Below, piece by piece: positions 1 through 64,000 of a stretch of 64,000 nt of DNA (its first letter is position 1; each line of letters opens with the position of its first letter). This DNA comes from Gigantopelta aegis (Eukaryota > Mollusca > Gastropoda > Neomphalida > Peltospiridae), in contig NC_054702.1 of the NCBI RefSeq assembly GCF_016097555.1, positions 79,837,997 to 79,901,996 on the forward strand. The letters run 5' to 3'. The position numbers and the translations under genes are program-made. Below the pieces are notes generated by a model. The model was not told the DNA's origin, did not search any database, and saw nothing but the letters and a program-made list of their open reading frames with translations.

Positions 1-3000
1 CCTAAAGCAACAATCAGTCATAATAAACCTAAAGCAACAGTCAGTCATAATAAACCTAAAGCAACAGTCAGTCATAATAAACCTAAAGCAACAGTCAGTC
101 ATAATAAACTTAAAGCAACAGTCATAATAAACCTAAAGCAACAGTCATAATAAACCTAAAGCAACAGTCATAATAAACTTAAAGCAACAGTCATAATAAA
201 CTTAAAGCAACAGTCAGTCATAATAAACTTAAAGCAACAAGTCAGTCATAATAAACCTAAAGCAACAGTCAGTCATAATAAACCTAAAGCAACAGTCAGT
301 CATAATAAACCTAAAGCAACAGTCAGTCATAATAAACCTAAAGCAACAGTCAGTCATAATAAACCTTAAAGCAACAGTCAGTCATAATAAACCTAAAGCA
401 ACAGTCAGTCATAATAAACCTAAAGCAACAGTCATAATAAACCTAAAGCAACAGTCATAATAAACCTAAAGCAACAGTCAGTCATAATAAACTTAAAGCA
501 ACAGTCAGTCATAATAAACCTAAAGCAACAGTCAGTCATAATAAACTTAAAGCAACAAGTCAGTCATAATAAACCTAAAGCAACAGTCAGTCATAATAAA
601 CCTAAAGCAACAGTCAGTCATAATAAACTTAAAGCAACAGTCAGTCATAATAAACTTAAAGCAACAGTCAGTCATAATAAACATAATTAAAGCAACAGTC
701 AGTCATAATAAACTTAAAGCAACAGTCAGTCATAATAAACCTAAAGCAACAGTCAGTCATAATAAACCTAAAGCAACAGTCAGTCATAATAAACCTAAAG
801 CAACAGTCAGTCATAATAAACCTAAAGCAACAGTCAGTCATAATAAACTTAAAGCAACAGTCAGTCATAATAAACCTAAAACAACAGTCAGTCATAATAA
901 ACCTAAAGCAACAGTCAGTCATAATAAACCTAAAGCAACAGTCAGTCATAATAAACCTAAAGCAACAGTCAGTCATAATAAACCTAAAGCAACAGTCAGT
1001 CATAATAAACCTAAAGCAACAGTCAGTCATAATAAACTTAAAGCAACAGTCAGTCATAATAAACCTAAAGCAACAGTCAGTCATAATAAATAAACATAAT
1101 AAACTAAAGACAGTCAGTCATAATAAACTTAAAGCAACAGTCAGTCATAATAAACTTAAAGCAACAGTCAGTCATAATAAACCTAAAGCAACAGTCAGTC
1201 ATAATAAACCTAAAGCAACAGTCAGTCATAATAAACCTAAAGCAACAGTCAGTCAGTCATAATAAACCTAAAGCAACAGTCAGTCATAATAAACCTAAAG
1301 CAACAGTCAGTCATAATAAACCTAAAGCAACAGTCAGTCATAATAAACCTAAAGCAACAGTCAGTCATAATAAACCTAAAGCAACAGTCAGTCATAATAA
1401 ACCTAAAGCAACAGTCAGTCATAATAAACCTAAAGCAACAGTCAGTCATAATAAACCTAAAGCACCTAAAGCAACAGTCAGTCATAATAAACCTAAAGCA
1501 ACAGTCAGTCATAATAAACCTAAAGCAACAGTCAGTCATAATAAACTTAAAGCAACAGTCAGTCATAATAAACTTAAAGCAACAGTCAGTCATAATAAAC
1601 CTAAAGCAACAGTCAGTCATAATAAACCTATAAATCAACAGTCAGTCATAATAAACCTAAAGCAACAGTCAGTCATAATAAACCTAAAGCAACAGTCAGT
1701 CATAATAAACCTAAAGCAACAGTCAGTCATAATAAACCTAAAGCAACAGTCAGTCATAATAAACCTAAAGCAACAGTCAGTCATAATAAACCTAAAGCAA
1801 CAGTCAGTCATAATAAACCTAAAGCAACAGTCAGTCATAATAAACCTAAAGCAACAGTCAGTCATAATAAACCTTAAGCAACAGTCAGACAGTCAGTCAT
1901 AATAAACTTAAAGCAACAGTCAGTCATAATAAACCTAAAGCAACAGTCAGTCATAATAAACCTATAGCAACAGTCAGTCATAATAAACCTAAAGCAACAG
2001 TCAGTCATAATAAACCTAAAGCAACAGTCAGTCATAATAAACCTAAAGCAACAGTCAGTCAGTCATAATAAACTTAAAGCAACAGTCAGTCATAATAAAC
2101 TTAAATCAACAGTCAGTCATAATAAACCTAAATCAACAGTCAGTCATAATAAACCTAAAGCAACAGTCAGTCATAATAAACTTAAAGCAACAGTCAGTCG
2201 TAATAAACCTAAAGCAACAGTCAGTCATAATAAACCTAAAGCAACAGTCAGTCATAATAAACCTAAAGCAACAGTCAGTCATAATAAACCTAAAGCAACA
2301 GTCAGTCATAATAAACCTAAAGCAACAGTCAGTCATAATAAACCTAAAGCAACAGTCAGTCATAATAAACCTAAAGCAACAGTCAGTCATAATAAACTTA
2401 AAGCAACAGTCAGTCATAATAAACCTAAAGCAACAGTCAGTCATAATAAACCTAAAGACAGTCAGTCATAATAAACTTAAAGCAACAGTCAGTCATAATA
2501 AACCTAAAGCAACAGTCATAATAAACCTAAAGACAGTCAGACATAATAAACTTAAAGCAACAGTCAGTCATAATAAACTTAAAGCAACAGTCAGTCATAA
2601 TAAACCTACAGCAACAGTCAGATTAATAAACCTAAAGCAACAGTCAGTCATAATAAACCTAAAGCAACAAGTCAGTCATAATAAACCTAAAGCAACAGTC
2701 AGTCATAATAAACCTAAAGTAACAGTCAGTCATAATAAACCTAAAGCAACAGTCAGTCAGTCATAATAAACCTAAATCAACAGTCAGTCATAATAAACTT
2801 AAAGCAACAGTCAGTCATAATAAACTTAAATCAACAGTCAGTCATAATAAACCTAAATCAACAGTCAGTCATAATAAACCTAAATCAACAGTCAGTCATA
2901 ATAAACCTAAAGTAACAGTCAGTCATAATAAACCTAAAGCAACAGTCAGTCATAATAAACCTAAAGCAACAGTCAGTCATAATAAACCTAAATCAACAGT

Positions 3001-5806
3001 CAGTCATAATAAACTTAAAGCAACAAGTCAGTCATAATAAACCTAAAGCAACAGTCAGTCATAATAAACCTAAAGCAACAGTCATAATAAACTTAAAGCA
3101 ACAGTCAGTCATAATAAACTTAAAGCAACAGTCAGTCATAATAAACTTAAAGCAACAGTCAGTCATAATAAACCTAAAGCAACAGTCAGTCATAATAAAC
3201 CTAAAGCAACAGTCAGTCATAATAAACCTAAAGCAACAGTCAGTCATAATAAACCTAAAGCAACAGTCAGTCATAATAAACCTAAAGCAACAGTCAGTCA
3301 GTCATAATAAACTTAAAGCAACAGTCAGTCATAATAAACTTAAATCAACAGTCAGTCATAATAAACCTAAATCAACAGTCAGTCATAATAAACCTAAAGC
3401 AACAGTCAGTCATAATAAACTTAAAGCAACAGTCAGTCATAATAAACCTAAAGCAACAGTCATAATAAACCTAAAGACAGTCAGTCATAATAAACTTAAA
3501 GCAACAGTCAGTCATAATAAACTTAAAGCAACAGTCAGTCATAATAAACCTAAAGCAACAGTCAGTCATAATAAACCTAAAGCAACAGTCAGTCATAATA
3601 AACCTAAAGCAACAGTCAGTCATAATAAACCTAAAGCAACAGTCAGTCATAATAAACCTAAAGCAACAGTCAGTCATAATAAACCTAAAGCAACAAGTCA
3701 GTCATAATAAACCTAAAGCAACAGTCAGTCAGTCATAATAAACCTAAATCAACAGTCAGTCATAATAAACTTAAAGCAACAGTCAGTCATAATAAACTTA
3801 AATCAACAGTCAGTCATAATAAACCTAAATCAACAGTCAGTCATAATAAACCTAAATCAACAGTCAGTCATAATAAACCTAAAGCAACAGTCAGTCATAA
3901 TAAACCTAAAGCAACAGTCAGTCATAATAAACCTAAAGCAACAGTCAGTCATAATAAACCTAAATCAACAGTCAGTCATAATAAACTTAAAGCAACAAGT
4001 CAGTCATAATAAACCTAAAGCAACAGTCAGTCATAATAAACCTAAAGCAACAGTCATAATAAACTTAAAGACAGTCAGTCATAATAAACTTAAAGCAACA
4101 GTCAGTCATAATAAACTTAAAGCAACAGTCAGTCATAATAAACCTAAAGCAACAGTCAGTCATAATAAACCTAAAGCAACAGTCATAATAAACTTAAAGA
4201 CAGTCAGTCATAATAAACCTAAAGCAACAGTCAGTCATAATAAACCTAAAGCAACAGTCAGTCAGTCATAATAAACTTAAAGCAACAGTCAGTCATAATA
4301 AACTTAAATCAACAGTCAGTCATAATAAACCTAAATCAACAGTCAGTCATAATAAACCTAAAGCAACAGTCAGTCATAATAAACTTAAAGCAACAGTCAG
4401 TCGTAATAAACCTAAAGCAACAGTCAGTCATAATAAACCTAAAGCAACAGTCAGTCATAATAAACCTAAAGTAACAGTCAGTCATAATAAACCTAAAGCA
4501 ACAGTCAGTCATAATAAACCTAAAGCAACAGTCAGTCATAATAAACCTAAAGCAACAGTCAGTCATAATAAACTTAAAGCAACAGTCAGTCATAATAAAC
4601 TTAAAGCAACAGTCAGTCATAATAAACTTAAAGCAACAGTCAGTCATAATAAACCTAAAGCAACAGTCAGTCATAATAAACCTAAATCAACAGTCAGTCA
4701 TAATAAACTTAAAGCAACAGTCATAATAAACCTAAAGCAACAGTCAGTCATAATAAACCTAAAGCAACAGTCATAATAAACCTAAATCAACAGTCAGTCA
4801 TAATAAACTTAAAGCAACAGTCATAATAAACCTAAATCAACAGTCAGTCATAATAAACCTAAATCAACAGTCAGTCATAATAAACTTAAAGCAACAGTCA
4901 GTCATAATAAACCTAAATCAACAGTCAGTCATAATAAACTTAAAGCAACAGTCAGTCATAATAAACTTAAAGCAACAGTCATAATAAACTTAAAGCAACA
5001 GTCAGTCAGTCATAATAAACCTAAATCAACAGTCAGTCAGTCATAATAAACCTAAATCAACAGTCAGTCATAATAAACTTAAAGCAACAGTCAGTCATAA
5101 TAAACTTAAATCAACAGTCAGTCATAATAAACTTAAATCAACAGTCAGTCATAATAAACCTAAAGTAACAGTCAGTCATAATAAACCTAAAGCAACAGTC
5201 AGTCATAATAAACCTAAAGCAACAGTCAGTCATAATAAACCTAAAGGAACAGTCAGTCATAATAAACCTAAAGCAACAGTCAGTCATAATAAACCTAAAG
5301 CAACAGTCAGTCATAATAAACTTAAAGCAACAGTCAGTCATAATAAACCTAAAGCAACAGTCAGTCATAATAAACCTAAAGCAACAGTCAGTCATAATAA
5401 ACCTAAAGTAACAGTCAGTCATAATAAACCTAAAGCAACAGTCATAATAAACCTAAAGCAACAGTCAGTCATAATAAACCTAAAGCAACAGTCAGTCATA
5501 ATAAACTTAAAGCAACAGTCATAATAAACCTAAAGCAACAGTCAGTCATAACAAACCTAAAGCAACAAGTCAGTCATAATAAACCTAAAGCAAGTCAGTC
5601 ATAATAAACCTAAAGTAACAGTCAGTCATAATAAACTTAAAGCAACAGTCATAATAAACCTAAAGCAACAGTCAGTCATAATAAACCTAAAGTAACAGTC
5701 AGTCAGTCATAATAAACCTAAAGCAACAGTCAGTCATAATAAACCTAAAGACAGTCAGTCATAATAAACTTAAAGCAACAGTCAGTCATAATAAACCTAA
5801 ATCAAC
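1..5806. repeat. 27-bp satellite array in SIPA1L intron 3
   Basis: A tandem array of a 27-bp unit built around GTCAGTCATAATAAA starts before base 1 and runs to about 5806, roughly 215 units. Common variants are CCT/CTT and AGC/ATC substitutions, 23-bp units with one GTCA instead of two, and 31-bp units with three, so the GTCA doublet slips. On the minus strand the 27-bp phase keeps a frame open (9-residue MTDCCFRFI repeats), but the 23- and 31-bp units break it, so I read it as non-coding. It lies downstream of SIPA1L exon 3 on that gene's sense strand and before any exon 4, so it is intronic. AATAAA occurs in each unit only on the plus strand, antisense to SIPA1L. Confidence 0.97.
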
Positions 5807-6360
5807 CTAAATCAACCTAAAATAAGTAACAGACAGTCCTTGATAAACCTAAAATAATAGTCCTTCATTAATATAAATAGAAACAGTCCTCAATAAACCT
5901 AAAATAAATAAAAGACAGTACTCTATAGGGGTTCAGAAAGTACTTGCCCTCTCACAAATGCGGTTAAAAATTCTGACGAACAAGTTAAAAAATGCAACTA
6001 CCAGTCCGACTGGCAATCTGTCTGTTTTTGACTGAGTAATTTTTTATGTATATAGTTTAACTGAAGACAGTGTATATTATAATACTGTAAAACAATTTTT
6101 TTTTTAGTAGAAATTCTTGTGGGCTAGTAAATGTTAGCTGGTTTTGGTCTGACGGACTAATGAAATATTTTTTCTATTTCTACATGCCTGTTCTATAAAC
6201 CTAACAGTCTCAAATGATAAACTTAAAATAAGTAACAGTTGGTCATAATAAACTTGAAATAACAGTCATTGAAAAAAATTAAAATCGTAACAGACAGTCC
6301 TTGATAATCCTGAAGTAACAATCCTTAATAAACCAATAGTCCTTAAAAAACCTAAACTGA
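5807..6360. repeat. Decayed edge of the satellite
   Basis: Diverged satellite pieces (CCTAAAATAA, CAGTCCTT, GGTCATAATAAACTT) continue from the array to about 30 bp from SIPA1L exon 3. They are interrupted at about 5920-6195 by unrelated sequence. Degenerate monomers at an array margin are expected when homogenisation acts mainly in the middle. No coding signal is seen. Confidence 0.75.
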
Positions 6361-6393
6361 ATAATGTTTAGACAGTACTGAACATCAACTTAC

Positions 6394-6582
6394 ACCCTGT
6401 TCATCGAGCTTGATCAGTTGCTCTGCTGTCTTGGGACCTGGTGAAGCGAGCCTCAGACATGACAACTGGACTTCAGGTAGTACAAACTCCAACACCTCCT
6501 TGTTAGGGACACCTCGTGAACTGCTCAGACGACTAGATGTGGGAACAGCTTCTTCTAGTACTGCACCACGACTTGCTGTCAA
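6394..6582 (-). CDS. SIPA1L: SIPA1L-family RapGAP, coding exon 3 (partial gene)
   Basis: Exon 3 encodes residues 540-602 (63 codons, phase 0 at both ends). On the minus strand it lies between an acceptor ending GATTGTAG and a strong donor GTAAGT. The peptide contains RGAVLEEAVP, SSRGVPNKEVLEFVLPE, CLRLASPGP and EQLIKLDEQG, which align with the vertebrate SIPA1L1 stretch RGSVLEDAIP through QLMKLDEQG just before the catalytic part of the RapGAP domain. The start at TTGACAGC was chosen because it joins in frame to exon 2 and gives CRTSE-LTASRGAV, like CRTSELMTLRGSV in the family. The catalytic 'asparagine thumb', PDZ domain and coiled coil would be on later exons outside this window. The exon boundaries are inferred, but homology and reading phase agree. 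Confidence 0.95.
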
Positions 6583-6637
6583 CTACAATCACAAAAATCA
6601 ACTACAATCACAAAAATCAACTACAATCACAGAAATC
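6581..6637 (-). repeat. Three 19-bp repeats forming the exon 3 acceptor
   Basis: Three tandem 19-bp copies (6581-6599, 6600-6618, 6619-6637) abut SIPA1L exon 3. On the minus strand each copy contributes a TTTGTGATTGTAG-like 3' splice site. Only the copy nearest the exon keeps the frame; the two upstream AGs would add 19 or 38 nt and shift it. Confidence 0.9.
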
Positions 6638-7116
6638 AAAGTAAATATTTTCATAAAAAAAAATTGAACTATAATCTTCACTAAACTGAATTTGTATGTC
6701 AGCTATATGTCCAGACTAATCTAAAATATAATTTACTAGACATGACTACCAAAATGTAGCCTGTTCTAAAACAATGGACTTCATACAGTTTATTAGTTTT
6801 ATGACAATACTGGTTAACCAAGGATTTACTTGTTAAACATTTGTTTAAAGTAAGCCAACTGTTTTAGCAGTTGATGCACATTTTTATAAAAGATAATTCA
6901 AAATACCTATAATAGTATAAATAAAGTAACATTTCTAAATAAAAACTAAAATAATTTGTTATTAAGATTTAATATAAAATAATCTGAGCTGAAAAAATGT
7001 CCAAGTCAAGAAGGAAAGTAATAAATATTGTTTGTTGTACTACAACTGTACATGAGTAAGAAATAACAAAATAAATACAGTACACTGTACTTTGACAATA
7101 ACTTTGAGATAAATAC

Positions 7117-7268
7117 CTCACTGGTCCTACAGATTATTCTGTATTGATAATTCCCATAGTCCGGCTTGCCAAGGTAATTTGTTCTTTCTTCACAATCCAG
7201 TTTTTCCCTGCGTATACTTATTGCAATAGGCCCAAGGTTCTCATCTGTACCAAAGTAGTTTTGATGGT
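7117..7268 (-). CDS. SIPA1L: SIPA1L-family RapGAP, coding exon 2
   Basis: Exon 2 completes the codon split at residue 489 and encodes residues 490-539. The acceptor is TTTGCAG and the donor is GAG/GTATTT. The peptide starts [20 protein letters not shown] and ends YRIICRTSE, matching the very conserved SIPA1L block [20 protein letters not shown] through YRIIFRTSE at the entry of the RapGAP domain. The exon is 152 nt (2 + 50 codons), so phases agree with both neighbours. Intron 2 (6583-7116) is short and AT-rich, with no further feature beyond the acceptor repeats. Confidence 0.95.
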
Positions 7269-7581
7269 CTGCAAACAACAAAGACATTCAATTAGAAAAT
7301 GTTATTGGTATACTAATTGTATACATGTACAGGTACATCAGATTCTATAGGTGAAGCACATGAAACACCGTCACTGGAGGTTTAGGATGTACATCAATGA
7401 ACTCCCTTTTTCTTTCTCTCACAATTTGTTTCTTTTTTGTGGTTCCATGTTACTTTACAAAAAGATAAACTATAGCCCTGTTTATACAAATGTATTTACC
7501 GGTAATGAAAGTAGTTTGTTTGACATAACGTTCACACTAGAATAAAAATCAAGCTATTTGAGTATGTTTCATAACATGTTA
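7269..7581. other. Start of SIPA1L intron 1, no feature seen
   Basis: Intronic AT-rich sequence between the exon 2 acceptor and the SINE at 7582. Apart from the acceptor tract I see no gene, RNA or repeat structure. Confidence 0.6.
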
Positions 7582-7897
7582 GGGCCTGGATTTAGCTCAG
7601 TCGGTTGAGTGCTTGCTTAAGGTGCTTGTGTCACAGGATAGAACCACCTTGGTAAATCCATTCAACTGACTGGGGTTTTTCTTGTTCCAGTGCATCACAA
7701 CTGGTCAAAGGCCATGGTATGTGTTTTCCTGTTTGTAGGAAAGTAAATATAAAAGATACCTTGCTATTTTAGAAAAAAATGTAGTGAGTTTCCTCTTGAT
7801 GAATACATGTCAGAATTGCCAAATGTTTGACATCCAATAGCCGATGATTAATTAATCAAAGTGCTCTAGTGGTGTCATTATACAAAACAAACTTTTC
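7582..7897 (+). mobile_element. tRNA-derived SINE, near full length
   Basis: The head TTAGCTCAGTCGGTTGAG is a good tRNA A box, and a weak B box follows about 40 bp later. The body contains the shared SINE core (TATAAAAGATACCTTGCT) and the tail GACATCCAATAGCCGATGATTAAT followed by GTGCTCTAGTGGTGTCATTA. Other copies in the window share this tail (33.3 kb) or the core alone. It lies inside SIPA1L intron 1, antisense to the gene. Confidence 0.85.
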
Positions 7898-8669
7898 ATA
7901 ACAATTCTATTTCTACTTTTTACTCGATGCAAAAATTGTTTTCTGACAACATCCATAATCACGTATGTACTGTATGCCAAAGTAACGCTATTATTATTAT
8001 TATTATCCATATGGTTCAACATAACCGAGTTAATAATAATCATATGAAGCACACGTGTAATAACAAGTGTGATGACATAATTTTAGGAAGCGATGTCATA
8101 ACATGACTTTGCTTCTCCAGTCCTAGCTCAGACTGTGCATTTGAAATATGACATCATTTTGTCGTCTCCTTCTAGTTGTGGCTGAAACATTTGAGTTGAG
8201 TCTTGGTATTTATAAAGAAAACCAACACTAATAAATGGATAATAAAGAAATTATTACACTCGCGTATGAGCCGTACTATTTTATGAATCTCTTGTTAGGA
8301 TTCTTTATTACCCTTGCTCTTGCTCGGGCAATACCAAAATCCTGACACTCATTTCGTAAAATCAGTATGACACACAAGCTCGTTTAATAATCTCTATTTA
8401 TCATTCTGTGCACTTATTACACTTTTATTGTGTCTTTCATTTCCTGAATTAGTAAGTGGCCGATGAAACAAACATTGCATTTTTACGTTTTTAAATAGAG
8501 TTACAAATGTAAATGGCATTGAATGCCAATTTTGTTTCCAGCATGCATTTTGCAAAAAAGGTGTATTAAAAACGAAGTCAATAATATCGTGAATTGCCTG
8601 TTTGTTTACACCATAACAAAGATTCCCAATTCACTTCCATACCAGTGTGAGACTACCTACATCATGACC

Positions 8670-8679
8670 ATGAGAGAGT

Positions 8680-8722
<43 letters not shown>

Positions 8723-8872
8723 TGTGAGTGTGTGTGTGTAAGTGTGAGTGTGAGTGAGTGTATGAATGTGAGTGTGAGTATGAGAGTGAGTGTGAGTTAG
8801 TGTATAAGTGTGAGTGAGAGTGTGAGAGTGAGTGAGTGTGTGAGTGAGTATGAGTGTGAGAGTGAGTGTGTA

Positions 8873-8928
<56 letters not shown>

Positions 8929-8999
8929 TGTGTGAGAGTGAGAGTGAGTGTGTGAGAGTGTGAGTGTGTGAGTGCGTATGAGTGTGAGTGTGAGTGAGA
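8670..8999. repeat. GA / GTGA microsatellite
   Basis: About 330 bp of (GA)n grading into GTGA, GTGTGA and GAGTGAGT units. The long open frames across it, made of His-Thr-Ser-Leu repeats, are only a product of low complexity. Confidence 0.95.
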
Positions 9000-9562
9000 G
9001 AACCTTTAACATGCCCCTGTACCACTGAGGTTTCAGGCATGTCCATCCCGGGCCCAATCACTGGATAGCCAGCAGTCTGGTCTGGGACAGAATATTAATG
9101 GACAATTCAGAAATTTACACCAAATGGGGGAACAGGATTTTAATAACATAAATTATATTTTTTAGAAAGTGCAGATCAAAACAATAATATATTTAATTTA
9201 TTTTATTTTATATTATACTTAAACTTCCTATTATAATTAATTAATAATTTAATATATAAATTTAGACACTGTCTAGAAATGGGCAATTTCACAACATAAA
9301 TACTTATACTATAATAATATTAGCCCTTAGGAGATAAAGGGAAGAGGTTAGGCCAAGGCCAACAGGATTATTTAGTGGGTAATTTAAGAAGGAACACTAT
9401 TCATGACCATGAGTGCAAACTTGAATCAGCTGTGGCAAACTGAATACAAATTGAAGATAAGTGTCGACATGCAACCCGAACTGAAACTACTTTGAAGCCA
9501 GTTTCGTACTGCTTTTTACACAGATGTGAACAGGGCTTATATTAGACATAAAATTACTACAG

Positions 9563-9893
9563 CAGGGCCTGAAAATCAAAACCCGCAGTCCATTTTTTAG
9601 ACCTAGCATGTGAAATGGAACTAATTCACCTGCTAAAACAACGAGAAACAATTGCAGGAAATTTTTTCAAGAGAGATAAATGTACAATTATGAATCTGCT
9701 ATTTTGCTCATAATTCTGTTATATTTTAATTCCATAATACTCTAAAATACATCTATCCCAAACCCTCCCCTCACCCTGTGCTGTCTTATTTCCAGCAGGC
9801 CATACTTTTTTTCTTAGCATGACATAATTCTTTTGTTGTTCTATTTAAATATTAAAAAAAAAAAAAATATCAATACTTTTATTTCAAGCCCTG
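9563..9893 (+). mobile_element. CAGGG-ended MITE, copy 1
   Basis: A 331-bp element with inverted ends CAGGGCCTGAAA and TTTCAAGCCCTG. A diverged copy in the same orientation lies at 56325. Both share ATTTTAATTCCATAAT, TTTTCAGAAGGCCATA-like and TTTCTTAGCA segments. The ends look hAT-like, but I see no convincing target duplication at either copy. Confidence 0.75.
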
Positions 9894-10094
9894 ATGTTAC
9901 ATGAAGTTTACATAACAAAATTGAACCACTGTCAAAGACGTCCTTCTTGGGGACATCCACATTAAGTCATATACATGTATTTATATATATTTAGGCAATT
10001 TTCCTTTAATTCGTTAAAATGAGTTTGTTAATTGACAATCATATATATATATATAACATGTAATAACAAATTTCTATGGGTCAGATTCTTAATT

Positions 10095-10174
10095 ACTGAC
10101 ATTGAAAGCAGCTTGTTTTTTATAATGGTATATCACTGACATTGAAAGCAGCTTGTTTTTTATAATGGTATATC
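10095..10174. repeat. Perfect 40-bp tandem duplication
   Basis: Two adjacent identical 40-bp units beginning ACTGACATTGAAAGCAGC. This is a recent local duplication in SIPA1L intron 1, with no sign of function. Confidence 0.95.
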
Positions 10175-13084
10175 ACATTACACTAACGATTATGTGTCCA
10201 TATTACATACACAATGAGGAAATAGCCAATATTTCCAAACAAGGATTTACATGCACTGTAAACACAGACTGTTTACATATACAATTACATGTGCAACTAT
10301 ACATATAAGCCCTGTAGACCTCAGGATAATTAATTCTTGAATACCTAACCTAGATGTGTCTTCATCTAGTGTCATTAAGTACAAAATTCCTCTTTGTCAC
10401 TTAACAGCCAGTGTGATCAATAACATGTTCTGTTCGGTGACCAACAAAGCAGGGCATTCGATCAACATGTCCTACATTTTCTATTTACAACTTGATTTAG
10501 TTATTGTTTAATATCTGCAGTAAAACTGCCCTAGAAACGTTATTAGAGATTTATTACAGTTATTAGCATGACAAATATACCTGACTAGACACTGTTATAG
10601 ACACAGCAGAAGGAAGTGAACATTGGAGGCTGCATGTGGGGGAGGGGGGGGGGGGGGGTTGGGGACTAACTGACCGAGATTGAGGACATGAAGAGACCGT
10701 CTTTCCAGGAGAGTTTGGCTGCATTCTCTCCAAAAAACAAATTGAAAACTTAGATGTCCTGAAATGCAATTTTCTGCATTCTACAAGTAAAATTAATCAA
10801 CAAATGCTAGTAAATGCAACACTTTTTGCAAGTAGTTACTAGTAATGTTGGCATAAAATGCTCTTAATGCTTGTTGGAATTTCCTTATTTCTAGAACTGT
10901 TAGTTGGTAGAGCACTAGATAAACTCTCATACCGAGGGTCGGGTTCTAGTGCAGGTTGATTTATATTAGTATTACATATAAATACTTCTATGGTGTTATA
11001 CTGAATCACCACAGTCAAGTACCATATAAGTTGGATCAAATTAAATAATTCAATTATTGCTGAACAACTGTACAATATGATAAAATGGCAATCTATGTAA
11101 AAGATTTCTATTAGCTGGGTCACAGATCTAAATCTAATGTGCAAATTAGCATTTACTAACATCTGTCATGATGCATTTTACTTGTAGAAATGCAGGAAAT
11201 GCAGTTAAGGACATCTAGTTTTCACAATGTTTGATAGACATACCCCCAAACCCCTCTAGAATTGACATAATTGTGCTACCAAAAGAAACCATTTCTGTTT
11301 TGGGGTTGTTGGGTTTTTGGGGTTTTTTTTAAAGTAAGCCTACAAACTCCTACATAGTAACTTGAAAATAATAACTGCCAAATGATCATAATTAGTTTTT
11401 TTTATTATTATTAATGTCCTTAATATTTCAGATTGTAATGAATTATGATATATCAAATTTCAATGCTCTAAATTAGCGAACAGTCTTCTCAAAGAATAGC
11501 ATTATAGTAAGAGTTATAGCTCAGAGACTTAAAATAAGTCCTGTTATCTTTTTCTCCAAAACAGTAATTGATAATCATGCCCTTGTGACAATTACTATGG
11601 GTGACCCTTTTTTCAGGTTTTGGGCAGATCAGTAATGACTGGGCTAAAAATTGTCTTTAAATAATACTATTTACTTGACAGGATCATTGAAATAACTTTA
11701 TAATATACCGAAGAACAAGCATAGGACTTAGAAGCTGTTCAGTTAACAAAATTCAAATAACAGCCAAATGCTTATTTTTATAGCCATCCAAAAGAAAGTG
11801 TAAATGCTTTTAAATGTCATTTTAAACTAGCTAAATTAGATTTGTCTAAATGTATTTTAAATATTCATATATGATAATGTTGGCTATTAAATTTGCCATT
11901 CTTTCAGCCTGCACTGACAGCATTATTAAATTCAGTTAAGTTAATGTTTAATGTCAATCTGAGGAGATTTATGACTTGTGATTTGCATTACGTTTGTCAT
12001 ATGAGTTACACTGATCATGAAATTTTTTTAGTTCTATTTAAATTTGATATTTGATGGATTTACCTCACAATTAAATAATGTTCCTTCATCCATGACTCCT
12101 AAGTCAATTAAATTTGAAAATGACTGTCCTTTTTCAAATTATATTTCCCAAAATACTGTCTGCAAAAATAGTAATTATTTAATTACACTAAGCAATATTT
12201 CTTCTTTTATGTAAATTGTATATAATTTGACATATCATTAAATACATGAAGACCTGTATTGATTTATTATTCATTATGACCAATATACTTAGGTGTTTGC
12301 ATGGCTTGCATTAAATGGACATGTTATAAACAAGTGTGACATCTAGCACCTTACTTTAAAAACTGTACAAATTGCATGACATTTGAGTGAAGAAGATCAA
12401 GTAGAATCTCCACTCCATGCTAAGAGCTTTGTAAACAAGACACAGTATAGCAGTATACAGTTTCTAATAATAAAACTGAAATACTAGTCCATCCCATCAT
12501 CCTACAAAAACGTTTTTTGTAAATAATTTCTGTTTTGTTTCAATCAGAAAAAAAGTGAGTGTTTTGGAAATTAAAAAAACAAAAAAACAATTGTGTCCAG
12601 TTTAGAACACACTCGACTCAGAAATATATAACTTGCAGTAAATTCCATAAAATAAAAAAAGGCATTCCCTGTGGGATGGACTATGAGTTAGTTATGCAGA
12701 TAATGGACTCATTCCAGATACTCAAGTTGATTACAAATAATAATTATGAGATGTCTCTAGCATGGTGGAAGGTGAATGCTATAAATAAAACATTGTTTTT
12801 TGTGTTATAGATGTTGGCAAGCAGAAGTAGTATTATCTGTCAAATCTTTAACTAAGTGCTGTACTGTGTTTTGTATCTGTCTACAAAATAACCTCTGACC
12901 TTGTGTCAGTTTTGAAGCTGTTATTTCCAAGTCTGAGAGGTTACAAGATAAATAGCAGTTCAGGAACACCCATTTACATTTGAGGATTGTCTGTTATTTC
13001 TGGTATAGATCTATAAGGGTATGGACAGAATTTAACAGGTAGACAGACTAAAGTGTGACTCGGCAAATTCTGTTTATAACCCAA
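10175..13084. other. SIPA1L intron 1, largely featureless
   Basis: AT-rich intron sequence. It holds a G-tract (10637-10664) and a tRNA-like patch at about 10903-10955 (GGTAGAGCACTAGAT, then GGTCGGGTTCTAGTGC) that could be an old SINE head on the plus strand. I see no exon or other gene here. Confidence 0.55.
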
Positions 13085-13220
13085 GGCCCATATTTTCGAA
13101 GCTATCTTAGCGCTACAAAATCATAAAACCATTGTAGGCTATGACGTCACTATGCTGTAGTGATGTCATAGCCTATGATGGTTTTAAAATTTCGTAGCGT
13201 TAGATAGTTTTGAAAATCCC
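13085..13220. mobile_element. Foldback MITE
   Basis: A near-complete palindrome. The left arm GGCCCATATTTTCGAAGCTA and the right arm TTTTGAAAATCC mirror each other across GGCTATGACGTCACTATG and AGTGATGTCATAGCC. It is about 136 bp with almost no loop and no coding capacity. Confidence 0.85.
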
Positions 13221-13300
13221 TAGCAAGATCCATTAGAGTTAATTCTGGAGTGGGAAAGGCATAATATTTAGATAACTGAAAATAGCAATATAAGACAGAC

Positions 13301-13620
13301 GCAAAGATTTTAGATTATGGTAGCCCCACTCCCATGTTGGGCTAGTAAATAACTACTATCGCCATGCCAGACAAGAAAAGAAGTAGTCAAACGCTTCATT
13401 TAAGTTTATTTTGTAAATATGAATATCCTCCCAACCCCCCAAATCTAAGGGTTTTTAAGTTCTATCTCCCTCTTAATAATACCCATCTTATAATTGCTAT
13501 TAGTAAAATTGTATTTACTTAAAGTAGGGCTAGTGAATTTTTAATCATGGCTAGTAAATGTTTTAAATCACTGATCCCATGGCTAGTGGCTTTTTATAAA
13601 AAAATTTATTCTAGAAGCCG
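13301..13620 (-). mobile_element. Diverged copy of the CTAGAAGCCC MITE
   Basis: This matches the 40963-41215 element in the opposite orientation. Shared segments are GATTATGGTAGCCCC, TCTATCTCCCTCTTAA, AAAGTAGGGCTAGTGAAT, ACTGATCCCATGGCTAGTGG and TTCTAGAAGCC. The terminal CAG is eroded here and no target duplication is visible. Confidence 0.75.
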
Positions 13621-14717
13621 TTTACATGCAGTATGAAGAAATAGATAGTTATAGTCAAACCTGTCCACAAATTCAGATGTAAATGAAATAGGAATATATC
13701 TAAATGTCCTTTATATAAACAGATGATTGTTATTCAACTTTTGACTGGATTAATGATTAAAAGAAATATATTTATTAAAATTTTGCTCATAAAATGAAGT
13801 TTCTCTCCAAAGGTCATGGATATTAAATTTGTGCTTGCTGATAATCCTAAATTATATATAATTACTGGGAATATTTTTAGCAGTTTTGACAATGTCAACT
13901 GTAATATGATGCAGTGTTATCTAATTTAACAGCATAACAAGACAGATAAATAGGTTATAGCATGACTAAATCTTGTCAAACAAAATGTAGTATTTAATTA
14001 CGGACAACAAAAGTACAAAAAGCAAGCTAAATGTAAATTATGTTACCATCAGTTTATTGACAGACCTCCAGAAATATCTTCTGGTAATAAATTTATTGAT
14101 GTTGATGTAAAACTGATATTAGTTTTTATTACACTAGGGCTAGTGTTCAAATTTAAATTTAATATGGACATATGTATTAGTTTAGCTGACCTAATAAAAC
14201 AATTCCCACTAATTTCTGCCAGAAAGATAACTTTATACAAACAATATTATTACTATACTACATGATATGTACTGCAAACGTACCAGTTTTACAGCACATG
14301 TTAGCGTTATTAGTATTTATATGAAGTCATTCTGGCCACAGTTACGGGAATTGTTCTACTGAACATTTAACAGAGTATCACTGGTTCCCTGGTTCCAATA
14401 AAATTGGTGCACCTGTGGAGAGGTGGTTCAATGCAGAGAAGAACAAGAAGAAGAAGGAGGTTCAAAGATACATCAACTCACTAAGTTGTTACATACATTT
14501 AACAAAAAGGGTTGAATTTATGAAGCCTGTTTTTCTTAAACGCAGGTGTTTAAGCGTTGTAAATGTATGAAGTTACACATGTGTAACACATAAAAAGGCT
14601 TTGTAAATTTAGAAAATTTGTTTCCAATTTTCATTATTATTCATACTTACCTAGTACTAGCATAACAACTATGCCCTTAGGTGTTTTAAAACAATTTTAC
14701 AGTATGCATTAACTTAC
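13621..14717. other. SIPA1L intron 1, donor-proximal part
   Basis: AT-rich sequence between the repeat copy and the exon 1 donor. No exon, RNA gene or repeat boundary is seen beyond the donor GTAAGT at 14717-14712. Confidence 0.55.
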
Positions 14718-16182
14718 CGAAACCATTGAAGAAATGTCTGTAATAAAATGCACCATGATCCACATACTCTATGATATGACCTCGATGAGAGACCTGGGGT
14801 GGCAGCACCTTGCCGGAGGGAGACTGAGAAGAGTCTAGCACAGCCACTCCACAACACTGTGGATGGCGGTACCAGGAAATTGCACTGTGAGTTTGGCTGC
14901 TGTGCTTTGTATCCCCAGCAGAATGAACACGTTTATGAGCCGTCTGCTTAGTCAAACTTATTATCCTTTCCTCTTCTCCGCCAATTTCATTGCGGAAGAA
15001 GGGGCAACTGAGCACCAAATTGTTTGATTTACCATCACCATCGTCTGTTCCAGCAATAATGTCTGGATCGTCCTTATCACCTGCATAGCTATTGCGACTA
15101 AACGAGGCAGCTGATGCCCCTGTTGTTGTGTTACGTACAATCCCTGAATTGTGCTTGGTTCTGATCACTTCATTCAAATTCACACCTACACTTTGACAGT
15201 CAAAATGAGCAAACGCTTTCCGTCTACACCGTTCTTCTCCCTTGCCATCATCAAATCTGTCTTCCAACTTGGAAGTAATATCAGCATCTGGCTTGCTGCC
15301 ACGCAACTTCTTTAAAATTCCAGCACTCGTTTCTCCAGTTATTGACTTAGCTCGAGTTTTTCTGTCTTTCTGCTTGGATTTATTTTTAACTTTTGGACTG
15401 TCTAAATTTTCATCATTTTCCTTATCAAAGTTTACACTACCATTTGAAACCTTATCTCTTTCCTTATTTAGGTCTGCTCTACCTCGAAGCAGTTCATGGA
15501 GTTTTAATGGTGCAGGGCTCCTCTGATCAAGGTTCTGATTTTGAAAATCCTTCAACATTGCAAAAAAATCATTGTCTCCACTAGTGCCAAGGAGATCCAG
15601 TGACGACGTACTACCATATTCCCGATGCATACTTCCAGTAGGTGGCAAATCATCCTCTATTAACTCAAGGCTGTCCATTTCTGCATTGCTATTACTACGA
15701 TATAATGCTTTGGAAGTACCTTGTGGTGATGATTTAACAAATGATTTTGACATATGAGCAGGCTTTGGAGGAGGCACAGGCTTTGGACGATTTTTGTTTT
15801 CCACAGAATAAGTGTGAGTTCTTGCCCTACCAGGTTGAGAATGAAGACCATGGAAAGTCCTTGATCGACTCCGACCAGTCCCAATGCGTTCACTCATAGA
15901 ACTACGCATGTCTATAATTCCAGCCTTCATTTTTGCACGATAGAAATTACTTGATGAAGCAGGTTCCACACCAGAATGGAGGTCATCTTCGGTGGACATA
16001 TAGTTGTAACCACCATAGTTTTTACCTGGGACATACTCCCCAGGATGTGGATTATCTGCTTTGCTACCAGAATACACAGGTGCCATCTGACGCTGGTAAT
16101 ACTCCACGGCCTGCATTGCTCGTTGTCTGACCGTTTCAATATCGGAACATCCTTGGGAAAACCCTTTGTTTTGTGTGGCCAT
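14718..16182 (-). CDS. SIPA1L: SIPA1L-family RapGAP, first coding exon
   Basis: This long first coding exon encodes residues 1-488 plus one base. SIPA1L proteins (SPAR and relatives) are Rap GTPase-activating scaffolds at synapses and the actin cortex; that role is family knowledge. Seen here are a basic, Ser-rich N-terminus; a proline-rich RPKPVPPPKP (132-141); REYGSTSSLDLLGTSGD (187-203), a family signature; AFAHFDCQSVGVNLNE (323-338); NTTTGASAASF (351-361); LVLSCPFFRNEIGGE (389-403); CCGVAVL (443-449); and HIIEYVDHGAFYYRHFF (469-485) leading into the RapGAP domain. The ATG at 16182 was chosen because an in-frame TAA lies eight codons upstream. The donor is TTTCG/GTAAGT. A large first coding exon is also typical of vertebrate SIPA1L1. 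The reading frame is intact. Which vertebrate paralogue is closest is not decidable here; invertebrates usually have one. Confidence 0.96.
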
Positions 16183-16826
16183 TGCCACCTCAATTTCTTG
16201 AACTTAAAAGCTGTGCAAGCCTCACTTGCACTACTGCTACATTCCTACATGTAAATTATGCACAAATGCTCAGGTACACCCTACTCCACAGAAAACACTT
16301 GGCAACCCATCTCCTATCACACAGCACATTCCCAAGGGCAAGACAACATCTCCATACATTTTTATTTATTTCGTAATCCACTTGCAAAACAACAGCTTCT
16401 GAGTTCAGCAGCTTTATCTTCCACTAAGAAGCTACAAGTCATTAATTCACAGTGGGAATGATTCACTCATGCTGGCGCATTACATTATCCAGGTATTGTA
16501 TGTAATCAAGCCAGTAACCATAAACACATTAACATCTTGCATTTAATTGAATGCACTGCACTCTGTATGAAGAGCACAATGCTACGTAACCTGTCAGAAA
16601 GTGTTGCATCTTACATGCAGAATGCACTAAATCATTGTCTGCATGTTGAAACAGTTCTGTTGTAGGGAGTCCACCTGTGATGCACTGCCCTCTGATCCAT
16701 TGAGAAACACAGACCGACTTTTGTCTTCAGATCAAGTTACATCTTCTTGGAAATGTGGCATTTGTTTTTGTAGTCTGCACCACCTTGGGATTGGGTGGCT
16801 GCTTCAGTTTAGGAATTTGTATTCAT
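16183..16826 (-). other. SIPA1L: SIPA1L 5' UTR part of the first coding exon (predicted)
   Basis: Upstream of the ATG, the nearest strong acceptor on the minus strand is TTTTTATTTTGCAG at 16840-16827, making 16826 a likely exon start. The leader would then be about 640 nt with several short upstream ORFs; for example, ATG at the first exon base runs only five codons to TAA. The acceptor implies at least one further 5' non-coding exon at higher coordinates. Confidence 0.55.
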
Positions 16827-19800
16827 CTGCAAAATAAAAATAATTAAATGAGTCATGAAGAGAAAACTGAAACAAAAACACTCATGTGCACGTGCTGTTA
16901 ACCAGCAGCCTGCTATTTGAATCACTGCACCTCTTCACATAAGCTTACCACCTCTGTTAACAAGTACATGTACAGGAATCTATGACAGGTGCAAATGCTT
17001 GCTTTCATCAAAATTTAAACTAAGTTTTACCATTTTTACTTTTTAAACAAAATAAATATTATTCTTTCTTTTTCTTTGCAGCAACTTAGATCCATCGTTA
17101 GCTTCTGAATTTTTGACAAACTATTTGCCAATGTGATTTCATAAACTGGAATTTGAGGTGAGGAAACCTGGTCAGCTCTAGAAGCTATATACCCAATTTA
17201 TTCAAGACAGTATGCACAATTTAAACAAATATATATTAAAAAAAAGTATATATATATATAATTATCAATAGCAGTGTTTCCATAAGAGCTGTGTATATCA
17301 AAAACTCTGCATTTGAAAAATGGTGCATAGTATGATTACAAGTACATGAAATTAAAAAAGTATATTTTGTCCTACGTTTCTAGTATTTAATTTTATTTTA
17401 TTAAAAGTTTTAGTTGTAATTTATTTCTTAGCATGTTTTTAATATGGCATTTTATATAATAACCCAGGTCAGAATCAGTGATGTAGTATCTACATTGGTG
17501 TTATCCTTCCTGATTTGTTTTAAACTTGAGTCATAAATCATAGCTGCATTGCTTAAAACATTCAGGTAATCTATACTTATTTATAGGATAGGCTGAGATG
17601 TAGTTTTTTCCCCCTCCATATTTGGTTACATTCCTGAATAGATAACTACCTTCATCAGTGTTATAATACACTGTTCAGTTTATTATGACAGCATGTCACT
17701 AGTTTTCTTTCATTTTTAGTAATATTTTCAAAAAACATGAAATAATATATTTTTAAAAAGATATATACATGTATGGTCAAATATATTTCTTTTACTTACA
17801 TATTATTTCAAAATTGCTTTAAAATGTTTTCAATACAAAGAAAGAACAAAGAAAAGGTTCATTTTGTAATAAATATATACTTGTACATGTATGCATGTAT
17901 ATACTTTTTCATTTTGTATAACATCATATACATGCGTTGTATAGAAAAACCCTTCTAAACTAATTTTTAAATTATGATTTCTTAACTGTGTGACATGCAA
18001 ATTTTGTGGGGTTTTGGATTTTTTTTAAAAGATAATAATTAAAAACGCTCAACTAAATCATAGTAATAATAGCTTTTCATGAGAAGCTCTATGGGATATA
18101 GTATACTGGCATTACTTTTCTATCCAAGAAAGCGTTTGTATAATTTAAAAATGTGTTAAGAAATAAAATTTCCGGGTTTCCATCTTGTTTGTAATTTGTG
18201 CAGGTGTGTAGTATGTAATGTAACAGATGGCTGGCTTGCGGACTTGAGGTGAAGGAATGCCGTGTTTGTAACTGATTATTGGCATTCTGTCAGTAAGCAT
18301 ATTACACTCCTAATTTGACGAGGCTCAACAACTTTGAAGAGTATCGGGCGGAAATTACCTGAGCTGTCAGGAGTAATTTTGTTGAAACTGGTGAAAAGCG
18401 GGTTGTTGTGTTAATCCATTCTGGAAATAATTAATAGTTAATCACTCTGGGTATGGTACATGTTGGTAAGTTCATGATAGTTTATGCTGGCTGTTACAAA
18501 AATGTCAAAGCTTGCCATCCATTTTTGTTTGTTTTTTCTTACTATATTTTACTCTTGTGTATTATTAATTGAAAATGATGAACTTCTTTATGGAAAAATC
18601 ATCTTCTTTTTTAATTAATAAGTAAAACAATTTTGTTTTCTTCTTTTTAAAAAATTTAATCGCAAATATGTAGTAATTGTGATCTCATGGGCTCATTTCA
18701 AAACTTTTTTTAAGAAAAAAAAAGGCTTCATAAATTCAGTTGACATTGTTTCAATTTTATTTTGTTTCTTTTTTATGTGGATTAGCATTGGTTGTTATTG
18801 CAGTCCATGAAATCTACCTGCACACAAAATATAAGCATAGCCTATAAATACTTTGACTTATTCTGTATTATGTTTATTTACGTTATACTGATGGTAAAGT
18901 GTTATGTATATCTCCAGCTGATAAGAATTGTACTGGATTTCACACGCGCCACACACAGTTGTATGATATCATTCTGTTCTTACCTACATCATACAGATGG
19001 ACATCACATTTACAAATGGTACTCACTCACTGATAACTCTACACCAGTGTGAAAATACAATTCATATTCTTAACATTGATATATATGTACAGTTTATAAA
19101 CAAACATAATTTTTTTATGTTTATTTTCCACACCTACACCACGCCAAAAACCATGCCATAACAGTTACAGGTGGAAATGTCAGCATGGCCTTACTTGGCA
19201 TTCAACATACAGTCACTGTATTAAGAAGCCGAAAAAATGCCACTTTTTATACACCCATAGGTGGTTATACACAACACAGATTTGATTACTCTATCCACAA
19301 TGTAAATGAAATGTTAAACTGTACTTCATGCACAACAAATTTAATCAACAAAACCATCTAGAATGTTATGTTGCTTCTGTGTATATATACACACAATGAT
19401 TTACTGAACATCATTATGACTCATCAAAGAAATATTTTTACCTGGATAGAGTATATCTAGTATACATGATTGTGGCAATGAATGGAGGTCAGCAATGACT
19501 GGGGAATGCTTACAACTTCATGATAACATATTACACAGTGTATGATAACACATTATACAGTACATGATAACATATTATATGGTAATCTATCAACATTAAT
19601 CCATGGGTTAATCTGACAGCATGGGATGTGTATATGGCAGTATTTATATAGGTTACATGAATGAAAGTAGAAGAAGGAATCTCTTCTGAATGTGGCCCAT
19701 TTGCAACAGACTGTCATTCACTTTAGTTCACATTAGTTCAACACAAACTTTAAAAAAAAGAGTATTTGAATTTGTATTCAACATATTTCTATTACTGAAA

Positions 19801-20290
19801 GGCAATGGATGAACTGCTTTCCAAATTATAATTCAGTATAAAACTTATAAATTTAAGAAATACATGCCCAAGTGTTATTATTATGTTGTTTCTAACAACT
19901 ATACCTTTTTTTCTTCTTTTTTTTTCTATCAAAAGTTTATTGTCCCCAGAAATGAAATATGCTAATGCCAGGGTTAGGGGCCCTGGTATCACTACCTTAC
20001 ATTAATATTATAGGATAACAACTATACCTAGTAATGTAGCCTAAGATTTAGAACTAGGTTCAAGTACATGTTATTAGAATTCAATCTTAAGAAATTGATT
20101 TTATAGATCTAAAAACATTTTTAATGAATTTCTATGTTTACATAGTATGCTTGTGTTTAATTCTCTTCACAACCCTGTAAATTTAGAAAACAATAATCGA
20201 AAAACACATAAATAAATTGAACCATATATAGCTATTATTTATGATGCCAGTTTAGTATTCTGTATATTCATCAATTCACTGTCAACAGTG
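16827..20290. other. Upstream intron / intergenic DNA, no certain gene
   Basis: AT-rich sequence with no convincing coding exon. One patch (about 18180-18450) is less AT-rich. On the minus strand it contains TTATTTCCAG before 18420 and CTCAG/GTAATT after 18359, bounding a possible 62-nt non-coding exon. This could be a SIPA1L leader exon or a conserved regulatory element, and nothing in the window confirms either. Confidence 0.3.
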
Positions 20291-20299
20291 GCATGTATT

Positions 20300-20390
20300 C
20301 TATTACAGATAAAAAAGGAAGTGCATCCATTGTTTGACAGCCAATAGTCGATGTGTATTATTGAGCTGATTGTGTCATTAAATAAACATC
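20300..20390 (+). mobile_element. SINE tail fragment
   Basis: The segment TTTGACAGCCAATAGTCGATG followed by a GTGTCATTAAATAAACATCC tail matches the 3' end of the 7.6 and 33.3 kb SINEs. The head is missing. Confidence 0.65.
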
Positions 20391-20399
20391 CATCCATCC

Positions 20400-21038
20400 A
20401 TTCATTCAATTCCCATTCTGATACACAAAGTATAAACTATTATTTGACTTTTTATCTCAAGTGTCAATGACACATGTTGTTTTAACTCACTCCCCCAACA
20501 GGCTTGGAAACATGTGTTGCACTGTATAGTCAATTAAAGGGTGTGGAATGGCATCTTTGAAGTCAGATATTCATCACATGTTTTTCATTTGCTGTTGGTC
20601 AGATAACCTTACAGACCAGGCTTTGCCCATGAAGTGCGGGTGAACTTTACAACTAAGCCTGCACGAAGCTAGGGGGCTTCAAACACTGTCTGGTTTTGTC
20701 ACCTTTCTTGATGCACATTTTGAAGAGAAGCCATTCTATCAGATCTGTCTGAATGCCAGGCAGATAAGAATGTCAAGCATGGACACGATTCACTGTCCAG
20801 TATTAATGAACTAGTCAAATGTCAGGGTTACGAGACTAATAATAAAAGGATGCAGTCAAGATATGAAGCATATTTGAAACAAAAGTGCTAAATGCAATAT
20901 CTACACACTTTGTTTATGATGTTTAGACTAATTATTTAACATCTAAGTTTGACCAGGCTGTACCTAGCCTACAATAACGTGAGGTGGGGCAATACAAAAA
21001 TTAATAATAATCGGTTCAATATACAGGGTTGTTGGGTT
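20400..21038. other. Unassigned DNA
   Basis: About 600 bp, more GC-balanced than its surroundings at 20480-20840, without a coding frame or repeat structure that I can recognise. It may be regulatory, but this is only a compositional hint. Confidence 0.3.
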
Positions 21039-21043
21039 TTTAG

Positions 21044-21274
21044 CAGTGTTTCTGCCAGAAATAAATTTTTGGGTATTGCGCTATGGAACTGAATATTTAC
21101 AATGTGTGTGCTGAATGCAACTTAGTCGACAGAATGAAAATGGGTTATTTTTAGGGTTAGGTTAAGAAAATCTTAAGTTATTCATTTTGTCCAAAGGTTA
21201 ACTTAAAAAAATAAAATCTGCAAAACAATTTGGGTATGGCACCATACCCGTTTTACCCTCCGACAAAAACCCTG
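21044..21274 (+). mobile_element. CAG-ended MITE with 5-bp target duplication
   Basis: Inverted ends CAGTGTTTCTGCCAGA and TCCGACAAAAACCCTG enclose 231 bp. TTTAG flanks both sides (21039-21043 and 21275-21279). A fragment of the right end recurs in reverse at 43991-44037 (CAGGGTTTTTG then GAGGGTAAAA and ATACCC). Confidence 0.75.
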
Positions 21275-21279
21275 TTTAG

Positions 21280-22362
21280 TTAGACAAAAATAACACTTCT
21301 AAACAAAACAAAATGCTCCTTTTCATGTTGTTGTTTTTTTAAGTCCATTATGTATAGGCCCCTATAAACAAGAATAACTAAGAATTCAGAAGCCAACAAA
21401 CAATGCATCAATTACCAGTTGAACCCACTGTAAATATTAACTATATATCACTCCATATATCCATTACACACAGAAATATATAACATTTAACTAATTAGTA
21501 CAAATAAAACCACTTTCTCATGAAGGGGAGTTTTTGAATATAATGGCTGGAAAACAACACTGATTAACATATAAAACATTTGCAACTTATAGATCGGATG
21601 GAAACCTTTGTTGCACTGTAAATATTTGCAAGCTATATATATATATATTCAAAACATGCTGTTCTAACTCACAGTTACAACGGCCACTAGATATAAGATC
21701 TACAACTGTAATGTGATGTGTAATTTAGCTAAAAATATTTTTTACTATATGTACAGCTAGTGTACAATGAAATGAACATGGACCAGTAACCAATTGATTT
21801 TCCCTAGACAACAGTAGTTTATTTGAGTAAATGTATTTTACAATCAAAGCTAAAAGAAATCCAATACGTGCTGACATTACTGAGATGAACAGATGTACTC
21901 AAAGGGCATCTAGCCGAATGTACTGAGAACAGGAATATAACCATTTAAAGATACTGCTGCATCTAAGTGAAAACAAGATGTGTACCAAAACTCACTTTAC
22001 AGAAGATAATCATCTAGAATGTCCTGACACGATGTTATTAAATCCAGTGAAATACACCAATCTCGTGCATGGTCGAGAAATTAATCCATAGTAAGTCGGA
22101 GAAAAACAACAAACATACAAAGCCAGATCAGCAAGGCAGGACAAGTGACAGCAGCAATGAATGAAAACAAATTCCTAGCAGGTATTCTCGGAAATAGGTC
22201 AGCAACTCGGAAAGCCTGACATACGGCCTAGGGCTATTAATGCAGTGAACCAAGATTCAACTAAGAACACAGCCACTGAGATTTTCAATACTAGCACACT
22301 GAGATATGTCCAAAAGAAAAAGAAAAGATAAAAAGGAAACTTAAACAACCAAACAAACCAAG
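21280..22362. other. Unassigned AT-rich DNA
   Basis: No coding exon, RNA gene or repeat boundary recognised between the MITE at 21044 and the minisatellite at 22363. Confidence 0.4.
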
Positions 22363-22918
22363 AATAAATGTATACATTTTGAATCATGCTCACAAAATCC
22401 ACAGAGAGAATGTATACATTTTGAATCATGCTCACAAAATCCACAGAGATAACGTATACATTTTGATTCATGCTCACAAACCCCCCAGAGAGAATGTATA
22501 AATTTTGAATCATGCTCACAAAACCCCCAGAGAGAACGTATACATTTTGATTCATGCTCACAAAACCCCCAGAGAGAACGTATACATTTTGATTCATGCT
22601 CACAAAACCCCCAGAATGTATAATTTTGATTCATGCTCACAAAACCCCCAGAGAGAATGTATACATTTTGAATCATGCTCACAAAACCCCCAGAATGTGT
22701 ACATTTTGATTCATGCTCACAAAACCCCCAGAGAGAATGTATACATTTTGATTCATGCTCACAAAACCCCCAGAGAGAATGTATACATTTTGAATCATGC
22801 TCACAAAACCCCCAGAATGTATACATTTTGATTCATGCTCTCAAAACCCCCAGAGAGAATGTATACATTTTGAATCATGCTCACAAAACCCCCAAGAGTG
22901 AATGTATACATTTTGAAT
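22363..22918. repeat. 42-bp minisatellite
   Basis: About 13-14 units of 42 bp containing CATGCTCACAAAACCCCCAG and GTATACATTTTGA; some lack the GAGAGAA segment. Because 42 is a multiple of three, frames stay open on both strands over several units, but length variants break them. I regard it as non-coding. Confidence 0.95.
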
Positions 22919-23124
22919 TTTCCACAAGCTCTTACTGATTTACTTGATGTTATTTATTTATACATACTACCACATTGTACTACTAAAAAAGAATGTTCTT
23001 TTTATTAGTTACAGTTAAATAATGAATACTGTCAAGTAAATAATAGTAATAACAACATATATAATATTACGTGCACGTGACGTCTTCTTACTTGACACTC
23101 ACATGATAATTGATGGGGTGAAGT

Positions 23125-23284
23125 ATTTATCATACCTACTGGTACATGTGGACCCGAGTTAATAGGTTCTTTCCAATTCCAACCAAAGCTCAATTAATGA
23201 CTGATATTATCAAAGGCCATGACACATGCTGTCATATCCACGGGAAGTGTATATAAAAGACTCCTTGTTGCTAATTTACATGGA
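23125..23284 (+). mobile_element. Truncated SINE fragment
   Basis: The middle of the first SINE family is recognisable: ATCAAAGGCCATGACACATG, then GTATATAAAAGACTCCTTGTTGCTAAT. It is cut at its right by the MITE inserted at 23285. Confidence 0.65.
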
Positions 23285-23775
23285 CAGTGCTGCCACTCTG
23301 CATTTAAAAAAAAAGAAGGTATGGAATCATGCCAAAACAAAGTATCAAAATAGTCTTAAAAAAAAGTATTAAAAAATATAATTTTTCATCAACTTACCCC
23401 AATAGGTAAACCACATGACATTCGCTACTTTTGTCCTACTTATGACTAACCTCAAGAAATGGTGTGTACCATGTTGTGAGGATTTGTGATTATTGAACAC
23501 ACTCTTCTGCATATTTCAGTACCCTTCACTTGGTCACTGAGAGCAGCAGGATTAGAGAGCTCAACAAACACTCCACTCAACAAAGAACAAAACACTCCTG
23601 AAAAAAGACTTGCAAAGCACAAATCTGGTCAAATTTGAAATTGGATTTCTTAAGTTATTTTTTGTAGAAAAAAGTATTAAAAAAAGTATTTTCATGTGAA
23701 AAATAATTAATTAAAAAGTAGTATTTCTAAGAAAAAAGTATAATACTTTTAAAAGAGTATAAATTGGCAGCACTG
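23285..23775 (+). mobile_element. CAGTGCTGCCA MITE with 6-bp target duplication
   Basis: Inverted ends CAGTGCTGCCA and TGGCAGCACTG bound 491 bp, flanked on both sides by CATGGA (23279-23284 and 23776-23781). The interior is A-rich, with repeated AAAAAAGTATTAAAA motifs near both ends that may be subterminal repeats. No coding frame. Confidence 0.88.
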
Positions 23776-23781
23776 CATGGA

Positions 23782-24000
23782 CCGGCCTCAGTGACAAAGT
23801 GGCTGAGTCATCAGCTTTAACGACTTTAAGGCTGGTAGGTTTTGGGTTCACATCCCAGGACCAGCTTAAATCAGTAATAATGGGGAGGTTTAAGGCAACT
23901 GCACTGCCTTATGTCTAACACACTAAGAACTATTAGCCTCGGTCTTAACAGATAGCTGTAGTGTGGTATGTGTGCTCTGGACAGCATGCTTAAAACCAAA
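23782..24000 (+). mobile_element. Second tRNA-SINE family, copy
   Basis: The head CAGTGACAAAGTGGCTGAGTC and a good B box GGGTTCACATCCC are about 45 bp apart. The body then matches the 60985 SINE (TTAAGGC, GTCTAACACACTAA, GGACAGCATGCTT). It starts directly beside the target duplication of the preceding MITE. Confidence 0.75.
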
Positions 24001-24834
24001 GGAGAATTTTGGCATGAAAACAATTTCAAAATGAAATAAATTTAAAATTAATTTGCAAAAGTAGTGTTGGGAGTAGATTGATTTTCTAACACACCAAGTC
24101 AAGTAGCAATTACAAGATGAAACAATGCATGTAGCTGATTAAACAATGTGTTGCCAAACAAGCATTCCATGCAATTATCACATATGCATGAAATATATTG
24201 GTTGATGACAGCTAAGGTTTAAACACACAGTCCTGGACACACAATTCGGATGTTTGGGTTAATGGAGCAAGGACATCCTGAAGCAAAGGATCTTTTATAA
24301 TTGCCACCAAATGCAATCTGAAAGTGGTCAGGTCTAAATTCCAACCTTCAAAAACCTCAATATTTTAGATACTTTCTTAAGCATGCATAGCATTCTGTAC
24401 ACTATGTGAATAAAAGTAATGTTTAGTGAGTTAAGTATTGTAATCCCAAAAGGAAAAGTAAATGTATTTTCTTCCCAAATTCAATTAAAAGGCAATTTCT
24501 ACTTAATGGCTACTCAATAATAACAATACAACTAATAATTAAATGATTACTTTTACAAAATGCTTAACATATTGTATTTAACATTCAAGTGTCTGTTAAT
24601 TATATATACATATTATTATGAGAACAATTATATATTAAATTGCTGGTGATCATAATGTACAAAAAAATTACTTTAACCCAATAGCTGTATTAAATCAGCA
24701 TTAGTCATAATTACTGTCATCTTATTTAGTCATTATAATAGTATGTTTGTATGCGTCTTGTTTGTGCATATGTTCCATTTGTGGGATATTTATATGCAAT
24801 AAAGTTTTTTTAATACTTAAAACAAAATCTTTTG
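24001..24834. other. Unassigned AT-rich DNA
   Basis: No gene or repeat boundary recognised between the SINE at 23782 and the TTAA MITE. Confidence 0.4.
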
Positions 24835-25208
24835 TTAAAGGGACAGACCCTAGTTTCAACCCGTGAAAATTAACACTAAGTTTAGTTAATCTACAAACCT
24901 AAAACACATCTGGAAAAAATTACAACTGAGCAAAACATGAGTCTGTGACTTTGAAATGGTGAAATACACTCTAAAAATAGACTAAAACTCGACTCCATAA
25001 CTGCTACTTCTCAGACACACATGCGTTTTTAAAAATATGAGAAATGCATTTTGTGATATTAGAAACACCAGAATGAACGGAAATAGATAATCTGAACAAT
25101 AAAATCTAAGTAAAGTATGATGTCAGTTATCAAAAACGGATCTAATAGTAAAAAGTAAAAAAATATATATATGCCTTAGTGTTTAAAAACTAGGGTATGT
25201 CCCTTTAA
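24835..25208 (+). mobile_element. TTAA-target MITE (piggyBac-like)
   Basis: Near-perfect inverted ends TTAAAGGGACAGACCCTAGT and ACTAGGGTATGTCCCTTTAA include TTAA at both extremities (24835-24838 and 25205-25208), the target of piggyBac-type and Kolobok-type transposons. It is 374 bp with no transposase. Confidence 0.9.
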
Positions 25209-25864
25209 CTATAATATTCTTTTTTCAGAATTTACTAATATATCTTTTTTAAGCATTAAGTAAATGGAAAGATTATGCTGTTTAATGCATAGCACAAAAC
25301 CTGCAATACACTGGAGAGAGAGAAAAAAAGGGAAGAAATCCTCCCAAATGACTGAGATTTTCGTTTCTTTGGCCTGACTGGACCCTGTATTAACCCACAA
25401 CTTCTCAAACAAGCAAGCACATCAACTGTGATACTTTGTTTAACCTGCAGCACTTTCATTTCTCACATAGCAGGAATAGCAAATAAACTACATGACCTTA
25501 CCACGATCCAGACGAGGAGGAGTTTAAAACCACTGCTTTGTGCCCAACTGCATACCAAGAACATACCGAAATATTTCACATTGTGAAGACACCATTAAAC
25601 AGTGTTCAAAATGTAGTTCTTTGGAGAAATCTTTCTTTTTCCTTTTTTTTTGTGCTGAATTTGTTATTTTATCTATATGTATAGGTACATGTTTGATCAA
25701 GTCCAAATCATCTAGCAGGTTATCTACACGAACAATGGAATGACACCTTTAGCACATGTGTTTTAAAATACAGATATCATACAGGTGTCTAACATGGTTA
25801 TCTAAATACTTGAGCAAAAGGCGAAACCTGCTTCTATCAAATTGGCTATCTTACCAAAAGCATC
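25209..25864. other. Unassigned DNA
   Basis: No coding exon recognised. Short open frames here lack recognisable domains and conserved splice context. Confidence 0.4.
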
Positions 25865-26085
25865 AATGGATCTTTTTAAAATGCAATTTCCCATACAGGA
25901 CAGTACATACCATACACCAGTTCACTGATTAGGATGGAGGAAAACCCCAGATCCACCAAGGGTGATTGATTCTATGACCCATCATAGCCCAAGGAATGAA
26001 CGAATGAACGGATGAATGAATGAATGTTTAATGACACCCCAGCATGAAAAATACATCAACTATTAATTGCACACTCCAAGTAAGC
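25865..26085 (-). mobile_element. Two SINE fragments
   Basis: 25865-25990 carries TGGATCTTTTTAAAATGCA, CAGGACAGTACATACCATAC and a degenerate tRNA part on the minus strand. From about 26005, GAATGAATGTTTAATGACACCCC matches the tail end of another copy in the same orientation. Both are partial. Confidence 0.55.
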
Positions 26086-27524
26086 ATTCTGATAACCAAG
26101 CTATATCAGGAACAAAGACATGCAGATAAAATAGGCAAGTGTAAAATAAGTTTAAAACTGCAATCAAAATAATAACAGTTCCCCACACCAATGTATATTT
26201 ACACAGCACATACTAGTATATACTTATCTGTTACTAAAACTATCTTTTCCTACAAGATGTTTGAGAATTTGGAATAACAATCACACATGTGTACATTTAA
26301 CTACATTAAATCATGCACATCTTCAAAACAGTTACAGTAATTAATTCATGCATTCTAACCTTTAGTATAGGTTGTTCAAATAAGTTTTAGAATAATAAAT
26401 CATGTATTCGGTAATGCTTCTGTATAGCACAATAATATGCTTTAATTCAAACCCAGCCTGCCAGAATACCTTCAGTAGTAACACTGACATAACCCCGTCT
26501 TCACTGCCATGCTTGCATGACCAACCATTCCAGTAATCCAAACTTTTAAACACTGTGATATGCAGAGAATCCAGACATTCCAGATTGTCCAGTCCCTTTG
26601 GCCTTTATGGTCATAACACCACAGTGACAGCTGCTGGAGGTCGCATACAATCACCAACACTAACACAGGAGCCGACCAGCCATTTGACCACCTACATTAT
26701 CCTCACAATTCAATGCAACCACAGGGGCACATTATTTACGTTGTACAGACCACTACCAGCTCATGTTTGACATGTAAATGTTTCATTCATGAATATTTCT
26801 CGCTAAAATAATACAACACAACTTAACCCAGAGACTTATGAATTGTACAACGCAATTACAGGATGTAAATTTAAAAAAAATTAATATAAAAACTTTTTTG
26901 GTTTTAGTGTATTATGTTACATTTTGTATCAGGGAATGTAACAGTGACAGATGGGGAAAACAGGCCTGTCCACCCTTTCTTTATTACTTGCAGATGTGGT
27001 AATTGAGGTGTGGGCATGGAGGATGTTTATCAGTGACTTTGTAAGAAGCTGTTAATGCGCCTCCAGGCTGCAGGATGAGGGACAAGTATTTATAATCACA
27101 TTCATATCAGATTACTTCATACAATTAAACTATTAAGGTTTTAATCTAGTTAGAAATCAGTTAATTACTAACTAATAATTAAATAAAGTTTCTATTATAA
27201 AGAAAACAGTACTATCACTTTAATAATACTAACATCATGTTATACACATTATATAAAGACACTGCTTTTCATAAATACATCCATGTCATGGACAGAACTT
27301 TCTATCAAAGTCAGAGGTTGTGCCCACAAGAGGCGTGCTTAAACAGTTCTCTGATGGAAGCATGCCAAAAATTACTCACATCCACACACATAAATACCAA
27401 GTGCACAAAAAGTTAACATAAGTTCTGTTACTTACATGTCTGATGTCAGTATTCATTCATTTTATGTACAGACATACCTTTTGGGTATTAAGTAATTTTT
27501 AATACCGTGACCATATTATAAGAA
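26086..27524. other. Unassigned DNA
   Basis: No supported gene. Two overlapping opposite-strand frames of about 65-70 codons at 26472-26770 contain no motif I recognise. 26940-27080 is less AT-rich than its surroundings but has no clear structure. Confidence 0.35.
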
Positions 27525-27753
27525 GCCAGTGCACCACGACTGGTATATCAAAGGCTGTGGTATGTGCTATCCTGTCTGTGGGATGGTGCATATAAAAGAT
27601 CCCTTGCTGCTAATCGAAAAGAGTAGCCCATGAAGTGGCGAAAGCTGGTTTCCTCTCTCAATATCTGTGTGGTCCGTAACCATATGTCTGATGCCATATA
27701 ACCGTAAATAAAATGTGTTGAGTGTGTCGTTAAATAAAACATTTCTTTCTTTA
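27525..27753 (+). mobile_element. SINE, 5'-truncated
   Basis: This starts inside the body (CAGTGCACCACGACTGGTAT) and runs through GGGATGGTGCATATAAAAGA and CATATGTCTGATGCCATATA to the tail GTGTCGTTAAATAAAACATT followed by TTCTTTCTTT. It is the same subfamily as the complete nested copy at 55233-55557. Confidence 0.88.
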
Positions 27754-29100
27754 TATTACAATAAATAGCAAAAATTAAAAAGGATATAGTCAAAATACAA
27801 TGACACTTATTTACAACGACAAGCATAAATCACTGATTAAACAATGTACTTGGGTGTTATTACAGCTGTTTATAAACATCTGTTTCTAAATTGACTTCCT
27901 GTTCTCTTTAAACCAGTTCTGTATTTCATCAATGACTAAATGTCAGATGTTATGATTTCAGTTGCTAAACTACAACACAGTGTTTCCAAAGTGTGTAACT
28001 GTTACTACAATAACCTGCTTTAGAGCTAATGCACATGAAACTTACTGCTTACAATCTAAACAAATTCATTACTGACACCACATGTTAGCTCCTAGCTATT
28101 AGGACTGTTAATGCACACATACCCTGTATAATTGGCTATGAGTACGTTCAGTGTATTATAGTCTTTAAATACATCCAGCATGTGTTCAGGATGTACTTCA
28201 TCCTGTGTTTATTTGGAGACTAGCAGAGTCACTGGAAATGTTATTAATAAGTGCACAGCAATACATGTGTACAATGTGGTTTACAAGAATATGCTTTTGA
28301 AATTCCAGTAGTCTATATAATCGCAAACAAGTTGGATTGCTTTTGTATATTATGTGAACATGCCAGATATAATATTCAGTATCCTACTTTTTAGCACATT
28401 TTATGATGGTGGTGGTTCGAGGGTCAGTAAGAAAAGCATGATATTTATAATATTTTGTACAAGTTCAACAGATATTCAATACAAAATGGCAACAAACCTC
28501 TCACAAAAACATGGAAAAACTAAAATAAATATATCAAAGGAGGAAAAATCTTGCAATTTTCTGATATTTGTTTTTTCCAATATTGAATAATAATTTTGAA
28601 TTATAACACCAGTCAAAAAATAAACAAAAACAGTCATTATTACTACTACATATAGCACGATATATAAAAGAAACTGGGTGTTTTTTTTGCAGCCATACAT
28701 ACAAATGAATAAATTCTGCTTGACATTAACATAACATACAGCTTAAAGACTATACCACAATAAAGTTTTATGAAGACTTAAGTAATAGCATCACACCACC
28801 ATTCAATTAACAATGAGTGAATCTCTCCGATATAATCTCCCACAAAGGACATTATAAAGGTTTAGTAATCATTCCTATGACATGCATCACTGGAATTTTA
28901 TCTACATAATACAAGTACTGTTATAGGCATAAGTCACAGTTGTAATAATAGTCTGGGTTTCATTTTATTTATGTCTGTACATGCTCAAATTCATGATTTT
29001 AATGTTAAATATTCCTGTGTATGACAAGTGAAGAAGTAAATAATACCATAGCTAAGAAAGGTTCTACTGATTATTTCAAAAGGTTTAATAAATATACAGA
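27754..29100. other. Unassigned DNA
   Basis: AT-rich, with no supported gene, RNA or repeat boundary. Confidence 0.4.
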
Positions 29101-29549
29101 ACTTCACATATGTTGTTTTCGCTTCCTATTTACTGTACGAGTTTATTTTGTGCAAGAATATATACCATGAGCAAAATAAAGGAGTGCAATAAATCGGAAG
29201 CTAAAACAATGTGTGTGAAGTTCTGTATTTATTACATACCTTCTTTTATGCTTTACAAAAACAGTTTTTAATTTAACATCATAACAACACTTTCTTAAAC
29301 CTATGATTAACACTCCTTTCCTGGATTTACTTAACATTAAGAATCATACTCTGTGGCAGCCTTGTGTATTGTATAAAATACAAAGTGAGTTAATTGGTAA
29401 AGCATAATATGACGTCAGTAACAAAAAGGCGCTAACTCTAATAAAGATAAAAAGGGAATTTAAAAGTTTGTGTGCAGATCGCACATATGTGCGACACAAG
29501 ATCAATTTATCACACAGCTTGAAGATGTCTTTATCACTATAGTAAGACT
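29101..29549 (-). repeat. 450-bp dispersed repeat, copy 1
   Basis: In reverse orientation this matches 62935-63410 over its length. Shared segments are ACTATAGTGATA, CACATATGTGCGA, TTACTGAC, AGAGTATGATTCTTAA, GGTATGTAATAAATACAG and a hairpin made of CTTCCTATTTA and its complement around TTTATTTTGTGCAAGAA. No frame looks coding; probably a non-autonomous DNA element. Confidence 0.85.
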
Positions 29550-30841
29550 AAATAGGTATGTAATAAATACTATTCTTAACTACAATGTATTACATATCCT
29601 CAAAATACCTTTATCCTGTATACATGTGTAGATGAAATATGCATGGTGCTTGGATATGTATACTAGTATGAATATGTATATGTATACACATGTTTAAGCA
29701 TGTATTCTTGAAAACCATGTGAATAGGATCAGAGAAAAGAAAAATGATTACAGTTCATTGGTTTCAAAAGGAAATTGATGAACAAACACGGCACTCTACA
29801 ATGAAGGTCAAAACTTGTTAAAACAAAATCATACTATTTAGTTTTAAACCAATACCAAATCAAATAATTTAAAAAAATCAAAAATTCTATCTTAATTTTT
29901 AAAACTTGCTGGAATAACTAAAGTAAAGCAACTGTCAGTTTTGCCAGTAGCTTCTGGGTACTACAGTGCGTAATACTATAGTAACAAACAATTTAGGTGC
30001 AAATGCCAACAGTGGCCGTTTCAACATTTGTTTTCATGACTTAATCATGAGATTTAATATTTGAAAACGGTGTACATGTAGATTAGGCCATTATGAAAAA
30101 ATTACCCAATCTTCATCTCTGCCTGCCATGAGTGTTCATTAATAGGCGGCAGATGGCAATTTTTGGTGGCTACTGATGTCACTATCAGGGCTTATTTTTC
30201 ATGCTGACAGTTCTAAACCTCTCTGCATTCAGTCAAATAGCCACCTACTTTTTTCAAACAGCCTCCTATTGTTATAGATAATGAACCCTGAAGATAAAGG
30301 TCCAGCCCAATTTTTTTTTAATGGCTAAAAATAAATAGATTTCTTTCTTTCTTCAGTATGTGATATTTCCAATGAAGTATGTACATGTATACTAAGGTAA
30401 ATCTCTATAGCTGTATCACTTATAGATAGAAGCCAAGCATTTATAATAAGAAGCCATGCAGGTAAATAAAAATAATAAAAACCTCTTCAATTAAGTTCAT
30501 CAACAACATAAAAACAACCACACAAGTGCTTGTAGGACATATTACATATAATATTATAACAAGCTTCTAAAATATTAGTTAAATTTAGTATTTATTTACT
30601 TTACCATTTTCCAAACAAATACTGCACTTTTTACTTTGAGAAGAAAACATGCCTAAACAAAAGAATGAACAACAGAGTAACAAACCGATTGAGCGCCAAC
30701 AAGCTGGGAGATGGAGAATGAACAGACTGGTGAAGAGAAGAGACAGGTAAACTCAACTGCTGGTGATCCCCTGACCTTTAGCTGAATGAGTTCAGCATGT
30801 TTCCTATCTCATCCATCCATACATGTGTCAGTACTCTTCAC
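29550..30841. other. Unassigned DNA
   Basis: AT-rich. A patch at about 30135-30300 looks like an old dispersed repeat but has no partner in this window. No gene is supported. Confidence 0.4.
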
Positions 30842-31121
30842 ACAGACAAAACATTTCAATGAAAGTAAGCTTACCAGGGTGTATTTTCAAAGGAATAAAC
30901 TTCCTTCATGTTTAAAGAGAGAGAGAGAGAGTAATTAGAGGTACTATAAATTACTCATTTCAATACACTGTCAAGCCGAAATCACAGCCAAAACATTTAA
31001 AAAAAGTAGCTTACCAGGGTGTATTTTCAAAGGAATAAACTTCCTTCATATATGAAGAGTAACTAGAGGTACTAAAAATTACTGATTTCGATGAACTGCA
31101 GTGTGTAGTAGGTAGATATTG
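30842..31121 (-). repeat. 140-bp tandem duplication with two identical splice-donor segments
   Basis: Two adjacent copies with a 140-bp period. A core of about 41 bp (30869-30909 and 31009-31049) is identical, while flanking parts differ by substitutions and a GA expansion. On the minus strand each core reads from an ATG through an open 11-codon stretch (MKEVYSFENTP) to CCCTG/GTAAGCT, a good donor. I treat these as candidate alternative 5' exons of the downstream SIPA1L gene; a transcript would be needed to say so. Confidence 0.45.
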
Positions 31122-32364
31122 GTGTAGTAAACAAGCAATTTTGTCAATCTGTAATCTTGGAAATGAATGCACAGTCACATTTTACCAGATCAGATTAACA
31201 CTGTACATGTCGTGAATAACATATAAATAATTATTTCTATAACATTAATGAAACTACAAATTTGAAATATATAATTTTTGAAAGTAGAACTTGTGCTCCT
31301 AAATACAGCCTCTACACAATAAAATACATTCTACAAATAACCTCTAGTCATATATCAAATATTAGTCACCCTTAGGTTACATCAGCAACCCCAGTATAGG
31401 TACATGGTTATATTTAACACTGAGAACAGAAATTACTTCACTATCGAAAAAATTTAAATAAATGCTGTTACAGTGTTTCTTATTACCCAGTAATAATGGT
31501 TGTATATTGTTTACCCTGTTTTTAAAAATTTAGATTTTTTTTTGACAAACATTTATTCATAGGTAGTTAAATTACAAAATAATAATACATGTAAATAAAA
31601 ATGTCCTATTCTGTATACATACACTGAAGAACCTACAAGGTCTTATAAAATTATATAATTTGGTTCTTCTGATTCAGTTAATGGCAGAAATATTTAAACT
31701 GTATCAATGATTATGTCAGAAACTTATCCATGTTTACGTCATGAAACAGAAGTAAATCAGATAACGTGAGTTGTTGGCATGTGGGTGTTATATGCCAGTT
31801 AGAGAAAGAATCTACCTTTATTTGCAATCAGAAACTTCCAGTTGACAAAAGATCATTATTGTTGCCTGAAGCTGATAAAAACTGAACATTAGTGACCTAA
31901 TAACACCTATCTATGAAAGAAAGTTACACAGGGAAATGTCAACAGGTGTTCTTTAATTAAACCTTCAGTTATGGTTCACAGCAGGACCGACTAGTTTATA
32001 AAGTGGGTTTCTACTGCTTGCTGAACATGACTGTATGTCACAACAATGTGTCATACGGGTGCTTAAGAAATACTACTCATGCATGGAGAGCAGGAGTGGA
32101 TCATAAAAATGGATGATAAAACCACTACATCAAAAGATTAAAGTGTGAAGTTACTTATTAGAAATATCAGATCTGTCATGTAGCAAGTAATAAAATTCAT
32201 AAAAATCTTAAACTGGATTCCAATTTGAGAAGATGCTTGTTAAAGTACAAATTGTTTAATTAAAATAATAATAATAATAAAATTTAAAAAATGAAGCGAT
32301 CTACACTTTTAAACTAACATTTTCTAAAAATGAGACCCAGTTCATGATTTTTGTCTAATTTTTA
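31122..32364. other. Unassigned DNA
   Basis: AT-rich sequence with no supported gene or repeat. Confidence 0.4.
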
Positions 32365-32500
32365 GAGAGAGGAAAGCTGCTACATTTTTCCATTAGTAGC
32401 AAGGGATCTTTTATATGCACCATCCCACAGGCAGGACAGCACATACCATGACCTTTGATATACCAGACTACCAGTTGTGGTGCACTGGCTGGATCAATGA
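32365..32500 (-). mobile_element. SINE fragment
   Basis: Minus-oriented body of the first SINE family: CATTAGTAGCAAGGGATCTT, TTATATGCACCATCCCACAG, then GACCTTTGATATACCAG and GTTGTGGTGCACTGGCTGG. The tRNA head is missing. Confidence 0.85.
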
Positions 32501-32722
32501 ATAAAAGACGAAATACAAATGTTACTTTCTGACAGTCTTGATGGCATCACATTTTACATTTAGTATAACTTTATGTCTTTACATTTAGCTTGATTTTTTT
32601 TACAAAGTTCTAAAAACATGTTTTATAGTTAAACCGTAGACATCTACACTTTTTAATAAAAATTATAAAATGAATCTTTTAAAACTGGTCTTTTTATATA
32701 TAGGTTTTTAGTTTATATAGGT

Positions 32723-32834
32723 TATAACTTACCCATGATATCAATGTCATAAACCCATGTGATAATTTAGTTTAATCTATAACTTACCCATAATATCCAT
32801 GTCATAAAACCATTGATAATTTAGTGTATTAACC
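32723..32834. repeat. 56-bp tandem duplication
   Basis: Two imperfect copies of a unit beginning ATAACTTACCCAT and including ATGTCATAAA and GATAATTTAG. Confidence 0.8.
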
Positions 32835-33070
32835 CGGTTAATAATGGTATGCAAATTTGCTCGGTCTCTAGGTAATGTGTTGCTGTTGATGGGTCATTTG
32901 TTTACAAGCCAACAAGACCTGTATACCTGAGCGTAATGTTTTCAAAGATTTAGTTAAAATGCATGACGTCAAACTAATTTGTGCTAATCGTGATGACATC
33001 ATATTACTGATGGCGGCAACGTTAGTACTGTGGTTTACTGAAAATTTATCTAACATGATATTTTAGAAGT

Positions 33071-33245
33071 GTTATAGGATAAACAGAATTCGCTACTTGT
33101 GTTTTTTAATATGTAAAATATCAACCGTGTCCAGTTAATCAGTATTTGTCTCGGTAGAGCCTTGACAAATACAAATACCGATTAACATGGACTCAGTTGA
33201 TATTTTCCATATTAAAAAACCACTTGTGACGAATCCTCTATTATA
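33071..33245. mobile_element. Foldback MITE
   Basis: Long imperfect palindrome. The left arm (GGATAAACAGAATTCG, TTTTTTAATATG, AAAATATCAAC, CAGTATTTGTC) mirrors the right arm (GACAAATAC, GTTGATATTTTCCATATTAA, GACGAATCC) around a short loop. No coding frame. Confidence 0.85.
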
Positions 33246-33326
33246 CAGATATGTCTTCTGGTGTATTGGCCTCCAACCAGCTGTATTAAGGGCCCCTGGC
33301 ATTCTTTCAGGACAAGGGATCCAATG

Positions 33327-33620
33327 GTAAATTAAGCGCTCACCTGAAGCATGGTCGGTTTAGAATCAATCCCTGTTGGTGGCCCATCAGGCTATTTCTC
33401 GTTCCACCCAGTGAACCGCAATATAATAAGGCTGTGATATGTGCCATCCTGTCTGTGGGATGGTGCATTTAAAAGATCCCTTAATTGCTATTACTGGGGA
33501 AAAAAGTAGCAAATTTTCTGTCTAAGACTAAAATGTCAAAATGTCAAAATGTTTGACATTAAATAGCCAATGATTAATAAATAAATGTGCTCTAGTGGTG
33601 CTGTTAAACAAAACAAACTT
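33327..33620 (+). mobile_element. SINE, mostly complete
   Basis: The tRNA-like part has a B box close to GAATCAATCCC. The body GTCTGTGGGATGGTGCATTT and the tail GACATTAAATAGCCAATGATT, GTGCTCTAGTGGTGCTGTTA follow. It belongs to the same tail subfamily as the 7582 copy. Confidence 0.8.
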
Positions 33621-36600
33621 TATTTTCTCTGAGGCCAATACAGCAAGCCTCAGGCCATATTTCCTTGGACCTGTTACAAGACCAGTTCGAAAAAACATGT
33701 ATCTATTTATTAGTTATTTAACAGTATCATATGCACTCTCTTGCTGTAGCCAATACTTAATTGATGAAGCAGTATATGTTTCTTCTCTGTTGCTGTTTTT
33801 AATATATTATACAACACATCATCTATTATTAACACAACATCACACTTTTATCTCCAATATATACAATTCCTCTTTATTACACACAGTACCAGGTTTAGCT
33901 AACCATTTACAAATGTATTGCTGAATTCATCTTCCTTACACCAGCTTATGTTCAAGTCTAGACAACAACACAGAGCCAAGCTTTAAGGAACTGAGCCAGA
34001 TAAACACATGTGACATTATGTAATCCTCACATGACCTAAATGTTTGACGTCTTCCTTTCATTTATTATATTTGCACATTATTAAATCTTCTTGCAGGGCA
34101 TGGCATGGTATCTTGCTTCCTGGGAATCTTTGAAATCTCAGTCTATTGCTCACCATCAGGAACCCATTATATCAGCTGCCAGAGTTTGTCTTACATAACA
34201 CCAGTCATTTATGATTAATTGGTTTACAGATCCATTGAAGCTAACTGCAAGGGCCACTACTGGAAAAATAAAAACGATGATCCACATTTTATTTTTCCAA
34301 ACATAAAAATTAAAAAGTAGATTGTTTTTAATAAATCAACAATATTTTTCTCAGAACTACTGGTTAAAGATCACATTTTGTCTTTACAAAAAGAACATTA
34401 TACATGTGTTGTGCATGTACATGTATTTTTCCATTTTGGAATTTTAAAAGTTTATAATATTAAAACATGAACATATTTGTTTAACTGGTAAGACGTTAAA
34501 TATATTCTGATCCACTGGCATCTTTAAAATGTTTTACCCGTGTTCAATCCACATTGTATTAGCCCCTGACTAGAACAGATGGAAATTCATGAATACAAAC
34601 TTGAAAGTACATGTACCCTGAGACCTTTGACATGATCAAAGAAAGGTCAGGTGAATAATGTAAATCAGCCCCCTTAGTCCTGGTAACCTGCAACTAACGA
34701 TCACATCAAAGAATACCTTGTGGTCAGTAACAAATGTGATGAGCTACCATAAATCTCTTAATAAGCAAGGATTTCCTATCAGCCATCTGTACTTCCTTAC
34801 ACCCTCATTCAAATAAAAACCCACGGTCAGCAGGTTAACCACCCACAATAAACACATATAAATGGCTAAATAAAAATCTATTTTCAGTCCAATATCTGGC
34901 ATTCCAGCACATCTCATCAATTACAAACAAATTGGTAAACTCTGATGTGGCCGTTTTCCGTGTGTTGTAGTATTTAAATATTTCACACATCAGTAACTGG
35001 ATAAATAAAGGCCAGTTTCAATTCAAAGTGACATTCTAACCATCTCATCAATTATTAAATGGTAAAATCCATTTTGCCTACTTCTCATGTTAAGTGGTAT
35101 TTAAAAATTAATTTACCAGTAAGCAGATTTGAAAGAAAAAAAAATTAAATTCAAAGTGCCATTCTAATACATTCCATCAGTAACTGTAACATGTATGAAC
35201 AGACATTTTGTGTTAATATTTTAATATTCCGACTTAGTCAATTAATATCAGTGATAAAATATGTAAGACTAATTGTACCACTGAGCCAATAATTATATGA
35301 TAACAGCAAGTTTGACAGACAGAACAGCACATACCACAACATTTGATGCACCAGTTATGAAGTACTGGTCTGATTAAGAATGTGAGAAAAATATCTACAT
35401 GGATGACACACTGATATTTTAATATGATAGACGATACATTTAACACTGCATGGTGCACAGTAAGATATACAGAATATATTTGGAACATGAGCTGGAATTA
35501 ATTTCTGCTTTTGAGAAGCTTTTGACTTAACCTTTAGGAGATTTTATGAAAGAATGAATCACTGTTAGGAAAATAAACATCACATATATTCTTAGAATAT
35601 GATACTCAAGTGGGCGTGAAAAAGAAATGCTTGTAGTGTTTATGAGAGAGTTAAGAAAAACAGATGAACCTTTTCAAGAGAAACCAAATTTTTAAACCTA
35701 AATGAAACCACATGGACAAGCAACAGCTTGATCAACTGGAAGCATGTCACAACGAGTCTGTGTCTGGTATTTAGGGTCACTGTTATCAACATTAATCACT
35801 GATACCTGTGCTCACAAAAAGATCAAAGGGTGAAAGAGAAAAATCCATTCATTGAGACACTCTCAGTATCAAAACAAGATTGAAGTGAAGTTTTTATGTG
35901 CTACAACAGCCTAGCAGAGAACAAAGTGGCCTTAAGGTTCACAAACAAACGTTTCTTACAAAACACCTTTGAACGTATCAAACATCCACTCTGCAAATAT
36001 ACAAACAATTAATCTTTTGATAATTGGAATTTCTGGACATAACAGAATATAAATAAGTAAATATCACAGAAAAATTCATCTGAACAATTTATTTACTTTC
36101 TAAGATATGTCATAAAGATATTTAAATGTATTGAAAATATCTTGCTGATGGTGTTAAAACAGCCAAACATTATATCAATGATAATAACTGAAACATGACT
36201 GTCTGGCAAAGGTAAACAGAAATAAAGGTTTGACATATTCTTAAAGTATCCATGAAATAATAGCTTTTTCATCAAAATACAAGAATAATACAGGTACTGA
36301 ACATATGTACTATAAACTATAGTATAGATCTTACATTGTAGTTGTTTACATTCACATACTGAGTGTAAGTTGCATTACAAGAGAATTAACATCTATACTA
36401 TGGAGACCTCATCCATATATTTCCATATAAAGGCACAAATAGGTGGCATGTTTTAGATTCTATGCATCTTTCAGTTATTTGTCTTCATCAACATGTTGAT
36501 TAAGACTCAAGCAAAATGGCAAGTGTCTCTTGCTTGCCATGGAAACGGGGCTAGCATAGCTTGAAGCAACTTGTTTTAGTATCAAATTCCAGTCATAACA

Positions 36601-37587
36601 TGGTCCATTTAAAACAGGTGCTCTTTATACTCCTCATTTACAGTTATTTTCTATCTTTACACTGAACTTGTGTCATCTAGGGTGGTGCCTCAAACATTAA
36701 CAAAAGGTCATCGCCAAGCCTGCTTTTCTCAATGAAAACCCTTTGGCCTCATTTGTCTTTTTATCATGTTTGTTTAATGAATACCACAAAGTCATTAGGT
36801 CTTTCAAAATAAATTTTCATATGTGATCATTTACATACAGCTATTATAGATACTTTTCTAAATGTATTATACAGGTATATGCATCTTTATAAAATAATGT
36901 TTCACACAAGTTTTAAAATCTCAAACTACTACCGGTAGGTATTTAATACAATTATAAATGTACACCAGTATTTACCAGATATGCATCAATAGTTTAAGAA
37001 CAACCTAACTACATTAAAATAAACATAACTTACTCTATTTTATGGTATGAAGATGCACCCTTGAAATGCATATTAACCCCTAATCCTATAAATTAAAAAA
37101 AGTGCAATCTATATTGTCAATTACACCAATGCATATTTTAAAAAATAAAAAAATAACTGTTTTACTTGACTATTTTACACTGTTATAATTGCTGTGTCTG
37201 CTTCAAATGAAGATAACATTTATAATGCAGGTTTTAATAATTAAAACAACATATGAATTTGATATCATTGTCTGATGACCTCTCATGAGCAAATCGCACA
37301 CCACAATGTCCTCTAGACTGTTTGTACCAAATATGAAGTCTATCAATATATAAGAATATAGTGTTTCCCACCCACCCTTTTTGTTGGATTGCTGGATTAA
37401 AAAATATTTTTTTCATGATATAAGATATCAGTTTTATTCTGTTCAAGCTGAATGATGAGTTTATAAACAACAATAATGTAACCATGGCTTTCTCATATGA
37501 GCTAGTTGTATCTTACATATGAAGCGATAAGAGAAATATGACATAAAATATGACATATAGTGTCAAGTTTTGTCCAGTTGGGTCAAC
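33621..37587. other. Unassigned DNA
   Basis: Nearly 4 kb with no supported exon. It includes a short minus-oriented SINE fragment at about 35295-35375 (CAGACAGAACAGCACATACC). Parts at 34080-34250, 35750-35930 and 36655-36800 are less AT-rich and could be regulatory, which cannot be judged from one sequence. Confidence 0.35.
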
Positions 37588-37620
37588 ATATACATATATA
37601 TATATATATATATATACACA
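37588..37620. repeat. TA/CA microsatellite
   Basis: Short (TA)n then CACACA immediately left of the pogo-like element; a mirror-image TA/CA tract lies on its right (38592-38647). Confidence 0.9.
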
Positions 37621-38591
37621 CAGTAGAATCTCATTGGCTCGAACACCCAACGGTCAACCTACCGGTATTCTCAAATCAAGAACAATGTCCCGATTTTTTT
37701 TTCTATTGAACCTTTATTTTGGTGCTGATTGGTCGAATACCCCTGGGGTCGAAAAGAAGCTTTTTCTCGAACCAGTTTATTGGTCCAAACTGTAAAATTA
37801 AACATATTTAGCTCGAACGACTAAGTCTATCTGAAGAAATACAAAAAAATATTTATGTACGAATTTTTCATCGACCCTTTCACGTCAGTCACAAAGTAAG
37901 ATATTATAAATTTGGAAGTGGAATGAATTAATCCTAGATCATATGCCGGCTTATCATGTTGTTTATTCAGCATCTGTCGGTAATTATCTTTCTAGTACAG
38001 ACAATTGTACTACGATAATTGTTAGCTGAATGAACCTTGCATGTAACACCAATCAATTGGTGAGCCTAGTCAGGCCTTGCCAGTTTACTTTAATAATTTT
38101 AATCGCTATTTTACGCATGAGAGTCGGCATATTTTGATTTTAACTTGAAATACAGGAGAGATCACTGTAATGTAGTGATTGCAACAATAACAGGTAAAGG
38201 GCCTCCGCCTGTGCTTCATGCACTTTCATTTTTTTTCAACATTGTCACTATGTCGTGAAAGATTCTACAACAGCATAATAAAGAAATATTTTTTTAATTA
38301 ATAAATATTTATAAATACAGACTACCAGTGTGTTTATTATTTGTTTATTTAACAGTAATAAATAATAGTTACAAATATGTTATCTCATCCGACATTTGAC
38401 GGCGACATCGTTACTCATGAATCAATCGGACCATCTCACCCAAGCCAGTTTTATGGAAATATGCGAGGTGTTCCGATTGATTTTTGTGTTACAGAAGCAC
38501 CCGACAATGGCCAAATGCATGGTTCGAACTACCAGATGGGTCGAACAGACTTGGATGCACCGACAGTGTTCGAGCCAATGAGATTCTACTG
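37621..38591 (+). mobile_element. Non-autonomous pogo/Tigger-like element
   Basis: Perfect 26-bp inverted ends beginning CAGTAGAATCTCATTGGCTC and ending GAGATTCTACTG. CAGT-type ends with repeated TCGAAC motifs inside are typical of pogo-like elements. It is 971 bp with no transposase frame. TA sequence follows on the right; the left flank is a TA/CA tract, so the target TA cannot be read exactly. Confidence 0.85.

Positions 38592-38647
<56 letters not shown>
38592..38647. repeat. (TA)n(CA)n microsatellite
   Basis: Uninterrupted TA units followed by about 14 CA units. Confidence 0.97.
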
Positions 38648-38651
<4 letters not shown>

Positions 38652-40133
38652 ACATACCTTTAACATCTGACTTGTCAAGTTAATTGTTTTGTACTTGAAG
38701 CGTACCTGCTGTTACATAATTGAATAACTGATAGGTAATCTTGTGTTCATAGATACCACTATCTGAAAGACGGTTCTGGCATCTAAAAATATGCACACTA
38801 TCAATGACCAGACTTCACAACAGACTCCAGACAGCCGTCATTTACGACTGGAGCTAGAACATTCTTAAAATATCCAGTCTTCTGAATAACATACTACAAT
38901 GAAACACTCTAATTGCAATGCCTAACACCTAACATGCTACTACTAAACCCAGCCTCATGGCAACAATATAAAAATAAATGATAATGACGCCTCAAATCAT
39001 TTATAAATTTAGTACCTATATTAATAACTCTAATAAACTGATAAATATATCACTTTTGACTGGTATTTTTTCACGTCAGGTTTCATTATTTTCAAGGAAG
39101 ATCAAACCTCCTTTTTTGTTTTGTGCATGTGATAGTGTGTGCATGCATATGTGCATAGATCACCATCCACGATAAAGTATGTATATAGAACTTTGTAACC
39201 GATGATTTAAAGATCAGATTTGTATTGGTTACAAATAGTCATTGAGCATCTTTTTCTTCTTTAACATTTTTATACTAGTCTTTATATTTCTTCTATCTGA
39301 AACATAATTACGCTGACACGAACTGTAATAAATATCTAATAAAGGCCAAGATCATAAAATGCCACAAACTGATATCATGCATACACCATATAGACCTCAC
39401 AAGTTGCTTCCATCAATGTAATAGGTATATGTTAAGAGAGCAGTAAAGTCTATACCATAGCCACTAAAACAGACAGCACCACAAGGCTGGAATTCCAATC
39501 TGATACAGTGATAGGCAGTGTAGTTTCTGAATACTACCTGCCAATAGAATCAAATGCAATTTATACAAGTCAAACTCACAAGAAATGGGTACGTACATGC
39601 AGCCACGAACATAATGTTCAAAAGAAAATAATCAAGTACAATAATATGGTATGCACTTAGGATTTTTAAAAAAGAATTTGTCAATTGTGCCAGTCAATGT
39701 CAGTTCACAATGTATTGCTCATGTAAATTTTGTATGGCCAGAATTCTCAGCAAAGTATTATATACTTGAATTGTATTTTAACAACCTGTGTTATCATTAT
39801 TATTTTATCATATTATCTTACAAACAATACCACCACCACCATACAAGCAAAGAGACACAGCACGTTTCATGGTTTGATTAGTCATACACTGTAAAATGAG
39901 CTTCATGATTTGTGAATGACCACAATGATTGGCCATTTACTAGACTTGGGATATTCCATGGCATAGGACATGAGCATTTGTGGATATAAACTATTTACAG
40001 CATGAGTTTACATGAGGAAAGACTGTTCCCAATGAAAGGTCAATAAACATGAACTAACACTGACTTATGTGTCAGACTTTCTAATAATGACCTCCAAGGC
40101 ACATTGCAGGGATTGATTCCAATTCTATAAATA
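38648..40133. other. Unassigned DNA
   Basis: No supported gene or repeat boundary. Confidence 0.4.
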
Positions 40134-40281
40134 CAGTGGAAGAAACTCCATAACCAGACACCAACCTGACCAAGTAAAAAGTCTGGTTTTAAGTGGTATC
40201 TGGTTTAGATATATCTCTACTGTATGGATATTTAAAAATGGACTGTGAAAAATGTTCACTTTTGAATTCCGGTTTCACTAT
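40134..40281 (+). mobile_element. Short pogo-like MITE, diverged
   Basis: CAGTGGAAGAAACTCCATAA at the left, GGTTTCACTA at the right, and internal TCTGGTTTTAAGTGG. It is related to 58655-58811 and to the ends of 48047-48905. Confidence 0.65.
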
Positions 40282-40956
40282 GTTTTAGAACCATGGATGG
40301 AGATTAAAAGTCAATTTGCCAAATTGCCATTTTGTGAGTTACATAATGTTTAGCTTAGAAAACTCAGTGAATTTTGAACTTTAAATACATTTTATTTTTC
40401 CAACTGTTACTTGTAAATATTTAATCCTTTGCAAATGGCATGTTGAGATGGCCAAGTATGAAGGCTATAAACATTTAAGCTTAACACCATGGACAAAGAT
40501 AATAAATCTTTGATTTCATCTCCTGTCAGAGAACCTCCCAGCAGGAGGTAAACGTGTGTCAAGAAGCATAATAAATTGCACATCAGAACTAGGAAAACAT
40601 TTTTTGCTTTAATACTTGTATTAATAATTAAATAATTATCTAAAACAAATATGAAAATAAAAAATAAAAAAGATTAGAAAAATTAACTACATTAATTTAT
40701 TGCTTGAAGAACAACTGAAAGAACCAGTTGTTAAAATTTATATACATTAAGACAATTTTTTTTAGCAATTTGGTAAAATGTGACAAAATAAAAGAACACT
40801 TACGAATTTGAAAGCGAAATCAAACACCAGATTTAATTTGTCATGCATCATTCGTCAGTATAAGTTACAGATGATTTTCATTATAAAATGTACCTTACTT
40901 TTAAAGTACAATGCACTACTATCATTGAACAAATAAGGCTGGTAAAAAATACATTA
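40282..40956. other. Unassigned AT-rich DNA
   Basis: No supported gene or repeat structure. Confidence 0.4.
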
Positions 40957-40962
40957 CCTAAT

Positions 40963-41215
40963 CAGAGCTTCTAGAATTTTTTTTATAAAATCCACTAGCC
41001 ATGGGATCAGTGATTTACAAAATGTACTAGCCACGAATAAAATTCACTAGCCCTACTTTATTTTAAGTTAATACAATTTTACTAAATAATAGTAATAATC
41101 AGATATGTCACCTAAAGAGGGAGATAGAGCTTAAAAACACTAACATTTGGGGTAGGGGCAGGATATTCAAAATCACTAGCCACAGGAATGGGGCTACCAT
41201 AATCTAGAAGCCCTG
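40963..41215 (+). mobile_element. CAGAGCTTCTAGA MITE with 6-bp target duplication
   Basis: Inverted ends CAGAGCTTCTAGA and TCTAGAAGCCCTG bound 253 bp. CCTAAT flanks both sides (40957-40962 and 41216-41221). A decayed copy lies inverted at 13301-13620. Confidence 0.88.
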
Positions 41216-41221
41216 CCTAAT

Positions 41222-42467
41222 TCAAATATTGCTTAAACTACTTATAGGTGCCCGGTACGGCAAAAAAAAAGTTTTAAAATCAGGTAACTTGTTTCTTTTT
41301 CGTATAACCCATTATGACCATATAAACTATATCTTCAATTTAATGCGCAAATGAAAAATGGGTTATGCAAAACTAGACATGCACGAAATGATTGTTCTCA
41401 CAATTTTCAGTGGACAAACAATTCATCTTTACAGTAAAACAATAATAATGTAACTTAATCATGAGTGAAACCCAAACTTCGGGACAAGAGGATGTTAAAA
41501 ATAGAAGGATCGAGATTTAAATATGCAATATTTCCTGTAAAGGATCCCCTTGAGACTGGCTGTCCTCCTATAGATAGAGCACTAGATCTCCTATAGACAA
41601 AGCACTAGATAGAGTCATGGAATCAACCACCATTCTACCAAATGCCCATTCCACTGCATTGTGCAGAGATACGGCCCTGACCACATACCGGTATTATGGT
41701 TTTGTTGTAAGATCAAATCAAGACATGGTGTGGTATAAAACAATTTTTTTTAGGTGTATATATACATCACCCAGGTATAATGTGAAGAACCCAGGCTATG
41801 GATGGAGACAGTTGGCCTCACAAGAGATGCCTGATGGCATACACTTAAGCTCTTGGAATATATCACTACAGTACAGAGTGATAGACTACCCACACATCAA
41901 TCAACCAGTTCAAGCCTGCATGGGTCAGAGGAAATGAATAATGTACAATGTGTGAATACAAACACAAAGAAAAGCTCAACTTAAACCTTTACATGTCCAT
42001 ACCAGCACATATTTTTGTTTTTTATTGTAATAATATTCTGACCAATTTACAAAAAGTTAACTTATTAATACCATGTATTTGGAGAAATCTTCTACTACTA
42101 TAAAGCCACCATGATTATGCTATATTATGGAAACATGAAAATCAATCTGTATGAGATGAGCATTTGTTTTCACATCAATAGACTTTTCACTCTGATTCAG
42201 GCATCGAAACAAGCATCGAATCTGGTAAATCATGTTCAGGTTACCATAAAATACAGAACTGGTAACCTATAGATAATCACACATTTATATTTCCATTAAT
42301 ACAACTATAAATCCCCTCACAGATACGCTGATAAAGTTTGTTATTCATTCATGTCACTGTTCTCACTGTGCACACTGGTACTGTGTATCTAAATAACACT
42401 GAACTGATCAAAACTAAAGTCGTGTAGTTTTAGTTTAATAAGATTTTGTGAAGAATCAAATACCATT
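41222..42467. other. Unassigned DNA
   Basis: A 106-codon plus-strand open frame (41617-41937) has no recognisable domain and no splice or homology support, so I leave it uncalled. Confidence 0.35.
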
Positions 42468-42473
42468 CTCAAC

Positions 42474-42729
42474 CAGGGTTAGCTCTGGGTCAGCAGAACA
42501 TTTCTCCAAGTTATCAATCATACTTCAAAAACTGCAGAAACCCGGTTATTTTACAACAAAACATCATTTATTTCATGAAATTATTTCTCCAAATTATCAA
42601 GCATACTTCAAAAACTACAGAAACCCGGTTATTTTACAACAAAACATCATTTATTTCATGAAATTATTTTGCCAAATTAAAATAAAATTCACCAATTAGC
42701 GAATTTGGCGAGTGCCAGAGCTAGCCCTG
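42474..42729 (+). mobile_element. CAGGGTTAGCTCTGG MITE with internal duplication
   Basis: Inverted ends CAGGGTTAGCTCTGG and CCAGAGCTAGCCCTG bound 256 bp. CTCAAC flanks both ends (42468-42473 and 42730-42735). Inside, an 83-bp unit is tandemly duplicated (42503-42668). A second, interrupted copy is at about 45294-45891. Confidence 0.9.
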
Positions 42730-42735
42730 CTCAAC

Positions 42736-43197
42736 TTTCTTGACATGTGGTAAGCTCCTATTAACTTGAATAACCGTCCTAGACTTATTTCTATGTCTGT
42801 AATCCATACATAAATCTAGTCTCAAGTAATGAAATGAATTGAATCAAGTCTGTTTTATTTTACAAGGTATATTTTGGATAATTGATGCAAAATACAGGAA
42901 TTTATTAACTCTGTATATTTTACCAATGTATAATATTGTGGAGATTGCAAATAAATAATATAAAATAGTAATACTTGTGTACACTGAAGCAATGATGTAC
43001 CGGTATACTTCATCTTCAGCACTTTCACAAAAGATTAGCAGCATATTAATATACTCACATGCAAAATAATTAATGGTTAATTTGCATGACAAATGAATGG
43101 TGTTTTCTTTAAATGATTAACGACACATTTATGTAAATATTATGGTTACATGTGATTATTCTAATATTCAAACACACTAGGTGCAATAACAATACAT
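42736..43197. other. Unassigned AT-rich DNA
   Basis: No supported gene or repeat structure. Confidence 0.4.
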
Positions 43198-43243
43198 GTC
43201 TGTCTGTCTGTCTGTCTCTGTCTCTCTCTGTCTCTCTCTCTCT
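43198..43243. repeat. TGTC / TC microsatellite
   Basis: (TGTC)n passing into TCTCTCTG and TCTC units. Confidence 0.95.
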
Positions 43244-43389
43244 CACCTTCAATATTCAAATTTTGTGTGTGTAGATCATGTCCATAAATTTATGGAATTG
43301 CACTTAGGGCCTACCTCTGTTCCTTAGCAGTATGCACTTCACTACTCTCATTTAATATAATACACTTACAAAAATAGCCATTACTTTTC

Positions 43390-43452
43390 CCAGGACAGCA
43401 TGCTTGAACCTTAATTGGATATAAGCACGAAAATAACTTGAAATGAAATGGT
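43390..43452 (+). mobile_element. Tail fragment of the second SINE family
   Basis: CCAGGACAGCATGCTTGAAC, CTTAATTGGATATAAGCACG and an AAATGAAATG tail, as in the complete copy at 60985. Confidence 0.8.
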
Positions 43453-45293
43453 AAATTACTTTTGGTCAAAGCAATTTTTTAATTTTGTATGCAATGCTTT
43501 CTTCTAGAACAGAAGTGAAATAAACTATGCATGACTGGGATGAACTAATGTCAAGGGGATTGTCAATTGAATGGGGAGACCAGAATGCAAATATTTAGGG
43601 CTACATTTTTAACACAGGCCAAAGGAGACCAAAGAAGATCACCATGATCATGGCAAACAGCTGTGGTGAAACAATTTCTCCACTGCATTAACTTGTCACG
43701 ACAATAATTTTAAAAAATCAAATCTGCTTAAGGCTGTTGCAAAGAAAAACATGAATTCACAGCCATAACTCACTGGAAACTGGGTAATATCCATAGAATA
43801 CTACTGTCTACACGTAGAGCTACAATCTACACAAGTGATATGTTATTTTCTCATGGTCAACCAACCTACTCTCACCACAATCACCCGAGTTCCTATAGGC
43901 CTCAAACAGGACTACCATTATACAAATTAAAAAAATTATTATTATTTACTTAACTACTCTTTCAATGTACAATTCTCTGTGAAATTAGCAGGGTTTTTGC
44001 AGTGGTATGAGGGTAAAATGACATACCCTAAAATCTTAGCAATTAATGGATATAGCCTGTGTAACATAAAGAATACTAAACAAGTTTCCATGAGAGACTG
44101 TGTTTGTATTACGAGTGTGGTTTCAACTGCACATCACGAATGATGTACAATTTAAAACACATAAGTTGTAATATAAATTACCGCCATTAGGAACGAGTAT
44201 AATATTCTGTTTATTACACTGCACATCCATGAACAAAATGAGATAGAAATACTTCCAACAACAAAACAAGACATGGGAATGCAAAGACTAAGACCATGGA
44301 AGATGATACCACTTATCGAAATGATGTCATTTAATTAGCAGTTATTTATCAATGAAATTTTGCATTCCTATACCGAAATCTCTCAATACTATAAATGTAT
44401 CCAAGGCTAAACAGTATTAAAATACATGTATTTGGTTAAATTATGCAGATAACTTAAACTATTTAATAAGACTACCAGGGAGGTACAAGATATTTTATAA
44501 GCCCATCAGCACTTTGATGGAAAACACACAAATTATTGCTTTAAACAATATTTTTTCCATATTTTTATTTTTGGTGGTAGGGACTGGTCGGCTTAGGATC
44601 TTTTATATGAATCGATCAGGAAGATTTCACCTGGACATGGTTAAAGAGCAGTAATGTTTGAAAAGTAGGTTGTGGTGGCCTAGTTATGCAGGGAACATTT
44701 TGTTCAGTATCGCATCACAATTCGCTACACAAGTTTCAGAAATCACTACACAATTTTAAAACATTAAATGGTTGTTGTTAATCAATTTTCAAATGACTAG
44801 AAATATTGCTAATCAAGATTTTGAAACCAAAATGTTCCCTGTTATGGTATGTGACACACCAGTATCCCAAGTTGTACCTGCATACAAGGTTTGATAATTA
44901 TTATATGAATTAATAAGAAAGATATTCCCAAGAAAAAAAAAGTTTATGTACCATAATAAAACCCATCCAAAACAGGTGTATAAAATTTGACAGCAAGAAT
45001 TTTTCTGATTATAAAAGTATGAATTGAAAGTACAAAATACATGCTTTTTGTATGATGCTCTATGCGGTGTCATACTGTGCGGCACCAACTGATCAGCTGA
45101 TCAAAAGTCAAGATATGTCAAAGGATGTATCATACACCGTGTGGGAGACAGAATAATATCAAATGGGTATCTCCACCATTATGGCGTAGTAAATTTAATT
45201 GTTTGACAGATAAAAGGAAGGGAATTGCTATGCATGCTATTCACATTGTGACAAAGTAATATATGTGGAAAATATGACTGAATTCCAAACTAG
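43453..45293. other. Mostly unassigned DNA
   Basis: It holds a fragment of the 21044 MITE family at 43991-44037 (reverse orientation) and a short SINE-like scrap near 44595-44620. No gene is supported. Confidence 0.45.
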
Positions 45294-45891
45294 CAAGGGC
45301 ACGTTATCCGAGCTAAGCGAGCAGAACATTTTAACAAATTTATATCAAATTAACAAAATTGCAGAAACCCAGTTATTTTCTAACACAATATCCAACAAGC
45401 ATTCTGAATGTACTGCTAAAGCAATACATGTCCCAACAAATACAAGGCCCAACAATTTTTCATATCTCTTAAGTTCAGGGCCATAACTCTGACAAAAATA
45501 GGTATGTCGCCATGAAATTCAAACTTGATCCGTATCAGTACTTGATAAAGCTACACAGTCTGTACACACAAATTTTAGATTGATATCTTGAGGTATTGTG
45601 CAAAAAATGTCCGGAAAACAAATGTGGATAAGACGGACTGGCAGAAGGACGGAGATGAAACCTATAGTGCCCTCCGATTAGACCAGTAGGAAGGAAAGAA
45701 AGAAAGAAAAGTGGAGCACTGGCTGGAACGAGAAATAGCCCAATGGGCCCACCGATAGGAATTGATCCAAGACCGACCACGCATCAAGTGAATGCTTTAC
45801 CACTGTGCTACATCCCGCCCAATGGACCAGTAGGAGCCTAATAAAATCTGCCAACTGTTTATAATATTTACAAGTGCCAGAGGCAGCCCTG
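45294..45891 (+). mobile_element. Interrupted copy of the CAGGG...CCCTG MITE
   Basis: The left part (GAGCAGAACATTTTAACAAA, then TTGCAGAAACCCAGTTATTT) and the right end (GTGCCAGAGGCAGCCCTG) match 42474-42729. The middle holds other sequence, including the SINE at 45692. Confidence 0.65.
45692..45824 (-). mobile_element. 5'-part SINE with 11-bp target duplication
   Basis: Minus-oriented: tRNA-like head with GTAGCACAGTGGTAAAGCAT (A box) and a B box near GGATCAATTCC, ending in an AAGAAAG-type tail. GACCAGTAGGA flanks it exactly (45681-45691 and 45825-45835). It sits inside the interrupted MITE, so it is the younger insertion. Confidence 0.88.
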
Positions 45892-45954
45892 TTTATTTTT
45901 ACTACATACCCTGTAATTATTTTCTAGCAAAGAACTTGATTAGAAATATATATA

Positions 45955-47455
45955 CTGAACAAAAAAAGAAACTTCCGATTTGTACATATAGTATTTGTTG
46001 TGTTAAAGAATTCATTGTGTAATGAAATTATACAGGTAGTATTAGCCTTGAGCTGTATTATCAGGATTCATGAATTTTATCAATTATTTTTGCACTGTTA
46101 ATCGTCGACAACGTGAAATTCAATTTGCACGTGCATGCATGGTTCAACATGTCCCATGTAGTATTCGGTCAATTTGTTTTACTTGTCTTACTGACACTGT
46201 TGTCAAGTGAACGAAAACGCTTCAAAAAAAGAGAAGAAATTAAAGTTTTTTTACATTGTAGCATTTTTAGTATGCCAAGAATACCCAATAATTTACACGA
46301 ACGGGTGATTGGCATGCTTGATGCTGGCATGTTGACAGAAGACGTTGCAAGGCATGTTGGGAGTTCTAGTCGAGCGATACGAAATCTTCGTGTAAGATTT
46401 TGAATGACAGGAAGTATCAACGACTTGCCACGTCGTGGACGTCCGCTTGTTACAACACGTGGTCAAGACCGCTATATCATGAACATGCATTTGCGCAATC
46501 AATTCCAAACTGCCACTGCTACTGCTGCTAACACACCTGGGCTTCATAATAACCAAATCAGTAGGCAAACTGTTCGTAATCGTCTGCGGGTGAACGGTGT
46601 ACATGCACGACGTCTTTACGTCGGATACGTTTTAATGCAACGTCATCGTCTAAATTGGGCACGTGTACACACTCGTTGGATACAGCAACGCTGGAATACC
46701 GTTCTTTTTTCGGATGAATCCAGGTTTTCTTTATAATGTGGTGATGGCAGGGTGCGCGTCTACCGTAGGAGAAATGAACGCTATGCTGACTGTTGTGTTC
46801 TTGAACGAGATCGTTTCGGGGGTGGGGGTTGTGTCATGGTCTGGGCAGCCATTGCCCATGGTTATCGTTCACCACTAGTCGTCATTGATGACAATTTAAA
46901 TGCTCAACGTTACTGCGATGACATTCTTGCTCATCACGTCATTCCTCTGTTCCATAACAACGCCAACATCTCGATTTTTCAGCATGATAATGCCCTCTCA
47001 TACAGCTAGAGACACTGTAAATTTTCTTAGGACAAATAACATTGATTTCATTGATGACTGGCCCGGTAAAAGTCCTGATCTCAACCCCATCGAGCATGTC
47101 TGGGATAGTCTGGACAGACGATTGAGGCGTCGTCCCAACCCATCCGCTAACGTCAACGAACTTCGTCAAGCGCTCATTTAGGAATGGAACAATATTCCAC
47201 AGGCAGAAATAAACACTTTAATCAGTTCTATGCGCCTGCGATGCACTGCCGTGGTCAATTCAAGAGGTGGTCATACCCGTTATTAAGCGGGTGGTGTTTT
47301 TTTAAAACCCCTACCACACTTCCAGTTTCTGTTAACCTATGGCCACGATGAATCATGGAATACTCTTTAAACGCATATATAACAATTATTCCCCCGGTTT
47401 GTTTTCATCAAGTTATGTTCAAGCAAAGTTAGCGGAAGTTTCGTATTTTGTTCAG
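45955..47455 (+). mobile_element. Tc1/mariner element, full length but dead
   Basis: 1501 bp with inverted ends CTGAACAAAAAAAGAAACTT and its counterpart at 47455, each bordered by a TA dinucleotide as expected for Tc1/mariner target duplication. It contains one decayed DD34E transposase gene. The arms agree over about 23 bp apart from two or three changes. Confidence 0.93.
46272..47286 (+). pseudogene. Tc1-type DD34E transposase, pseudogene
   Basis: The ATG at 46272 starts MPRIPNNLHERVIGMLDAGM, a paired-type helix-turn-helix, followed by the GRP motif RRGRPLVTT. The catalytic core is visible: FSDESRF, then HDNA, then SPDLNPIEHVWD, with 34 residues between the second Asp and the Glu as in Tc1. 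The frame is broken by TGA at 46401, TAA at 46734, a roughly 2-nt deletion near 46997, and TAG at 47179; the TGA and TAG fit C-to-T decay. The normal end would be TAA at 47284-47286. The copy cannot make transposase. Confidence 0.93.
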
Positions 47456-48046
47456 TATATATTATGGAGTTTTATAAAACGAATTAACTTTGTAGTGTCA
47501 ATAAAAACTGCAATGCCTGAATTGCCCTGAGGACCAAATAAGTTTCTAGTCTAAATTACTAGTTAAAACCAGGTAAATCAATTTATCCTTCATTAAAATC
47601 TGTATTCAATCTAAGGGTATTTAATGCATTAAAACAAAGACATCAACACAGTATCAATTATATACCAGAGTTCACAACCCACAAGAATCATCAATGTATA
47701 GCCAGAGGTTGAAGAAGTGATTACTTTGAAGTCTCTGGAGAAAGAGTTGTTTACCCTTACTAGCAGTGTCTGTGACAGAATAAGATATTACCACTGACAA
47801 ATCACTGGAGGTTTGATATTTCCATTGTGACCATGCTGCAGATTGCATGGCTGCTATCATCTAATTAATTCTCAAGATGGATTCTGCTATTTCCAGTCAA
47901 CAAATATCTTTCAGATGAGATAGCAGTTCTATATAAAGTATAAGATAACTAGTTTCCTGTATATTACATAATAGTAACAGTGTTTTATAAACATCAGTTC
48001 AGGCAAACATACACACTTAAAATACATCTATATTTACAAGCATATA
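47456..48046. other. Unassigned DNA
   Basis: No supported gene. It ends in the TA flanking the next element. Confidence 0.4.
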
Positions 48047-48731
48047 CAGTGAAACCCCTCAAGACCAGACCATCTCTAAACCGGAATTATCTCAAAACCG
48101 AGTTGTGAATTATGAGTCTTAATTTTAACACTAAAGTGTACCTCTCTAAACTTAACACCTGACGAATAATTCAGTACCAAACTCTTTATTTAGTGCAAAT
48201 TGTACCTATCAAAAGCAGACAATCAGACCACTTTCAGTGGTGCCACTAACTGTTTCGTTTATTGTCACTTCGCCGTCTTCAGCCAGATTACCTGACTGTG
48301 AATATAGCTAATGTAAAATGCACATGCTCAGGTTAACCATTAGATGTGTAATCACTGTTACAATTGACTGGATACAGTTGGCAACTAACAGTTAAGCAAT
48401 TAAAGATCAAGTGACAGCTTTGATATCCTTCATAAACATGAGTATAGCTTGCTTTAAGGATCGACAAAACAACGATGAATTTAATCCACTGTCTTCCTGC
48501 TGTTTGAATTTGATTTTGTTTTAAAATTGTTTATTTAGCAAAATATAGTAGATATAAGTATTGTTGATTTTTCATCGTCGAAAAGATGTGAGTAGTGCTT
48601 CATTGCCCCATAGATTTTCAAAAAGGAACCACTTGATAATATACATAAAATCATTAAAAGTTTTAAAATTATATAAGCAAACGTTAAACTACTCAAAGGT
48701 TCTTTCTTGAATTATCTGTTGGATGCATCTT

Positions 48732-48773
<42 letters not shown>

Positions 48774-48905
48774 AAACATGAATAGGACACCAACAGAAAC
48801 ACACAACACAGTACAACAGTAGCTTTAATATTGATCAATGCAAAACCCTGAAAACCAGACAAAATACTTGGTCCCATGGATGTCCGGTTTAGAGGGGTTT
48901 CACTG
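48047..48905 (+). mobile_element. Pogo-like MITE
   Basis: Inverted ends CAGTGAAACCCCTC and GAGGGGTTTCACTG, with the following CCAGAC / GTCCGG also mirrored. TA flanks both ends (48045-48046 and 48906-48907). It is 859 bp with a (TA)n tract at 48736-48769 and no transposase. Confidence 0.88.
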
Positions 48906-48907
48906 TA

Positions 48908-49945
48908 TATATAAATGCAAAGCAATGCATCTGTAAACCCAACTAATTGCCCATAACTGCCAGCTGCCAAGCCGCTAAAATGGTCCATATACATCAGCCA
49001 TTAGGACATTTTGTCTGTAACCTATACTTAACAAACTTTTACATGAAAGGGGGGGGGGGGGGGGGGGGGAGAGAAGAGATAATGCTTGAATATCATTATA
49101 CTGATACAATGATTGTTCAATTTGTGCTTTAAAAAAAATTAAAAAAATTGTGTGCATCTTATATGTATACTCATTATGTTCCTTGTGCAATGGTAATCAC
49201 TCACCTGATGCTTTATGAAGAGAGTAATTTATCATTTGCCTGGAAACAATATTTTACATTTAAATCGGAATTTGGCTCTTTTTTTGTTATATCCCTAAGC
49301 TAAGAATATACCCCTCTAAAATCATGTAAGAATGTCATCATACACTTAGCAATACATCCACTATTTCCCATGTCATTATGACAGAATTTGAACAATATTA
49401 TTTTAATTTTTGACTATGTATGTTTCTTTGGTTTGGTATTAAATACTAGATAGAAAATCATCTGTTAGCATTGGTGTTAAGTGGCATTCTCACTATAATG
49501 TAATTTTTCTGTTGTGATTTGTTGGCCCTCCAAAAATCAGAATGTTTAACACCTCATAAAAGCGACTCAAATCATATCATTTGGGAAGACGTTACATCAT
49601 AAGATCCTGTGATATCAAACAAAGCTAACAAATTTAAATACAATTTGTAGGAAACATAAATTTGCATTAAAATAAAGAAAAAATCAATATTATGTAATAA
49701 ATCAATTATTGACAATAACAGGGTTTTTTGACAGACGAAATCTGGACATTTTGACATCGCAAAGTTACAAAACTCCTGACGGTTGAACACAATCAATGTG
49801 ATTTAATTGGATCAGAGCTTACAATTTGTCATAAAAAATACTGGACATATTCTAATCGTTACGACTTCCATATGTGTCATATAAGACTAATGTCGTTAAA
49901 ATTTAGGTGATCTATCATAATGATTTGATCATATAATAAAATGTT
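48908..49945. other. Unassigned DNA
   Basis: It contains a G-tract at 49049-49070. No gene or repeat boundary otherwise recognised. Confidence 0.4.
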
Positions 49946-50739
49946 TTTTACATATTAATCACTAATACACAAATAACAGGAACCCGTCAGCACCCCCTTT
50001 CAATAATGTCCCAGTTAAATACTAAGGTCGACAACACTCACTTTTTGGACCCTTGTTTTGGCTTCGTATACAATAAATAAAACATATCCAACCATTTTTT
50101 TTTTTTATATGATACAACTGACAAAAGGTACTTTTTATTTCATTCATCTTTTAAAACTTAAAATTAATATTTTGTCCAGAATTATATATAAAAAAAAACC
50201 CAACCTGTAAACAGCCGTATCTGCTTGTTATAGAAATTTGACAAGGGTCAAGGTTAGTAGACCATTAATTTTTTATAATTTTAATATGGCGAAGCATTGT
50301 CATAATATAGCTAATTTTGAATTTGAATGACATCACTTTGCATGTCCTTACAATAACCGTAAACTGGGTATACGACGTTTCCTTTTCAAGAATATTGCAA
50401 AAATACAAAATTGCAATAGAATTTTTTTTGTTTGCACATCACTAATGCACCTGAATGTGTTTGAACAAAAGCTTGCGATTAAAAAATTGTAACTTTTACA
50501 CAATATGGATTTCAAGTGAAATTATGGTTAGATATGCTATATTTATTGTATACAAAGCCAAAACAAGGGTGCGAAAAGTGACTGTCGTCAACCGTAACAG
50601 GTTTCTTCCTGTTGTGTGTGTATTAGTGATTAATATGTGAAATGTTTTTTATTAGGGAACTTAAAAATTATTGATAAAGAGCATCATAACTGTCCAAATG
50701 TCTGTCTTGCTCTCTTATGATCAGAGTACTTGGGCTAGA
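49946..50739. mobile_element. Older partial relative of the 50893 foldback element
   Basis: The left segment (ACATATTAATCACTAATACA, later CCCTTGTTTTGGCTTCGTAT) is an inverted match of about 50525-50642. The right end, TGTCCAAATGTCTGTCTTGC then CAGAGTACTTGGGCTA, is a diverged form of the 53764 terminus. The outer left end is not found, so the copy is incomplete or decayed. No RecQ-like sequence is seen inside it. Confidence 0.75.
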
Positions 50740-51633
50740 GAAGGCCCCATCAAAGAACAAATTAGCAGTTTTGTTTTGTTTTGAGATATTTTATTGATAA
50801 AAAAAGAATCAATAGGATTGCACAACAGGCAGAGCCTATATAAATTATATTATAAGTGCTCTCCTAAACAAGATGGACATCAGACAATATTCTAGCCCGA
50901 GTACTCTGACCGTAAGCGAGCTAGACGGACATTTGGACATAAACACGCTCTCATTACAGTCAGAGACCAACCTATGTCTTTTTTTGGCAATTCCTGACTA
51001 CCAAACGGTAGGCAACGAGTCCGCTCTAATACCACAACAATCCTATGTTTGACGTCAAATACCTTTACATCAATCATTTTCGAGTTAAGTGATACAAAAA
51101 AATCCACATATTAATCACTAATACACTTACTACAGAAAGAAACCCGACAGCACCAGGGGTTTCCCTAGAGCGATAAGCCGACACGGCCCGTGCTCCCTTA
51201 GCCAGCCAAGTAAGCGCCTTCATGTCTGGTAAGCGCCTTAACTGCAGGACCGTGTCGGCTTAATTTGTAACATGTATACAAAACAATGGAGCTGTGATTC
51301 GTAACGTCATTCACCACACATTATCACACTTCCATTTGGTATCTCTGCATTTCTTTAGATGTTCACTTTGAGGTCCATTGATCGCACCGTTTTAATTGTC
51401 GGCGGGCTTGTGCTGGTCACGTGGTACAGGTGATCGGCTACTACTAATCCGCCAAATAACTGCTTGTTGTAATAATGTCTGTATGCTTGGGAATTACGCA
51501 TCAAGACAAATCAAAGAAAATACCTATTAATTGAATAAACATCTTTGAAGGTGAAATTCTTGAGTAAAACATGTCACCATTAATCCTGGTATATATTTAC
51601 CATATCGAAACGTAACTACGTTGTTATTTGCTA

Positions 51634-51738
51634 CCCCGCCCTGGAGTCGGTCACTGGCGAAGTCAGAGGCTGAATCCGGGGTGGGCGTGCCTGAACCCTA
51701 GTGGATAGGGGCACGTAAAATGAGTTGCCCGTTGCCCC
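51634..51738 (+). mobile_element. Short GC-rich retroposon with 11-bp target duplication
   Basis: A 105-bp GC-rich insert beginning CCCCGCCCTGGAGTCGGTCA is flanked exactly by GTTATTTGCTA (51623-51633 and 51739-51749). It has no inverted ends, and an 11-bp duplication suits LINE-driven retroposition of a small RNA-like sequence. I do not recognise the parent RNA. Confidence 0.7.
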
Positions 51739-52169
51739 GTTATTTGCTAAAATAAACGGTCACGGATCGACCAAAAAAATGGCTAATAAAATTTGCAAGT
51801 GGCTAAAATTTTCTATCTTCTGATTTGAACAAACGGTTACATAATCTATTCGACACCTCAAACATAATAATACCAAATATTCAATTAGCATAATAGCAAT
51901 CTCGCGACCGGTAACGAGAAACAGTGTTATCCAGAATACAGCGTATGCCTTATGATGTTTGCTAATTTTAATAATCAAGGTTATTAATTTTAACGGCATG
52001 CATTCGACATGTATGACAGCAATGTGACGGCGATTCAATGTCTGGAAGATATGTAACTTGCTATTTTAATTTTGTAAAGTCTTTGAGTAATAAAAACAAA
52101 CCGACAATGCATGTCAATTTGAATACACATGCCAGTTCAGGGCCGAAGACATGTCGGCTATCCCAAGGT

Positions 52170-52310
52170 CTGAGTTCAGCCAGACCGAGCGGAAACAAAA
52201 CGTTCGCTACACTGTTTTGTGCGCTTCACGTTATTAAACCAAATGGACACGATGGACACCAATCAAGTAGTTCGCGAACGTTAGGAAGAACGTTCGTTGG
52301 CTGAACTGAG
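52170..52310. repeat. 141-bp imperfect inverted repeat
   Basis: CTGAGTTCAGCCA at the left faces TGGCTGAACTGAG at the right, and each is followed inward by an AACGTTCG motif. It is probably a small MITE nested in the 51154 element. Confidence 0.6.
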
Positions 52311-53228
52311 GAAAGCTCTCGGCGTAATATACGTCACGCTTCAGAGTCAGCTGACACCCACGTGTCAAGAGATATCGTTGCGGACATGAACAATACGATT
52401 ACACAGGAGTAAATCTTGATGTAAATGTGTAGAAAACAATAGTTGTTTGCATCAATGAATACCTAACTGCAGTTTCGTTATTTCCTTTGTCTTTGTTAAT
52501 TTTGTACCTATGGTCGACAGCACGCACTGAGATCGCGATCGCGGGAAATGTACAATTTATACAAATTGCCGTTAAACGTACACTGAATTAGTTTACAATA
52601 ATCATATTTGTTAGATAATGCTAGATATATATTTGTTAAACTGTGAGATGACATTTAATAAGTTAGCTGGATTTTTAAAAAAAAGTAAAATTTTATTTTA
52701 TTAACGTTTTGGGGGGTTTTTTGGTAGTTTTTTTTATATAAATGGAATATACTGTGAAGTCAGCATTCTTAGCTTAGGTATTTTACAAGCAGAAATCACA
52801 ACAAGCATTTAACACGACGCTGAAATCAACAACAACATGACGCAAATTATGAAGTTGTTGGGGGTGGGGAATTGATGGGTTTTTTAGAAAAAAAGTCCCC
52901 CCCCCCCCCCCCACAACCACACACACACAAAAACAATCCCAACATGATTTGATGGATTGAAGGCAAACACTTAACTGTTTTCAACTCACTACCCCACTTC
53001 TTTTGGCTTGGTTTTTGTGTTATAATGATGCTAAATATGTAAGCGCCTTAAAAAAATCCTGGGGAAAGGCCTGAGCACCCACATTCAGCTACGCTTCGTG
53101 ACACTCCGTCGCAACAATTACAAAGCTCGGCGATCTATTTCGAGACGTAGACCACGTGATCGCGCACTGGGCGATTCCGCCTTGTGCAGCAGTTACAGGG
53201 GCCGTCTCATATCAAGTGAAGTTACAAC

Positions 53229-53408
53229 ATGGAAGAGTTGGCTAATGCCGTTTTGGATGAATTTGGATTTCATTACGTCATTAAACCAAAACAATTACAC
53301 ATTATTGATTCCATTTTGAATTTGAAGGATACACTTGGGGTGTTATCGACAGGATACGGCAAAAGTATGTGCTACATACTGCCTCCTCTTATGAGACGAC
53401 CCCTGTAA
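53229..53408 (+). pseudogene. Captured N-terminal RecQ-like helicase fragment
   Basis: A 59-codon frame from ATG to TAA lies almost wholly in the loop of the foldback element. It begins MEELANAVLDEFGFHYVIKP and continues with KQLHIIDSIL and VLSTGYGKSMCYILPPL. The order FGF, a Lys/Gln where RecQ proteins have R..Q, then a Walker A motif TGxGKS followed by CY.LPPL, is the RecQ-family motif 0 to motif I pattern. A full RecQ core needs several hundred more residues with motifs Ia to VI, so this is a first-exon-sized fragment. The last few codons (MRRPL) are arm sequence, so the frame ends in the transposon. It cannot be an active helicase; whether it is transcribed is unknown. Chance similarity is unlikely because the spacing and Walker A agree. 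Confidence 0.75.
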
Positions 53409-53973
53409 CTGCTGCACAAGGCGGAATCGCCCAGTCTCGAAATAGATCGCCGAGCTTTGTAATTGTTGCGACGGAGTGTCACGAAGCATAGCTGAATGTG
53501 GGTGCTGTCGGGTTTCTTTCTGTAGTATGTGTATTAGTGATTAATATGTGGAATTTTTTTGTATCACTTAACTCGAAAATGATTGATGTAAAGGTATTTG
53601 ACGTCAAACATAGGATTGTTGTGGTATTAGAGCGGGACTCGTTGCCTACCGTTTGGTAGTCAGGAATTGCCAAAAAAAGACATAGGTTGGTCTCTGACTG
53701 TAATGAGAGCGTGTTTATGTCCAAATGTCCGTCTAGCTCTCTTACAGTCAGAGTACTCGGGCTAACAATATTCATAATCATATAGATATAAAACATAATA
53801 ACAATGTGCATTAGCAGTGACCAGTTGCACTAGCTCTACATTATAATGAACTTTTTGCTATATATATAAAAAATGTTACAATTTCTTTCTAAAACATTAA
53901 GTAACACTTGACAAATACCCCTCCCCCATAACATTTTGTTACACATCCTGTGATGATGATCCCCCCACGGAAA

Positions 53974-54098
53974 AATATCCGCCCGGTCCCCCCTTCCCCT
54001 AACCCTAACTCCAACCCTAACCCCAACCCTAGTCCTAACCCCAACCCTAACCCTCAACCCTAACTAAAAATAATAATGGAGGGGACCGGGCGGATATT
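53974..54098. mobile_element. Foldback MITE with telomere-like core
   Basis: Inverted ends AATATCCGCCCGGTCCCC and GGGGACCGGGCGGATATT enclose about 90 bp of irregular CCCTAA / CCCCAA / CCTAAC units, resembling degenerate TTAGGG-type telomere repeats read on the other strand. Confidence 0.85.
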
Positions 54099-54513
54099 AT
54101 ACCCACAGTTGGCCTGTGAGTTGATGCGGATGGACCGTCACACGGTGTGTTTATATTTAATTTTGACACTTAGCAGTGGTCAGCGATTTGCCACCTTGAC
54201 CGCGTCTGCAACTTGGTTTTTTTTAGAACTCTCCATTGTTCATTTACAAGCGTGTTCGTATGTACATACACATTTATGTTTACAAGGCTGCAGTATCTGA
54301 ACTAATCTATATTCACTTACCCAGCAATATACCGTTGTTAATCTTCTAATGAAGCTAGTAGACTGTCAGTATCCAAAATTGTTGGCACTGTCCCACTCGT
54401 TCAACATTGTGAAAAACTACCTGTTTGTCACGTGATCAATCAAGTGACGTCAGCCAACGCGACACCAAACAGAAAATATTCCAGACACGTAGCTGTGTAG
54501 GCCGATAGTCGCC
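54099..54513. other. Intergenic DNA upstream of the tRNA
   Basis: No protein gene is seen. CACGTG at 54429-54434 and the CRE-type palindrome TGACGTCA at 54445-54452 lie close together, about 100 bp before the tRNA. They could belong to a Pol II promoter, but no start site can be read. Confidence 0.35.
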
Positions 54514-54520
54514 TTATATA
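54514..54520 (+). promoter_or_regulatory. TATA-like element upstream of tRNA-Asp
   Basis: TTATATA is centred about 30 bp before the mature tRNA 5' end, a position where invertebrate tRNA genes often carry a TATA-like element helping TFIIIB. The internal A and B boxes remain the main promoter. Confidence 0.5.
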
Positions 54521-54546
54521 GTCTAAATAAGACGATTTCAATCAAG

Positions 54547-54618
54547 TCCTCGGTAGTATAGTGGTCAGTATCCCCGCCTGTCACGCGGGAGACCGGGGTT
54601 CAATTCCCCGCCGGGGAG
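54547..54618 (+). tRNA. tRNA-Asp (anticodon GTC)
   Basis: A 72-nt gene delivering aspartate. The acceptor stem TCCTCGG pairs with CCGGGGA plus a G discriminator. The anticodon stem CCCGC / GCGGG holds the 7-base loop CTGTCAC with anticodon GTC at 54580-54582. The T arm has the invariant GGTTCAATTCC, and the A box TAGTATAGTGG fits the consensus. It differs from vertebrate tRNA-Asp at only a few positions. There is no intron and no encoded CCA. All stems pair (one G-T), so it looks functional rather than a SINE head. Confidence 0.98.
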
Positions 54619-54623
54619 GGCTA

Positions 54624-54633
54624 TTTTTTTTTT
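54624..54633 (+). terminator. Pol III terminator of tRNA-Asp
   Basis: A run of ten T residues starting six bases after the tRNA 3' end, as expected for RNA polymerase III termination. Confidence 0.92.
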
Positions 54634-54862
54634 CTTGTAATAATCCAGAGGTTTTTTAAATAACTATATGTTTAATAAGTATATATCAATATTTGTACCT
54701 TTAAATAGCTTTTGTAAATTGAACATATTCACTGTAGCCCGTTTCATCATTCTAGTTGCCACATATATTGTGGATGAAGTAAGTTCACAAACTTGTGACA
54801 GATTCTTTTGTTCTTTCTACAATAAGGCATATTTTCAATCAATCAAAAAAATATTTTGTTTA

Positions 54863-55102
54863 ACTAATCATTGGCTATTGGATATCAAACCCACTACAAT
54901 TTTTCCATTAATAGCAAGGGATTTTTTTTATATGCACTTCACTACAGACAGGAAAGCACATACAACAGCCTTTGCCCAGTTGTGACGCACTGGTAGGAAT
55001 GAGAAAATACCCAATTAACTGAATGAATGCACCGATGTGGTTTGATCCTGCGATGTAAGCACTTCCGGTGAGCACTCAATCCAATGAGTTAAATCCCACC
55101 CC
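54863..55102 (-). mobile_element. SINE, old copy
   Basis: Minus-oriented: tail-proximal ATTGGCTATTGGATATCAAA, the AGCAAGGGATTTTTTTTATA body, and a tRNA-like part with GGTTTGATCCTGCGATG read on the plus strand. Strongly diverged from the nested copy at 55233. Confidence 0.8.
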
Positions 55103-55680
55103 TAGAGCACATTAATCATCGACTATTGGATGTCAAACATTTGGTAATCAGAGGAAACCTGCTACATTTTTTCATTAGCAGCAAATGATATTTTATATGC
55201 ACTTTCCCACAGACAGAAAAGCATATACAATGAAGGAAAGAAATGGGTTTTTTTAACGACGCACTCAACACATTTTATTAACAGTTATATGGCATCAGAC
55301 ATATGGTTAAGGACCACACATATATTGTGAGAAAACCCGCTGTCGCCATTTCATGGGCTACTCTTTTCGATTAGCAGCAAGGGATCTTTTATATGCACCA
55401 TCCCACAGACAGGATAGCACATATCATGGCCTTTGGTGTACCAGTCGTGGTGCATTGGCTGGAGTGAGAAATAGCCCAATGGGCCCACTGACGGGGATCG
55501 ATCACAGACCGACTGAGCATCAAGCGAGTGCTTTACCACTGGGCTACGTCCCACCCTGCATATACAATGTTGTGGTACACTGGTTGGAACGAGAAAAACC
55601 CCAATTAATTGAATGGATCCACAGATGTGGTTTGATCCTACAATGCAAGCACCTCAAGTGAGCACTCAACCGAGTCACAT
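55103..55680 (-). mobile_element. Old SINE split by a younger SINE
   Basis: The left part is 55103-55232 (GACTATTGGATGTCAAACAT, AGCAAATGATATTTTATATG) and it resumes at 55570-55680 (GTTGTGGTACACTGGTTGGA and the tRNA-like GGTTTGATCCTACAATG). The interruption is exactly the nested copy below with its target duplication. Confidence 0.85.
55233..55557 (-). mobile_element. Complete SINE nested in an older SINE
   Basis: 325 bp on the minus strand. The head GTAGCCCAGTGGTAAAGCAC is an A box and GATCGATCCC a B box. The core is GGGATGGTGCATATAAAAGA, and the end is a TTTCTTTCCTT tail. GCATATACAATG flanks it exactly (55221-55232 and 55558-55569). This is the best reference copy of the family in the window. 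Confidence 0.95.
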
Positions 55681-55689
55681 TGATCACGC

Positions 55690-55850
55690 CTTAAAACCCG
55701 CTACATTTTTCCCCATTAGCAACAAGGCATCTTTTATATGCACTTTCACATAAACAAATAGGACATACCACAGCCTTTGATACACCAGTCGTGAGGCACT
55801 TGTTAGGACAGGATAAAACCCAATGGTCTGCTGAGGGGAATGTAAAAGGT
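55690..55850 (-). mobile_element. SINE, old partial copy
   Basis: AACCCGCTACATTTTTCCCC, AGCAACAAGGCATCTTTTAT and CAGCCTTTGATACACCAGTC mark a third minus-oriented copy next to the split one, probably incomplete at the tRNA end. Confidence 0.75.
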
Positions 55851-56324
55851 GTAGATTCGTGAAAAATAATTCAAGAGCCCCATAGGGGCAAGTCCGTTAT
55901 TTTTTATAAATCTAAAAATCAAAATGCATTCTCCATCTTAATCCATTATTCATTAAAAAAAAATTATGTGACTGCTAAATTAACTTCTATTTTATCTTTT
56001 TAAAATCAAAATACTGATTACAACAGCAAATATTTACAAAACTAATAACCCAAAATCGTTTTTATTTTAGACTTCAGTTTAATAACTATTATTCTTAACT
56101 CTAATCCCAACCTAAAAAAACAAAAGAAAAAAGAAAAAAAGAAATGAACATTTCAGTATTTTAATCCCATCATAAACATGTACACAGTACATAAAAGTGA
56201 CATGAATATACATATTTAAGAGACAAAATATACATTAGTTGTTTAGAACTGATATTAAACATAGTAAGTAATAGTAATTTAACATGGTAAGCTGCCTTAT
56301 CTCAATCAGAAGAACAAGGCAGTG
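55851..56324. other. Unassigned AT-rich DNA
   Basis: No gene or repeat boundary recognised. Confidence 0.4.
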
Positions 56325-56598
56325 CAGGGCTTGAAATAGCAGTCTGCGGTAAGCAAAACACACTCCATTTGCTAGACCTATCACATAAAATAGAAAATAG
56401 AAACAATGTCAGACATATGAGTCGAGCATGTTGGTTTATCTGATCTGCTATTTATCTTGTTTTTCTACTGTACTTTAATTCCATAATGCTCTGAAATAAA
56501 TCTGAGGCCCCAATTTTTCACACACCATTCTAAAACCTTCCTTCATTCCGTTTTGTCCTATTTTCAGAAGGCCATATTTTTTTCTTAGCAGGACCTGC
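56325..56598 (+). mobile_element. CAGGG-ended MITE, copy 2
   Basis: Begins CAGGGCTTGAAATAGCAGTC and follows the 9563 copy through TTTAATTCCATAATGCTCTG and TTTCTTAGCAGGACCTG. The right end is eroded. Confidence 0.7.
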
Positions 56599-56672
56599 TT
56601 TTAATTAAAAAAACATATTGGTGGTTTTACCATCAAAAATCTTTTTGGAGTCAATAAAACTACTGATATATG

Positions 56673-57939
56673 CAGACCTGTCAACCTTTAGACAAGAGAA
56701 AGCAGGAGGTGTGTGTTGAAAAAGCAGGAGATTTTGTCAAAAAGCAGGAGATTTTTAAATTCACACAATTTAACCCAAAATCGCAAGATTTAAAAAAAAA
56801 CATTATTACAATAAGTTATATGAATACTTTATAATGTCATATATTTCCTAACCTTAGATCTTGGCATTAAAAAAAAAAAAAAAATATAAATTATTATTTT
56901 TTTTTTTATTTTTTTTTTAAATTATTATGATTTAATACATATTTAAAAAAAAAAAAAAAAATTAAAAAAAATTGAACAAGAAATACAAAATTTAATTAGT
57001 ACATTTACGGTACACTTACAGCCTTACAGGTTGCGTTTTATCTTTAGTGTACCTAAGTACCAAAGACAAATTTATATAAATCTTATAAATTAATATTCGT
57101 TTTTACTATAATGAGGAACTGGCGTGGTACTTATTTAAAATCATTATAATGATGCAATAAACATTGTATTTTCATTAATCTGACATCGTGTAAAATATAC
57201 CGGAATTATACCCATTTCCGTGAGTAACTTTATGTCAATGTCAAACACAACATTTTTTAATTGTACAAAAATAATTTCTTGAAGTGTACCCTTATAACCA
57301 ACATTTTACTGCACAAACATACAAAATTAACTGACACAGTATGTTTATAGAGCTAATTGGTCTTTTCGTTGTCTTGCTGTGACATGTGATTTTAACATGC
57401 ATCGTGTGTATCGCTGTCAACTCGGAGTCTGGCAGTTCAGATTCGTCATAGTTGCATTATGTAATCCAGTGGGAAGACATTTTACAATTCAGAGGTGTTA
57501 TTAGAACTAAATTGGATAGTTTTTTTTTTTTTATATGGCAACACTGAATGTCAATACACAGCCTGTTGAATTAGCGGCAACACGCATTGTAGCCATTACG
57601 ATGACAACAAACATTATAATTACATGTCATTTTATAAACTCCATGTGCTTTTTTAACAATATAAATAGGCTATCCCACAATTTTCACTTCGGCAAAGGTT
57701 AAACAGTCGGGACAATTCGGCCTGTTACATTCTCAGAAGCCGAAAGTAGTCGACATTTGCCGAATGAGAAAAAAAGGCAGAGTTACTTCCCTTCTGTTAT
57801 TTTGACAAAAGAGGATCGATTTTTTTTTATACTTACAAAAATGTCATTTAAAAGGAGAAACTGTCTCCCGCACAGGGGAAAGGAGATTTGATCAAATACC
57901 GGGAGACTCCCGCGGAATCCGGGAGGGTTGACAGGTCTG
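56673..57939 (+). mobile_element. Non-autonomous hAT-like element
   Basis: Inverted ends CAGACCTGTCAACC and GGTTGACAGGTCTG bound 1267 bp. Near the left end AAAGCAGGAGATTTT-type motifs repeat, and near the right end GGGAGACTCCCGC occurs, like subterminal repeats. The interior is very AT-rich and I see no transposase. The flanks (GATATATG and TATTATATG) are similar but not an exact duplication. Confidence 0.75.
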
Positions 57940-58021
57940 TATTATATGATGGAAAATTAAAAGAGTAGGGACATCCATATTCCAATTTGTACTAATTTTG
58001 TGTTCGTGGTTTTTAAACAAA

Positions 58022-58156
58022 TAATACATGAGTGGCCGTTAGACATCATTTATCTTACAAGTTGTTTTCAAACATATCTAACGAGCAAAAGTGAGTTGGA
58101 TACTTTTTTAAACGAGTTGTAAGATAAATGGTATCTAATGGACATAAATGTAGTAT
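58022..58156. mobile_element. Foldback MITE
   Basis: The left arm AGACATCATTTATCTTACAA mirrors the right arm TTGTAAGATAAATGGTATCT, extending outward through ATGAGTGGCC / GGACATAAATG. Confidence 0.8.
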
Positions 58157-58654
58157 TCTCTTTCTTACATATCCTCCCAAAAAAAATTTAAAAATAAATT
58201 TACCTGCCTTTTCCAACTAAAATCTATATATGGTCCTAGTGTTTGTAATTAACTCATACATTACAGACAAGTCAATTTTAGGTTAATTTGTACATCAAAT
58301 TTAATCATGTTTTTTTTTCATTGGATGGTATGGCATTGGCGACCAGGTATGTCTTGAAACTGTTATCACACATATATGTGTTAACAGTATGGTGTTATTA
58401 AAACTAATGAATGATGTTCTCACCAATAGGTGTGTAAGAAACTGTCTTCATGATGTCATTTAAAAACATTATCTAAGCACAGCATAATTATATTCACTAG
58501 GTATGAACACAACTGTCAGATCTATGTAATAATAGTCAAGCTTCGTCAATTGCAATTAATTTCATATCTGTTTGGACACTGTAATATTTCTAATAAAATT
58601 AAAATCGTTCATATACAAAAGGTAATTTCTGGATGTTCAGTCATAATACTAATA
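58157..58654. other. Unassigned DNA
   Basis: No supported gene. A short GGCATTGGCGACCAG/GTATGT at about 58331-58352 looks donor-like on the plus strand but has no acceptor or homology to support it. Confidence 0.35.
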
Positions 58655-58811
58655 CAGTAAAACTCCTCTAAAACAGACACCCATGGGACTAAGTAAAAAA
58701 TCTGGTTTTAAGGGGTATCCAGATTAGAGATAATTAAAAAGGGACTATGAAAAACAAATGTTTTGAGGGTATTCCAGTTTACAGAGTGTCATGTTTCCAC
58801 GGGTTTCACTG
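58655..58811 (+). mobile_element. Short pogo-like MITE
   Basis: CAGTAAAACTCCTCTAAAAC at the left and GGGTTTCACTG at the right. Internal TCTGGTTTTAAGGGG matches the 40134 copy. It lies downstream of the kelch gene. Confidence 0.7.
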
Positions 58812-59031
58812 GACATGTTTCAGATTTTCATTCCAGGGATATTTATGACTTAATATAATAAGTCCAAAATATATGACAGGGTTTAATTTTGATTATCTCC
58901 AGAATTGTTTTTTTAATGATAATCATTCAGTTTGTGCATGACATCATATCAATTACAACTGTCTCTTGTAAAATAAAGTGAACACACTAAATTTACCACA
59001 GGTGAATCTATCAACCATTTGACCTGGGGGG

Positions 59032-59037
59032 TTTATT
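59032..59037 (-). promoter_or_regulatory. Candidate poly(A) signal of the kelch gene
   Basis: AATAAA on the minus strand about 235 bp after the stop codon at 59272. It is the nearest canonical signal I found downstream; the true cleavage site is unknown. Confidence 0.4.
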
Positions 59038-59271
59038 GACCAAAGACTCAAGTAAATCTGTCCATTGCATTCCCTGCAAAATATGTCCAAAATAGAGTGG
59101 AACTAATCTTTAATTTATGAACAAAACTGTGTTTGTCTTTCTAATTATAACTGACAGGAACCTCTAAAAATGCTGAAGCAGAAGAATTGCTATAGATACC
59201 AAACAGTTTTGAGTTTCCCACCAAAGAACACCAACACTATTATTTGAACACAAAAATGAGCCTTTAAATGG

Positions 59272-59440
59272 TTAACTGCCAAGGGCAGGCGACTCCAGCC
59301 ACTGGATGTGAAGAGCAGGGTGCGGTGATGTGTTTTGAGCATGAAGTCTTTGACATAGCCACTGTTGTAACAAGGTTGGGAGCATCTTCCAGTATGGCTT
59401 TGTTTTCTCTTTATGTTTAAACACCATCTCCAGGCAACAT
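59272..59440 (-). CDS. KLHDC2: KLHDC1/2-type kelch protein, last coding exon
   Basis: This exon carries the cullin-adaptor end of the protein. Across the D/E junction the peptide reads TLLRCCLEMV, a BC box (T/S-L-x3-C-x3-hydrophobic) that binds elongin C. Then LPTLLQQWL fits the cullin-2 box pattern (hydrophobic-P-x2-hydrophobic-x3-hydrophobic). Human KLHDC2 has SLVRLSLEAV and LPKHLLHSV in the same places. The frame ends with TAA at 59274-59272 after SPALGS. In human KLHDC2 the C-terminal SGS is reported to mimic a Gly-ending C-degron and occupy the protein's own pocket; the Gly-Ser end here may do the same (inference). Acceptor TATTTTACAG; 169 nt including stop. Confidence 0.92.
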
Positions 59441-60100
59441 CTGTAAAATAGGTCAGGTTATAGGGATTAACATGCACATTCAGAGCAAGCTGTTGTAGTG
59501 TATGCCAGCTCCTTCATCCAGGACAGGAAAGGGTTTGGGGTGAGTGGAAGGAGGAAGTTCACTTATTTGTGAAATATCTAAATGTATTCAAATGCTTTAT
59601 TCAATTGAAAAGCAACATGAAAAGCTCATATTTTATATAAAGATATTTATTACCCCAGCGTTCACTCATAACAGAGAAAATATTTTCCATATTTTCTCAG
59701 TGAGAAATATTCTGCATTGGTTTACCGAACAATACTATTGGACAATTTGACGCTCACAAACCAATGACTTTGTCGGTACTAAACATGACGTTATTACGAT
59801 TTGACAAACCCAAAATGACGTCATGTAGTTTAAAGAGTTTGCCTTTACAGGGGTCTGTTTTTGTTTAAATTAATAACAAAATGTCATTTTAATGCAATTC
59901 ATTATAGATTTTGAAGCAAAATAAAGATAATAATAATAATAAATGTGTGGGGTTTTTTATTATCTATGAACGTGATTAAATTACAACGTTATGGTAATTC
60001 TCAGAACAGTGCGTATTTAGTGGTTTACATCATTTCTATACAGGTTGGCCATCGTGCATTTGCGTGGAAAATAAAGGTTTTTAGACAAAAAAAATAGCTG
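59441..60100. other. Kelch gene intron, left part
   Basis: AT-rich intron between exons E and D. It holds a small hairpin around 59665-59705 (CAGAGAAAATATTTTCC with a mirrored partner). No gene. Confidence 0.5.
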
Positions 60101-60260
60101 AGGTAATAAATAGAATAACAAACTCGGTTCCAGCTATTATCAAATTTATGTCCCTCGTGAAATAATTTTCATTTGTTACTCGCTAAAGCTCGTGGCAATT
60201 GAAAATTATTTCACTCTGGACATAAATTTGATAACTGGTAACTCGTTTATTATCCTCTAT
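60101..60260. mobile_element. Foldback MITE in kelch intron
   Basis: ATCAAATTTATGTCC, GTGAAATAATTTTCA and the mirrored TGAAAATTATTTCAC, GGACATAAATTTGATAAC form a palindrome of about 160 bp with a short loop. Confidence 0.88.
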
Positions 60261-60440
60261 AGAAAGCTATTTCTGCGAACAATATATAATTTGAAAAGAG
60301 AAAAAAAGAGAAAAAAAAAGAGAGAAAAAAAGGAGAGAAAATGCTTGTTTTGCTTGCATGTTTTCATTTATCTTGTCAGTGGATTAGATAATAAAAATTA
60401 AATACAGAAATGTAACATCTTCAGAGAACTATTTACATAC

Positions 60441-60493
60441 CTCAACAGTGTCTTAGGCTCAATTCTAAAGAGTACAACCTCATTAACATGACG
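60441..60493 (-). CDS. KLHDC2: KLHDC1/2-type kelch protein, exon D
   Basis: A 53-nt exon between acceptor TACTATTTCAG and donor GAG/GTATGT. It encodes RHVNEVVLFRIEPKTLL plus two bases, matching HSNEILIFSVQPKSLVR in human KLHDC2 and HCNDLLIFQTQPYSLLR in KLHDC1: the last kelch strand plus the start of the BC box. Phase 0 in and phase 2 out agree with exons C and E. Confidence 0.92.
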
Positions 60494-60984
60494 CTGAAAT
60501 AGTAAACACAAGAATGAAAAATACAAGCTTCTGAGAATTAAAAATTTTCTAAAAATAAATTCAGGTAACCCATTTCATTCTGCATACCTCATTACAATCA
60601 TGTAAATGATAATGCATGAATGAAATATAGGTCACTGTACTAGATTTCTGTAAGTGATGGTTAAATGAAATGACTGTGCTTGCAATTTTCAAAGACCCGA
60701 CAAGTAAAACATGTACCCAAACCCAAGCAATCACAAAAATCTATGCAGGTAAAATAGTATTATAATAAAATTGGATTCACTTTCATTTTGAATTATGGAG
60801 GTTAAATCTGTCTCAAAGTGCTAACATTAATGTTTTAGGTTTTACAGCAGTTTTTGTATAATATTATACTGTTTTTAATAAAGAATTTTGTCCAACTAAT
60901 CACATCTGTGGTGACATCAGTAGGGAAAGTACTCGTGTACACTCACAATTTAGTATAATACCTTCCTGAATACACTATAGTTCC

Positions 60985-61220
60985 CACTGGCTTTGGTGGT
61001 TAAGCCATCAGATATAAGGCTGATAGGTACCGGCTCTCACCCAGAGCGAGTTTAACAACTCAATAGGTAGATGTAAGGCCACTATACTGACTTCTCTCTC
61101 ATTAACCACTAACAACTAACCGCTAACTCTCTGTCCTGGACAGCTGAGGTGTGTGCAGGATAGCGTGCTTGAACCTTAATTGGATATAAGCACGAAAAGA
61201 AAGAGAAAGATAAAAGAAAG
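60985..61220 (+). mobile_element. Second SINE family, complete, 11-bp target duplication
   Basis: 236 bp with a tRNA-like head (GGCTTTGGTGGTTAAGCCAT), a body containing GGACAGCTGAGGTGTGTGCA and CTTAATTGGATATAAGCACG, and an AAAGAAAG tail. ACTATAGTTCC flanks it exactly (60974-60984 and 61221-61231). It is inserted in the intron between kelch exons D and C, antisense to the gene. Confidence 0.92.
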
Positions 61221-61231
61221 ACTATAGTTCC

Positions 61232-61671
61232 AATGTTTTTTAGAACATTTATTCCCAGAATCCAATAGATGTTGCTAAATAAATCAGTTTAAATGTTTAA
61301 AAACCCTTTAGTATATTTTTAAAACTTATTTTATAAACTTAAGAATTTCTCACTGTACAGTAAAAAAAAATAAAGACTTACCGTATATGCAAATATGTTC
61401 GCGAATAAAATATACCGTGGAAATTGCGAACACGTTGATAGCACCGCAAATTTAATTACGTGCCAACTTATTTCAGATTTGGTATAATTTTCATGGATAC
61501 AAAAGACATTAGGGTACAGTATATCACACTTCAGTATATACAATAATGACTTTAAACAAGCGTGATTTAACCAAAAAAAGCTATTCTTGACCCTTACTAT
61601 ATGCACGTTCAAGTGACTACACTTAATCCTGGATTAACGTCTGTCAACTTCAGTATTATATATTTACTTAC
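61232..61671. other. Kelch gene intron
   Basis: AT-rich intron sequence up to the exon C donor; nothing further recognised. Confidence 0.5.
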
Positions 61672-61832
61672 GCTCTGAAGGTCACTTCTGAGAATATCAT
61701 TGCTGCAGCCACCAAATATGACGATGTCCCCAGATGATGTTATATCCATCGTATGCCACAGACGTGTATGTTTCTGTAGTATGTCCAATCGAGTCCACTG
61801 TAATGCCACAACATCTAGAAGCCATGCATCAC
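61672..61832 (-). CDS. KLHDC2: KLHDC1/2-type kelch protein, exon C
   Basis: 161 nt (2 + 53 codons) between acceptor TGTTGCTAG and donor AGC/GTAAGT. The peptide begins GDAWLLDVVALQWTRLD and continues HTRLWHTMDITSSGDIVIFG and GCSNDIL. This corresponds to the final kelch blades of KLHDC2 (SDAWTYCISKNEWIQF, PRLWHTACASDEGEVIVFGG, CANNLL). The RLWHT motif and the GG doublet of the kelch repeat are both present. Confidence 0.94.
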
Positions 61833-62371
61833 CTAGCAACACACAAAAATAGAGCAGACATAAATTAGTACCTTAGTTCAGATAAACATTACGAAAGTGA
61901 TTTTTGGTTAAACTCCACTGAACACAATAAAAATTAAAATCTTCTTATTCTCATTTTAAGTTCAAACTGCTATGTCAACTGAAATAGAAAAGAAAAGTTA
62001 TATGCAGTAACATTAAACTCTCTTAGTTATATTTAAGACACAACTTTTACGTAAATATTCTGCATTGCACTTTTGGAGGCAAAATGCATGATTTATCAAA
62101 TACCGTAAATTATTGTTAAAATATAATTCTTACAAAACAAAGTACAATTGTACATAATTAAATTTCCGTTACATTCATTACAATATACCGTCGTCCCATA
62201 GCAATGGGAGTTTGTTCATTTCCCGATGAATGTAAAAATTACGTTGTCAGGGAACGTCATTTTATATTGGTAATTTGTCTTACTGAGCGTTACTGTTTTA
62301 AGCCAAAAAAAATCTAAATAAAATGTTTTAATGTTATTATTAGTAAGTATGTTTCAAATTTAATTATAAGT
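61833..62371. other. Kelch gene intron
   Basis: Intron sequence between exon C and the foldback MITE; no other feature recognised. Confidence 0.5.
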
Positions 62372-62520
62372 ATTGTCTGTTATTTCTTTTACATTCATCT
62401 GGGTATGAACAAAAAAAATCACCTGCAAATGTATGTGAGAATGGCTTTACCAATTCACACAGTTTGCAAATGATTTTTTTTGTTCATACCCCGATGAACG
62501 TAAAAGAAATAACAGACAAT
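62372..62520. mobile_element. Foldback MITE in kelch intron
   Basis: ATTGTCTGTTATTTCTTTTA at the left mirrors TAAAAGAAATAACAGACAAT at the right, with inner arms GGGTATGAACAAAAAAAATC and its complement. 149 bp, arms nearly identical. Confidence 0.92.
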
Positions 62521-62612
62521 CCTTAAATGCATCAAATTATAAAAAAAATTAAAATCAATATTTAAGTAACAACCTGTTTTAAATGTTTTCTACAATACAT
62601 TGATATTCATAC

Positions 62613-62725
62613 CTAGTGGCCTTTGGTCAGTGGTATAGCCTCCATAAAGTAACACTTTGCTGTTTGAAATTGCTCTAAATGCATGCCAGGATCGACCACA
62701 AGGAATGTCTCCGAGCGGATTCAAC
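62613..62725 (-). CDS. KLHDC2: KLHDC1/2-type kelch protein, exon B
   Basis: 113 nt (1 + 37 codons + 1) between acceptor ATATGTTTTAG and donor CTAG/GTATGA. It encodes LNPLGDIPCGRSWHAFRAIS, NSKVLLYGGY and TTDQRPL, like LIPQGICPVGRSWHSLTPVS, HLFLFGGFTTDKQPL in human KLHDC2. GRSWH is the conserved kelch motif bearing residues (Arg, Ser) that in KLHDC2 help bind the substrate C-terminus (family knowledge). Confidence 0.94.
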
Positions 62726-62934
62726 CTAAAACATATAAATGTATATTATTATCTAGGTCTAGAGTAAGACTGAAACAAATAAATTCCTTTAAATACATTC
62801 TACAAACCAAGGAAAGCTTTGAAATTTTTTTTTTTCACTATAAAAATCAAAACATGTGAATTCTATATTATTACCTTGAAAACTGGACAAGAAAGAAAAT
62901 TAAATACCAATATTTATAACATACCTATTCAATT

Positions 62935-63410
62935 TTACTATAGTGATAGACGTTTTCAAACAGAGTGATAAATTTATCTTGCATCACACATATGTGCGAT
63001 CTGGACCGCTGGACTGGAACTTGTAAACGGGGAATTACCTTTTTATATTTACTAGCGCCATTTTATTACTGACATCATGTCTGATTTACAAATTACTTCA
63101 CATCGTATTTGAAACATTATATAAGATTGCAGCAGAGTATGATTCTTAACGTTAAGAAAATCCATGAAAGGAGGATTGATTAATAGATTTAAGACAGTGT
63201 AGTTATGATGATAAATAAAAACCATTTTTGTGAAAAATAAAAGGTATGTAATAAATACAGCACCTGACATACATTGTTTTTGCTTCCTATTTATTGCACT
63301 TGTTTATTTTGTGCAAGAACATACTACTCAACCACATAATCATGGTATATATATTCTTGCACTAAATAAATTTGTGCAATAAATAGGAAGTGAAAATAAC
63401 GTATGTGCTT
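62935..63410 (+). repeat. 450-bp dispersed repeat, copy 2
   Basis: Inverted match to 29101-29549, inserted in the kelch intron between exons B and A. It ends in the same CTTCCTATTTATTGCAC / GTGCAATAAATAGGAAG hairpin. Confidence 0.85.
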
Positions 63411-63794
63411 AAAAATACATATCTATTACCAAATCCAAAATTGAAAACATCCCAATACAAGGACTCATTTGGAAGATTTAAAATATACATTATTACATGA
63501 ATTTTGTTTTTTGTATAAATAATCCTGTATATATAGCATTAACAATATTGAAAACATGGCATTAAAAGCATCTTCTTCTTCTTCTTTTTTAGTGGGGTGT
63601 GTGCAAGTATTATATAACAGTAGACAGATTTGCTTCATGGCTGACAATATTTCAGTCTTGCTCTTGACGAAATGTTGAAATTAATCTTATGTTACACATC
63701 AAACAAGCCACAATTGTAAACCTTCCACGGTGTCATTAAACAGATATTCTTTTCCTTTACACTGTCTTGGTAATAAGAAAGTTACTAGACATAC
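63411..63794. other. Kelch gene intron
   Basis: AT-rich intron sequence with a short CTT microsatellite near 63570-63590; no gene. Confidence 0.5.
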
Positions 63795-63934
63795 TCTCCA
63801 CTCCAGGTTAATGATGTCATATCCAGACAGTGTAGGTCGTTCCTTCTTGACATGTCGTGACGTCCACCAAACACAAACAATTTTGATCCAGCCAGGGCAG
63901 CCCCGTGTGCTGCTCTAGGCACAGGTGGAAATCC
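63795..63934 (-). CDS. KLHDC2: KLHDC1/2-type kelch protein, exon A (gene continues beyond window)
   Basis: 140 nt (46 codons + 2) between acceptor TGTTGTAG and donor GA/GTATGT. The peptide GFPPVPRAAHGAALAGSKLF, VFGGRHDMSRRNDLHCLDM and TSLTWSGE matches PSPRAAHACATVGNRGFVFGG, ARMNDLHYLNLDTWEWNE of KLHDC2 and RMNDLHYLNLDTWTWSG of KLHDC1. The protein is a six-bladed propeller that picks substrates ending in glycine for a cullin-2 ubiquitin ligase (family knowledge). Earlier blades must lie beyond base 64000. Because features of both KLHDC1 and KLHDC2 are present, this may be the pre-duplication ancestor type. Confidence 0.94.
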
Positions 63935-64000
63935 CTACAACAGAAGACTGCCATATTAACGGTTTGGGTTACAGTCGATATTTAATGTTCTTTCCATCAT

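Follow-up and report, generated by a model that had tools for sequence, protein, structure and literature searches.

A high-copy foldback element in Gigantopelta aegis as a probable internal-deletion derivative of a transposon with its own RecQ-like helicase

The window, a 64,000-nucleotide stretch of Gigantopelta aegis contig NC_054702.1, contains a foldback element at 50893–53764. The 9-bp sequence ACAATATTC flanks the element on either side as a target-site duplication (TSD), with the left copy at 50884–50892 and an exact second copy, read directly, at 53765–53773. Both ends carry the terminal sequence TAGCCCGAGTACTCTGA, the right one in reverse complement. The left arm (left terminal inverted repeat, TIR; + strand) lies in two pieces, an outer one that begins TAGCCCGAGTACTCTGA (50893–51154) and an inner one (53074–53218). 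Between them sits an unrelated 1,919-bp nested insertion (51155–53073) with ends that read AGGGGTTTCCC and GGGGAAAGGCCTG. The insertion has its own 6-bp duplication, AGCACC, at 51149–51154 and 53074–53079, so that the inner piece of the arm opens with the duplicated bases, and it is missing from uninterrupted copies of about 947 bp. A 178-bp loop (53212–53389, +), delimited by inverted-repeat search and by copies genome-wide, separates the left arm from the right arm (53390–53764, −), which ends GAGTACTCGGGCTA.

The arms are about 375–400 bp long and nearly identical. Inverted-repeat search pairs 50893–51154 with 53501–53764 and 53074–53211 with 53390–53506. When the left pieces are joined, they agree with the right arm at 368 of 373 aligned positions; the alignment also holds 29 gap positions, of which 6 are the insertion's duplication and 21 form one stretch that is present in the inner left arm and absent from the right arm of the 947-bp family. 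The last seven bases of the inner left arm, TCAAGTG, likewise lack a counterpart in the right arm, which is shortened, and comparison of L098 with L097, two larger relatives described below, identifies them as the inner end of a 402-bp parental TIR. At gathering scores, Rfam matched only a tRNA in 50000–55000. The initial annotation had described a 9-bp target duplication, inverted arms and a 178-bp loop with an ATG-started frame of 59 codons, all of which direct reading and alignment confirmed. The nested insertion, and a tail of the frame that derives from the arm, lie beyond that description.

The element belongs to a large family. In the searched genome (1.149 Gb, 5,216 contigs), the loop, which the initial annotation had suggested as a query, gave 661 first-look candidates, and all 40 that were scored matched over full length at 98–100%. 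The loop protein gave 712 candidates, with full-length matches at 93–100% for 150 of 150 scored. We assembled 50 distinct loop copies, nearly all chosen by loop similarity, from loop matches of at least 150 nt; at least one shorter match was dropped, a second copy in L008 with flanks that differ at 6 of 9 bases. Both ends were present in 40 of the 50, and 36 of these 40 have identical 9-bp TSDs, establishing that the foldback structure is not due to chance. The other four show 1, 2, 5 and 8 TSD mismatches, the last of which can be read as an 8-bp duplication displaced by a single base. TSD sequence varies across the family.

Thirty-three copies are 930–960 bp long, which bears out the expectation of further arm-loop-arm copies, and differ from their consensus by a mean of 0.72%, a low estimate given that copies were chosen by loop similarity. 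The uninterrupted foldback measures 947 bp, with arms of 375–395 bp. An exact search for the 24-nt terminal sequence found 2,800 occurrences (1,280 + 1,520), and none of its reversed control. Among 100 ends listed, all on contig C1, 23 neighbouring pairs face each other: 10 span 914–949 bp, 3 span 2,227–2,230 bp, 1 spans 5,545 bp and 9 have other spans (81–1,446 bp). Both the long-TIR, non-autonomous structure with 9-bp TSDs and the many near-identical copies foreseen by the initial annotation are thus upheld.

The loop contains the start of a helicase gene. An ATG frame at 53229–53408 encodes 59 codons, translated as MEELANAVLDEFGFHYVIKPKQLHIIDSILNLKDTLGVLSTGYGKSMCYILPPLMRRPL*, and carries a RecQ-like Walker-A region. 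Phmmer against PDB gave RecQ at E = 4.5e-7 (4tmu) and 2e-6 (1oyw) and WRN at 1.3e-5, in accord with the RecQ-like motif noticed earlier; Pfam DEAD scored 1.5e-5 at 25.2 bits, slightly below its cut-off of 26. Of the 58 codons of a helicase first exon, 55 survive, from the start codon to TGYGKSMCYILPPLM (53229–53393, +). They are recognisable by translation and by comparison with L097 and L098, where the splice donor GTAAGT directly follows ...LPPLMKDK, confirming that the motif derives from a first exon. The 5-bp microhomology TATGA (53390–53394, +) marks the inferred deletion join between exon 1 and right arm (in L097, CCTCCTCTTATGAAAGAT versus CTTGATATGAGACGG). What follows, RRPL and a stop (53394–53408, +), is an accidental tail into the right arm; comparison with L097 shows that these final four codons are not helicase sequence.

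One could suppose that the 59-codon frame is itself under selection as a functional peptide, for example as a dominant-negative helicase fragment. When the 33 full-length copies are compared, substitutions are fewer in the loop frame (1.5 per kb per copy) than in the arms (7.8–9.3), and all but one of the 5 distinct changes in the frame are synonymous (binomial p = 0.019). However, choosing copies by loop similarity biases exactly this comparison of loop and arm rates, the distinct changes number only five, and the frame is broken in 5 of the 33 copies. We regard selection on such a peptide as exceedingly improbable.

To find larger relatives, we searched with a pattern ending in a base other than the foldback junction base. 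This pattern occurs at 113 sites (control, 0). Among the 100 of these that were listed, the next bases read AAAGAT at 62; another 28 have AGACGG and resemble the foldback, and the remaining 10 fit neither type. One AAAGAT site, L097, represents a 2.23-kb family: a left arm is followed by exon 1 (MEEL...LPPLMKDK), the donor GTAAGT, about 1.25 kb of interior and a right arm. Its right TIR is symmetric, at 402 bp, and retains the 21 bp missing from the foldback's right arm; its exon 1 frame carries a one-base deletion in that copy. The L097 interior is itself abundant, with 5,038 first-look candidates and 40 of 40 scored matches at 98–100% identity, 39 of them full length and one over positions 7–1252. 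A single deletion between CCTCCTCT[TATGA]AAGAT and CTTGA[TATGA]GACGG suffices to derive the 947-bp form from L097.

A still larger unit on C1 (L098) joins the same exon to the rest of the helicase N-terminal part. Two TIR ends that face each other, each an exact 24-nt match, delimit it at C1:23230826(+) and 23236370(−), which makes it 5,545 bp long, and its flanks, CTCTGGCAG and CTCTGACAG, match at 8 of 9 duplication bases. The TIR of a related element surrounds the unit. It comprises the left TIR, exon 1, the interior of the 2.23-kb family as intron 1, and exons 2–4; about 2 kb downstream of the exon-1 site, C1:23232793–23233825(−) is a 99% match to the helicase exons of a locus on C6 (L094). 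All four exons have GT/AG borders and, read by eye, consistent phases. The start codon lies 10 bases inside of the 402-bp repeat, from comparison of the TIRs (in the window copy the repeat runs to 53218 and the frame starts at 53229).

Spliced together, exons 1–4 encode 208 amino acids with the motifs of the RecQ helicase family. They match TIGR00614 RecQ at 1.1e-44, over positions 6–196 of 470, as well as Pfam DEAD (7.7e-20) and WRN (4.6e-31). The TIGR00614 score of 153 bits stays under that model's cut-off for a whole protein (219.8) because the reading covers the N-terminal part only. The sequence of the unit was read for all but 23230891–23232149 (1,259 bp), and outside that interval it contains neither a C-terminal helicase nor a DUF6589 domain. 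Its right part is 98.5% identical to L099, a sequence downstream of DUF6589 on C8, and both carry an exon-like frame on the opposite strand without a Pfam match. The 947-bp, 2.23-kb and 5,545-bp units therefore have TIR ends and exon 1 in common, and their interiors, as read, are nested subsets. Shared termini and TSD length together with an interior that is a subset of a larger coding element are what characterises an internal-deletion derivative. The three sizes form a stepwise series by which a transposon with long TIRs can shrink to an abundant foldback.

The remainder of the helicase is found next to a second gene. A genome search with TIGR00614 gave 43 matches (41 of 666 candidates scored), multi-copy RecQ-like helicases included; a helicase-C query gave 42 (62 of 62 scored) and DUF6589 gave 36 (71 of 71 scored), with no DUF6589 match in 14 control genomes. 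Twelve helicase-C/DUF6589 pairs lie less than 15 kb apart, at seven loci, against about 0.04 expected under random placement. The two genes converge at every one of these seven loci except C7:1384554. L094 on C6 and L062 on C15 are 84–98% identical through both genes and their introns, and the C8 copy is 95–99% identical to L094. In the linked C6 copy, Helicase_C scores 7.4e-16. Across the readings from C6, C15, C8 and C1, DUF6589 matches Pfam at 1.9e-9. The DUF6589 protein also has a PHD finger (Pfam 1.6e-4; 22.1 bits, below the cut-off of 24) of ING type (YNG1, PDB 4.6e-13). Pfam scans of the open reading frames and readings from these four contigs otherwise found helicase families and weak unrelated matches, and no MULE family.

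Exon 2 ties these loci to the C1 unit. A search with the exon-2 region gave 27 matches from 23 of 23 candidates, mostly short. Longer ones lie at C8:79619366–79620086 (93%) and, in two pieces, at C15:32737442–32738228 (C15:32737614–32738228 at 94%), and both directly adjoin helicase exons and helicase-C, followed by DUF6589. A second, partial copy of the region at C8:79616985–79617277 indicates that the C8 locus is rearranged. No TIRs were seen in the sequence read at C8, C15 and C6, and the TIR end of the foldback family (15 nt, up to 2 mismatches) was not found in L094 or in 30 helicase loci (L034–L063). The 100 listed exon-1 sites, which reach as far as C13, include no exact match near 79.6 Mb of C8, and no helicase-C match, of the 42, falls within 20 kb of any of them. 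Most copies of exon 1 are thus deletion derivatives, or their neighbourhoods are incomplete.

Some apparent parents proved to be something else. C4:65628800 and C489:1419 have longer frames and are foldback copies that share an insert, which we take to be SINE-like, at the junction of loop and right arm. Another site, C4:37393336, has a DUF6589 match 6.7 kb away, where chance would supply about 0.06 such neighbours; its interior is 98% identical to the 2.23-kb family and the orientation does not suit a single element, and we take the proximity as chance. L035, L051 and L058/L063 are helicases of other subfamilies in which the family's TIR end was not found.

These loci bear directly on where the helicase fragment came from. 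The initial annotation had proposed that the element captured the first exon of a host RecQ gene, as plant Pack-MULEs do, and had called for a search for an intact RecQ-like parent gene with that exon. A RecQ motif in the loop and a fragment that in L097 forms a first exon followed by a splice donor are what capture would produce, and the genome holds further RecQ-like genes, probably with host genes among them. In addition, the loop-protein search scored 150 of its 712 candidates, so that by itself it leaves room for a loop-like host exon. Yet the same exon is followed by exons 2–4 behind the same TIR on C1, where the search for a parent gene led to a TIR-bounded 5,545-bp unit instead, and the helicase/DUF6589 unit is repeated on C6, C8 and C15 at 84–99% DNA identity, introns included. 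Among the 30 RecQ-match loci examined (L034–L063, of 43), the loop protein's top tblastn hit, ranked by E-value, shows 32.8% identity over 58 residues, with shorter pieces of 12–27 residues reaching 44–67%. Capture of a host exon is therefore very unlikely.

Because exons 1 and 2–4 lie behind one left TIR, and the latter recur with DUF6589 on C6, C8 and C15, the helicase start belongs to the transposon. The initial annotation had itself named, as evidence against capture, a helicase segment that is part of every autonomous copy of the element. The C1 unit and the recurrence on three other contigs come close to this for the copies that were read. The broader lesson is that a gene-like foldback loop can be the stump of a transposon's own helicase, which corrects the account of a captured host gene.

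Combining these observations, we propose that the foldback is very probably an internal-deletion derivative of a larger transposon that carries its own RecQ-like helicase, and that it was mobilised in trans. The parent would be a cut-and-paste DNA transposon with 402-bp TIRs and 9-bp TSDs, a RecQ-like helicase gene at its left end and, further right, a convergent PHD-finger/DUF6589 gene encoding a putative transposase. One complete element would hold the DUF6589 gene and the full set of helicase exons between its TIRs, in an estimated 13 kb or so, judging from coordinates. A first deletion would have produced the 2.23-kb family, which keeps the repeats, exon 1 and intron 1; a second, at the TATGA microhomology, would then have fused exon 1, at codon 55, with the right repeat. 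Proteins of the parent, acting in trans, may have multiplied this arm-loop-arm unit into hundreds of copies.

The foldback is thus an ordinary non-autonomous derivative, while its parent is less ordinary, combining 9-bp TSDs with a RecQ-like helicase and an ING-like PHD/DUF6589 protein. Drosophila Foldback (FB) elements have long inverted arms around a short loop, and our element is like them in structure. Academ elements generate TSDs of 3–4 bp, and Kolobok elements target TTAA. The 9-bp TSDs found here, of varied sequence, differ from both. A DNA transposon with its own RecQ-like helicase nevertheless recalls Academ, which encodes a RecQ helicase according to PMC3627910. In PMC9587614, KolobokH and Kolobok-1_CCri have a RecQ helicase as accessory protein, on the complementary strand in Kolobok-1_CCri, and KolobokH is reported only from fungi. 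Fungal subtelomeric RecQ families, as described in PMC4522978, do not fit a TIR element.

Mutator-like elements (MULEs) resemble the element in their termini. As characterised in PMC6446971, MULEs have TSDs of 8–11 bp, mostly 9 bp, and TIRs of 14–500 bp; here the TSD is 9 bp (36 of 40 copies exact) and the TIRs are long (402 bp in the 2.23-kb element), a likeness that extends to Rehavkus. The same source gives Rehavkus TIRs of 26–400 bp, one ORF, a minisatellite before the 3' TIR and a PHD finger. By this description Rehavkus shares the PHD finger, here in the DUF6589 protein, and differs in its one listed ORF, against helicase and DUF6589 genes here. Pack-MULEs, as presented there, are also non-autonomous, with long TIRs and a gene fragment; the fragment in our element comes from the transposon's own gene and not from a host. 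The word "helicase" is absent from the main text of PMC6446971, and helicase, PHD, RecQ and DUF6589 are all absent from that of PMC13359780. In the literature searched, we found no mention of DUF6589, alone or with RecQ, nothing that brings together RecQ, MULE, foldback and transposon, and, in the titles, abstract openings and passages of the papers listed, no description of 9-bp TSDs combined with a RecQ-like helicase and PHD/DUF6589.

The parent could represent an undescribed lineage of animal DNA transposons, in which 9-bp TSDs and TIRs of about 400 bp go together with a RecQ-like helicase encoded by the element itself and with a PHD-DUF6589 gene convergent to it, a suggestion we make tentatively and think somewhat doubtful. 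ING-type PHD fingers in ING proteins read H3K4me3. In such a lineage DUF6589 would be the transposase, the PHD finger could steer insertion to active promoters, and the 947-bp hairpins descended from the parent would be its parasites and its silencers alike. In this genome, RecQ-like helicase and DUF6589 genes belong together in a single repeated unit, the relatives of which carry 9-bp TSDs, and DUF6589, a Pfam family of unknown function, gains a testable role as a transposase.

We also considered whether the foldback might double as a hairpin-RNA silencer of its parent, with small RNAs from the arms acting on the parental TIR and 5' region. In maize, MuDR is the target of Mu killer (Muk), an inverted MULE derivative, and the foldback could be compared with Muk as an inverted derivative of a long-TIR element. 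In the parent, the sequence that makes up the arms immediately precedes the start codon of the helicase, so that read-through transcription of the foldback would yield a long hairpin. Transposition, on the other hand, explains the high copy number, and we consider a silencing role unlikely. Folded on the strand antisense to the loop frame, a 947-nt copy (L002) forms one near-perfect hairpin of −746.6 kcal/mol (z = −46 against 20 shuffles), although such a hairpin is a consequence of the inverted repeat alone.

The left arm of the foldback element (window 50893..53764) carries a nested insertion of 1,919 bp (window 51155-53073), which ends in AGGGGTTTCCC/GGGGAAAGGCCTG and is flanked by a 6-bp duplication, AGCACC; no long frame within it appears among the open reading frames listed for the window. 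Just left of the element lies a related terminal-repeat relic (window 50600-50739) with 80–88% identity to its arms, and a second piece of related terminal repeat, at 82%, occupies window 49950-50002.

Two other foldback copies in the genome, L095 and L096, share a SINE-like sequence at the junction of loop and right arm. Because the same sequence occupies the same junction in both, either an interrupted copy may itself have moved or the junction may be a preferred site. CCCTAA-like repeats lie close to the element in the window (53997-54065), and the target duplications of two further copies, GGTTTAGGG and CCCCAACCC (loci L002 and L006), are telomere-like in appearance.

A helicase-C search of the genome returned a group of helicase fragments with ten matches at 53–60%. 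Two of its members, L058 and L063, are ~90–99% alike in DNA across much of 2 kb, and the group is possibly another helicase-bearing transposon family. At the C6 locus (L094), the helicase copy is interrupted by a separate repeat (L094:354-1674), the source of many of the other genome matches listed for this locus, commonly 88–94% identical. The PHD finger of the convergent DUF6589 protein (L094:4017-5231, minus strand) is nearest to ING-type PHD fingers (PDB 2jmi, 4.6e-13), readers of the H3K4me3 mark.

Elsewhere, the window opens with a 27-bp minisatellite (1-5806; ~215 copies, 92% matches) of strong strand skew. It also holds a 505-aa open frame (14686-16203, minus strand), a second frame (46404-46736, plus strand) that resembles Tc1/mariner transposase, and a tRNA-Asp (GTC), either a lone gene or derived from a repeat, at 54547-54618 (Rfam, 60.4 bits).
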